DNA of 44,534 nt from Myxococcales bacterium (lineage in GTDB: Bacteria; Lernaellota; Lernaellaia; Lernaellales; Lernaellaceae). Within the stretch, counting starts at the first letter, position 1. Each line of letters starts with the position of its first letter. The DNA lies in contig JAAYVF010000044.1 in assembly GCA_012517325.1 (NCBI GenBank), positions 1 to 44,534 on the forward strand, given 5' to 3'. Under the pieces are notes generated by a model. That model did no database searches, was not told the origin of the DNA, and saw nothing but the letters and a program-made list of their open reading frames with translations. Made by a program: the position numbers and the translations under genes. Positions 1 through 44,534 of the stretch are shown here, in pieces.

Positions 1-4
1 ACCG

Positions 5-94
5 CGGTTCAGCCCCCCGTGCGGGGGGAGCACGACGAAATGCGCGTCATTGGGCCGATAGAGAACGGTTCAGCCCCCCGTGCGGGGGGAGCAC
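5..94 (-). CRISPR. Type I-E CRISPR array, leader-proximal end (two repeats, one complete spacer visible)
   Basis: Two identical 29-nt repeats lie at 5-33 and 66-94 and flank a 32-nt spacer at 34-65, giving the 61-nt period typical of type I-E. Read on the minus strand, each repeat starts GTGCTCCCCCC, forms a C6/G6 hairpin around a GCAC loop, and ends CTGAACCG. That end would be the 8-nt 5' handle and shares AACCG with the E. coli handle. The array is therefore probably transcribed leftward, in the same direction as the cas genes, with its newest spacer next to cas2. The array continues beyond the window, so its length is unknown. Confidence 0.95.
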
Positions 95-103
95 TCTTCG
101 AAA
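95..103 (-). other. Nine-base gap between cas2 stop and first CRISPR repeat (no separate leader)
   Basis: Only TTTCGAAGA (minus strand) lies between the cas2 stop codon (104-106) and the first repeat. Type I-E arrays normally have an AT-rich leader of tens to hundreds of bases that holds the promoter and integration signals. If this is the leader end, the leader must overlap the 3' part of cas2. I see no good IHF-type site there. Another reading is that the array is transcribed from within the cas operon. Confidence 0.6.
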
Positions 104-385
104 CTAAAGAGTTTTTCGTCGCGCAACCAGTGTAAGTCCTTCGAAGTCGACCAGCGTTCGGCTGGTATCGCCTTCCGCGCGGATCGAGAATCCTTGTTCG
201 TTGGCGGCCGGATAAATCTGAATGCATCCGCCGGTGCGTTTGTGGCGGATCACTTTTTCCCAGAGCCGGTCACGAACCATCGCGCTCATCTTTCCGACGA
301 ACACTCCCGCCCGCGGTTCGATCATCCAGCGCGTCAGTTGGCCCCGCAGGTTCGGCGGGGTGTTCTCCAGAATCATCACCACCAT
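104..385 (-). CDS. cas2: Cas2, type I-E CRISPR adaptation protein
   Basis: This 93-residue protein matches type I-E Cas2 along its whole length: it opens with the ILENTPPNLRG segment and has RAGVFVGKMSAMVRDRLWE and a C-terminal VDFEGLTLV strand. Cas2 dimers join two Cas1 dimers to capture and integrate new spacers. An AAGGAGGT ribosome site at 393-400 lies upstream of the chosen ATG, inside the cas1 reading frame. The gene is the last of the cas operon and stops 9 nt before the first repeat. Length and both ends agree with E. coli Cas2, so the very short downstream gap is not caused by a C-terminal extension. Confidence 0.93.
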   Translation of the reverse strand: MVVMILENTPPNLRGQLTRWMIEPRAGVFVGKMSAMVRDRLWEKVIRHKRTGGCIQIYPAANEQGFSIRAEGDTSRTLVDFEGLTLVARRKTL

Positions 386-1313
386 AATTCATACCTCCTT
401 CCAGCGTGCCCGCCGACGGATCCCACAAACCGCCCGGTTCGGCGGCGTCGGCGTCAAAATTCTTTTCCGTCGTTTCGTCGAGCGATTCGTCGATGTCGAG
501 CGCGCGGGCGAGGTCGGGAACCACGCGGTCGAGCAGCCGCACTTCGCGAAAAGCGTCACGGCAGAGGCGGCGGACCTCGCGCTCCAATTCGGCGACCCCT
601 TCGCCGGCGACGCGAAAAGCGATCGGCACGCTGACGTCCATTTTGTAAAGGTCGGCGATGTCGTAAACGAACGAAAGTTGTTTGCCGGTGTGGATGAAGC
701 CGATCGCCGGGGAATAGCCGGCCGAGACAATCGCCGCGTGGCACAAACCGTACAGGCAGGAATTGGCCGCCGACAGGGCGCGGTTGACCGGGTCCGCGGC
801 CGTCCAGTCGCCGCGTTGGTAATTGCGGCCGCTCCAGATTACGCCGTAGCGTTGCGCCGCTTCCGCATAAGCCTGCCGGACGCGCACGCCTTCCATTCCC
901 CGCAATTGTTCGATGGTCAAATCCGCCGGCAACGGCTGCACGAAGCGCATCCGGTACATCCGCATCGCCACTTGCAACCGAAGCGTGGGATCGGCGTAAA
1001 GCTCGGCCTGTCGCAGCAACTTGTCGGCCTTGCGGGTTTCGCCCATTCCTTGCGCATAGCATCGCACCGCGCCCTCGCCGCACCAAAGAATCGTACAGCC
1101 GTTTTCGGCGAGGGTTTTCACGGCCTCGTGCGTGATGGCGGTGCCGGGTCCCAGCAGCAACAAAGCCAGGGCGGCGGCGGGCGCCGGCGTCACGCCGTTT
1201 TCGTCGTAAATCGCGACGGCGCCGCCCTCGCGGTCGAGGCGCGCGTGTTCCACGTAAAGAAAGCTCAAACCGTCGCGAACCTTGGGCAACTCATGCAGAT
1301 CCTTCACGATCAT
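270..1313 (-). CDS. cas1: Cas1, type I-E CRISPR integrase with C-terminal extension overlapping cas2
   Basis: Cas1 is the metal-dependent integrase of spacer acquisition. The start ATG at 1313 follows a GGGAGGG ribosome site and gives a 347-residue protein beginning MIVKDLHELPKVRDG. The catalytic residues fall at the same numbers as in E. coli Cas1: E141 (in GMEGVRV), H208 (in FIHTGK) and D221 (in YDIADLYKMD). The first 309 residues equal a normal type I-E Cas1 (about 305). The rest is an acidic, low-complexity tail coded in the 116 nt that overlap cas2. The tail may simply be read-through into the cas2 frame after loss of an earlier stop. It lies 66 nt downstream of cas6e. Confidence 0.95.
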   Translation of the reverse strand: MIVKDLHELPKVRDGLSFLYVEHARLDREGGAVAIYDENGVTPAPAAALALLLLGPGTAITHEAVKTLAENGCTILWCGEGAVRCYAQGMGETRKADKLLRQAELYADPTLRLQVAMRMYRMRFVQPLPADLTIEQLRGMEGVRVRQAYAEAAQRYGVIWSGRNYQRGDWTAADPVNRALSAANSCLYGLCHAAIVSAGYSPAIGFIHTGKQLSFVYDIADLYKMDVSVPIAFRVAGEGVAELEREVRRLCRDAFREVRLLDRVVPDLARALDIDESLDETTEKNFDADAAEPGGLWDPSAGTLEGGMNYGGDDSGEHPAEPAGPTDALDDRTAGGSVRRKDERDGS

Positions 1314-1379
1314 GTGACCCTCCCATTGTTGGAAAATTCGGTCTTCTTCGGTTTTCAAGGAACGTTTCGCCGTTAAAGT

Positions 1380-2156
1380 CTAACGACACGCCGCCACGCT
1401 GAGCAGGCCAAACCCGAATCCCTTGGCGCTGCCGATGCCGGCGACCAGCGCGGCCCGCAATTTTTCGGGGTCGGCAACCTCGATGATTCCCTCGTAAAGC
1501 ACGGCGCGGAGTTTTTGCCCGCCGGGGCGCTGCTCGTCAGCGGAATTTTCCGGCAGGTGCTTTTCGGTTTTTCTGAAATAGACGAAGCTCGGCTGAATGG
1601 CGAGGGCGTTCGAATCGACGTTGAAGCCGGCCGTGGCGGCTTTTCGTATCAGCCACGCCGCCAGTTCGCCCTTGGCCAGGGGAACGCGTCTGCCGCTACG
1701 CCGTTTCCCGCCCGGCCCGGTTTTCGTATCGATCTTGCGGGTTGGATTCGCCAACAAGCGAAAGCGCAAACGTTGTCGCGGCCGGAAATCGACGGCGAAC
1801 GATTTTATTTCCGGCGGCGCGGCCAAAAGAAATCCGGCATTGTGAAAAGCGTAGTCCCAATCCGGTTTCGTCGCCGACTGAACGAGAATCGCCACGCGGC
1901 CGCCGGGCAGGGGATCGATGCGAAAGAGGAACCCCTGGTCCGGTTGGCGAGGAACGTGCACCTGGTCGACACCGAAATCCGCCGGTTGAAAGGGTTGAAT
2001 GAAATCCGGGTCGTCGGCTTTTCGGTTCCGGTTCGGAAACGCCATACAGAGTCGCTGATGAACGTGGTAGCGGTTCCGTATCCACAAGCGCCCCGGGCGC
2101 GGCCGGTCGGGGTTATCGCCGGTATCGATCAAAAGGTATGACAAGTACATGTTCAT
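1380..2156 (-). CDS. cas6e: Cas6e (CasE), crRNA-processing endoribonuclease
   Basis: Cas6e cleaves the repeat hairpin of the CRISPR transcript and stays bound to the 3' end of the crRNA in Cascade. The 258-residue protein begins with the MYLSYLLID strand typical of the family, has His33 in YHVHQRLC at the position of the E. coli catalytic His20, and ends with the glycine-rich loop GIGSAKGFGFG. Its start codon overlaps the cas5 stop as ATGA (2153-2156), with AGGAGG just upstream. A second in-frame ATG at 2150 would match the E. coli start even better. Part of the cas8e-to-cas2 operon. Confidence 0.93.
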   Translation of the reverse strand: MNMYLSYLLIDTGDNPDRPRPGRLWIRNRYHVHQRLCMAFPNRNRKADDPDFIQPFQPADFGVDQVHVPRQPDQGFLFRIDPLPGGRVAILVQSATKPDWDYAFHNAGFLLAAPPEIKSFAVDFRPRQRLRFRLLANPTRKIDTKTGPGGKRRSGRRVPLAKGELAAWLIRKAATAGFNVDSNALAIQPSFVYFRKTEKHLPENSADEQRPGGQKLRAVLYEGIIEVADPEKLRAALVAGIGSAKGFGFGLLSVAACR

Positions 2157-3259
2157 TCCACCTCCTCGGCGGCCAGACGACGGCGGCGGGTTTCCAGCGA
2201 ACGGAAATTAATAATTTCTTTCCGCTTCCGGATGATTGGTTCGCGCCATTGCGGGTCCTCCGGATTGATGCGATCCAAGCCCATGCCCAATCCGTATTCG
2301 ATCATGGTCACCGCGTCATGGCAGAGGCGGCAAAGCGAACGCAATTCCTCGATGTTCTCATTGCCGCCGGCGTGGCGGTAGGTGATGTGTTGTACGGTCG
2401 TGGCGGGCGATTTGCAGAATACGCAAAGACCCTTGTCGGCATCGAGACGAGCCGCGCGAATGTGGCGATATTCGGAGTTCCGATAGTCCGCGCGCGGGCG
2501 CGGCGGAGGCGGAGTCGAAAGCTGCGCGGCTTTTTCCGCGAGGCGAAGGTCGCCGTTTTCGCCAAACCGAAAGTAACGGCGAATGACGAATCGCGGTTCA
2601 TGGGCCGGGGGGTCGAAGGTCAACGGAACATCATACCAGACCAGCGCGTCAGCGGGCGCGATCGGCTGATCCGGCGTCGGTTCCCAATCGAGCAGGCAAT
2701 CAATCCTTTCCGGCAGTTGGTCGTTGTTCAGTCTTTTTTGCCAGGGGACGGAACACAGAGCCGTCAGCAAATCGGGGAATGCGCCCGGGAGATCTTCGAT
2801 GATCGGACGCGACGGCGGGCAAGCTTTTCGGCCGAGGAATAGCGTCCATTTCGGATTCTTCACGGCCGCCGCCAGATCGGCGATGAGTTTCGGTTCACCT
2901 TGCAACGCCACGAGAAAGGAAGCATCACACAGATACTCACGTCGGGTGAGCAGAGCACCGGGCTTGGTTTTACCCTCGCTTTCGGCGATCCGCATGTTCA
3001 TTCCGGCGCCGACGGTGTGGTAATCCCACCAGCGCACGCCCGGAATATCGAGGCGCACGCCCATTCGCAGGGCGCGCAATTTTGGCAACCATTCGCTGGC
3101 GGTTTCCGACCGTGAAATGCCCAAGGCCGCACAAAGCAAGCCGATCACGCCGGATTTCGTCGGCGCTTCCGCCGTTCGGCGAACGACGAATTTTGACTCC
3201 TGATTTCCCCATGCCTGGAGGGGACCGGCAAGACGAAGCAACAAGGTGTTGGCGTCCAT
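2153..3259 (-). CDS. cas5: Cas5e fused to a C-terminal HNH nuclease domain (Cas5-HNH)
   Basis: Residues 1 to about 245 are a Cas5e backbone subunit: it has the N-terminal LLRLAGPLQAWG strand, the PTKSGVIGLLCAALG helix, and GRKACPPSRP. A Pro-rich linker (residues 250-257) leads to an HNH domain at about 262-350: C279/C282 and C310/C313 form two zinc knuckles, and H291, N302 and H314 fit the His-Asn-His core, ending with the classic LCRLCH. Ordinary type I-E Cas5 lacks this domain. Published surveys described a type I-E variant with Cas5-HNH and no Cas3, where HNH cuts the target. No cas3 is seen here, which agrees. The start is 2 nt after the cas7e stop; an upstream in-frame ATG at 3301 would overlap cas7e and is less likely. 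Confidence 0.93.
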   Translation of the reverse strand: MDANTLLLRLAGPLQAWGNQESKFVVRRTAEAPTKSGVIGLLCAALGISRSETASEWLPKLRALRMGVRLDIPGVRWWDYHTVGAGMNMRIAESEGKTKPGALLTRREYLCDASFLVALQGEPKLIADLAAAVKNPKWTLFLGRKACPPSRPIIEDLPGAFPDLLTALCSVPWQKRLNNDQLPERIDCLLDWEPTPDQPIAPADALVWYDVPLTFDPPAHEPRFVIRRYFRFGENGDLRLAEKAAQLSTPPPPRPRADYRNSEYRHIRAARLDADKGLCVFCKSPATTVQHITYRHAGGNENIEELRSLCRLCHDAVTMIEYGLGMGLDRINPEDPQWREPIIRKRKEIINFRSLETRRRRLAAEEVE

Positions 3260-3261
3260 GG

Positions 3262-4377
3262 TCACACCTGAATCGCGACGACGCTTTGCACCGCCTGCCA
3301 ATCAAAACCGACGGCTGCGAGCACGGCGGGGATCAGGGCGTCAAGCGATTTGAAGTTGTCGTCGGTGAGCGGATTTTCTTTCTTTTCATGAATGAAGCTC
3401 AAGGAATGGCGCAGGTTGGGGGAGAACCAGAAGCGCTGCTGTGGCTTGCCGAATCCTTCATCGAGATCATGCACATATTGACCGAGTTGGGCGATGCTTT
3501 GCGCAACAAGGTCACGTTCTCCCTGCATGGCCGGCTTGGCGAAGGCATTGGCGTAACTGATCGGGGAATTTTTAATCTCGACCAATATCCCGTCCGGCGG
3601 ATTGTGCGCGGCAAAGCTGTTTTGTTTCCCGGTGGGATTGACCATTGCCGCGCCGCGAATAAAGGCGCCGACGGTATGCGCGGCCAATTCCCGATTGCCG
3701 TGTAGGTTCCGAACCAACGTTTCCCAATTAATCGAGAAGTACTTATAGAAGCACGCCGAGGCGAACATGGCTTCATCCACGTATCCCGCACCCGTGTCGT
3801 CGCCGGGGATGTCGTCGGCGGCGACGTAATAATCGACCTCCGGACGAGCCTCGTGGGTGGAAATGGCATGCGCCACTTGCAGCGCCGCTTCCACCGTTGT
3901 GTCCTTGAGGACCCCGGTTTCCAACATGCGACCGCCTAGCGCCATATCCGGTACGGCGACGCATTGGGAAATCAGCATTCCGAATTCATTCGCCAGGGCT
4001 TCATCGGATTTTTCTTCTTCATTTTGCAGCAGGGCGGCCATTTCGCGGATGGCTTCGTGAGTCGTATAGACCAACATATCACTGCGGTCCTCGTCCTTTG
4101 GGTTGATACCGCATTCCTTGAGAATTTTGGTCGCGCGCTTTTTCACGTCAGCCTTGCCGGTGACCTGTTCGGCAATCAGTTTCGCCAATTGTCTGGTGCG
4201 TACTCCGCCGCAAAGAGATTTGAACTCGTCACTCATCCGAATGCTTCGCTTGATGCATTGGCTGGAAATGCGGGAGCGCAGAAAGCCGCCGAAGTAACAG
4301 GTTTTGGGCGCGCCTAGATCGTCGCGGTTCAAATTGGCCGGGCTGTGATTTTGAATAGCATGAATTTCGATCAACAT
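3262..4377 (-). CDS. cas7e: Cas7e (CasC), Cascade backbone subunit
   Basis: Cas7e forms the six-subunit filament that holds the crRNA spacer in Cascade. The 371-residue protein opens with MLIEIHAIQNHSPANLNRDD and the RSRISSQCIKRSIR segment, both hallmarks of type I-E Cas7, and later has GAFIRGAAMVNPTGKQNSFA, which matches the conserved family region. The ATG at 4377 is 2 nt from the cse2 stop. A longer open frame runs upstream to 4518, but it would overlap cse2 and lacks family similarity. Length agrees with the E. coli protein (363). Confidence 0.95.
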   Translation of the reverse strand: MLIEIHAIQNHSPANLNRDDLGAPKTCYFGGFLRSRISSQCIKRSIRMSDEFKSLCGGVRTRQLAKLIAEQVTGKADVKKRATKILKECGINPKDEDRSDMLVYTTHEAIREMAALLQNEEEKSDEALANEFGMLISQCVAVPDMALGGRMLETGVLKDTTVEAALQVAHAISTHEARPEVDYYVAADDIPGDDTGAGYVDEAMFASACFYKYFSINWETLVRNLHGNRELAAHTVGAFIRGAAMVNPTGKQNSFAAHNPPDGILVEIKNSPISYANAFAKPAMQGERDLVAQSIAQLGQYVHDLDEGFGKPQQRFWFSPNLRHSLSFIHEKKENPLTDDNFKSLDALIPAVLAAVGFDWQAVQSVVAIQV

Positions 4378-4379
4378 GA

Positions 4380-4871
4380 TTATTCCCTTTCCTCTGTTGC
4401 GAGAAATTGATTTGCCCACTGCAGTCGAGTGGACTCCTTTTGCCAGAATGAAAGATCGTCGGTCAGCTTGACCCAATCCAGCTTTCCGTCGTTGTCGGCG
4501 ATTAGATGCAAAGCCCATTGAAGCGCGGGCTCGATTTTTCCCAGCGGTAAAAGCAGCATTCGATCGAACCGCTGAGCGAAGCGAATTTTCCCCGGATCTT
4601 TATGTGGCTGGCAGAGGCGTAATTGGCCGGCCAGCGTTTTTCCGGGTGTATTTTCGAGTGGACAAAAGGCGTAGAGCTTGGCGATCAGCCAAGCCACCTC
4701 ACGTCGCGGTGCCTTTTGATTTTTTTGCCTCAACGGCCACCAGAGGCCCGCGAACAGGTCGAAGCCGTCGACCGTTTCATCGAGCCCTTTTCCCGCCTGA
4801 GTCCGCAGCAAACCAAGAGCGCCTGATTGAAGATTAGTGAGGCTTTCAATGTATTGTGCCGTGGCGCTCAT
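4380..4871 (-). CDS. cse2: Cse2 (CasB), Cascade small subunit
   Basis: Cse2 dimerises along the Cascade belly and steadies the displaced DNA strand. The protein is 163 residues and all-helical in appearance, with the family's WWPLR, lysine/arginine-rich segments and the RFDRMLLLP region near residue 105. It lies between cas8e and cas7e as in every type I-E operon. Its start overlaps the cas8e stop as ATGA. Sequence conservation in this family is weak, so the call rests partly on position. Confidence 0.9.
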   Translation of the reverse strand: MSATAQYIESLTNLQSGALGLLRTQAGKGLDETVDGFDLFAGLWWPLRQKNQKAPRREVAWLIAKLYAFCPLENTPGKTLAGQLRLCQPHKDPGKIRFAQRFDRMLLLPLGKIEPALQWALHLIADNDGKLDWVKLTDDLSFWQKESTRLQWANQFLATEERE

Positions 4872-6322
4872 TGCTCATCCCCTTTCTTTTTGGCTGGTTT
4901 ATTTTCGGCAACGGCTTTTTCCCGCATGTCCGGTTTGACGATAGCAATTTGTCGTTGCCTTTGGACGGCCCCGGACGTGAATCCCGGCGCAAGTGATTTG
5001 GCGACCGCCCCCATTAGGGGTGAATATTCCTTCGCGGCTTGCTCCCAGGCGTTTTCATCGCCGGTGAGCAATTCGTCGATCTTGGCGGAGACCTGGTTTT
5101 CAACGTGGGGCCGGATCGCGGCGATGGTGGCTGGGATTTCGCTATGTTTTCTTTTTTTTGCTGTGTCTTCTTTTTTAGGGTTGCTTTTGTTGATAACTTT
5201 TAAATATTCTTTTTGCCATTTTCCGATTTTTTCAAGAATGTCCGAAAAGAGATTCTCGGCGTTTGAAGTGGGGATGAAAAATTCTTTTGCCTCGAGGTAC
5301 TTATCGTTTTGTACTGTTGAAAAGCCAACAACCCAAACGTTTCTTGCTCGACCAAGAATTTCTCGTTTTTGAATTATTCCCGATAATATTTTTGTCCATT
5401 GTCCGGCAGCAGCATCATTAGCTCCAAGAGCATTACTGGCATGTAACGATTCCGAACCGTCACCTTTGTTTGTTTTGACATATAGAACATGCGGATCTGT
5501 CCATTTTTTCTCTTGGCTAGTCTCAACGGTTTTCGTACTTCCGATACCGGCAAAAATGCATTGTTTTATTAAATGCTCTTGTCTGCCGCATGAAATACAT
5601 TTGCTTTCGAAGCCTTCTGGTTGATCTAACCATATTTGGCGTGGTAACCAAGTTAGCCCGACTAGAAATGGCACTTCACCTAAAAATTTGGATACTCCAG
5701 TTGGATTTTCCCAAAAGGGAGTTCCCAATTTTGATGTTTCTTGCCAAGAAAAACGAAGGGTTGAGGCTAATGAAAAACCCATTGGGGCAACATATATTGG
5801 AGGTTTGGCATTTATCGCTGGTGGTTTGCCCCGACCACCAGATGTGGCGAATAAAGGCAAACGCAATAATCCCATTGCACAACAAGCTGGACATAAGCCA
5901 TCTATATGATCGGTGGAATGTCTAAAATGCCATTTATTAGATCCGGTTGGGATCTCATGAATGAGGTAGTTAATTGAGAGTTTTTCCAGCCCTTCTTTCC
6001 CTGGATTGAGAAATTGATAGAACCTTTTAGTCTCGCCAAAGAGATTGAAACATTCTTTTTCCGCATCCATTTTGGCAAACCAAGATGCAGGAAAAGAGGA
6101 GTCAGTAAGATCATGGAGAATTTCTTCTGAAGGATTCCCCTTGCACCAATACAGAGTGGCCAACAGAAAGCGGAAAATCGCGAACCGGTCCATTGGATTG
6201 CTTGCCGCGATCTGTCGAATGTTGCCGGCTTGGGTAAGCGCGTCCTTGATGCCGACGCGGCTTACTTTACCATTAGTCCATAGTACCGGGATCCACTTTT
6301 CTTCAATCAAGTTATAGTTCAT
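4868..6322 (-). CDS. cas8e: Cas8e (CasA/Cse1), Cascade large subunit
   Basis: Cas8e recognises the PAM and starts R-loop formation. The 484-residue protein begins MNYNLIEEKWIPV, the family signature, and has CPAC (144-147) and CISC (242-245), a likely structural zinc site. It also has the GGRGKPPAIN loop near residue 162 and a helical C-terminal bundle. The ATG at 6322 is preferred over one at 6328 because GGGAG sits 7 nt upstream of it. In canonical type I-E, Cas8e also recruits Cas3; here no cas3 is seen, so that role may have been lost. Its DNA, mainly 5150-6100, is far richer in A and T than the rest of the window, which suggests a recently exchanged module. Confidence 0.94.
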   Translation of the reverse strand: MNYNLIEEKWIPVLWTNGKVSRVGIKDALTQAGNIRQIAASNPMDRFAIFRFLLATLYWCKGNPSEEILHDLTDSSFPASWFAKMDAEKECFNLFGETKRFYQFLNPGKEGLEKLSINYLIHEIPTGSNKWHFRHSTDHIDGLCPACCAMGLLRLPLFATSGGRGKPPAINAKPPIYVAPMGFSLASTLRFSWQETSKLGTPFWENPTGVSKFLGEVPFLVGLTWLPRQIWLDQPEGFESKCISCGRQEHLIKQCIFAGIGSTKTVETSQEKKWTDPHVLYVKTNKGDGSESLHASNALGANDAAAGQWTKILSGIIQKREILGRARNVWVVGFSTVQNDKYLEAKEFFIPTSNAENLFSDILEKIGKWQKEYLKVINKSNPKKEDTAKKRKHSEIPATIAAIRPHVENQVSAKIDELLTGDENAWEQAAKEYSPLMGAVAKSLAPGFTSGAVQRQRQIAIVKPDMREKAVAENKPAKKKGDEQ

Positions 6323-6397
6323 GACCATACTCCCATCCTTGAACCGATAAGTGTTTTTGCTTGTTTTCCGTTGCGGCGCAGGCCACCGCCCGGATTT

Positions 6398-6422
6398 ATT
6401 CGACTACGCCAAGTAGTCGAAT
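6398..6422. promoter_or_regulatory. Ten-base inverted repeat upstream of cas operon
   Basis: Perfect 10-nt arms ATTCGACTAC (6398-6407) and GTAGTCGAAT (6413-6422) surround a 5-nt centre. The element lies 76 nt upstream of the cas8e start, inside the likely 5' untranslated region. It has no T tract, so it does not look like a terminator. It could be an operator for a dimeric regulator or an RNA hairpin. The function is not known. Confidence 0.5.
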
Positions 6423-6596
6423 CCATTTATGGCGGCGAGCCCTGATCGGCATTTTTTTATTGTGGCAATCGTGTGTGTTCATGATGCTTGTCGCGATCAT
6501 GGGCAGCGCGACTGTTCCATGATGGCATGCTTTCCAATACCCAATGTCGCGTAACCAAGTTGATAGGAAAGTTATGACACCCAATTAACCCCGGCA
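6423..6596. other. Intergenic stretch without a recognisable gene
   Basis: Between the inverted repeat and the proposed cas promoter no open frame shows coding character. A 62-codon frame (6396-6584, minus) has no ribosome site and no recognisable motif. A small CATGAT/ATCATG inverted repeat lies around 6480-6502. I see no remnant of a cas3 gene. Confidence 0.5.
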
Positions 6597-6626
6597 AAGA
6601 TAATCCGGGATGAAATGTGTCGTCAA
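6597..6626 (-). promoter_or_regulatory. Possible promoter of the cas operon
   Basis: On the minus strand TTGACG (6626-6621) is followed after 18 nt by TATCTT (6602-6597). The -35 matches five of six and the -10 four of six consensus bases. It would start a transcript about 265 nt upstream of cas8e, and the inverted repeat at 6398-6422 would lie in its leader. Confidence 0.35.
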
Positions 6627-6689
6627 CAGGGCTTAAGAGTGAAAAACTTGAAAAGTCGAATGCCGTTTGGCTGAAAAGGTTTTAAAAAA

Positions 6690-6716
6690 ACCGGGCGGCC
6701 GGAAGCGGCCGCCCGG
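6690..6716 (-). terminator. Rho-independent terminator of the 6738-8066 gene
   Basis: On the minus strand a GC-rich stem built of CCGGGCGGCC and GGCCGCCCGG arms is followed by a run of seven T. It lies 22 nt downstream of the stop codon of the lipoprotein gene. It also isolates the cas operon from transcription of that gene. Confidence 0.85.
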
Positions 6717-6737
6717 GGAGATTAAGGGGTGGCGAAT

Positions 6738-8066
6738 TTATTCCGCGGCGTCGTCGTCGGCCGGGGGCAGCGAAGTGTCGTCGTCGGCGGCATCGTCGTC
6801 GGCCGGGCTGGTGTCGTCGTCGGTCGCCGAGTCGTCATCGGAAGGAAGGCCGGGGTCGGGGATATCGAACATGGTCACGGCGTAAAGGTGATCGCCCTGG
6901 TCGCCCTCGATGAACCGGGCCAGTTGCCAACCTTCGGTGCTGCGCATCAGGAACAGGGGTTCGTTGAAGTCGGACGTGTAGCCCACGGCCCAGCCGCGAT
7001 CCTTGTCGACCAGACTGATGTCCTCGAGCACGTACTTGTCGCCCTTGACGCCGGGCAGCGACGCTTCGGCCCACTGGTCGCCGGCGACCTGTTCGTAAAT
7101 CTGCGAGTAGAGGCAATCGGCGATGGCGAGCCCGGCGCCGTCGGCGGTGAAGTACAAGCGCCGCACGCGGTTGGTTTTGCAGCCGGTGGTCGGCGTCAAC
7201 AGGAACGACGCCCATTCCGTGGCCTCGGCTCCGCGGTGCCACATGGTGCCGCGCTTTTCGCCCTCGACCATGCTGTAGCCGGCCGCCCAAATGGAGCCGT
7301 CGGCGGCTTGGGCCGCGTCGAGGATCTGGGCGGCGGGGACGTACACCGGCGAGGAATCGTCGTCGTCGTCGTCATCGTCGGCCGAGGTGTCGTCGTCGGC
7401 GGCGGTATCGTCGTCGTCGTCGGCGCCGACCTCGATGTATTGAACCTGGAAGATCGGGTCGGGGGTCACCGTGGAGCCGTCCCACCGCAAGTGCTGGTAC
7501 CAGCCGTCCACGACGCCGACCAGGTGGATCGCCTGATCTTCCGGCACGGGGAACAGGGCCACCAGATACATCGGATTGGAGGTGATGGCGCCTTGCACCG
7601 GGATGATGTTGGCGCTGCCGTCGAGCAGGAAGCAGACCAGATAGCCGTTATAAAGCGCATCGTTGGCGGCTACCCAGAAGGAGCCGTCGGGCAGGAAAAC
7701 GCCGTCGACGATGTCGGCGGTCGGCATTCCCGGCGGGGTCAGGTTCTGCCAGGCGCCCGCATTGTAGCGGTAAACGACCCGCTGGCCCCAGACGAAACCG
7801 TAGGCGCGGTTGAAAAAGGCGCTGCCGATGATGCGGTTGCTGAAGGGCGTCGCCGCGTCAACGTTCCATTGGCCGGCTTGATAGTGGTAGAGCGAATCCC
7901 CAAAGCCCCAACCGTAGATGGTCATGTCGTACAATTGCGGCGGAGTCTTGCCGTCCTTCCCGTCGTCTTTGTCGTCGTCGTCGTCTTTGCCGCAGGTGGA
8001 AAAAGCGAACAACACTCCCATCAGCGCCGCGATCAAAGCGGCGACAACAATCACTCGGCGGTTCAT
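6738..8066 (-). CDS. Asp-rich exported lipoprotein with repeat-like (BNR/propeller-type) body
   Basis: The 442-residue protein starts with a signal peptide ending AFSTC, a plausible though imperfect lipobox (Cys25), followed at once by an Asp/Lys-rich linker. The body has repeated Gly/Trp-containing strands such as GSFWVAAND, GSIWAAGYS and RGWAVGYTS, as in BNR/photosynthesis-stability-type propellers that occur in surface proteins. Two more Asp/Ser/Thr tracts occur, near residues 218-243 and over the last 40 residues. GGGAGG lies 4 nt before the ATG at 8066. A TTG one codon upstream is less likely. No enzymatic motif is recognised; surface location is inferred. Confidence 0.75.
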   Translation of the reverse strand: MNRRVIVVAALIAALMGVLFAFSTCGKDDDDDKDDGKDGKTPPQLYDMTIYGWGFGDSLYHYQAGQWNVDAATPFSNRIIGSAFFNRAYGFVWGQRVVYRYNAGAWQNLTPPGMPTADIVDGVFLPDGSFWVAANDALYNGYLVCFLLDGSANIIPVQGAITSNPMYLVALFPVPEDQAIHLVGVVDGWYQHLRWDGSTVTPDPIFQVQYIEVGADDDDDTAADDDTSADDDDDDDDSSPVYVPAAQILDAAQAADGSIWAAGYSMVEGEKRGTMWHRGAEATEWASFLLTPTTGCKTNRVRRLYFTADGAGLAIADCLYSQIYEQVAGDQWAEASLPGVKGDKYVLEDISLVDKDRGWAVGYTSDFNEPLFLMRSTEGWQLARFIEGDQGDHLYAVTMFDIPDPGLPSDDDSATDDDTSPADDDAADDDTSLPPADDDAAE

Positions 8067-8218
8067 CAAACCTCCCTACCTGACTGCCGACCCGTGGGGT
8101 ACTCTAACTCAAAACATCGGGCGCGCCAATCTCGGCGCAACTTTTTTCCCGCGACGGTTTCTAAGTAGAGGCGACTTTCGCAAAGGGGCGTAGTATATAA
8201 ATAAATACGCCTGAAATC

Positions 8219-8247
8219 TTGACTTCTCGGGCTTTGTGAAATACGTT
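8219..8247 (+). promoter_or_regulatory. Possible promoter of the tol operon
   Basis: TTGACT (8219-8224) and TACGTT (8242-8247) are 17 nt apart. The -35 is strong and the -10 weak. A start near 8254 would lie downstream of the GTG at 8236 and so would favour the TTG start of tolQ at 8293. Confidence 0.4.
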
Positions 8248-8292
8248 TGTCGCCAATTCGAGAACCGTGGGGCAAACAGGAGAAAATCGATT

Positions 8293-9054
8293 TTGACTGC
8301 TGAAATCCTATCCGTCATCGCCGCGACCAACGCTCAAGGTGCCAACGTCCTGGACCTCGTCAAAGACGCCGGGCCGGTGGTGAAAGTCGTCCTGGGCTTT
8401 TTGGTCGTGTTTTCCGTGACCAGTTGGGCCATCATCTTCCTGAAGTGGCTGCTGCTGCGCCGCGCTCACAAAGAGAGCGATATCTTCATGAAGATTTTCT
8501 GGGAAACGCGCCAACTCGAGGAAATCTACCGCCACAGCAAGCAGCTCATGTACGCGCCGTTGGCCGAGGTTTTTGCCGCCGGCTACGAGGAATTGAAGCG
8601 CTTCCGGGCCGGCGCCGACCAGTTCACCGCCGCCGACGTGCATTCCGATCTCGATCGCGAACGGCTTTCGGCCGCCAAGATGAACGTCAGCCGCGCCTTG
8701 CAGCGCTCGATGACCGACCAGATGGCCAAGCTGGAAAAAGCCATCCCGTTCCTGGCCACGGTCGGCAATACCGCGCCGTTCATCGGTTTGTTCGGCACCG
8801 TTTGGGGCATCATGGACAGCTTTCACAGCATCGGCGCCATGGGCCAGGCCTCGCTCGCGGTCGTGGCCCCCGGCATTTCCGAAGCCTTGGTGGCCACGGC
8901 GGTCGGCTTGTTCGCGGCGATTCCGGCGGTCGTGTTTTACAACCACTTCGCCGCGAAACTGCGGTCGCTGGAAAGCAGCCTGAACAGTTTTTCGAGCGAG
9001 TTCATGAACATCCTGGAGCGGTACATTTTGCAGGCCGCTCCGCGGGAGAAATAA
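8293..9054 (+). CDS. tolQ: TolQ, proton-channel subunit of the Tol-Pal motor
   Basis: TolQ is an ExbB/MotA-family inner-membrane protein that with TolR turns proton flow into force on TolA. The 253-residue product has three membrane segments (about 28-50, 148-170 and 185-207) and the family motif VGNTAPFIGLFGTVWGIM before the third-helix region. I chose the TTG at 8293 because AGGAG lies 10 nt upstream and the protein then begins like other TolQ. A GTG at 8236 has no ribosome site. First gene of the operon, followed by tolR after 3 nt. Confidence 0.93.
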   Translation: MTAEILSVIAATNAQGANVLDLVKDAGPVVKVVLGFLVVFSVTSWAIIFLKWLLLRRAHKESDIFMKIFWETRQLEEIYRHSKQLMYAPLAEVFAAGYEELKRFRAGADQFTAADVHSDLDRERLSAAKMNVSRALQRSMTDQMAKLEKAIPFLATVGNTAPFIGLFGTVWGIMDSFHSIGAMGQASLAVVAPGISEALVATAVGLFAAIPAVVFYNHFAAKLRSLESSLNSFSSEFMNILERYILQAAPREK

Positions 9055-9057
9055 TCC

Positions 9058-9480
9058 GTGGCGATGAGTGCGGGAGGCGGCGACCGCCGCCTGATGAGCG
9101 ATATCAACGTGACGCCCCTCGTCGACGTCATGCTGGTGCTGTTGATCATCTTCATGGTCACGGCGCCGATGTTGCAGGAGGGCATGTCGGTCAACGTGCC
9201 CCAGGTTTCGGCGGGGCCGCTCGAACAGCACGAGGAAGAGCCGGTCGTGCTGACCATCGACAAAAGCGGCGGCATGTCGGTGAAAAAATCCCAGGTATCC
9301 CTGGACACGCTGGGTGAGCAGCTCAAGCTGATCTTCGAACAGCGGGCCGATAAAACCTTATATTTAAAGGCCGATCAGGACGTATCCTACGGCCAGGTGG
9401 TGAAGGCCATGGCGATCGCCAAGCAGGCCGGCGCCGCGAAGCTGTCGATGGTCACCAAGCCGCCGGAAGAGACGAAGTAA
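9058..9480 (+). CDS. tolR: TolR (ExbD family) subunit of the Tol-Pal motor
   Basis: A single-membrane-span protein of 140 residues with a periplasmic C-terminal domain. The signature DINVTPLVDVMLVLLIIFMV is present, and its LVDVML aspartate corresponds to the proton-carrying residue of ExbD/TolR. The start is a GTG at 9058, 9 nt after GGGAG; an ATG two codons later is possible. It works with TolQ and follows it after 3 nt. Confidence 0.95.
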   Translation: MAMSAGGGDRRLMSDINVTPLVDVMLVLLIIFMVTAPMLQEGMSVNVPQVSAGPLEQHEEEPVVLTIDKSGGMSVKKSQVSLDTLGEQLKLIFEQRADKTLYLKADQDVSYGQVVKAMAIAKQAGAAKLSMVTKPPEETK

Positions 9481-9486
9481 CCGAGG

Positions 9487-10239
9487 ATGACCGCCGGGAC
9501 GCGCTATCTGTTTGCGATTAATTTCGAGCGGCTGATCGCCCAGGCGACCGCGGTTTCGCTGTTCGGGCATGCCCTGGCGGTGGCGGCGTTCATTTTTCTG
9601 CCGGGAATTTTCGGCAGCGACCGCGTCCTGCCGCAACCGATCGAAGTGGATCTGTCCTACTCGTTGCCGAAGGGGCCCGGCCTGGGGCCGATGGCGCCGG
9701 ATCGCGACCAGGCCGCCGTGCGCACCGCCGACCCGCGCCGCCTGTCGGATATCATGAAGGAACGCGAGCAAAAACAGAGCGCCGACGCGGTCAAGCTGAC
9801 CGAGCATCGGCAGGTCGAGACCAATAAACTCGGGTGGAAAGACCGGCAGCGCCTGGAGGCGATCGAGAAGCTGCGCGAAAAACGCGCCCTGATGGACTCG
9901 GTGGGCGGCGGCGGGCAGGGCACCTCCAGCACAACGGGCGTGCTGGGCATCTACATCGCCAACGTGCGCAGCCGCATTCTGTCAGTCTGGTCGTTGCCGG
10001 GCGGCCTGCCGGCCGATTTGTTGGAAAAAATGGTGTATGTGCGGATTTACGTGGCGGCCAACGGTTCGGTGCTCAAACAGGAAATGGCGAAACCGTCGGG
10101 CTTCGAGCCGCTCGACCGGAGTTGTTCCTCCGCGATCGTCAAAGCCAGTCCGTTGCCGCCGCCGCCGTCGCTGTTGGCCGACGAATTGCGAAACAAAGGC
10201 ATCGTGATTCGTTTTATTCCGCGCGAAAAACAACACTAG
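9487..10239 (+). CDS. tolA: TolA/TonB-like energy-transducing protein (short)
   Basis: The 250-residue protein has one N-terminal membrane span (about 21-43), a charged, probably helical middle (about 85-140), a glycine-rich hinge (GGGGQG) and a C-terminal domain of TonB/TolA type ending near VIRFIPRE. Position between tolR and tolB supports TolA, which bridges the inner membrane to TolB/Pal. The helical middle is much shorter than the long domain II of E. coli TolA (421 residues in all), so the reach across the periplasm would be smaller or handled differently. A TonB label cannot be excluded from sequence alone. Confidence 0.85.
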   Translation: MTAGTRYLFAINFERLIAQATAVSLFGHALAVAAFIFLPGIFGSDRVLPQPIEVDLSYSLPKGPGLGPMAPDRDQAAVRTADPRRLSDIMKEREQKQSADAVKLTEHRQVETNKLGWKDRQRLEAIEKLREKRALMDSVGGGGQGTSSTTGVLGIYIANVRSRILSVWSLPGGLPADLLEKMVYVRIYVAANGSVLKQEMAKPSGFEPLDRSCSSAIVKASPLPPPPSLLADELRNKGIVIRFIPREKQH

Positions 10240-10260
10240 CATAAAGCAAGCGAGGGACCG

Positions 10261-11658
10261 ATGAGGCCACGTTGGGCGATTCTTTTGACGTTGATGCTGA
10301 CCGGCCTCCTGGGCGGCGCCACCTGGCTGGCGGCGGGTCTCACCGAAGACCCGACCCCGCCGAGCGGCGACGGCCTGGTGATCGATATCTACGGCACCAC
10401 GAGCGGCATGCCGATGGTACGCAAGGATCCGATCGCGGTACCGCTGTTTAAAAATACCGGCGCCGAGGCCGACAACCTGGGCTTGTCGCTCAAATTGTCG
10501 GACCTGATCGCCGAGGACATGCGGATGACCGGCCGCTTCGACGTGATCGATCGCTCGATGTACGTGGAAAACCCCCACGCGGCGGGCGTGAAACCCGGCG
10601 AGTTCGATTTCAACGACTGGAAGGTGATCGGCGCCGAATACCTCATCAAAGGCAACTTCGCGCTCGACGGCGGCAAATTGACCGTCCAGTTCCGGCTCTA
10701 CCACGTGCCGACGCAGAAAATGCTCGTCGGCAAGGAATACAGCGGCAAACCCGACGACTGGTACCTGATGGTGCACAAATTCGGCAACGACGTGGTTTAC
10801 GAACTGACCCGCGAAAAAGGCATCTTCGGCACCAAGGTCGCCTATGCCTCCACGGTCGGCGGGGCGCAGGAAATTTTCGTCATCGACGTTGACGGACGCA
10901 ATCAGAAACGGTTGACGTACCTCGGCGGCAAGGCCAAGAACCCGACCTGGTCGCCCGACGGCAGCCAGATCGCCTTCGCCTGGGAAAACAGCGCCAATGT
11001 CTCCGATATGTACAACTCGCTGTACGTGGTCCCGACCACCGGCGGCGAACCGAAACTACTGCTCAAGATCAAGGGAATTCTGATCACCACGCGTTTTTCG
11101 CCGTCGGGCAGCCGCATCGCCATGGCGATTTCCTACGACGGCAACATGGAGATTTATACGGTCAGCGCGAACGGCGGCAAACCCAAACGCCTGACCGTCG
11201 CCCACGGCATCGAAATTTTCCCCGCCTGGTCGCCGAGCGGCGATCAGATCGCATTTGTCTCCGACCGGTCGGGCGGCCCGCAAATCTGGCGGATGAAATC
11301 GGACGGCAGCGACCCGCAGCGGGTTAGTTATTTTGGCAGTTACAACATGAGCCCGGATTGGGCCAAGACCACCAACGGAGACCGGATTGTTTACAGTTCG
11401 CGGGAATCGGGAATTTTCAACATTCTGATGGTCACTCCCGAAGGCACGGATGCGACCGTAATCACGCAGGGACAAGGCTTCGGATCTTGCGAATATCCAA
11501 GCTTTTCTCCGGATGGCAGGGCGATCGCATTAACTTCCAATAACGGTTCCGGGAGGATGCTGCGACTGTTTAATGTCGATGGAAGTTACACCAAACAGTT
11601 GACAAGACCGGGCACGGATGATAAGAATTCTGCCTGGTCTCCCAGATTATTGAATTAG
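10261..11658 (+). CDS. tolB: TolB, periplasmic beta-propeller of the Tol-Pal system
   Basis: A signal peptide of about 26 residues precedes an N-terminal alpha/beta domain and a WD40-like (PD40) six-bladed propeller. Blade motifs are visible in NPTWSPDGSQIAF, RFSPSGSRIAM, PAWSPSGDQIAFVSDRSG and PSFSPDGRAIALTS. TolB binds Pal and TolA during outer-membrane constriction. At 465 residues it is slightly longer than the E. coli protein (430). The gene follows tolA by 21 nt with GAGGG before the ATG. The DNA of the last 250 nt is less GC-rich than the rest of the gene. Confidence 0.95.
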   Translation: MRPRWAILLTLMLTGLLGGATWLAAGLTEDPTPPSGDGLVIDIYGTTSGMPMVRKDPIAVPLFKNTGAEADNLGLSLKLSDLIAEDMRMTGRFDVIDRSMYVENPHAAGVKPGEFDFNDWKVIGAEYLIKGNFALDGGKLTVQFRLYHVPTQKMLVGKEYSGKPDDWYLMVHKFGNDVVYELTREKGIFGTKVAYASTVGGAQEIFVIDVDGRNQKRLTYLGGKAKNPTWSPDGSQIAFAWENSANVSDMYNSLYVVPTTGGEPKLLLKIKGILITTRFSPSGSRIAMAISYDGNMEIYTVSANGGKPKRLTVAHGIEIFPAWSPSGDQIAFVSDRSGGPQIWRMKSDGSDPQRVSYFGSYNMSPDWAKTTNGDRIVYSSRESGIFNILMVTPEGTDATVITQGQGFGSCEYPSFSPDGRAIALTSNNGSGRMLRLFNVDGSYTKQLTRPGTDDKNSAWSPRLLN

Positions 11659-11662
11659 TCGT

Positions 11663-11690
11663 TTGCAAAACGCCGGTTGGGCGTTATATT
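11663..11690 (+). promoter_or_regulatory. Promoter upstream of pal
   Basis: TTGCAA (11663-11668) and TATATT (11685-11690) are spaced by 16 nt, about 54 nt before the pal start. It would give pal its own high transcription, as expected for an abundant lipoprotein. The TTGC-type -35 recurs elsewhere in this window. Confidence 0.6.
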
Positions 11691-11743
11691 AGTCGCAATT
11701 GTAAATGACTATAACCTCGTAACTAAAACCAATGGAGGTACGA

Positions 11744-12439
11744 ATGAAAAGGTCTATTTTCGTATTGCTGGCGGTTGCCGCGGCCTTTTTGTTGGTCGCC
11801 TGCGGTCCGCCTGACGGCTATGACGTGGCCAAGCAAAATGCTTTGGACGCGCAAGCCGGTGCGAGCGCCCAGAAAGCCAACGAACTCTGCGCGACCGAAT
11901 GGGCTGCTGCCGAGCAGACCATGAAGCAGGCCCTCGAGGCGGATGCCGCCGAGGATTGGGACACCGCGATGCCGCTGTTCCAAAACGCCAAGAACCTGTA
12001 TGATATCGCGAAGATCTGCGCCGTGAAGAAAGCGGAAGAGATGAACAAGCCGGCGCCGCCGCCGCCTCCTCCGCCTCCTCCTCCGCCTGCCGCGATCAAA
12101 GCGAGCCTGGATGCGATCCTGTTTGACTATGACAAATATGCGATCCGTCCGGACCAGCTCGCGAAGATGAAGGACACCGCTGCGAAGATTAAGGAAAAGT
12201 TCGCCGACCACAAGTTCCAGCTCCTCGGCTGGTGCGACGTTCGTGGCACGGAAGAGTACAACCTGGCGCTGGGCGAACGCCGTGCGACCACCGTGTACAA
12301 CTTCCTGCTCGCTTCGGGCGTGGACAAGGCCAAGTTGGAAAAGAAATCCGGTGGCGAGACCAAGAAGTTCAATGCTGCCGAAACGGAAGCCGGCTATCAG
12401 GCCAACCGTATCGTCGAATTCGTCGACCTCGGCAAATAA
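11744..12439 (+). CDS. pal: Pal, peptidoglycan-associated lipoprotein
   Basis: The 231-residue precursor has a signal peptide with lipobox LLVAC, a short helical domain (about residues 25-105), a run of 11 prolines, and a C-terminal OmpA-type peptidoglycan-binding domain beginning near DAILFDYDKYAIRP. The binding loop reads GWCDVRGTEEYN with GERRA after it. The usual Pal has GHxD, so the His-x position is occupied by Trp-Cys. GGAGG lies 5 nt before the ATG. It anchors the outer membrane to the cell wall and binds TolB. The helical domain between lipobox and OmpA is not in E. coli Pal but is shared with the second copy at 13676. Confidence 0.93.
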   Translation: MKRSIFVLLAVAAAFLLVACGPPDGYDVAKQNALDAQAGASAQKANELCATEWAAAEQTMKQALEADAAEDWDTAMPLFQNAKNLYDIAKICAVKKAEEMNKPAPPPPPPPPPPPAAIKASLDAILFDYDKYAIRPDQLAKMKDTAAKIKEKFADHKFQLLGWCDVRGTEEYNLALGERRATTVYNFLLASGVDKAKLEKKSGGETKKFNAAETEAGYQANRIVEFVDLGK

Positions 12440-12463
12440 GCTCTGAGCTTAGTGGACAATCGG

Positions 12464-12498
12464 GCTCGGAGGCGGGTAACCGCTTCCGAGCTTTTTTT
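12464..12498 (+). terminator. Rho-independent terminator after pal
   Basis: Arms GCTCGGAGGCGG and CCGCTTCCGAGC form a 12-pair stem with one G-T pair around a GTAA loop, followed by seven T. It lies 24 nt after the pal stop. Confidence 0.9.
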
Positions 12499-12635
12499 AT
12501 TCCGGCCGGCCGGGACCGGGCCGGGAAACCAAAGCCCGGTCGCGGGTGTCCAAGGGGGCAGTTGTTGCCGGCGGTTGTCAAGGCGAACGATCGGTAATAG
12601 CGGTCGATTTCGCGGGCGCGGGCGGGCATTTGAAG

Positions 12636-12664
12636 TTGAACGCGCCGGGACGAAATGCTATGAT
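12636..12664 (+). promoter_or_regulatory. Promoter upstream of cpoB
   Basis: TTGAAC (12636-12641) and TATGAT (12659-12664) lie 17 nt apart, 64 nt before the cpoB start and downstream of the pal terminator. This separates cpoB from the tol-pal transcript. Confidence 0.6.
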
Positions 12665-12727
12665 CCTCCCGCTTTTTTACGGGTGTTTTTTCTGTCCGAT
12701 CGCCGGATCGGCGAGGAGTGATCACCG

Positions 12728-13570
12728 ATGAAGAACCAATGGAATCTGCTGGGCCTGTTTTTATTGCCGGTGTTGTTGTTCTCCCTGACCGGCTGCCCGA
12801 TCCGCACCAGCCAGGGCAATGAGCTGGAATCCAACATCGCCGACATGCAGCGGCGCCTCGAGGCCTTGGAGAAAAACAACCAGAATCTGGTGGATCGGTT
12901 CAACGAAAGCACCAAGATGTCCGGCGAAGCGGTGTTGAATTTCGACCAGCTGCAACAGCAGGTCGGCGCCTTGGAAGGCAAAATCGACGAAATGAACCAC
13001 AATGCCGGCCAGCAACAGGTTTCGCCGCAGCAATTGGCCCTGATGAGGCGGCAGTTGGCGCGGCAGTTCGAAGCGATCGACACCCGGTTGTCGGTCATGG
13101 AGAAGAAAGCGGGCATCAAGGACGTCGACCGCGGCAACCTTGAGGAATTGACCGGAAACGTGGCGCCGTTGCCGGCGGCGGATACGCCCCAGCCGAAAAA
13201 CGAGGACGACGTGTACCGCGAGGCCTTGGCGCTATTCAACCAGGGCAACCTGGAAGCGTCGAAATCGCGGTTCCGGGATTTTCTCACCCAATTCAAGAAA
13301 AGCCCCAAGTGCAGCGAGGCGCAGTATTACCTGGCGAAAAGCCTCTTCAAGCAACGTTCGTGGGAGGACGCGATCCTCGAGTTCGACACCCTGGCTTCGA
13401 AATATCCGCAGAGCAAGCGCGTTCCGGAAGCCTACCTGAACATGGGAATCTCCTTCTACGAAACCGGCCGGGTCGGCGACGCCAAGTTGTTCTTCGACAA
13501 GGTGGTCGAACAATTCCCGCGGAGCCCCGAGGCCGATCTGGCGCGCAAAAAGTTAAAAATGATGCACTAA
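12728..13570 (+). CDS. cpoB: CpoB/YbgF-like Tol-Pal-associated lipoprotein
   Basis: CpoB links Tol-Pal constriction with cell-wall synthesis in the periplasm. The 280-residue precursor has a signal peptide ending LTGC (lipobox; E. coli CpoB is soluble, so lipidation differs). A coiled-coil segment follows at about 30-110 (ESNIADMQRRLEALEK and onward), then a linker, and three TPR units from about residue 160 (YREALALFNQGNLE, YYLAKSLFKQRSWEDA, YLNMGISFYETGRVGDA). AGGAG precedes the ATG. The place after pal is the usual one for this family. Confidence 0.9.
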   Translation: MKNQWNLLGLFLLPVLLFSLTGCPIRTSQGNELESNIADMQRRLEALEKNNQNLVDRFNESTKMSGEAVLNFDQLQQQVGALEGKIDEMNHNAGQQQVSPQQLALMRRQLARQFEAIDTRLSVMEKKAGIKDVDRGNLEELTGNVAPLPAADTPQPKNEDDVYREALALFNQGNLEASKSRFRDFLTQFKKSPKCSEAQYYLAKSLFKQRSWEDAILEFDTLASKYPQSKRVPEAYLNMGISFYETGRVGDAKLFFDKVVEQFPRSPEADLARKKLKMMH

Positions 13571-13577
13571 ACAATGC

Positions 13578-13606
13578 TTGCGCCGGGTTTTCATTCACGC
13601 TATAAA
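13578..13606 (+). promoter_or_regulatory. Promoter upstream of second pal-like gene
   Basis: TTGCGC (13578-13583) and TATAAA (13601-13606) are separated by 17 nt. It lies in the gap between cpoB and the 13676 gene. Confidence 0.65.
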
Positions 13607-13675
13607 CGACTTATCTTTTCGACGCAAAAACGAAATACTACCAAGCGGACTCGTTTTTTGTCCGGGAGGAAGATC

Positions 13676-14419
13676 ATGAAGCGGATCGCTTTTGCTCTGC
13701 TGATCTTGGTTGCCTGCGGAATGTTCGTCGGCTGCGCCTCGGCGCCGTCGCCGGCGGTGGAACAAATCGCCGTCGCCAAGCAGGCGCTGCTGGATGCCAA
13801 GGCCGAAAACGCCGATAAGCTGTGCGCCGACGAATATCAAAGCGCCGAAATGAAACTGCGGCAGGCCGAGTTGCTGCTGCAGGACGGCGAGAACGATCAG
13901 GCCGGCGTCGTGGCCACCCAGACCGGCAAGCTGGCGGAACTCGCGAAGAAATGCGCGATCGCCCGCAAAAGCCAGCCCACCCAGCCCGTAGTGGAGGAAG
14001 TCGTTCCGGACGAGTTGAAGAATTTCAAGACTTCGGTCTACTTCGACTACAATTCGAACACGATCCGGGTCGGCGAGCGCGAGAAGCTCGACAAGGCCAT
14101 CGAATACCTGCGCAAGATGTCCAAGGATCACAAATTCTACCTGTTGCTTACCTCGTACTGCGACGCTCCGGGAACGCCGGGCGCCAACGCGGACTTGGCC
14201 AAGCGGCGTGCCCTGGTGACGCGGTTCGTTCTGTCGGAAAACGGCCTTTCGAAAAACCGCATTTACATGCAGGCCCTCGGCAGCAAGCCGGCGACCAGCG
14301 CGACGGGTGAAGGCAAAACCGGGAGCCGCAAGAAAGATCAGGAATGGCGTCGGGTGGATATCACGGTGCTCTTCACGCGGCCGACCTCGGTGGTCATGGA
14401 CACCCTGACCAAGGAATAG
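13676..14419 (+). CDS. Second Pal-like OmpA-family lipoprotein
   Basis: A 247-residue precursor with lipobox FVGC, a helical domain with LCADEYQSAEMKLRQAE that resembles the same region in the pal product at 11744, and a C-terminal OmpA-type domain starting near SVYFDYNSNTIRVGE. The peptidoglycan loop reads SYCDAPGTPGAN with AKRRA, so it shares the Cys-Asp variant with the first Pal but is more diverged. GGGAGG lies 7 nt before the ATG. The pair probably arose by duplication. Whether this copy binds TolB or only peptidoglycan cannot be told. Longer upstream in-frame starts would lack a signal peptide at the N-terminus. Confidence 0.85.
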   Translation: MKRIAFALLILVACGMFVGCASAPSPAVEQIAVAKQALLDAKAENADKLCADEYQSAEMKLRQAELLLQDGENDQAGVVATQTGKLAELAKKCAIARKSQPTQPVVEEVVPDELKNFKTSVYFDYNSNTIRVGEREKLDKAIEYLRKMSKDHKFYLLLTSYCDAPGTPGANADLAKRRALVTRFVLSENGLSKNRIYMQALGSKPATSATGEGKTGSRKKDQEWRRVDITVLFTRPTSVVMDTLTKE

Positions 14420-14436
14420 TCCGCCCCCAAGCGAAC

Positions 14437-14467
14437 GAAAAAAGCCACGCCCGGCGGCGTGGCTTTT
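14437..14467. terminator. Bidirectional terminator between pal2 and smc
   Basis: Arms GCCACGCC and GGCGTGGC (14444-14463) around CGGC are flanked by A7 on the left and T4 on the right, so it can end both converging transcripts. The same hairpin occurs at 39848-39879. Confidence 0.85.
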
Positions 14468-14485
14468 CATTTAATTCCGCGGCGC

Positions 14486-17400
14486 TCAGTTGGCGGCGGC
14501 CCCGTCGTTGGTGAATTGCACGCTGACGAGCTTCGAGACGCCTTTTTCCTGCATGGTGACGCCGAACAGGCTGTCGGCCACTTCCATCGTCGTCTTGTTG
14601 TGGGTGATCAGCAACACCTGGCTGTGGTTCGCCATCTGCTGCACCAGTTTGTTGAAGCGGGTGACGTTGGCGTCGTCGAGCGGGGCGTCCACCTCGTCCA
14701 GCAGGCAGAAGGGGCTGGGTTTGATCAGGAAGATGGAGAAGATCAGCCCGATCGAGGCCAGCGCCTTCTCGCCGCCGGAGAGCAGATTGACGTTGGTCAG
14801 CTTTTTGCCCGGCGGCCGGATCACGATGTCCAGGCCGGATTCGAGCGGATTGGTCGGCTCGGTCAAAATGAGCTGGGCGCTGCCGCCGCCGAACAGCAGC
14901 GGAATGACCTCGCCGAATTTGTGGTTGACGAGGTTGAAGGTTTCCTCGAACCGCTCCTTGCTGGTCTTGTTGATTTTGGCGATCGCCTGTTTCAATTCGT
15001 CGATCGCGTTTTCCAGATCCTGCTTCTGCGTCTCGTAGTGGTCGTAACGCGTCTTCTGCTCGTTGTATTCCTCGACCGCGTTCGGATTGACCTCGCCCAT
15101 CTGCTGAATGCGCTGATTGATCTCCTGCGCCCGGTTGCGCAAGGCCTCGGTGTCCATCTCGGCCTCGTCGGCCGGTTCGGGCAGGGTGTCGAGCTCGATC
15201 TGGTATTTTTCCCGCAGCCGCTCGGCGACGTGCTCGCGCTTCATGGCGATCTGCGACGCGGTCAGTTCGGCCGAGTGGATCTCTCGCGCGTGGCTTTCCA
15301 GGTCGCGGCGCAGCATCTTGATGACGTTTTCGCTCTGGTTGACCCGGGCGATTTTTTCGTCGACGCCCTCGCGCACCTGCACCGCTTCCCGCTCGGCCGC
15401 CTCGAGATGGGTGATCTTCTCGCCGATGCTTTGGGTGAAGACGGCGATTTTTTCGCGGTGGCGCAACTGTGTTTCGCGCGCTTGCTCGACCTGTTCGTTG
15501 CGCCGGGCCACGAGAGCGGCGGCTTCGTCCTTCGCGTGCAGGCGGTTGGCGCGGTAGTTTTCGGTGTTGTGGGTTTCCTGCCGCAGGTTGTTCACCGCCA
15601 GCAGGGATTCGGTGACGGCTTTCTGGTGGCTGTCGATTTCGCTGGCGAGCGCCTTCTGGGCGGCGGTTTTTTCGTCGGCGGCGTGGCGCGCCGCGGCGAG
15701 CGCCTGGTCGACCTCGCCCAATTCGCGCTCCTCGGCGGCGTGGCGTTTTTCCAGTTCGGCCAGTTCCTCGGCCAGGCGCGCGGCCTGTTGCTGCAAGCCG
15801 GCTTTTTCTGTCTGCAGGCGTTCGATTTCCTGCTGCCGCCGCCGCGATTCGCCGGCGGTTTCCGACAGGGCGATCCGGTTGTCGTCGAGCGCCTGCTGGT
15901 TTTGGGCGATGACCTCCTGCAGGCGGCTGATCATGCCTTCGCTGGCATAGTAGTCGCCCTCGGCTTTTTTCAGCAGGGCAGCCAGTTCCTCGGCCTTGGC
16001 CGACAGTTCGGCGATTTCCCGTTTTTTCTGCAAGATGCCGCTGGTCACCGCGTCCACCTGGCCGCCGGTGATCGTGCCGGTGTCGTCGACCAGTTCGCCG
16101 TCGAGGGTGACGAACGAACCGGTGTAGCCGTTTTCCTTGTGCAGCCGGATGGCCGCGTCGAGGTTTTCCACCACTAGCACATTGGCCAGCAGCACCTCGG
16201 CGACCTGGCGGTATTCGGGCTCCAGTTCGACGTGATTGACCAGACAGCCGAGGGTCTGGCCGATGGTCTTTTCGGGGTAGTCGATCTTGGCCGGCAGGCG
16301 CGGTTCGAGCGGCACGAAGCTGCCGCGGCCCGCCTTTTCGGTTTTGAGGTAATCGGCGGCCGTGTGCCCGGCTTCCTGGTCGGTGACCAGGACGGCCTGC
16401 AGGCGTTCGCCGAGGACGGCTTCGAGTGCGGTTTCGAACCGGGCCGGCACGCTGATTTTTTCGGCCAGCACACCCAGGATTTCCTTGCGCGTGCCGTTCA
16501 GCCCGCCGGAACCCTGCCGCACCGCTTCCATGATTTTGCGGACGCCGTACTGATAGCCTTCGAGGTTGCGCCGCATTTCCTCCAGGCTTTCCAGGCGGAC
16601 GCGGGTTTTGTCGTGGGCTTCTTTCGCCTCGTTGAAGGCCTTCTTTTTACCCTCGGCGGTCTGCCGGATATTCGCGAGCCGGGTCCGTTTGTCGCCCAGG
16701 TCGCTTTCCAGCTTGCCGCGTTCCTCCTGCAGCGCCGCCAGTTTGGCGCGCAGGGCTTCGCCGTCGGCCAGGGTCTTGCCGAGCAGTTCCTCGTTAGCCG
16801 CCGCGCGGGCCTGGTTTTGCTCGATTTGCCGCTGCCGTGCGGCGCGGTTGTCCTGGTGGTTCTGCACGGCCTGCCGGAGCGAGGCCTGCCGGCCGGCGAG
16901 GCGCAGCAGTTCGTTGCGCGCGCTTTCGGCCACGCGGTCCAAATCCTGGCGGCGCGCCTGGGCGCCTTGCAGTATTTCCTGGTTGCGGGCGAGCGTCGCC
17001 CTCGCTTCCGTGGCGGCCGTTTGCAGGTCGGCAATTTTTTCGACGGTCGCCGCGACTTCCTGATCCATCAGGCCCATGCGCTCGCGCGCGGCCTCGATTT
17101 CCTCGCGCCAGAGGCCGATCTGCGCCTCGAGGTGCTCGATGTCGCGCGACAACAGATCGCGCTGCGACTCGTCGGCCCGCACGGTTTCGCGCAACCGGGC
17201 GACTTTTTCGGCGGCGAGGTTGATCGCCTTTTCGTGCTCCAGCACGTCCAGCCGCAGCTTGGTGAGCTGGGTTTCCTCCACCTCGAGCTGGGTGGTGGCC
17301 TGCAATTGCATGTCGCCCAGGTGCTTGATGTTCGCCAGGGTCTGCTCGGCCTGCCGCGCCAGCAAGACTTTTTCGCGGCCGGCCAGTTCGACGTCGAGTT

Positions 17401-18079
17401 CTTGCAGTTCGGCCTTGAGTTCGTGGTAGCGCTCGGCCTTGGCCGCCTGCCGCTGGAGGCTGGTCAGGGTGCGTTTGATCTCGAAAATGACGTCGCTGAC
17501 CCGCGCCAGGTTGGTTTGGGTGGCCTCGATCTTGCGCAGCGCCTCCTCGCGTTTGACGCGATATTTACTGATGCCCGCCGCTTCCTCGATCAGAATCCGC
17601 CGTTCGAGGGGCTTGGCGGAAATGACCTTGGCGATCTGGCCTTGTTCGATGATCGAGTAGGCGCGCGAGCCGATGCCGGTGTCGAGGAACAGGTCGACGA
17701 TGTCCTTCAGGCGGCAGACGCGTTTGTTGATCAGGTATTCGGACTCGCCCGACCGATACAGCCGGCGGGTGACCTGGATTTCGCTCATCCCTTCGTAGCC
17801 GGACGGGGTGATGCCGTCCTCGCAGGAAAAAATGACGGAAACCTGAGCCATTCCCATCGGTTTGCGGGTGTCGGAACCGTTGAAAATGACGTCCTGCATT
17901 TCGCCGCCGCGCAGGCTTTTGGCGCTCATTTCGCCCATCACCCAGCGAATGGCGTCGACGATGTTGCTTTTACCGCAGCCGTTGGGCCCGACGATCGAAC
18001 TGATCCCGTCGTCGAAAGTGAAGCGGGTTTTATCGACGAACGATTTAAAACCGACTAATTCCAGGTCTTTAATTCGCAT
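14486..18079 (-). CDS. smc: SMC, chromosome segregation ATPase
   Basis: Full-length bacterial SMC of 1197 residues that entraps DNA and organises the chromosome with ScpAB. Walker A GPNGCGKS is at 31-38, followed by long coiled-coil arms (about 170-500 and 680-1010) and a hinge near 510-670. The C-terminal head has LSGGEKALAS at 1100 and Walker B CLLDEVDAPLDDAN near 1125. The QxGQ-loop region IIEQGQIAKVI is near residue 145. ATG at 18079 begins the classic MRIKDLELVGFKSF. scpA and scpB are not in the window. It is the chromosomal type, not a defence-type SMC. Confidence 0.97.
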   Translation of the reverse strand: MRIKDLELVGFKSFVDKTRFTFDDGISSIVGPNGCGKSNIVDAIRWVMGEMSAKSLRGGEMQDVIFNGSDTRKPMGMAQVSVIFSCEDGITPSGYEGMSEIQVTRRLYRSGESEYLINKRVCRLKDIVDLFLDTGIGSRAYSIIEQGQIAKVISAKPLERRILIEEAAGISKYRVKREEALRKIEATQTNLARVSDVIFEIKRTLTSLQRQAAKAERYHELKAELQELDVELAGREKVLLARQAEQTLANIKHLGDMQLQATTQLEVEETQLTKLRLDVLEHEKAINLAAEKVARLRETVRADESQRDLLSRDIEHLEAQIGLWREEIEAARERMGLMDQEVAATVEKIADLQTAATEARATLARNQEILQGAQARRQDLDRVAESARNELLRLAGRQASLRQAVQNHQDNRAARQRQIEQNQARAAANEELLGKTLADGEALRAKLAALQEERGKLESDLGDKRTRLANIRQTAEGKKKAFNEAKEAHDKTRVRLESLEEMRRNLEGYQYGVRKIMEAVRQGSGGLNGTRKEILGVLAEKISVPARFETALEAVLGERLQAVLVTDQEAGHTAADYLKTEKAGRGSFVPLEPRLPAKIDYPEKTIGQTLGCLVNHVELEPEYRQVAEVLLANVLVVENLDAAIRLHKENGYTGSFVTLDGELVDDTGTITGGQVDAVTSGILQKKREIAELSAKAEELAALLKKAEGDYYASEGMISRLQEVIAQNQQALDDNRIALSETAGESRRRQQEIERLQTEKAGLQQQAARLAEELAELEKRHAAEERELGEVDQALAAARHAADEKTAAQKALASEIDSHQKAVTESLLAVNNLRQETHNTENYRANRLHAKDEAAALVARRNEQVEQARETQLRHREKIAVFTQSIGEKITHLEAAEREAVQVREGVDEKIARVNQSENVIKMLRRDLESHAREIHSAELTASQIAMKREHVAERLREKYQIELDTLPEPADEAEMDTEALRNRAQEINQRIQQMGEVNPNAVEEYNEQKTRYDHYETQKQDLENAIDELKQAIAKINKTSKERFEETFNLVNHKFGEVIPLLFGGGSAQLILTEPTNPLESGLDIVIRPPGKKLTNVNLLSGGEKALASIGLIFSIFLIKPSPFCLLDEVDAPLDDANVTRFNKLVQQMANHSQVLLITHNKTTMEVADSLFGVTMQEKGVSKLVSVQFTNDGAAAN

Positions 18080-18107
18080 TCAAATTGTCCCCAGCTGAAA
18101 CCCCGAA

Positions 18108-18151
18108 GGTGTGCCGGCCCATTTCCTAGCACACCGAACGATGCAAGTCAA
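18108..18151 (-). promoter_or_regulatory. smc promoter region with GGTGTGC/GCACACC inverted repeat
   Basis: On the minus strand TTGACT (18151-18146) is followed after 17 nt by TAGGAA (18128-18123). A 7-nt inverted repeat, GGTGTGC (18108-18114) and GCACACC (18129-18135), overlaps the spacer and start region. A third GGTGTGC lies at 18204-18210 next to an imperfect palindrome, GCACCA to TGGTGTGC. The arrangement resembles an operator, but no regulator is identified. Confidence 0.45.
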
Positions 18152-18350
18152 AGAAAAATCGCTAATAGTTGATGCGTCTTTTACTTGGTGCACCATATAT
18201 TGTGGTGTGCGGCCTTTTTCGTCAAGGTGTTAAAGTGATTGCAAATAAAGGAGGATTTTTATTGGAGCGTCTTTAATAATTTTCCTTTTCTCCCTTTCCA
18301 TATTATCATGATGCTGAATTATGTTGGGGCAAATAATTCTTGACTTTATT
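18152..18350. other. AT-rich intergenic DNA before the DUF3800 unit
   Basis: No convincing gene is seen. Base composition changes abruptly to AT-rich from about 18150, marking the left part of an accessory insert that includes the RNA and the DUF3800 gene. No direct repeats or integrase were found at its edges. Confidence 0.5.
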
Positions 18351-18356
18351 TATAAT
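18351..18356 (+). promoter_or_regulatory. Consensus -10 box for the structured RNA
   Basis: A perfect TATAAT lies about 19 nt upstream of the first helix of the RNA. No good -35 is found at 16-18 nt, but TTGACT occurs just upstream at 18340-18345. Transcription would begin near 18362. Confidence 0.45.
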
Positions 18357-18361
18357 AATGG

Positions 18362-18447
18362 GCATTAATAAATCAGCGACTAGAGACGGGGACGCGATGC
18401 GACCCCTCCGGAGCCATCAGGCTTCGCTCTAGACGCTTTTTTTTTTT
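18362..18447 (+). ncRNA. Three-way-junction RNA upstream of the DUF3800 gene
   Basis: The sequence folds by eye into three helices. Helix 1 pairs 18375-18385 with 18427-18437 (ten pairs, one A-A mismatch). Helix 2 pairs GGGG and CGC (18388-18395) with GCG and CCCC (18399-18406), again with an A-A mismatch and a GAT loop. Helix 3 pairs CGGAGCC (18409-18415) with GGCTTCG (18420-18426) around ATCA. Eleven T follow directly, so helix 1 can act as terminator stem. Published comparative genomics reported several structured RNA motifs next to DUF3800 genes; this is likely one of that kind. It ends 14 nt before the gene start, so it is either a separate small RNA or an attenuator. Confidence 0.75.
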
Positions 18448-18461
18448 AATGGAGCAAGAGG

Positions 18462-19343
18462 ATGTATTTTCTCTATGTGGATGAATCGGGAATCGAGGAT
18501 TTAACGGGCGGGACAAATCATTTCATTTTAATTGGACTGGCGATTCCAGCCGAGAAATGGAAAAGTTTGGACCTGAACTTGCTTCAGATAAAACAAAAAT
18601 ATCAGTTGGAAAATCAGGAAATCCATACGGCTTGGATGGCCCGGCGGTATGTCGAACAAAGCAATCTTGCCGATTTCGGAAAATTATCCTGGAATGAGAG
18701 ACGAATGGAGGTGGAAAGGAATATTCGAAAAAGGGCCGGACAAATCGGCATCCAGGGAAATCAGAAAAAAATAAAAAATTATCGAAAAGAAGTGAGTAAA
18801 ATACGGCCCTATATCCACCTTACCTTTGATGAAAGAAAAAAATGTTTGATCGATCTGGCGGCTGAATTGGGCAGATGGGGATATCTTCGGCTTTTCGCGG
18901 AAGCGATTTCAAAACCGCATTTTACCATTCAAGGAAATCAGCCGTATGAAATCGCTTTTGAACAAGTTCTTACCAGGTTTCAGGCCTTCTTGGCCGCTTT
19001 CGACGAAAAGGGGATAGTCATTCAGGATAATAATTCCACTGTGGCGCCTCGCCTAAACCAATTGATGAGAAAATTTCATCGCTCCGGAACTTTTTTTCGG
19101 ATGATCGATAACATTATTGAAACGCCCTTTTTTGTCGATAGCTGCCTGACCAGTATGATTCAAATGGCCGACCTTTGTGCCTACGCCCTGCGCAGGTATA
19201 TTGAAAAGGATGAAAAATATTTATGGGAATTAGTGGAAAATCGCATCGATCGAAAAGATGGCATTGCCGTCGGAATCAGACATTTTACCGGTAAAAGGCC
19301 CTGTCAATGCTCCATCTGTCAATCGCATGGACGCTATCTGTAA
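18462..19343 (+). CDS. DUF3800 family protein
   Basis: The 293-residue protein begins MYFLYVDESGIED, the YVDESG motif that marks DUF3800. It has a conserved C-terminal segment VDSCLTSMIQMADLCAYALRRY, where the Asp residues fit the proposed RNase H-like acidic cluster of the family. The last residues hold CQCSICQSHG, possibly a metal site. The biochemical role of the family is not established; members often sit in mobile or defence-rich regions. The DNA is clearly AT-rich against its neighbours, which points to horizontal transfer. GGAG lies 8 nt before the ATG, and the structured RNA and its T tract are immediately upstream. Confidence 0.88.
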   Translation: MYFLYVDESGIEDLTGGTNHFILIGLAIPAEKWKSLDLNLLQIKQKYQLENQEIHTAWMARRYVEQSNLADFGKLSWNERRMEVERNIRKRAGQIGIQGNQKKIKNYRKEVSKIRPYIHLTFDERKKCLIDLAAELGRWGYLRLFAEAISKPHFTIQGNQPYEIAFEQVLTRFQAFLAAFDEKGIVIQDNNSTVAPRLNQLMRKFHRSGTFFRMIDNIIETPFFVDSCLTSMIQMADLCAYALRRYIEKDEKYLWELVENRIDRKDGIAVGIRHFTGKRPCQCSICQSHGRYL

Positions 19344-19349
19344 TAGATT

Positions 19350-19368
19350 CCGGTAAGAATGTTACCGG
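19350..19368 (+). terminator. Hairpin after the DUF3800 gene
   Basis: Arms CCGGTAA and TTACCGG pair perfectly around GAATG, 7 nt after the stop codon. No T tract follows, so termination is uncertain. Confidence 0.4.
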
Positions 19369-19405
19369 CTGGAATGATCCGATCAATCAAGCGAGACATC
19401 CGAGA

Positions 19406-20596
19406 TTATTCGCCGGCTTTCGCCGCCGGCAGGCCCAGGCCCAGAATCAGTGCCGCCAGCCCGGCGAAACCCGCGCCCAGTCCTAGCGCGACCGGCGCCC
19501 CGTACGCCTTCCAGAGAAAACCCGCCGCGACCGACGCGGGCAGCGACGCGATGCCGATGCTCAGGTGATAGAACCCGAAGCCCCGGCCGCGCAACCGCGG
19601 GGGAATCAGGTCGGCGGTCAGGGCTTTTTCGGCGCCCTCGGTCAGCCCATAGAAAAGGCCGTAAAACACGAACAGCGGCCAGATCTGCCAGGCCTGGTTC
19701 GCCAGCGCGAACCCGAGGTAGGCCAGCGCGTAAACGGCCCAGCCCAGCAGGATCGTCGCCTTGCGCCCGATCCGATCCGACAGCGCGCCGCCCGGCGTTG
19801 AAAACAGGCTCTTGGCGAGGTGCAGCACGATCCAGAGCAGTGGCGCCAGCGCGACGGGCATCCCGAGTTCCTGCGCGTGCAGGACGAGAAACACATCGCT
19901 CGAGTTCCCCAGTGTGAAGATCATCATCGACAGCAGAAAAACGACGAAGGGCCGGTTTTTCTCCCGGTCGGGGGCGGGGCTAGCGGCGACCGGCGCGTTG
20001 GCCTTGGGCACGGCGGCTGGCTCGCGCACGGCGAAAACGACCAAGAGAATCGTCGCCAGGCTGGGAATCGCCGACCAGAGGAAAACCGTCCGCAGATCGA
20101 GGCGCCCCAGGTTCAACAAAGCCAACGCCGCCAGCGGGCCGAGCACCGCGCCGGCATGGTCCATCGCCCGGTGGAAGCCGAACGCCTTGCCGCGCATTTC
20201 CGGCGTCGTGGATTCGGCCAGCAAGGCGTCGCGCGGCGAAGTGCGAATGCCCTTGCCGACGCGGTCGAAGGCGCGCAGCGCCACGATGTGCCAACCGGCC
20301 GTCGCCAGGGCGATGAACGGCCGCAACAGCGAACTGAGCGTGTAGCCGGCCACCGCCAGCGGCTTGCGCCGGCGCACCTTGTCCGACCACCAGCCCGACA
20401 GGTACTTGAGCACCGAGGCCACCGTCTCCGCCAGGCCCTCCATGATGCCCAACACTTCCGGGCCCAAACCGAGCACGGAAGTGACGAACGCCGGCAGCAG
20501 CGGAAAAATCATTTCGCTGGCCGAATCGTTGAGCAGGCTGACCAGCCCCAGCGCTTTGACCTGGCGCGGCAGGCGTTGTTTTTCGGGCACGGGCAT
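19406..20596 (-). CDS. Major facilitator superfamily transporter
   Basis: A 396-residue inner-membrane protein with about 12 hydrophobic segments. The MFS loop motif appears twice, as GWWSDKVRRRKP after helix 2 and GGALSDRIGRKATIL in the second half. The region FDRVGKGIRTSPRDALLAES is typical of a drug/metabolite MFS subgroup related to bicyclomycin- or fosmidomycin-resistance-like proteins. The substrate is not predictable. The ATG at 20596 follows GGAGG by 6 nt; longer forms lack a ribosome site. It diverges from the MsrB-MsrA gene. Confidence 0.85.
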   Translation of the reverse strand: MPVPEKQRLPRQVKALGLVSLLNDSASEMIFPLLPAFVTSVLGLGPEVLGIMEGLAETVASVLKYLSGWWSDKVRRRKPLAVAGYTLSSLLRPFIALATAGWHIVALRAFDRVGKGIRTSPRDALLAESTTPEMRGKAFGFHRAMDHAGAVLGPLAALALLNLGRLDLRTVFLWSAIPSLATILLVVFAVREPAAVPKANAPVAASPAPDREKNRPFVVFLLSMMIFTLGNSSDVFLVLHAQELGMPVALAPLLWIVLHLAKSLFSTPGGALSDRIGRKATILLGWAVYALAYLGFALANQAWQIWPLFVFYGLFYGLTEGAEKALTADLIPPRLRGRGFGFYHLSIGIASLPASVAAGFLWKAYGAPVALGLGAGFAGLAALILGLGLPAAKAGE

Positions 20597-20681
20597 CGAA
20601 AGCCTCCCTTTCGGTGATGATCGCGAGACGCAAATCATAAGCCGGTCACGAAGGTTTGAAAATCGAAGCGGCATCGTTTCA

Positions 20682-20710
20682 TTGCGCTTATCAGGAACGA
20701 TTCTTATATT
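20682..20710 (+). promoter_or_regulatory. Promoter of the msrBA gene
   Basis: TTGCGC (20682-20687) and TATATT (20705-20710) are 17 nt apart and lie 46 nt before the start codon. The pattern matches the promoter at 13578-13606. Confidence 0.6.
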
Positions 20711-20756
20711 TATCCAACGACCGTATCAGGCGGTCGCAAAAGACGAGGTGATTGTC

Positions 20757-21722
20757 ATGCCCCGGCGGGTATGGTTGTTATGGATCGTGCTGCTGCTGCC
20801 GCTCTTGGCCGGCGCCTGCGGCAAAATGAAGGAAAGCAAACCGATGGATCCGAACTGGAAAAAACTGACTTCGCGGGAAGAGCGGGTGATCGTCGGCAAA
20901 TGCACCGAAGCGCCGTTCAGCGGCGAGTTCTGGGATCACCACGCGGACGGCACCTACACCTGCAAGCGCTGCGGCACGCCGCTGTTTTCATCCGGGGCGA
21001 AATTCGATTCGGGCACCGGCTGGCCGAGCTTCGATCAGGCCTTGCCGGGCGCGATCAAGGAAATCCCCGACCCGGACGGCATTCGCACCGAGATCGTCTG
21101 CGCCAATTGCGGGGCGCATTTGGGCCACATCTTCCGCGGCGAAGGCTTCACCCCCGCCGACGCCCGGTTCTGCGTCAACTCGGTTTCGATCGATTTCGCC
21201 GCGAAAAATGCCGAACCCGCGGCGACGGCCGACGGGACGGCGACCGCCTATTTCGCCGGCGGCTGCTTTTGGGGTGTCGAATACCATTTCGAAGCCGTGC
21301 CGGGCGTGATTCGCGCCGAATCGGGTTACCTGGGCGGCCACGTGAATGCGCCGACCTATCGCCAGGTCTGCGCGGGCGACACCGGCCACGCCGAAACGGT
21401 GCGTGTCACCTATGATCCCAAGCGCGTCAGTTACGAGACGCTGGCGCGGCTGTTTTTCGAGATCCACGATCCGACCCAGGTCGATCGCCAGGGGCCCGAC
21501 CGGGGCAAGCAGTATCGTTCGGTGGTTTTCGTGAACAACGACGAGGAAAGGCGGATCGTCGAGAAACTGATCGGCTTGTTGACCGCCAAGGGCTATCGGG
21601 TGGCGACGAAAATCAAGCCCGCCGGAACGTTCTGGCCCGCCGAGGATTACCACCAGGACTATTACGAGAAAAAAGGCGGCGAGCCCTACTGCCACGTTCG
21701 GGAGAAACGGTTCGACGATTGA
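20757..21722 (+). CDS. msrBA: MsrB-MsrA bifunctional methionine sulfoxide reductase lipoprotein
   Basis: The 321-residue protein repairs both forms of oxidised methionine. A signal peptide with lipobox AGAC (Cys21) places it in the cell envelope. The MsrB domain (about 33-148) has zinc ligands C69/C72 and C115/C118 and catalytic Cys139 in RFCVNS. The MsrA domain (about 163-315) has catalytic Cys170 in GGCFWG. The order is B then A, the reverse of the PilB-type fusions. The ATG at 20757 has GAGG upstream; an open frame extending upstream to 20364 lacks coding signs. The stop lies 6 nt from the convergent gene's stop. Confidence 0.93.
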   Translation: MPRRVWLLWIVLLLPLLAGACGKMKESKPMDPNWKKLTSREERVIVGKCTEAPFSGEFWDHHADGTYTCKRCGTPLFSSGAKFDSGTGWPSFDQALPGAIKEIPDPDGIRTEIVCANCGAHLGHIFRGEGFTPADARFCVNSVSIDFAAKNAEPAATADGTATAYFAGGCFWGVEYHFEAVPGVIRAESGYLGGHVNAPTYRQVCAGDTGHAETVRVTYDPKRVSYETLARLFFEIHDPTQVDRQGPDRGKQYRSVVFVNNDEERRIVEKLIGLLTAKGYRVATKIKPAGTFWPAEDYHQDYYEKKGGEPYCHVREKRFDD

Positions 21723-21728
21723 CCGCCC

Positions 21729-23516
21729 TCAGCGCGTCCAGCGCCCCAGCCAATAGGCATAGAGGAAATCGACGGCCGGCAGCAGCCGGGTGCCGTCCGA
21801 ACCGCCGTTGACCTCGTACGGATTCGAACGCCAGTAGTAATTGCTCGTCGGCCGCACCTTGATCGGCACCGGCTGCACCGACACCACCTTGTCGCCGCGC
21901 CCCAGGATCGGCATCAGGTCGAGTTCGGTTTCGCCGTCGACGCACAGGCAATGGCCGGCGGCGATTTCGTCCTCGTCGCAATTGACGACCCCGTATTCCC
22001 AGAACGGCGCGACTGGAAAGTCCGCCAGCGTTTCCAGGCCGTGGGCCATCGCCTCGGCGTCGGGTTCGGCGGACATGGTGGTGTAGACGCTGGCGTCGGC
22101 CAGGCTGGCCGCGTAGACGAAATCGAAGAGGCTCTGCTTGATTTCCTTGGCCTGCCGCTGATGCCACATCGGCTTGTCGTAAAGCCGCTCGGCGAGGGTC
22201 AGCTTGACCAGGTTGCGCGAACGCGGCCGGTCGAGGTAGCGATGGGCCAGCCAGGCGCCCTGAAACGCCATGTTGACGCTGCTGTAGTTGGAGATGACCC
22301 ACAGGTCGACGCCGATCTGGTTCTGGCGGGCGATCAGGTCCAGTTGCCGCTGGTCGATCAGCGTGTCGTACAGGTAGGCATCGACTTCCTCGTCCTCGGC
22401 CACGTAGGCCAAAGCGCCCAGGATGCCGATGGCCATCAGCGAGTACATGCCGTTTTTGATCGGCAGCCACGGGATGTAGATGCGGTCGTAGTTGTTTTCG
22501 TTGAGGTAGCCGTGGTAGGTCGTCCGGCCGTCGGCGTCGGGGATTTCCAGGTCGAAGCCGCTTTCGCGCACCACCGACAGGGCGAGGGCCAGTTCGCGCG
22601 CGTAATCCTGCAGGTCGGCCTTCAGGTCGTCGTCGAACGACGGGTCGTCGCGGATCACTTCCCAGACGGCCGCGAAGGCCGCCGCCCAGCCGATGTACTG
22701 GTCGCGGCTGCACGAGTCGACCCAGACGTAGTTCGGATACAGGCCGCCCACCGAATTGTCGGCGCGGTTGGTGCCGTTGTTCTTTTCGGCGGGCAGGGGG
22801 TTGCCTTCCTCGTCGAACAGCGGCGTCGTTTCGATGCCCGGGCCGGGGCCGGGGATGTCGGTGCGCACGTAGCCGCGGGCGATCACGCCGGGGGTGCCGG
22901 TGATCAGGTAGGCGACCTTCAGCGCCTCGATCGCCTTTTGCAGAAAGTCGCGCGCGCGGTCGATGTCCGCTTGCGGATAACCCTCGTCGCGCAACACCCC
23001 GTAACGATAAGCGTCGGCGGCGATGCCGACCCCGGAATAGAGGCCCGCGGTGAACTGCCATTCGGTCACCACGTCGAACGGATCCAGGCCGGTGACGGCC
23101 GCGAAATCCCAACTGTCGGAATTGAGAATGAAGTCCTCGATCAGCGCCCGGTTCGCGGGCTCGTCGAGCGACACCGACACGTCGGCGCTGATGTCCATCC
23201 CGTAGGCGTTGAAGACGTGGAACTGCCGCTCGCGCTGCTCCGCCGCGGCTTCCAGATCCTCGTCGTAACCCGGGTCGTCCGGGCCGGGGATCAGCGACGG
23301 GTGCACGGTATCGTCGTCGTTGTCGTCGTCGGCCGAGTCGTCGTCGTCGTTGTCGTCGTCATCATCGGCGGCGCTGTCGTCGTCGCCGGTCGACTGGTCG
23401 TCGTCGACGCCGGAGGCATCATTGTCATTATCGTCGTCGTCGTCGCAGGCGATCATCGCCGCGAACAAAAAGAGAAGAGCCGCCAACGCCGCGAAGAAAA
23501 CCGCCGTGGTTCGCAT
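21729..23516 (-). CDS. Large Asp-linker lipoprotein of unknown function
   Basis: A 595-residue precursor with lipobox MIAC (Cys24) followed by an Asp/Asn/Ser tract from residue 25 to 69. The rest is a globular, mostly helical domain rich in Trp, Tyr and Leu with segments such as NENNYDRIYIPWLPIKNGMY. The helical pattern could be an alpha/alpha-toroid fold as in glycan-active enzymes, but no catalytic motif is recognised. GGAG lies 6 nt before the ATG at 23516. It converges with msrBA. Outer-membrane or surface display is inferred from the lipobox and acidic linker. Confidence 0.75.
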   Translation of the reverse strand: MRTTAVFFAALAALLFLFAAMIACDDDDDNDNDASGVDDDQSTGDDDSAADDDDDNDDDDSADDDNDDDTVHPSLIPGPDDPGYDEDLEAAAEQRERQFHVFNAYGMDISADVSVSLDEPANRALIEDFILNSDSWDFAAVTGLDPFDVVTEWQFTAGLYSGVGIAADAYRYGVLRDEGYPQADIDRARDFLQKAIEALKVAYLITGTPGVIARGYVRTDIPGPGPGIETTPLFDEEGNPLPAEKNNGTNRADNSVGGLYPNYVWVDSCSRDQYIGWAAAFAAVWEVIRDDPSFDDDLKADLQDYARELALALSVVRESGFDLEIPDADGRTTYHGYLNENNYDRIYIPWLPIKNGMYSLMAIGILGALAYVAEDEEVDAYLYDTLIDQRQLDLIARQNQIGVDLWVISNYSSVNMAFQGAWLAHRYLDRPRSRNLVKLTLAERLYDKPMWHQRQAKEIKQSLFDFVYAASLADASVYTTMSAEPDAEAMAHGLETLADFPVAPFWEYGVVNCDEDEIAAGHCLCVDGETELDLMPILGRGDKVVSVQPVPIKVRPTSNYYWRSNPYEVNGGSDGTRLLPAVDFLYAYWLGRWTR

Positions 23517-23638
23517 GTTCCGCTCCGTGTGGTTCATTTTCTGGACGAACAAAGCCGAGGCGCCGATCGGGCTATTATCCCGCCGGCGATCCTGGTTCGC
23601 AAGAAGTGGGGACGGACCGGCGCGGCCACCGGCCGGGA

Positions 23639-23920
23639 TCAGTGCGTGATCGGCTCGATCTGGGTGACCCCGGTCAGCGCCTCCACCGAATGCATCGAGA
23701 CGAAACCGCACCGCGCGCAAACCAGCACCCAGCACGGCAGGCTCGGGCCGCCCAGCACCACGCCGCTGGTGCTCTGCTGAATCGAGGGATTGAAGAATCC
23801 CGACAGGATTTTGAACGTGTCGTTGCCGCAACGCGGACAGGGTTTCATCGCCCCCACTTTTTTCAACGCCTCGATCGCGACATCGTTGTTGAGAATCATC
23901 GTTTTGGGTTCGTCGGCCAT
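23639..23920 (-). CDS. Small zinc-ribbon protein
   Basis: A 93-residue cytoplasmic protein with two Cys pairs, CPRCG near residue 28 and CARCG near residue 68, which together fit a zinc ribbon. Between them is a hydrophobic Gly-rich stretch. AGGAG lies 6 nt before the ATG at 23920. No specific family is recognised. It stands alone between a lipoprotein gene and a secreted-protein gene, so context gives no function. Confidence 0.7.
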   Translation of the reverse strand: MADEPKTMILNNDVAIEALKKVGAMKPCPRCGNDTFKILSGFFNPSIQQSTSGVVLGGPSLPCWVLVCARCGFVSMHSVEALTGVTQIEPITH

Positions 23921-24025
23921 GGGAATCTCCTTTGTGATCGGTTCCACGATAACCGATTTTGCCGTGTTTGGTGTCGTTCGTTACTGAAATTGGACGAAAT
24001 TGATGAAAAAATATAGAACCGAAAA

Positions 24026-24046
24026 GCGGCCGTGAAAACCGGCCGC
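24026..24046 (-). terminator. Terminator of the 24054-24887 gene
   Basis: Arms GCGGCCG and CGGCCGC (minus-strand reading) enclose a 7-nt loop and are followed by TTTTC. It begins 7 nt after the stop codon. Confidence 0.6.
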
Positions 24047-24053
24047 GCGGCCG

Positions 24054-24887
24054 TTACTTCTTTTTGTCCGGGAAATCCCATTCCATCTGGGCGGCGGACC
24101 AGATTTTGAGCCCTTTGAAATCGGGGTTTCGCAGGTGGTAGCCCAGTTGCACGATCATCGTCAGGTTGTGGAAGGCCGGGTTCTGGATGACGATGCCGCT
24201 GGCGAGCAGTTCGGTTTTGTAGTCCGACTTGAAGTACTCGAAGTTTTCGTAATCGAGCAGCAGCCGCCAGTTGGGCTGGAACTCGATCAGCACGTAGGTT
24301 TTGTCGCGCAGAAAGAAGCCGTCCTTGACGACGGTGGCGACTTCCCACAGGAAGATCGGTTCGTCGCAGTAGAAGTAATCCAGGTCGTCGAAGTGCAGCA
24401 TCGCGACGGGGCCGACGGCGGCCTTGAGCACCAGGTTGGCCTGCGCCTGGTGAAAGATTTTCATGTAGCCGTCGGGATCGCCGAGGTTTTGCGGATCGTA
24501 ATTGGCGTAGACCGATTTGTATTTTTCGTAGGTGAAGCTGATGCCGGGGCCGTAGTGCACGTCCAGGTCCATGATCAACAGCGGCGAAACGCCGATCAGG
24601 ATCGCCGGGCGGGCGTAGGCCGGGCTGACGACATCGTGCGTGCCCACGCGCCAGTGCGAGTCGGAAGTGAGCAGGGTCTTGCCTTCGCCCCAGGGCATTT
24701 TGCGATAGAACTTGAAGAGGTCGCCGAAGACCGGACCGTTCAAGCCCACCGCCATGCCGTTGTACAGATGCCAGCTCGCGGGCCGCGGACCGGTCGGCAG
24801 ATCCTCCGGGTTGGGCAACGTCTGCGCGAGGGCGACAACCGGAAGCAGCAGGAAAAGCGAGAGACACAGGCAGGCACGACGGATCAC
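24054..24887 (-). CDS. Secreted protein, possible outer-membrane barrel, unknown function
   Basis: A 277-residue protein with a clear signal peptide cleaved after VVALA. The mature part is rich in alternating aromatic strands such as LLIMDLDVHYGPGISFTYEKY and WRLLLDYENFEYF, which suggests a beta-barrel or beta-sandwich in the outer membrane. It lacks the usual C-terminal Phe of porins and ends DFPDKKK. The start is a GTG at 24887 with GAGG 6 nt upstream. It diverges from the BON-domain gene. No family is recognised. Confidence 0.7.
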   Translation of the reverse strand: MIRRACLCLSLFLLLPVVALAQTLPNPEDLPTGPRPASWHLYNGMAVGLNGPVFGDLFKFYRKMPWGEGKTLLTSDSHWRVGTHDVVSPAYARPAILIGVSPLLIMDLDVHYGPGISFTYEKYKSVYANYDPQNLGDPDGYMKIFHQAQANLVLKAAVGPVAMLHFDDLDYFYCDEPIFLWEVATVVKDGFFLRDKTYVLIEFQPNWRLLLDYENFEYFKSDYKTELLASGIVIQNPAFHNLTMIVQLGYHLRNPDFKGLKIWSAAQMEWDFPDKKK

Positions 24888-25000
24888 GGAAGACCTCGCT
24901 GGAAATGTTGTCTTTAGTTAACAGAAAGCGGCCCGGTTGGAAAGAGCCCCCGGGCGAAAAAACGCTTGCCTAACTTTCGCGCCGGTGGCACTTTTCGTCC

Positions 25001-25714
25001 ATGAACCGCTTGGCCGTCGTTTTCGTTTTGTGCGGATTGGCGCTCGCCGGCCTCGCCGCGCCGCTTTGGGCCGACGATGACCCCGGATCAAGTCCGGGGC
25101 AGGCTCAAGATGACGATGACACCACCGACGAGCACGATCCGGCCGTCAACCCGACGCCGACACCGACCCCGGCGCCGACTCCCGAAGCGACCGAACCCGC
25201 GCCGGGCACGCTGAAAAAAGCCAAGAAAATAGTGCCCGACCCGGTATTGCGGGAAAAAATCCACGCGGGTTTGGCGGCGACCCGGCGGGCCGATCTGCAG
25301 GGGATCGCCTTCGAGGTCAAAGGCGGCGTGGTGACAATGAGCGGCCGGGTGAAGACCCTGCAGGACCGCTCGCTGGCCGAGGCGGTCGCCCGCACCTTGC
25401 CGGGAGTCGCCGAGGTGAAAAGCAAAATCACCCTGGCGCCGGGGTTCCGCCCGCCGGTCGCCGAAAAGGATCCGCGGCTGCTGACACAGATCGCCATCGA
25501 CGAAGCGATCCGCAAGGAATTGTTGCGCCGCCTGGCGAAAATCTCCGGCCTGCGAATGAGCCAACTGCAGGTGGAGGTGTATGGCCAGGTGGCGGTCATC
25601 GGCGGCACCGTCCCGACGCCGCTGCACATCGAACGGGTCCGGCACACGGTGAAGTTCACCCGGGACATTCGGTCGATGGTGATCCAATTGCAGGCCGAAC
25701 AAGAGGACGAATAG
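25001..25714 (+). CDS. Exported BON-domain protein
   Basis: A 237-residue protein with a signal peptide (cleaved after PLWA), a low-complexity Asp/Thr/Pro linker (about 25-70) and two BON-like domains. The first is at about 77-148, with FEVKGGVVTMSGRVKTLQDR and GVAEVKSKI. The second, at about 165-232, has LQVEVYGQVAVIGGTVPT. BON domains bind lipids or envelope surfaces, as in OsmY. Residues 26-35 are coded by a palindromic repeat element (see separate entry). An ordinary envelope-stress role is likely but unproven. Confidence 0.8.
   Translation: MNRLAVVFVLCGLALAGLAAPLWADDDPGSSPGQAQDDDDTTDEHDPAVNPTPTPTPAPTPEATEPAPGTLKKAKKIVPDPVLREKIHAGLAATRRADLQGIAFEVKGGVVTMSGRVKTLQDRSLAEAVARTLPGVAEVKSKITLAPGFRPPVAEKDPRLLTQIAIDEAIRKELLRRLAKISGLRMSQLQVEVYGQVAVIGGTVPTPLHIERVRHTVKFTRDIRSMVIQLQAEQEDE
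25081..25120. repeat. REP-like palindrome within the BON-protein reading frame
   Basis: CCCCGGA (25081-25087) and TCCGGGG (25093-25099) are perfect inverted arms around TCAAG, followed by CAGGCTCAAGATGAC. Palindromes of this CCCCGGATCAAGTCCGGGG type are familiar dispersed elements between genes in many Proteobacteria. Here it is in frame and codes DPGSSPGQAQ. A related, shorter CCCCGGGCAGGCT segment lies in the linker of the gene at 41539. Confidence 0.6.
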
Positions 25715-25814
25715 CGCCGATTCGGCCTTTTTCCGTTATTTTATCCCGCCGCCTGCTTGACCAAAGCGCCGTGACGCCGCACTATTCTCGGACAAACATT
25801 GGTGGAGGATAATC

Positions 25815-27962
25815 GTGGGGTCGCCAAAAACGAGCTGGCTGGTTCTTTCCTTGTTGCTGGTTTTCGTTCCGTGGTTTTCGTCCGTCGCGGCGGCCGAGCC
25901 GGCGGATGATCTGGCCCGGATTCTGCAAGCCGAGGATTCCCTGAAATACCAGGCTTTCCTGGGCGATATTTTGGCCGACGCCAAACAGGAGATGCGCGTC
26001 CGCGAATGGGCCGCGCAGGCCATCGGCCACATCGGCGATCCCGAAGGCTCGCCGGCGCTGCTCCGGGCGCTGGATGACGGCAAGGTGAATCAGGCTGTTC
26101 TTTGCCGGGCGTTGGGCGAGTTGTGGGCCAATACCCCCGCGCTGCTTTACAAAATCGAAATTCTGCCGCACATCCCCCGCAAACTGCTGGACGTCGCGAC
26201 CAAGAGCCCCGATCCGGCGGCGCGGGCCGCGGCGTTCGAGGCGATCGCCCTGGCGTTTCCGGGTCACGGCTATCGCGAGGCGGCGGCCGTGCAGTCGGAA
26301 GTGGCCGCCGGCAAGCTGACCGGCGACCCCGCGCCACTCTTGCAGGCGCTGATGCGCGTCGCCGGCGCGCCCGCCATCGAACTGCCGCTCGAACCGCCGC
26401 TGCTCGTGCAGGAACGCAACGAACAACGGCAGCGAGTGCTGGCGTTCGGGCTGACCCATCCGAACGCGGATGTCGCGTATTTCGCGGCTTACTTCGCCGC
26501 CCGGCCGGCGACCCGCGAGTTGAATCTGACCGAACCGCTCAAACAGGTGCTGACGCGAAACGAACCGTTGCTGCGCGCCCAGGTGCTGCTCGGCCTCGCC
26601 CGCCGGCAGGTCAAGGACGAGGCGGTGGCCGCGACGGCCCGCCGGCTGTTGGCCGAAGGCACGACGCAGGAAAAAATCGCCGCCGTCGAGGCGGTGAATC
26701 TGCTGTTGCCCCCCGAGGAAGTTTTTAGCCTGCTGCAGCAGGCGTTGCGGGCGGCCGGGACCGGCCGGTCGACCGGCGTCCATCAGGCGGTGCTCGAAAC
26801 CATGGCCGGGCTGAAGGCGAAGGGCGTCGCCGAATTCCTGTGGGACGTTTCGCGGCAGAAGGTGCCGTATCACCGCCTCGCGCGGATCGCGGCGGCGCGG
26901 GCCGGCGCGAAAGAGCAGATCAACGGCCTGTCCGCCGATCAGTACGCCGGCGCGGACGAGGACGCGATTCACTACATCGAAGTGCTCGAGGCGGCGGGGC
27001 TGATGGACAAGCTGAACTGGCTGGCCTCCGGTCTGAGCCTGCCCGAGCGGTTCGTGCGCAGCCTGCCGGTGCGGCAACGGCTGGTCATGGCGCTGGTGTA
27101 CGACGCCGACGGCAAAGCGCGCCCCGAGGCGTATCGCGCCCACCCGGAGTGGTTAAAAGACCCCGATCCGGTGATTCGCGGCGCGGCCGCGGCTTCGCTC
27201 ATCGCCGGCAAGGATGAAAAATCCTTCAAGACGCTGGTCGCCGCCTGGAAGCGGGCCAAACACGACTCGTTGCCCGATGCGACCCTGGAAATCCTGAAAT
27301 CGCTCGATTTGCTGACCGACGACGACAAGTTGGCGGTCGGCGCGAGCGTGGCGGTCAGCCAGATGGCGCGCGAATCGCTGGCCGACAAGCGTCTCGAGGT
27401 GCGGCGCAAGGGCGTCGAACTGCTGCACAAGCTGACGCGCGAGATCAACAAAAAGGAGCTGTACGGCGTCGCGACGGGCCGCTCGCTCGAGGATTACCGC
27501 GCCCTGGCGAAACGCTGCCTGCAAAACGAACCGCCACTCCAGATGGTCCTGCGCACCAACAAGGGCGACATTCGCTTCACGCTACGGCGCGACCGCGCCC
27601 CGCTGACGGTCGACCACTTCCTGCGCCTGGCGACCACTGGTTTTTACAACGACCTCGTGTTCCATCGCGTGGTGCCGGGTTTCGTGATCCAGACCGGCGA
27701 CCCGCAAGGCCTCGGTTTTGGCGGCCCCGGCTACTCGGTGCGCGATGAGGAAGGCGCGGTTCCGTTCGCGGCCGGAACCCTGGGCCTGGCCAGCGCCGGC
27801 CACGACACGGGGGGCAGCCAGTTCTTTTTCACCGCCTTGCCGACGCCGCACCTCGACGGCCGTTATACGGCTTTCGGCCAGGCGGATGAAAAATCGCTGG
27901 CGGTCATCGAGGACATCGTGATCGGCGACCGGATGCTGTCGATCGAGCTGGAAGGCCATTAG
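25815..27962 (+). CDS. Exported HEAT-repeat protein with C-terminal cyclophilin-type prolyl isomerase
   Basis: The 715-residue protein has a signal peptide ending SSVAAA and a long HEAT-like helical array (about 30-560), seen in repeats such as REWAAQAIGHIGDPEGSPALLRAL and PVIRGAAAASLIAG. The C-terminal cyclophilin domain (about 578-712) has FYNDLVFHRVVPGFVIQTGDP with the catalytic Arg, then GSQFFFT, and LDGRYTAFG. It is likely a periplasmic folding factor whose solenoid binds partners. The start is a GTG at 25815 with GGAGG before it. Fusion of the two is uncommon; the reading frame is unbroken. Confidence 0.85.
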   Translation: MGSPKTSWLVLSLLLVFVPWFSSVAAAEPADDLARILQAEDSLKYQAFLGDILADAKQEMRVREWAAQAIGHIGDPEGSPALLRALDDGKVNQAVLCRALGELWANTPALLYKIEILPHIPRKLLDVATKSPDPAARAAAFEAIALAFPGHGYREAAAVQSEVAAGKLTGDPAPLLQALMRVAGAPAIELPLEPPLLVQERNEQRQRVLAFGLTHPNADVAYFAAYFAARPATRELNLTEPLKQVLTRNEPLLRAQVLLGLARRQVKDEAVAATARRLLAEGTTQEKIAAVEAVNLLLPPEEVFSLLQQALRAAGTGRSTGVHQAVLETMAGLKAKGVAEFLWDVSRQKVPYHRLARIAAARAGAKEQINGLSADQYAGADEDAIHYIEVLEAAGLMDKLNWLASGLSLPERFVRSLPVRQRLVMALVYDADGKARPEAYRAHPEWLKDPDPVIRGAAAASLIAGKDEKSFKTLVAAWKRAKHDSLPDATLEILKSLDLLTDDDKLAVGASVAVSQMARESLADKRLEVRRKGVELLHKLTREINKKELYGVATGRSLEDYRALAKRCLQNEPPLQMVLRTNKGDIRFTLRRDRAPLTVDHFLRLATTGFYNDLVFHRVVPGFVIQTGDPQGLGFGGPGYSVRDEEGAVPFAAGTLGLASAGHDTGGSQFFFTALPTPHLDGRYTAFGQADEKSLAVIEDIVIGDRMLSIELEGH

Positions 27963-28101
27963 GCCGGCCGGCGACGGTTGACTTCTTTTACGCCCCGCCT
28001 TTTTTCGCTTCATGAATACTTGAGGTGTATGACCGACAGTCCGATGAACCAATCAGACGGATGGAAAATACGATCGATCAGAAAAGAATCAGGGGGATAT
28101 C

Positions 28102-29082
28102 ATGGGGCTGTTTGGCGGCTCGAAAGTAAAAAAACTCGCTGAAAACAAAAAGTTGGACGATTTGATCCCGTTTCTGTACGACAAATCCGCCGAAACCGTC
28201 CAGGAAGCGCGCGAGGCGTTTCTGAAACTCGCGCAGTCGTTCTCGTTCGCCTTGATTTCGCCCAAAGCCATGCAGGAAATCGAAAAATTCGCCAAAAGTC
28301 CCGACTCCCGCAGCAGCGTGAAGGCTTGGCAAATTCTTTTGAAAAACAACGACTTGAAATGGATGCCGGACATGGTTCGGTTTTTGGAATCCGGCAACGA
28401 CCCGGTGATGACGGAAATCGCCATGCGCTATTTCGACGACGTTCGCGCCAAAGATCCCGACCGTGTGCGCAACAGCCTGTCGGGTAGTGAAAAAATCCAC
28501 GAAATGATCGAAAAAGACCTTTCCGGCGAGATCACGCTGGAAAATTTCAACGTGCAGCGAGCCTACCGTTTCGTTGAACTGTTCAACTATTGGGACCGCG
28601 GCGAGATCGCCGATAAAACCTTATACGTTTTGCAAAGCCAGCAGCCGCGACCGCAGGACAGGGCGCTTCATACCATGCTGATGGACGCGATGGTGCGGAT
28701 GCGTCCGGAGGCGATGGCCAAGATGCTGATCGCCGACTGGGAAAAGAATTTCGCCACCGCCGGGGTCAGCGAACAAATGGTGGAACGGTTCAAGGATATC
28801 GGCAAGAAAGCGCTGCCGCTGCTGAAACAGTATGTGGTGGATTGGCGCAACAACATCGAAAGCTCGCAACGCAAGGCGACGACCCGCGACGAGAAATACG
28901 AGGTCTCGCGCTGGGCCATCTTCCTCATCGGCGAACTGGCCTATATGAACGATCAGGATATCATGGATTGGCTGTTCGAAGTGTCGATCGACACGAAGCT
29001 GGCCGAAACCGGCGCGCACCGGAAAAACGCCAAGGAAGCGCTGGAAAAAATCCGCGTCCGCGAGGTTGTCCAATCGGCCTAG
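28102..29082 (+). CDS. Conserved-looking cytoplasmic helical protein, unknown function
   Basis: The 326-residue protein has no signal peptide or membrane span. It is almost wholly helical with regular amphipathic units such as AREAFLKLAQSFSFALISPKAM and RPEAMAKMLIADWEKNFATAG, which suggests a HEAT or armadillo-like solenoid. GGGGG lies 6 nt before the ATG. Its stop overlaps the stop of the convergent MaoC-like gene within CTAG. No family name can be given. Confidence 0.7.
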   Translation: MGLFGGSKVKKLAENKKLDDLIPFLYDKSAETVQEAREAFLKLAQSFSFALISPKAMQEIEKFAKSPDSRSSVKAWQILLKNNDLKWMPDMVRFLESGNDPVMTEIAMRYFDDVRAKDPDRVRNSLSGSEKIHEMIEKDLSGEITLENFNVQRAYRFVELFNYWDRGEIADKTLYVLQSQQPRPQDRALHTMLMDAMVRMRPEAMAKMLIADWEKNFATAGVSEQMVERFKDIGKKALPLLKQYVVDWRNNIESSQRKATTRDEKYEVSRWAIFLIGELAYMNDQDIMDWLFEVSIDTKLAETGAHRKNAKEALEKIRVREVVQSA

Positions 29083-29543
29083 GGCCGGCTGTCTTCCTTC
29101 GGGCGCCGTTTCATCAACATCTTGCGAATGCCTTCCTGCGCCACCTCCCCGTGCTGATTGACCAACCGGCAGCGGAAATTGACGATGCCGCGATCGTCCT
29201 TCTTCGACTCGCGCTTCGATTCGACCTCGATCTCCAGGTGCAGGGTGTCGCCGATGAACACGGGCCGCAGAAAATCCCACTCCAGGCCCAGGAAGGCGTG
29301 CATCGTTTCCTCGGTGATGCCCAGGCTTTGATTGAAGCCGACCATCAGGGCGATGCCCAGCACGCCGTGCGCGATCCGCCGGCCGAAAATGGTCGTCTTG
29401 GCGTACTGCTCGTTGGTGTGCAGCGGATTGTAGTCGCCGGAAAGCCCCGCGAAGTTCACCACGTCCGTTTCGGTGATCGTCCGGCCTTTGCTGACGAACT
29501 TCATTCCGGGTTCTAATTCCTCAAAGTAAAGTCCCCGCTGCAT
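29079..29543 (-). CDS. MaoC-like dehydratase (R-specific enoyl-CoA hydratase type)
   Basis: The 154-residue protein has the hot-dog-fold hydratase motif GDYNPLHTNEQYAK (Asp37 and His42 as catalytic pair), followed by GRRIAHGVLGIALM. It probably hydrates or dehydrates acyl-CoA thioesters in the cytoplasm. The length is normal for single-domain MaoC proteins. Its own operon is not evident: it lies convergent to the helical-protein gene and 52 nt downstream of the GlcF-like gene on the same strand in reverse order, so it may be read independently. The substrate is unknown. Confidence 0.9.
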   Translation of the reverse strand: MQRGLYFEELEPGMKFVSKGRTITETDVVNFAGLSGDYNPLHTNEQYAKTTIFGRRIAHGVLGIALMVGFNQSLGITEETMHAFLGLEWDFLRPVFIGDTLHLEIEVESKRESKKDDRGIVNFRCRLVNQHGEVAQEGIRKMLMKRRPKEDSRP

Positions 29544-29594
29544 GTGCCACCCCTGGATGTTTTTTTCGAGTATGGGCTGTCGTGCCGCACCGTG

Positions 29595-30809
29595 TCAACG
29601 GTCGAGCAGCTCCACCGGGTGCCTGACCGGCAAGGCGGGATCGAAGCGTGCGGCGAGGTCGCGCAACTGCCAGAGGCAGCCGGTGCAGTTGGTGACGAGG
29701 ACCGCGGCGCCGGCGGCGCGCAGGGCGGCGACCTTCGGCAGGCCGATTCGCCGCGAGAGCTCGGGATGCAGAACGCCGAAAGAGCCGCCCATTCCGCAGC
29801 ATTGCGCGTCCAGGCGTTCGTCGATTTTCACCAGCTCGGCGCCGGACTTTTTCAGGAAGGACACGAACGCCGCGCCGTCGCGCACCTCGCGCCGGGCGTG
29901 GCACGGCACGTGCGCCCCGACCTTCAACCCGGCCAGATCGAAACACAAATCCTGCCGCGACAGCCAGGCGAAAAAATCCTCGACCTTCGCGGCCAGCCGC
30001 GCGGCGTCGGCGGCGAACTCGGTGCCGGCGAGAATTTGCGGCAACCGGGTCTGCAGATGGGCCGTACAGGAGGCGCACGGGCTGAGGATGGCGTCGTACT
30101 CTTCGCCGGCGAAACTCCGCACCCAGGCGATCGCCGTGCGGCGGGCGGCGTCCGTCGCCCCGATGCCCCAGGCCGCCAGGCCGCAACACGCCTGCTCGGG
30201 AATGGCGGCCGTCAGATTCAATTCGGCCAGCACGCGATCGACGGCCTCGCCGACGCCGGTCAGCAACCGGCCGGCGCCGCACCCCGCGAAGAAGGCGAGT
30301 TTTTGCACGCCGCTCGCCCGCCGGCCGGTGTGTTGTTCGAGGTAGCCGCGCGCCGGCGGTTTCGGATACAGCCGCCCGGCGTCGAGGTAGGGCAGGGCGA
30401 ACCGCAGACGCAGGCCGCTGTCGTCGGGGGTGGCGCGACCGAGCCAGCGGCTGAGGCTCCGGTAGCGGCGCACCGCGGCGTCCAGGCGACCGTCGTCGGC
30501 CAGCGTTTTTTCCGTCAGCAGGGACGGCCAGCCGGCGGCGAAGCCGCTATCGGTTTTCGCGATTTGCATCAGCGCGGGCACGTCCACCTGAGCCTTGCAG
30601 GCTTCGAGGCAGCGACCGCACAGCAGGCAGCGCGAAAAGGCCTCGCGGTCGGCGGCGGAAAAGCGACCGGCGTCGCGCGCCAGCCGGTAGCGCAGCAGCC
30701 GCCCGCGCGCCACGTCGGTTTCCCGCCGGGTTTCGCGAAAGACCGGGCAGACGGCGCGGCATTCGCCGCAGCGCGAGCAGCGGTCAAGTTCGGGGCGGTC
30801 GGCGCTCAT
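29595..30809 (-). CDS. GlcF-like (Fe-S) oxidoreductase subunit
   Basis: A 404-residue protein with two 4Fe-4S motifs, CSRCGECRAVCP (C11, C14, C17, C21) and CLLCGRCLEACKA near residue 62, followed by two Cys-rich CCG domains with ACCGLAAW and QCCGMGGSFG. Such proteins pass electrons from GlcD-type oxidases to the quinone pool at the inner membrane. The ATG at 30809 overlaps the stop of the GlcD-like gene as ATGA, a sign of translational coupling. Glycolate and D-lactate oxidase complexes both fit. Confidence 0.9.
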   Translation of the reverse strand: MSADRPELDRCSRCGECRAVCPVFRETRRETDVARGRLLRYRLARDAGRFSAADREAFSRCLLCGRCLEACKAQVDVPALMQIAKTDSGFAAGWPSLLTEKTLADDGRLDAAVRRYRSLSRWLGRATPDDSGLRLRFALPYLDAGRLYPKPPARGYLEQHTGRRASGVQKLAFFAGCGAGRLLTGVGEAVDRVLAELNLTAAIPEQACCGLAAWGIGATDAARRTAIAWVRSFAGEEYDAILSPCASCTAHLQTRLPQILAGTEFAADAARLAAKVEDFFAWLSRQDLCFDLAGLKVGAHVPCHARREVRDGAAFVSFLKKSGAELVKIDERLDAQCCGMGGSFGVLHPELSRRIGLPKVAALRAAGAAVLVTNCTGCLWQLRDLAARFDPALPVRHPVELLDR

Positions 30810-32170
30810 GGAAAGACCTTGCCGGGATTCAGGATGTCGAGCGGGTCGAAGGTCCGCTTCAGGCGGCGCTGCAGGTCGATCAGCGCGGCGCTCTGTTCCC
30901 ACGGCAGAAAGGCCCGCTTGGTCGAGCCGACGCCGTGTTCGCCGCTGAGCGTGCCGCCCAAGGCCAGCGTCAGGCGGAAGATTTCCTCCCGCGCCAGGCG
31001 GGCGCGCTCGGCCTCGTCGCCGTTTTGCGGATCGTACAGCAGGTTGACGTGCACGTTGCCGTCGCCGGCGTGGCCGTAGCAGGCGTGCAGGAGTCGGTGC
31101 TTGCGGGCGATCCGCGTGACTCCCGCGAACAGTTCGATCAGCCGGCTGACCGGCACGGTGATGTCGTCGGCGATTTTATTCGGGCGGATTTCGTACAGCG
31201 CCGGGCTGATGGCGCGGCGCGCGCTCCACAACTGGTCGGCTTCCTTTTTATCGGCGGCTCGGCGGACCTCGGTCGCGCCGCTCTCGCGCAGCAGGCGGCC
31301 GATCGTCTCGGCGTCCCGGGCCGCGCGGTCGGCGTCGCCGTCGGTGTCGATCAGCAGGGTGGCGTGACCGGGCGGGATCAGGTCGCCGATCCGGCCGCGC
31401 ACCGCGTCGAGCGCCACCGCATCCATCAGTTCCATCGCCGCTGGCGTCGCGCCGCCGTGCAGGATCGCGTGGATCGCCCGTCCGGCCGTGGCGAGTTCCG
31501 GAAAAATTCCCAGCACGGTATGCCGGGCCGCCGGCTTGGGGATGAGCCGCAGGGTCAGGGCGGTGATGACGCCCAGCGTGCCCTCGCTGCCGATGAACAA
31601 GTGCTTCAGATCGTAACCGACCACGCCCTTGCGCGTCCGCACGCCGGCCCGGATCGTCCGGCCGTCGGCGAGGACGACCTCCAGCGCGGCGATCCAGTCG
31701 GCGGTGACGCCGTATTTCACCGCGCGCATGCCGCCGGCGTTGGTGGCGGCGTTGCCGCCCAGGGTGCTGATGTCGCGGCTGGCGGGGTCGGGCGGGAAAA
31801 ACAATCCCTGGTCTTCCATCGCGCGCTGAAAATCGCCGGTGATCATTCCGGCCTCGGCGTCGGCTAACAGGTTGGCGCGATCCACCCCGAGCAGCCGATT
31901 CAGGCGGGAGAGATCGAGCACCACCGCCGGCGCTTCCGGCACCACGCCGCCGACCGTGCCCGTGCCGGCGCCGCGCGGAATGAGGGCGATCCGCCGCGCC
32001 GCGCAGACGCGCACGATCTCGGCCACCTGACGGGTTTCGGCGGGCAGGACGACGACGAGCGGCGGCACGCCGACCGCCTTGTGATCGGAAGCGTAGGCGA
32101 TCAGATCGCCGGCCTCGGTCAGCACGCCGGCCGGGCCGACAATGCGGGTCAGTTCGCCCGTCAGGCTCAC
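30806..32170 (-). CDS. GlcD-like FAD-linked oxidase subunit (glycolate/D-lactate type)
   Basis: A 454-residue flavoprotein of the PCMH/VAO family. The FAD-binding part has VVLPAETRQVAEIVRVC, IPRGAGTGTVGG and the STLGGNAATNAGG loop. The cap has ACYGHAGDGNVHVNL and SGEHGVGSTKR, both conserved in D-lactate and glycolate dehydrogenases. It oxidises a 2-hydroxy acid and passes electrons to the GlcF-like partner. The start is a GTG at 32170 that overlaps the hydrolase stop as GTGA. Longer frames have no family similarity before it. The substrate cannot be decided from sequence. Confidence 0.92.
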   Translation of the reverse strand: MSLTGELTRIVGPAGVLTEAGDLIAYASDHKAVGVPPLVVVLPAETRQVAEIVRVCAARRIALIPRGAGTGTVGGVVPEAPAVVLDLSRLNRLLGVDRANLLADAEAGMITGDFQRAMEDQGLFFPPDPASRDISTLGGNAATNAGGMRAVKYGVTADWIAALEVVLADGRTIRAGVRTRKGVVGYDLKHLFIGSEGTLGVITALTLRLIPKPAARHTVLGIFPELATAGRAIHAILHGGATPAAMELMDAVALDAVRGRIGDLIPPGHATLLIDTDGDADRAARDAETIGRLLRESGATEVRRAADKKEADQLWSARRAISPALYEIRPNKIADDITVPVSRLIELFAGVTRIARKHRLLHACYGHAGDGNVHVNLLYDPQNGDEAERARLAREEIFRLTLALGGTLSGEHGVGSTKRAFLPWEQSAALIDLQRRLKRTFDPLDILNPGKVFP

Positions 32171-32943
32171 GGTTCGGCTACCAGATGCGCCGCCAGCAAG
32201 CTGGCCACGTCCTCGGCTTTTTCGACCGGCAGCATGTGTCCGGCGTGGGGCAGGATTTCGAGGCGGGCGCCGGGAATGCCCGCGGCCAGCTCGCGGGCCC
32301 GTTTGAGCGGCGTCAGTTGATCCAGTTCGCCGACCAGGATCAGGGTCGCGGCGGTGATGCCGCCCAGCCGGTCGTCGGCCCGCCATTCGCGGCAGGCGAC
32401 GAAATCGCCGCGCACGACGGCGCCGTCCATTTGCGCGAAAGGCTCCATGGTCTGGTTGAGCAGCAGCGGCGGCGTGTCGGGGCCGAAGCCGAAGCTTTTG
32501 TAGGCTTCGACGACCGCCGGCAGATTGTCGGGCAGCAGGTCGAACAGGACCGGCGCGACGGGCATGCGGGCGCCGGTGGCGAGCAGCGCCAGGCGCGTCA
32601 CGCGCGCGGGTTCGGCGATCGCCAGCCGTTGCGCGACGGCGCCGCCCATGCTGTGGCCGACCAGGTCGATCGCCGGCCAGCCGCGCCGCTCCAGAAAGAT
32701 CGACACCGCTTGGGCGTAGTCGTCGATCCGTTCGGCGGCGGGCGGCGGCGAGTCGCCGTGGCCGGGCAAGTCCACCGTCACCAGCGGCCGGGCGGGCAGG
32801 CGGGCCGCCAGGCGGCGCGCCACCAGGGCCCAGATTTCCTTGCGTCCGCCGGCGCCGTGAATGAAAACGATCGGCCGTCCGGTCGCGTTTTCGTTGCGAA
32901 TCCGGGCCGCCAGAATTCCGTCGTTCGGTGGTTGCGACAACAT
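32167..32943 (-). CDS. Alpha/beta-fold hydrolase
   Basis: The 258-residue protein has the oxyanion-side motif FIHGAGG (27-33), nucleophile Ser98 in GHSMGG, Asp208 in VGELDQLTP and His236 in HAGHMLP, a complete catalytic triad. The family includes esterases, lactonases and C-C hydrolases. Its stop overlaps the start of the GlcD-like gene, so the three genes form a coupled operon. A lactonase or esterase that feeds a hydroxy acid to the oxidase is an attractive inference, but unproven. Confidence 0.88.
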   Translation of the reverse strand: MLSQPPNDGILAARIRNENATGRPIVFIHGAGGRKEIWALVARRLAARLPARPLVTVDLPGHGDSPPPAAERIDDYAQAVSIFLERRGWPAIDLVGHSMGGAVAQRLAIAEPARVTRLALLATGARMPVAPVLFDLLPDNLPAVVEAYKSFGFGPDTPPLLLNQTMEPFAQMDGAVVRGDFVACREWRADDRLGGITAATLILVGELDQLTPLKRARELAAGIPGARLEILPHAGHMLPVEKAEDVASLLAAHLVAEP

Positions 32944-33065
32944 GCCAGGACGGTAGCCTTGCCCGCCGGCCGGTGCAAGAGCCTCCCCTTGATAATGGCG
33001 CGCAACTGAGTACTAATCATAAAAAACCCGATCTCGAACGGAGCGCCTTTCCGGAGGAGAATTTC

Positions 33066-34156
<1,091 letters not shown>

Positions 34157-34157
<1 letters not shown>

Positions 34158-34182
34158 CCGGCCGCCGGTCCGCCGGTTTTTT
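34157..34182 (+). terminator. Probable terminator after pfkA
   Basis: ACCGGC (34157-34162) and GCCGGT (34172-34177) pair around a 9-nt loop and are followed by TTTTTT. The arms start at the last base of the stop codon. Confidence 0.5.
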
Positions 34183-34285
34183 CCCCGCTTCCTCCGCCGT
34201 CGAACGACGGCCGTTTCCGACCGTCTCGCTTGACCGGGCCGCTAGCGGACATTAGCATCGCCGGAAATAACACTGGAGAAGTACC

Positions 34286-36703
34286 GTGGCCGCGCCAACG
34301 AAAGCGCTTCCTACCCGATCCGTGGTGGCCATTGCCTTGCTGATTGTCGCCGGCATGGTCGCTTCGTCTATTTTGTATGCCGACGCCGCCAAGGCGTTTT
34401 TTCAGAAGTACTGGGTCGACGACGCCGCCATCAGTTTCACTTTCGTGCGCCATATCGCCGAGGGCTACGGCTCGGTCGCCTATCCGGGCGGCGAACGGGT
34501 GGAGGGCTTTTCGAATCCCTCGTGGGTCGGGCTGTTGGTCCTGGCCTACCGCGTGGGCGTCGAGCCGTTCGCGGCCTCGCAGTACCTGGGCATGGCGTTC
34601 GCCATCGGCACCCTGCTGATCCTGGCGCTCTTCGCCTATCTGCCGCTGGGCGACGACCGGCGGCCCTGGACGGTGGCGCTGGCGATGCCGCTCATCGCGT
34701 CGAACGCCGGCTTCGCGATCTGGAACCAGTCGGGCTTGGAAAACGGCGTCTACGGCTTTCTGCTCGCGGCCGCCCTCTTGCTGGCGGTGCGGGAAGCGCG
34801 GCGCGAGCGGGCGATTCCCTGGTCGGCGCTGGCGTTGTTTTCCCTGGCGGTGACGCGACCCGAGGGCGTCGGCCACGCCGCGTTGGCCGGTTGCTACCTG
34901 CTTTTGAGCGACCTGTTCACCTGGCGCCGCCCGACGCGCCGCTTGCTTTATTGGGCGCTCGCCTTCGGCGGGTTGTTCGGGCTTTACCAGCTTTGGCATT
35001 ACATTTATTTCGCCTGGCCGCTGCCCAACACCTATTACGCCAAGGTCCGACCGGCCTTGATGGAGCGCCTGTTCGATTTGGATAGCCCCGGCTGGGTCTA
35101 CCTGCTGGGCTATTTGAAAGAATACAACTTCTGGCCGGTGCTGGCCCTGTTGTTGCCGGCGTTTCTTTCGCGGCGATTCTGGCGCGAGAGTTTGTACCTG
35201 GCGTTGACCGCCACCTACGTGGCCTTTTTCCCGCTGGTCGCCAACGGCGACTGGATGAAATCGTGGCGCTTCCTCTCCTACTTCCCGGTTCCGGTGGCGA
35301 TCCTGCTCGGCCTGGCCGGCTGGCAGGTCGGCAACTGGTGCGCCGCGGCGGCGCGCCGCTTCGGCGGCGAAAAGGTGGCGGCGGCGCTGGCGATCGCGGT
35401 CGCCGCGGCGTATGCGTTATTGCCGCTCGGGATGACTTATCCCGGTTCGAAAAAGGCGCTGGCCGGTTTCATGGAAGATCGCGAGGTCTCGGCCAAAGGG
35501 ATCGCCAAGCGCGTCAAATGGTGGGACAAGGTCGCCGAAAAAGCGGCCCTGCGCCCCGCCGACCTGCTTTACTGCGACATGGACATGGGCGGTTCATCGT
35601 ACAACTGGACGGGCCGGATCCTGGATATCGGCTACCTGCTGGACGTGCCGATGGCCCGGCATCGCTACACCAAGGATTGGCGCCGCATGATGGACGAATA
35701 TTTCTTCACCGAGCGCCAGCCGGACCTGATTCACATGCGGCGCGGGTGGGGCCAGGCGACGACGGTGCCGAGCAATCCGAAATTCGAGAGGGATTACCTG
35801 CGCCTGCCCGAGGATCGCAAATTCAGTTCGATTCCCAACGGCAATTTCGTGCGCCGCGTCTGGTTCGAACGGGAAACGCCGCCGGCCGCCGATTTCCCAC
35901 CGTTCGTCTTCCGCGCGGGCGTGGGCTTGTACGGCGCGGAAATCCCCGCCGCTCTGCCGCCCGGCCGCCGGGCGCCGATTTTCCTGACGTGGAAACGGGA
36001 AACGGCGGATGCGGCGCCGGGCCGGTTTTCCATCGCCATCACCCGCCCGGGTCAGGCGCTGAATTTCGTCGATTACTCGCCGTTGATGGGTTGGCTGCCG
36101 CCGACGAAATGGCCGACCGACCGCTACCTGCGCGAGGTTGTCCCGCTGACGGCGCCGACGGTGGACGGCGAGTATTTCGTTTATCTCGCCGTCACCTCGG
36201 ATGAAGGCGACCGGCAGATTTTCCAGATTCCGCAAAGCGTCACGATCGGCGAAGCAGCGGGCCGGCAGGCCGCCGATGATTTGCTGGCCAAGGCCCGCGC
36301 GGCGGCGGAGCGCGACGCGGCGGGCGCGGACGAGGCGCCGCAATATTTGCGCCGCGCGGAGCAGATTCTCGGCGCCAAGGCCGTACATCGAGAAGTGGCG
36401 AAAATCGATCGGCAACGGCTGGAAACCTACCGGCAAGCCGCCGCGGCCGCCGAACAAAACGGCGCTGATGTCGAGGCCGCCGGCCTGCTGGCGCGCGGCT
36501 GGCGGATCGATGCCCGCGACAAGGAACTGAACAAAATGGGGTGGCGGCTCGCCGACCGCCTCTATCAAGCGGGCCGTGGCTTCCAGTCGCGCCGCGAGTG
36601 GAACGAGGCCTACCGTCAATTCAGCGCCGCCTGTCAGGCGCAACCACAACACGCCTGGGCGCGCCGCCGCGCCGAGGAAGTGCGGATGTTGCGGACGCCG
36701 TAA
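34286..36703 (+). CDS. Membrane GT-C-type glycosyltransferase with C-terminal soluble domain
   Basis: An 805-residue protein with about ten membrane spans in the first 400 residues. Asp45-Asp46 in VDDAAISFTFVRHIAEG, then RVEGFSNPSW (71-80), match the GT-C family of polyprenyl-phosphate-dependent sugar transferases related to arabinofuranosyl and mannosyl transferases. The C-terminal 350 residues are soluble and partly helical, with TPR-like units near the end (AYRQFSAACQAQPQHAWARRRAEEV). The start is GTG at 34286 after GGAG. It is likely involved in cell-surface glycan or protein glycosylation; the acceptor is unknown. Confidence 0.8.
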   Translation: MAAPTKALPTRSVVAIALLIVAGMVASSILYADAAKAFFQKYWVDDAAISFTFVRHIAEGYGSVAYPGGERVEGFSNPSWVGLLVLAYRVGVEPFAASQYLGMAFAIGTLLILALFAYLPLGDDRRPWTVALAMPLIASNAGFAIWNQSGLENGVYGFLLAAALLLAVREARRERAIPWSALALFSLAVTRPEGVGHAALAGCYLLLSDLFTWRRPTRRLLYWALAFGGLFGLYQLWHYIYFAWPLPNTYYAKVRPALMERLFDLDSPGWVYLLGYLKEYNFWPVLALLLPAFLSRRFWRESLYLALTATYVAFFPLVANGDWMKSWRFLSYFPVPVAILLGLAGWQVGNWCAAAARRFGGEKVAAALAIAVAAAYALLPLGMTYPGSKKALAGFMEDREVSAKGIAKRVKWWDKVAEKAALRPADLLYCDMDMGGSSYNWTGRILDIGYLLDVPMARHRYTKDWRRMMDEYFFTERQPDLIHMRRGWGQATTVPSNPKFERDYLRLPEDRKFSSIPNGNFVRRVWFERETPPAADFPPFVFRAGVGLYGAEIPAALPPGRRAPIFLTWKRETADAAPGRFSIAITRPGQALNFVDYSPLMGWLPPTKWPTDRYLREVVPLTAPTVDGEYFVYLAVTSDEGDRQIFQIPQSVTIGEAAGRQAADDLLAKARAAAERDAAGADEAPQYLRRAEQILGAKAVHREVAKIDRQRLETYRQAAAAAEQNGADVEAAGLLARGWRIDARDKELNKMGWRLADRLYQAGRGFQSRREWNEAYRQFSAACQAQPQHAWARRRAEEVRMLRTP

Positions 36704-36715
36704 AGCCATTTTGCC

Positions 36716-36745
36716 TTGACAAACATTTTCCCGATGGCCTATCAA
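36716..36745 (+). promoter_or_regulatory. Possible promoter before the spermidine-synthase-like gene
   Basis: A perfect TTGACA (36716-36721) is followed after 18 nt by TATCAA (36740-36745). The transcript would begin near 36752, close to the GGGAGG at 36752-36757, leaving almost no leader. Confidence 0.4.
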
Positions 36746-36783
36746 CGGATTGGGAGGATGTTCTGCCAACGCCAATCCAACCA

Positions 36784-39700
36784 TTGGGCGCCCGCCTGCG
36801 GGCCCTGTTATATTTCTGTTTTTTCCTGACCGGCGCCTGCGGTCTGGTCTACGAGGTCGTCTGGTCGCGTTACCTGGCGATCCTGCTGGGCAACACGGCC
36901 CACGCGCACACCATCGTTCTGGCGACCTTCATGGGCGGCCTGGCGATCGGCGGGTTCGCCTTCGGCCGGCTGGCCGACCGCCTGCGGAAGCCCATCCGCG
37001 TTTACGGCTGGCTGGAAGCGGCGATCGGCCTGTACGCCTTCTTTTTCGACGCGATCTTCCGGTTGTATTTCGACTGGTTCGTGCCGCTCGGCCGCCTGAC
37101 GTACGGGCGGGAAATGCTCTCGACCCTGTGGCAATTCGGCCTGGCGATCCTCTGCATTTTGCCTGCCGCGATCTGGATGGGCGGCACGTTGCCCATCCTG
37201 ACGCGGGCGATCACCGCGCGAGAATCCGAACTGCGCGGCAACGTGGGCGCCTTGTACGCCATCAACTCCGCCGGCGCGGTTCTGGGTACGCTGCTGGCGG
37301 GATTCTACCTGGTGTTTCACCTCGGACTGCCGGCATCCATGATGCTGGTGGGCGCGCTCAACACGTTGCTGGGCCTGGCCATGGCGTTGGTCGGCCGGTC
37401 GGTGCCCCGCGAGGTAAACGCGGTGGAACCGCCGGCGGTCGAAACCGGGGCGCCGGACGAGGCGGTCTATTCCCGCGCCGAGCGGACCGCGGCGCTGGCG
37501 CTCGCCGGTTTTTCCGGTTTTGCCACCATGGCGCTGGAAATCGCCTGGATCCGCTATTTTTACCTGGTGCTGGGCAGTTCGACCTATGCCTTCACGCTGA
37601 TGCTGGCGGCGTTCATCACCGGCATCGCCGCCGGTTCGGCCTGGCTCCGTTCGGCGCGCGCCGGCCGGATTCCGCTGGTGCCGCTGTTGGCCGGGGCGCT
37701 GCTGGCGACCGCCGCGTTTCTGGCGCTCAGTCTGCAATTTTACGATCGCGTGCCGTTTTTCCTTTGGCGCCTGCGCCTGTTGTTCCGACCGATTGAAGGC
37801 AACTTTCCCTATTATCAGGGGGCGATCTACGCCGCCTGCTTCCTCTGCATGTTCCTTCCGACGATCGCGGCCGGCGTCGTTTTTCCGGCCACGATCCGCC
37901 TGGCGGCCCAACGCCGGGTGCTGGGCGGCCGGGTCGGCGCGGTCTATGCGATCAATACGCTGGGCACCCTGGCCGGCGCGGCGACGACCGGCCTGCTGCT
38001 CTTTCAGACCCTGGGGCTGTTCAATATTTTCCGGGTGCTGTTTTTAAGCTACGCGATCGCCGCCGTTTTGTTGACGGCCGGATTGCGCCGCCGCGCCCGA
38101 GGTTTCGCGCTGGCCGCCGTTTTGCTGATCGCGCTGCATCTGGCCGTCTACCGGCCGATCGATCCGCGGGTCGTGGGGCTGGGACTGTACCGCCGCAATT
38201 TGCCGCCGACGACCACCTTCGGGCAACTGCGCGCCGAAGCCTTGCACGGCAAGCTGCTCTACCTCGGCGAGGGCCCGCACGCCTACGTGACCGTGGTGGA
38301 GAACGACGAGTCGCCGGTGATCGACGCGCCGATGCGCAGCCTGGTGATCAACGGCAAGCCCGACGCCGGCACCGGCTCGGATATGTATACCCAGACGCTG
38401 CTCGGCCATCTGCCGCTGCTGTTCCTGGACGAGCCGCGCGACGTGTTCGTCGTCGGTCTCGGTTCGGGGGTGACGGTCGGCGCGGCGCTGACGCACGGGG
38501 TCCGGGTGGACGTGGCCGAGATCAGCCGGGAGGTCATCGCGGCGGAAAAGTGGTTCGCGCCTTACAACCACGAGGCGCTGAAGAATCCGCGGGTTTCGCT
38601 CTATGCCGAGGATGCCGCCACGGCGCTGCGGTTCCTCGGCCGGCAATACGATGCGGTCATCTCCGAGCCGAGCAATCCCTGGCAAAGCGGCAACGCCAGC
38701 CTCTTTTCCCTGGAATTCTACCAATTGGTCAAACAATCGCTGCGGCCGGACGGTCTCTTGGTGCAATGGATGCATACCTATAACGCCAACGATGCCGCCG
38801 TCGAAATGGTCGTCGATACCCTGCTGCGCTCGTTTCGCCGGGTTTCCATTTTTGAAAGCCTGCCCGGCGATTACCTGTTCCTGGCCTCCGACGCCCCCCT
38901 GCCGTTTTCGCCGGAGCGGTTCCGCGAAAAATTCAACCGGCCGGAGGTGCGCGCCGACCTGGCACGGATTCACGCCGACAACCCGGCGGTGATTTTGTCG
39001 ATGCAGTGCAAGCAGCCGCTGCAAGCCCGGCTGGAATTCGACGGCCAGACCGTTCACTCCGAGTACCTGCCGCGGTTGGAACATCTGGCCGCGCTGCCGC
39101 TGTTCACCCAGCAGAAAAGCAGCTTGCTCAACCGGCTCGACGACCGGCAATTCGACAGTCCGGGCCTGCTGTGGGCGGCTTATACGCGCCGTTATCCCAT
39201 CGAGTCGGACGACATCGAAAAACTCTTCCTGTTCTATCGCGGGCAAGGCCCGCAGGGGCTCAAGGGCGACCGGGGCCAGGCCCTGGCGCGGTTGATCCGC
39301 CCGCGCTTCAAAGAAGCCGGCGGCATGTTGGCGACCTTTTACCTCGATCTGCTGCGCCGCGAACCGCTGACGTTTCAAGTGTTGGAAAATCCGCTGACCG
39401 AACGGGAACGAACCGATCCGGGCTACCTTCAGGTGCGGTTCCAATACGATCTCCAATACTTCGACAGCACCTACTGGTCGTGGGCGCCGCCCGACGCCGG
39501 AGAGTTGATCCGTCTGGCCGATTCGTTCGCCGAGGTCACCGGCGGTAAAATGGAGATGCACCGCTCACTGGTGGAGACCTTCTGCCGGCTCGGGCCTTAT
39601 GCGGCCTGCCAAAGCGAAACCGATCGCCTGCTGCGAAACACCGCGCCGGAGAGGGATTTTCTCGAAACCGTGTATCGCAATCGGATTCAAGCCGCCTTGC

Positions 39701-39849
39701 GGTACGGCGACTGGCCGGGCGCGGAAGAGTACCGGCGGCGGTGGGCGGCTATTGCCGACGACTCTCGTTCGGGGTCGCTCGAGCGGATTCGCGCGGAAAT
39801 CCGTTATCGCCTCAACCTCGAGGCCTACCTGGCACGCTCCGGCCAATAA
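36784..39849 (+). CDS. Giant membrane-anchored spermidine-synthase-like protein
   Basis: From the TTG at 36784 the protein has 1021 residues. The first about 475 residues form many membrane spans (YFCFFLTGACGLVYEVVWSR and onward), the typical N-terminus of spermidine-synthase-like membrane proteins. A Rossmann methyltransferase-like domain at about 550-720 has VVGLGSGVTVGAAL, DVAEISREVI and SEPSNPWQSGNASLFS. The final 300 residues are helical. No polyamine role can be claimed, since many such fusions lack it. The start is uncertain: a CTG at 36763 lies 5 nt after GGAGG, and an ATG at 36541 would overlap the previous gene by 163 nt. Confidence 0.8.
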   Translation: MGARLRALLYFCFFLTGACGLVYEVVWSRYLAILLGNTAHAHTIVLATFMGGLAIGGFAFGRLADRLRKPIRVYGWLEAAIGLYAFFFDAIFRLYFDWFVPLGRLTYGREMLSTLWQFGLAILCILPAAIWMGGTLPILTRAITARESELRGNVGALYAINSAGAVLGTLLAGFYLVFHLGLPASMMLVGALNTLLGLAMALVGRSVPREVNAVEPPAVETGAPDEAVYSRAERTAALALAGFSGFATMALEIAWIRYFYLVLGSSTYAFTLMLAAFITGIAAGSAWLRSARAGRIPLVPLLAGALLATAAFLALSLQFYDRVPFFLWRLRLLFRPIEGNFPYYQGAIYAACFLCMFLPTIAAGVVFPATIRLAAQRRVLGGRVGAVYAINTLGTLAGAATTGLLLFQTLGLFNIFRVLFLSYAIAAVLLTAGLRRRARGFALAAVLLIALHLAVYRPIDPRVVGLGLYRRNLPPTTTFGQLRAEALHGKLLYLGEGPHAYVTVVENDESPVIDAPMRSLVINGKPDAGTGSDMYTQTLLGHLPLLFLDEPRDVFVVGLGSGVTVGAALTHGVRVDVAEISREVIAAEKWFAPYNHEALKNPRVSLYAEDAATALRFLGRQYDAVISEPSNPWQSGNASLFSLEFYQLVKQSLRPDGLLVQWMHTYNANDAAVEMVVDTLLRSFRRVSIFESLPGDYLFLASDAPLPFSPERFREKFNRPEVRADLARIHADNPAVILSMQCKQPLQARLEFDGQTVHSEYLPRLEHLAALPLFTQQKSSLLNRLDDRQFDSPGLLWAAYTRRYPIESDDIEKLFLFYRGQGPQGLKGDRGQALARLIRPRFKEAGGMLATFYLDLLRREPLTFQVLENPLTERERTDPGYLQVRFQYDLQYFDSTYWSWAPPDAGELIRLADSFAEVTGGKMEMHRSLVETFCRLGPYAACQSETDRLLRNTAPERDFLETVYRNRIQAALRYGDWPGAEEYRRRWAAIADDSRSGSLERIRAEIRYRLNLEAYLARSGQ

Positions 39850-39879
39850 AAAAAGCCACGCCCGGCGGCGTGGCTTTTT
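39848..39879. terminator. Bidirectional terminator, same hairpin as at 14437-14467
   Basis: GCCACGCC and GGCGTGGC arms (39855-39874) around CGGC, with A7 before and T5 after, lie between convergent genes. Confidence 0.88.
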
Positions 39880-39897
39880 CGGTTAACCGGACCGATC

Positions 39898-41004
39898 TTA
39901 TTCGTAATAGTAAATTTCGAGCCCGCGGGCGATCAGTTCCGCCAGGAACGGATCGGGGTTTTCGAGCAGGCGGTCGGCGCTGTAAACGCCGCCGGGCTGT
40001 TTGTCGAACTTCTTGTTGACGATCCACCAGGCCGCCTGGACGGCGGGGAAGGCGGTCAACTGCGCGATGTGGCCGATGTAGGTGTAGTAACGGTAAACCG
40101 CCTTGTCCTTGTGGACGCCGTACACGTCGACGCGCCCGACCGATTTGTCCAGTCCGCCGGAGGCGAAAACGCCCTCGACCTTGTGGAAGAAGTTGGCGGC
40201 CTTCTTGCGCCGCTCGTGGGTCTTGAACATGCCGGTCTTGGACAAGGTTTTGATCAGCGGCGGAATGTAAGGCGGTTGCACGCCGCCGTGCAGCGTCGCT
40301 TCCTCGAGGCCGGGCAGGTTGCGCGGCAGGCTGACGCTTTCGGCGTGGCCGGTGTAGTAGACCGGTAGCCAGCCCATCGGGTAGGGGAACTCGACCATCT
40401 TGCGGCCTTCGCCGGTTTTCACGGCGATTTCCTTGCCCCGGAAGGTTTGCAGCGTCGTACCGTTGAAGATGTGGAACAAGTGCATCAAATTGGTGGCGCC
40501 CACGTCCTCGTTGCTGCCGGCCGCCCAGTTGACGTTGATCCGCCGGCACTTTTCCATGCTGTTGTAACCCTTGCGGGCCAGCATCTGGGTGATGCCCGGG
40601 CTGTTGCCGAAACCGGTGAGAATCTTCACGCCGGCTTTTTTCGCCTCGTCGTCCAGCTTGATGACCGCGAGGTAGGCGTCGTAGTCGTCGGAGATCGAGA
40701 CGTACGACCGTTTCGCGGCGATGCAGGCCTCGGCGCAGTAGTTTTCCATGATGTAGAACGGACCGGCGAAGCCCAGCACCACATCGTGGGCTTTGATTTT
40801 TTCGACCAGCCATTCGCGGTCCATGATGTCATGTCCCTCGACGGCGGTTTTGTAACCCAGTTCGAGGGTTTTTATCCGGTCCTCGGCCTTGGGCACGTTG
40901 AGGTCGACGATCGTGACCAGTTCGACGTTTTTGGCATCGCGATTGAGTTCGCGCAGCGCTTCCACGGCCATGTCGCCGGCGCCGCCCAGCAGCAAGACTT
41001 TCAT
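39898..41004 (-). CDS. Saccharopine dehydrogenase-family NAD(P)-dependent oxidoreductase
   Basis: A 368-residue protein that begins MKVLLLGGAGDMA, a Rossmann dinucleotide motif, followed by an acidic strand end VDLN. The region DVVLGFAGPFYIMENYCAEACIAAKRSYVSISDDYDA matches the saccharopine-dehydrogenase/homospermidine-synthase superfamily, as does GFGNSPGITQMLARKG. The reaction (lysine, carboxyspermidine or another substrate) cannot be fixed by sequence. It converges with the spermidine-synthase-like gene, but no shared operon exists. Confidence 0.88.
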   Translation of the reverse strand: MKVLLLGGAGDMAVEALRELNRDAKNVELVTIVDLNVPKAEDRIKTLELGYKTAVEGHDIMDREWLVEKIKAHDVVLGFAGPFYIMENYCAEACIAAKRSYVSISDDYDAYLAVIKLDDEAKKAGVKILTGFGNSPGITQMLARKGYNSMEKCRRINVNWAAGSNEDVGATNLMHLFHIFNGTTLQTFRGKEIAVKTGEGRKMVEFPYPMGWLPVYYTGHAESVSLPRNLPGLEEATLHGGVQPPYIPPLIKTLSKTGMFKTHERRKKAANFFHKVEGVFASGGLDKSVGRVDVYGVHKDKAVYRYYTYIGHIAQLTAFPAVQAAWWIVNKKFDKQPGGVYSADRLLENPDPFLAELIARGLEIYYYE

Positions 41005-41093
41005 GGCATTCCTCCAGCAGGTTGAAATTGAGTTCGCAGGGCCGGATTAGTTTAGGTTGGTTGTTTTGCTTTGAAAAGGGGCGGTCGGCGAAG

Positions 41094-41115
41094 GTTACAA
41101 TTGTGTTACAATCGT
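41094..41115 (+). promoter_or_regulatory. Tandem GTTACAATYGT repeats with -10-like boxes
   Basis: GTTACAATTGT (41094-41104) is followed directly by GTTACAATCGT (41105-41115). Each holds TACAAT, a good -10 hexamer. TTGAAA lies at 41071-41076, 19 nt before the first box. The pair sits 22 nt before the next start codon and may give two start sites or be a regulator site. Confidence 0.45.
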
Positions 41116-41137
41116 ATTTTCGCCCTTGGAGGTATGC

Positions 41138-41542
41138 ATGAAAAAGCGCCTGACCGTCGTTCTGTTGACGTTGATCGGCACCCTCTTCATTCAGCCCGGA
41201 TCGCCGGTCGGGGCCGAAAAAGCCCTGACCCGGATTTACATCGCCAATCTGGCCGACCCGCCGCAGACCATCGCCGCTTATTGCACGGCCGGCGAGCCGA
41301 CGGTCGTCCGGCCCGGCGCGACCGCCTCCTGCCGGACCGCGCTGCCGGCGCTGTTCCGGCTGGGTTTCGCGGGCTCGTCGCAGACCGTGCTCGACGTGAC
41401 CCAGGAAGGCAACTTCGCCGTGCAGATCCGCACCTGCTCCGGCACGGTCACCGTGCAGGGCGCGCGGGAATCCCTGCCGCAACTGCTGCCCAACCAGACG
41501 GACTATTTCGTTTACGTCTGGAAGATGGGAGAAAGCCGATGA
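41138..41542 (+). CDS. Small exported protein of unknown function
   Basis: A 134-residue precursor with a signal peptide cleaved near SPVGA. The mature part is beta-rich with Cys residues at AAYCTAG, ASCRTA and RTCSG, which may form disulfides in the periplasm. The stop overlaps the start of the next gene as ATGA, so the two are translated together. GGAGG lies 5 nt before the ATG at 41138. No family is recognised; it may assist the downstream lipoprotein. Confidence 0.7.
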   Translation: MKKRLTVVLLTLIGTLFIQPGSPVGAEKALTRIYIANLADPPQTIAAYCTAGEPTVVRPGATASCRTALPALFRLGFAGSSQTVLDVTQEGNFAVQIRTCSGTVTVQGARESLPQLLPNQTDYFVYVWKMGESR

Positions 41543-43152
41543 GCCCGCGCGGTTGGCTGCTGATCTGCGCCATTTTTTTGCTGCTTTCACTCGCGGCCTG
41601 CGACGACGACGACCCTTCGACCGACCCCGGGCAGGCTGATGATGATAATGATGACACCTCGCCCCTCGATGATGACGACGACGATAACGACGACAACGAT
41701 AACGACGACGATAATGATGACAATGACGACGACGACACACCCGCGCCGTTGCTCTATTTCGTCCAGCCCGATCTGCCGCTCAACGCCTATCACCTCGCGG
41801 CCTCGCACAATACCTTCATCTGGAAAGGCCTGCAGGGCGTACTGACGGTCGTCGCCAGCATGGGCGTGCTCGACGCGCTGCAAAAACAGCAGGTATTCAT
41901 CGAACTGGACGTAAACGAAACCACGGCGGACGGTGACTTCCTGATCAGCCACAGCGAGACGACCAATCGCGTCCGCCTGTCGAGCGTTTTTCGCAACGTG
42001 CGCTGGTGGTCGGACATCCATCCCGGCCATCCGCCGATCAACCTGGGTTTCGAGTGGAACGTCGGCACCGGCGAGGCGGAAACCGCCGCGTTGCGCGCCT
42101 TGATCGAGGAATTTTTCGTCGAGCCGTCGCCGCTGACCGCCGCGGGGCCGCTGCTGGACCTAGCGGCCTGGACCGACGAGCGCGTCACGGCGCTCGACGA
42201 GGCGACGCAGGGCGCGATCCGCGCGCTGTCGCCGGCCGATCTGGCGCGGGTGCTGGGTTATCCGACCGTGCGCGAGCTGCAGGGCAAGGTGGTGTTCGAG
42301 GTCGGCGATTCGCTGGCCGCGACGCAGCCCTACTTTTTCCTGATGGCCGGCGACGGCCAGATCAGCAACAACTCGCAGGACAGCCTCGATGACTTGGAAT
42401 TGATCGCCGGCGTCCGCGCCGCCCAGCGCCTGACCCGCGTGTACACGACGACCGTCGTGTTCGGCGGCAACTACGACATCTTCCGCGCCATGACCAACGG
42501 CGTGTCCAACGCCGCCCTCAATCACCAGCGCACCACCGGCGACGACCCGGAGGTTTACGCGTTCGCCGACGAGTATTTCCCCGGTTTCGCGCCCGACGCC
42601 ACGCTCGCTGCGGTCGATCCCGTTCCGGCGCGGCTCGGTCCGCCGGTTTTCGTCAGCGCGGTCGCGGCGGCGGAGGGCACCGATCTCTGGCTTTACGTTC
42701 CGTACGACCCGGCGCTCGGCCTGCCGGACGCGCCTGTGGCCGTGGCGAACGTCGCGGTGCGGGGTCTGGGCGGCGGCACGGTGTCGGGCGTCGCGCCGGA
42801 CGCCGCGACGACGGTGCTGGTCGATCGCGAGGACGAGTCGCGGTTCCTCGTCGTCGCCGTGGACCCGGCGACGGTGCAGTCGACGATTTTCCTACATCTG
42901 GACGGCGATCCGTTCGGCTACGAAATCCTCGTTTCCGGCCCGACGGTGAACGCGCCGGCGGTGAACAAATCCGCCGCGGGCGGCAAAGGCGGCACGCTCT
43001 GGGCCTCGCCCAAATTCGAGTTGGTGGATTTGACGCCGACGGGCCGCTGCGCGTCGCTGGGCCCGGGCGGCGAACGCCGCTACGGCGCGTGGGACGGCCT
43101 GGCGTGCGACGCGGGAGAAAATCCGTCGTTTTTGATCGAGGCGGCGTACTGA
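41539..43152 (+). CDS. PI-PLC-like lipoprotein with Asp-rich linker
   Basis: A 537-residue precursor with lipobox LAAC (Cys21) and an Asp/Asn tract from 22 to 66. Residues 83-140 resemble the X domain of phosphatidylinositol-specific phospholipase C: SHNTF with His90, the ELDV metal-side strand (122-125) and a second His138 in LISHSETTN. The fold would be a TIM barrel. Substrate and activity are unproven; the C-terminal 200 residues form a beta-rich domain with repeated Val/Ala strands. It is coupled to the preceding small gene. Related phosphodiesterase-like proteins of other role are possible. Confidence 0.75.
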   Translation: MSPRGWLLICAIFLLLSLAACDDDDPSTDPGQADDDNDDTSPLDDDDDDNDDNDNDDDNDDNDDDDTPAPLLYFVQPDLPLNAYHLAASHNTFIWKGLQGVLTVVASMGVLDALQKQQVFIELDVNETTADGDFLISHSETTNRVRLSSVFRNVRWWSDIHPGHPPINLGFEWNVGTGEAETAALRALIEEFFVEPSPLTAAGPLLDLAAWTDERVTALDEATQGAIRALSPADLARVLGYPTVRELQGKVVFEVGDSLAATQPYFFLMAGDGQISNNSQDSLDDLELIAGVRAAQRLTRVYTTTVVFGGNYDIFRAMTNGVSNAALNHQRTTGDDPEVYAFADEYFPGFAPDATLAAVDPVPARLGPPVFVSAVAAAEGTDLWLYVPYDPALGLPDAPVAVANVAVRGLGGGTVSGVAPDAATTVLVDREDESRFLVVAVDPATVQSTIFLHLDGDPFGYEILVSGPTVNAPAVNKSAAGGKGGTLWASPKFELVDLTPTGRCASLGPGGERRYGAWDGLACDAGENPSFLIEAAY

Positions 43153-43161
43153 GTCCGGCCG

Positions 43162-44412
43162 CTATTCCACCCAGCGCTGCACGAGGTTGAGCACGGTGCA
43201 GACGGCCAGGCCCATGACGCGGGTGGAAATCCACTCGCGCGGGCCGTGGAAGTTCATGCCGCCGGTGAAGAGGTTGGGCGTCGGCAGGCCCATGGCGGTC
43301 AACCCGGAGCCGTCGGTGCCGCCGCGGATCGGCAGGATCTTCGGTTCCAGCCCGGCGTCGCGCACCGCCTGCATGAGGTGGTCGCGCACTTGCGGGTGCT
43401 TCTTCAGAATGTCGGCCATGTTGCGGTACTGCTTCTTGATTTCCACCTTCACCTTCAAGCGCGGTTCGAGTTTGACGAAGCGCTCGGCCAGCGCCTTCAC
43501 GCGCTTGCCGCGCCGCGCCAGCCGGCGGTTGTCGAAGTCGCGCAGAATCATCTCGACGCGCGCCTCGGCGGCGTTGCCCTCGATCTTGGTCGGGTGGAAG
43601 AAGCCCTCGCGGTCGGCGGTTTCCTCGGGGCTTTCCTTTTTGGGCAGCTTGTCGACGAACTTGCCGAGCAGGCGGATCGCGTTGACCATCTTGCCCTTGG
43701 CCATGCCCGGGTGGACCGCGACGCCGGTGAAGGTGACCTCGGCCTTGTCGGCGCTGAAGGTTTCAAAATTCACCTCGCCGGCCACGTCGCCGTCGAGGGT
43801 GTAGGCGCAGTCGGCCCGGTAACCCTTGACGTTGAAGAATTCGGCGCCGCGCCCGACTTCCTCGTCGGGCGTGAAGGCGATGCGGATCGTCGGCCGGCGG
43901 ATCGCGGGATCGGCGGCCAGGATTTCCAGCGCGGCGAGAATTTCGGCGATGCCGGCCTTGTCGTCGGCGCCCAGCAGGGTGTCGCCGGAGGCGGTGATGA
44001 TCGTGTCGCCGTGGCAGCGGTCGAGTTCCGGCGAATCGGCCGGGGTGATGACGACCTCGTTTTCGAGGACGAGCGGCCCGCCGGCGTAGTTTTCGTGCAG
44101 CCGCGGCCGGACGTTCGTGCCCGAATAATCCGGCGCCGTGTCCACGTGGGCGATCAGGCCGACGACCGGCGCGCCGGGCGCGTTGCCCGGCAGCGTGGCG
44201 TACAGGTAGCCCTTCTCATCCAGGACGATTTCCGTGCAGCCCAGGGCTGTCAGACGGTCGCGCAGCACGGTCTGCAGCGCGAGTTGCTTGGCCGTCGAGG
44301 GGTTCGTGTTGCTGGTGTCGTCGGACTGGGTGTCGATTTTCACGAATTCGAGGAACGAGGCGACGAGTCTGGTCTGCCGCAGTACGGCTTGCGGGTCGTT
44401 GAAAACCTTCAC
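43162..44412 (-). CDS. pepT: Peptidase T (tripeptidase)
   Basis: The 416-residue enzyme is an M20-family metallo-tripeptidase of the cytoplasm. HVDTAPDYSG (His89, Asp91) gives a zinc ligand. The bridging Asp lies in LLGADDKAGIAEI (near 150), and TPDEEVGRGA (Glu184-185) holds the catalytic Glu. GGTDGSGLTAMGLPTPNLFTGG and the final His region MNFHGPREW match PepT. The length agrees with E. coli PepT (408). The start is GTG at 44412 with AGGAG 7 nt upstream; a frame extension to 44505 lacks family similarity. Confidence 0.95.
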   Translation of the reverse strand: MKVFNDPQAVLRQTRLVASFLEFVKIDTQSDDTSNTNPSTAKQLALQTVLRDRLTALGCTEIVLDEKGYLYATLPGNAPGAPVVGLIAHVDTAPDYSGTNVRPRLHENYAGGPLVLENEVVITPADSPELDRCHGDTIITASGDTLLGADDKAGIAEILAALEILAADPAIRRPTIRIAFTPDEEVGRGAEFFNVKGYRADCAYTLDGDVAGEVNFETFSADKAEVTFTGVAVHPGMAKGKMVNAIRLLGKFVDKLPKKESPEETADREGFFHPTKIEGNAAEARVEMILRDFDNRRLARRGKRVKALAERFVKLEPRLKVKVEIKKQYRNMADILKKHPQVRDHLMQAVRDAGLEPKILPIRGGTDGSGLTAMGLPTPNLFTGGMNFHGPREWISTRVMGLAVCTVLNLVQRWVE

Positions 44413-44487
44413 GGTCGGTCTCCTTTTTTGGTGCCGCAGGAATGATTCCGGTCTCGACCATCCGCCGGACTTTGTCAAGACCATGCC

Positions 44488-44515
44488 TTGCCCGATCCGG
44501 GTCAACCTCTATAAT
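44488..44515 (+). promoter_or_regulatory. Promoter reading out of the window's right end
   Basis: TTGCCC (44488-44493) and a perfect TATAAT (44510-44515) are 16 nt apart, pointing right. The gene it serves lies beyond the window. It is divergent from pepT. Confidence 0.6.
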
Positions 44516-44534
44516 CGAAAAGCAAGAAACCGGA

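What the first reader, a model, noticed from the sequence alone, without database searches (positions are those of the whole stretch)
2153..6322. Cas3-less type I-E system whose Cas5 carries an HNH nuclease
The operon has every Cascade subunit plus Cas1-Cas2, but no cas3. Cas5 ends in an HNH domain with both zinc knuckles and His-Asn-His residues present (C279/C282, H291, N302, C310/C313, H314). This is the signature of the Cas5-HNH variant known from large-scale mining, where target cleavage would come from the complex itself rather than a processive helicase. A new lineage with full adaptation genes and an array is valuable for comparing cut site, PAM and DNA damage pattern.
Basis: partly seen in the sequence, partly recalled or inferred. 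Interest (0 to 1): 0.92.

Follow-up and report, generated by a model that had tools for sequence, protein, structure and literature searches.

The report
Cas3-less I-E2 CRISPR with Cas5-HNH nuclease
This bacterium carries a CRISPR immune system whose targeting complex has its own built-in DNA cutter instead of the usual Cas3 helicase-nuclease; it is a well-preserved further member of a recently described variant (subtype I-E2), not a new kind of system.

Summary
The minus strand encodes cas8e-cas11-cas7-cas5-cas6e-cas1-cas2 and the start of a CRISPR array (29-nt repeats, 32-nt spacers), and Cas5 ends in an HNH domain. The genome (96.75% complete) has no Cas3 HD domain and no Cas3 helicase above cut-off. 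All five effector subunits have their best solved match in the Candidatus Cloacimonetes Cas5-HNH Cascade (PDB 8yb6 and related entries); Cas5 is about 58% identical. An AlphaFold model with a confident HNH domain has Cas5-HNH Cascade as its top fold match. The system therefore belongs to published variant I-E2. I collected 57 Cas5-HNH proteins from more than a dozen phyla. This one is nested inside that diversity, not a new lineage. One detail is wrong: N302 is not conserved, and the HNH Asn position is residue 305 (Glu here; Asp or Glu in 56 of 57). New context: a same-family genome holds a canonical I-E operon with Cas3 at the same gene order. The Cas3-less effector forms one clade (Cas7 tree), whereas its Cas1 is mixed with canonical I-E Cas1 (AU p = 3e-7), so adaptation modules were exchanged. 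The rest of the array lies on another contig.

The parts
4868..6322 (-). cas8e (cse1), large subunit, 484 aa; PAM recognition expected
   Evidence: PADLOC Cas8e 1.9e-37; best solved match is the Cas5-HNH Cascade Cse1, 8yb6 chain J, 3.8e-70
4380..4871 (-). cas11 (cse2), small subunit, 163 aa
   Evidence: TIGR02548 7.9e-14; 8yb6 chain K 2.6e-37
3262..4377 (-). cas7 (cse4), backbone subunit; start placed at MLIEI by comparison with relatives (ORF opens further upstream)
   Evidence: TIGR01869 4.9e-76; 8yb6 chain D 8.3e-130
2153..3259 (-). cas5-HNH, 368 aa: Cas5e domain (about residues 1-235), linker, C-terminal HNH
   Evidence: PDB 8yb6 chain A 2.8e-135; Pfam Cas_Cas5d and HNH; AlphaFold model, Foldseek top 8zlu/8yha/8yb6
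2285..2476 (-). HNH nuclease domain, about residues 262-325 (C279, C282, H291, E305, C310, C313, H314)
   Evidence: alignment of 57 Cas5-HNH proteins; 10-residue-block mean pLDDT 86-97 over residues 261-320
1380..2156 (-). cas6e, crRNA endoribonuclease, 258 aa
   Evidence: TIGR01907 5.2e-21; 8yb6 chain B 2e-48
270..1313 (-). cas1e, integrase, about 347 aa (ORF opens at 1358)
   Evidence: TIGR03638 1.1e-115
104..385 (-). cas2e, 93 aa; stop codon only 9 nt before the first repeat
   Evidence: TIGR01873 7.2e-24; sequence
5..94 (-). start of the CRISPR array: two copies of GTGCTCCCCCCGCACGGGGGGCTGAACCG around one 32-nt spacer; the rest of the array lies on contig C31 of the same genome

Best explanation
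This is a complete subtype I-E2 CRISPR-Cas system. Cas6e cuts the array transcript into crRNAs with 32-nt spacers (anatomy shown here, processing inferred). Cas8e, Cas11, Cas7, Cas5-HNH and Cas6e assemble a Cascade around the crRNA (inferred from close homology to a solved complex). [quoted passage not shown] Cas1-Cas2 adds spacers, necessarily without Cas3-driven priming (inferred from the absence of Cas3).
For: All five effector subunits have their best PDB match in the Cas5-HNH Cascade entries. The Cas5-HNH model's top fold matches are the same complex. HNH zinc ligands and both histidines are invariant in 57 relatives. There is no Cas3 in the genome and no cas3 remnant upstream of cas8. 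The operon is the same in about 54 Cas5-HNH loci. The relative was shown to cleave dsDNA in vitro and to edit human cells, and HNH mutation abolished the editing (PMC10910872). The repeat-spacer period is 61 nt, fitting a 32-nt-spacer crRNA.
Against: No protospacer or PAM was found, so targets are unknown. The genome is 96.75% complete in 134 contigs, so a cas3 in a gap is not strictly excluded. Activity of this particular protein is untested, and the middle HNH residue is Glu, where Asp is commoner in relatives.
Confidence: 0.93

Rival explanations
1. The complex is a canonical I-E Cascade that still relies on a Cas3 supplied in trans, with HNH as an accessory nuclease.
For: Four of 49 I-E2 genomes also carry a separate, complete or near-complete canonical I-E operon with Cas3, one of them on the same 2.6-Mb scaffold. 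A genome of the same family as the window has canonical I-E.
Against: This genome has no Cas3_HD hit and no Cas3 helicase above cut-off. Its other CRISPR system is a Cas9 type. The Cloacimonetes relative cuts without Cas3 (PMC10910872).
Confidence: 0.03
2. The HNH domain is catalytically decayed and the complex silences by binding only.
For: The canonical HNH Asn is replaced (E305) and the residue before the catalytic His is Gln.
Against: The same replacements occur across the family (Gln in 55 of 57, Asp/Glu in 56 of 57), including the Cloacimonetes locus L048 whose HNH sequence matches the solved, active protein. Zinc and His residues are invariant and the HNH region is modelled with high confidence.
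Confidence: 0.03
3. The locus is a relic: adaptation genes and array are inactive remains.
For: The array is short so far (7 perfect repeats plus a degenerate end over two contigs).
Against: All seven cas genes are intact open frames, the repeats are identical, and the degenerate repeat sits only at the trailer end as in normal arrays.
Confidence: 0.02

Closest known systems
Type I-E2 Cas5-HNH Cascade of Candidatus Cloacimonetes (PDB 8yb6, 8yha, 8zlu, 9jxs; PMC10910872)
   Same: Same subunits, same Cas5-HNH architecture, no Cas3, 29-nt repeats with 32-nt spacers, same invariant HNH residues; Cas5 about 58% identical.
   Different: Different host phylum; Cas8, Cas11 and Cas6 are only 35, 44 and 46% identical to the Cloacimonetes locus L048; repeat hairpin is GC-rich (CCCCCCGCACGGGGGG); PAM and cut positions not determined.
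Type I-E2 loci L024 (bacterium ADurb.Bin236), L021 and L026
   Same: Nearest by Cas7 (76-82% identical) and about 70-73% in Cas5.
   Different: Their Cas1 and Cas2 are only about 46-53% identical to the window's; the window's Cas1-Cas2 resemble those of its own phylum instead.
Canonical type I-E of genome G006, same family as the window (L017)
   Same: Cas1 64%, Cas2 69% identical, same C-terminal tail of Cas1, same 9-nt gap between cas2 and the first repeat, same gene order.
   Different: Has an 888-aa Cas3 with HD, helicase and C-terminal domains and a 230-aa Cas5 without HNH; effector subunits 17-41% identical.
Type I-F4 Cas8-HNH Cascade (PMC11459484, PMC12669027)
   Same: HNH built into a Cascade subunit, Cas3 absent.
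   Different: HNH sits in Cas8f, not Cas5; independent acquisition.

Membership tests
CRISPR-Cas subtype I-E2 (Cas5-HNH) | HNH nuclease fused to the C-terminus of Cas5 | tested here: met
CRISPR-Cas subtype I-E2 (Cas5-HNH) | Full I-E effector set cas8e, cas11, cas7, cas5, cas6e | tested here: met
CRISPR-Cas subtype I-E2 (Cas5-HNH) | Cas3 usually absent | tested here: met
   No Cas3_HD in the genome, TIGR01587 below cut-off only, no remnant upstream
CRISPR-Cas subtype I-E2 (Cas5-HNH) | Effector subunits fall in one clade with known I-E2, apart from canonical I-E | tested here: met
   Cas7 tree, 57 HNH rows against 10 canonical rows, support 100
CRISPR-Cas subtype I-E2 (Cas5-HNH) | crRNA-guided, PAM-dependent double-strand cut by HNH | not testable with these tools
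   shown for the Cloacimonetes relative only (PMC10910872)
Canonical subtype I-E | Cas3 helicase-nuclease | tested here: not met
Canonical HNH motif (PF01844) | His-Asn-His triad with two CxxC zinc knuckles | tested here: inconclusive
   Both His and both CxxC met; middle Asn replaced by E305, Asp/Glu in 56 of 57 relatives; profile still scores above the gathering cut-off

The most novel reading that the evidence does not exclude
I-E2 effectors are a mobile, once-evolved cassette that plugs into resident I-E adaptation modules. These adaptation modules, with the first repeat often abutting cas2 and little room for a classical leader, acquire spacers without Cas3, possibly from the 3'-overhang ends made by HNH cleavage. 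The window would be a case in which a Cas3-type effector and an HNH effector alternate beside the same phylum-specific Cas1-Cas2.
Probability: 0.3. Interest if true: 0.55.

Novelty: new member of a known kind. Interest (0 to 1): 0.33.

Why it matters
Subtype I-E2 is rare in the literature and only one ortholog, from Cloacimonetes, has been characterised in the papers I could read. This locus is an intact second reference from a poorly sampled phylum, with a very different Cas8 (possibly a different PAM), which helps in comparing cut position, PAM and collateral activity. The sister genome with a Cas3-containing I-E beside a similar Cas1-Cas2 gives a natural pair for asking how spacers are acquired when Cas3, needed for primed adaptation, is missing.

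Tried and rejected
Three of the six complete spacers were searched as exact 22-23-mers against IMG/VR: no match, so no PAM. The paper on the I-E HNH structures (Zhang et al. 2024, Mol Cell) is not held, so the published catalytic residues could not be compared residue by residue. Annotated phage and plasmid collections gave no match covering 80% of Cas5-HNH, and the listed ones cover only the Cas5 part. Searches by phylum around other loci were not possible. Considered and rejected: Cas3 encoded elsewhere in this genome; Cas5-HNH as an assembly artefact (57 relatives share the fusion); a new lineage of I-E2.

Full report
What is there. The window is the whole of contig C44 of a 5.25-Mb, 134-contig genome that is 96.75% complete. 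On the minus strand, reading from 6322 down to 1, it holds cas8e, cas11, cas7, cas5, cas6e, cas1e and cas2e, each matched by curated profiles (the NCBIfam Cas8e profile scores just under its cut-off, PADLOC's is strong), followed 9 nt after the cas2 stop by a CRISPR array. The contig ends inside the array after two repeats. Five further identical repeats and a degenerate terminal repeat sit at the very edge of contig C31, so the array has at least seven perfect repeats of GTGCTCCCCCCGCACGGGGGGCTGAACCG with 32-nt spacers, and the two contigs are probably neighbours. The crRNA strand is the strand of the cas genes.

Cas5-HNH. The protein is 368 aa from ATG 3259. Residues 4-184 match Cas5 and residues 278-316 match HNH. 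Against the PDB its best matches by far are the Cas5 chains of the Candidatus Cloacimonetes I-E HNH Cascade (8yb6 and related entries, 2.8e-135); identity to it is 58%. Cas8, Cas11, Cas7 and Cas6 also find that complex as their best solved match. An AlphaFold model made with 55 orthologs has mean pLDDT 85.9, with most of the HNH region above 85, and Foldseek returns the Cas5-HNH Cascade structures first. The overall rmsd of about 12 A, against 2-3 A for the entries in which only about 205-227 residues of Cas5 are resolved, suggests a different HNH orientation, consistent with a mobile domain.

Active site. In 57 Cas5-HNH proteins C279, C282, H291, C310, C313, H314 and D315 are invariant (numbers there are one lower). 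The Cloacimonetes protein also has Asp there and cuts DNA, so the replacement does not imply inactivity.

Cas3. Pfam Cas3_HD has no hit in the genome, while the same search rings in 7 control genomes. The Cas3 helicase profile gives four hits, all below its cut-off; three were read and are Mfd and two other large helicases. No cas3 remnant was found upstream of cas8 by tblastn. The only other Cas1 in the genome belongs to a type II system with a 1068-aa Cas9 and an array of about 25 repeats.

Relatives. A scan of 84,980 species genomes gave 54 Cas5-HNH loci, L019-L072, in Planctomycetota, Chloroflexota, Armatimonadota, Nitrospirota, Nitrospinota, Myxococcota, Thermodesulfobacteriota, Cloacimonadota, Acidobacteriota, Hydrogenedentota, Sumerlaeota, Pseudomonadota, Bacillota and others. 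Nearly all complete ones show the order cas8-11-7-5-6-1-2, and none has an intact cas3 in the operon. L033 (weak), L034 and L039 keep short cas3 fragments just upstream of cas8, the place where cas3 stands in canonical operons. Remnants of this kind were already reported (PMC10910872). Of 49 I-E2 genomes searched, four also carry a separate canonical I-E operon with Cas3 (L108-L111), one of them on the same 2.6-Mb scaffold, so Cas3 in trans is possible there but not here.

History. Within the window's phylum only seven species genomes are held. One of another family has Cas5-HNH (L016, 70% identical), and one of the same family (L017) has canonical I-E with an 888-aa Cas3 and a Cas5 without HNH. 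The window's effector subunits are 17-41% identical to L017's, but its Cas1 and Cas2 are 64 and 69% identical. In the Cas7 tree all 57 HNH rows form one side of a branch against 10 canonical rows (support 100). In the Cas1 tree they do not: the tree needs five or six changes of label, and holding the HNH rows together is rejected (lnL 91 lower, AU p 2.8e-7, with three long-branch rows left out). The window, L016 and canonical L017 group together in Cas1 (support 86). The simplest reading is one origin of the HNH effector complex, wide horizontal spread, and repeated exchange of adaptation modules with canonical I-E. These are quick trees with one marker each, so branch details are tentative.

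Mechanism. By close homology, the complex should recognise a PAM through Cas8e, form an R-loop, and cut both strands beyond the PAM-distal end with its HNH domain; for the Cloacimonetes complex the cuts are 3-4 nt (target strand) and 8 nt (non-target strand) beyond the protospacer, with 3' overhangs and collateral ssDNA cleavage (PMC10910872), and the HNH lies between Cas6 and Cas11 and moves with Cas6 (PMC11822464). None of this was measured for the present proteins. No PAM could be derived because the three spacers tested have no exact match in IMG/VR.

Standing. The 2025 classification names this variant I-E2 (PMC12669027). The window is a new, intact member in a sparsely sampled phylum; it is not a new lineage of I-E2, since it nests within a 28-row clade. 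It is useful, but not surprising to a specialist. The more interesting residue is the question of adaptation without Cas3.

Noticed in passing
L018 (IMG/VR 3300005916_000376), 1-8259: A Cas5-HNH operon (Cas5 72% identical to the window's) lies beside phage head genes: portal (PF05136, 5e-64), head maturation protease and a scaffold-like protein. Either a phage carries a Cas3-less CRISPR complex, or a prophage or chimeric assembly joins the two.
   Followed up: partly
window 95-106; many I-E2 loci: The first repeat starts 9 nt after the cas2 stop. In 27 of 44 I-E2 loci with a measurable array the gap is 20 nt or less (counted), leaving no room for a classical leader unless it lies inside cas2; nine of ten canonical I-E loci measured had gaps of 29 nt or more, the exception being the same-family L017 (9 nt).
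   Followed up: partly
G000 contig C48, L076:7222-13293: Second CRISPR system in the same genome: a 1068-aa Cas9 with Cas1 and about 25 repeats of GTTGCGGTTTGATCTCTGATTCGGAACGGTTACACT, type II.
   Followed up: partly
L044 and L109 (same 2.6-Mb scaffold); also L039/L110, L019/L108, L059/L111: Genomes holding both a Cas5-HNH I-E2 operon and a canonical I-E operon with Cas3.
   Followed up: partly
L033:6442-6789, L034:157-321, L039:6452-6880: Short cas3 fragments directly upstream of cas8 in I-E2 operons, as if cas3 was lost in place.
   Followed up: yes
window 6738-8069; L015 3374-5599 and 6209-8788: Large proteins with long Asp/Asn-rich low-complexity stretches recur in this genome; function not examined.
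   Followed up: no
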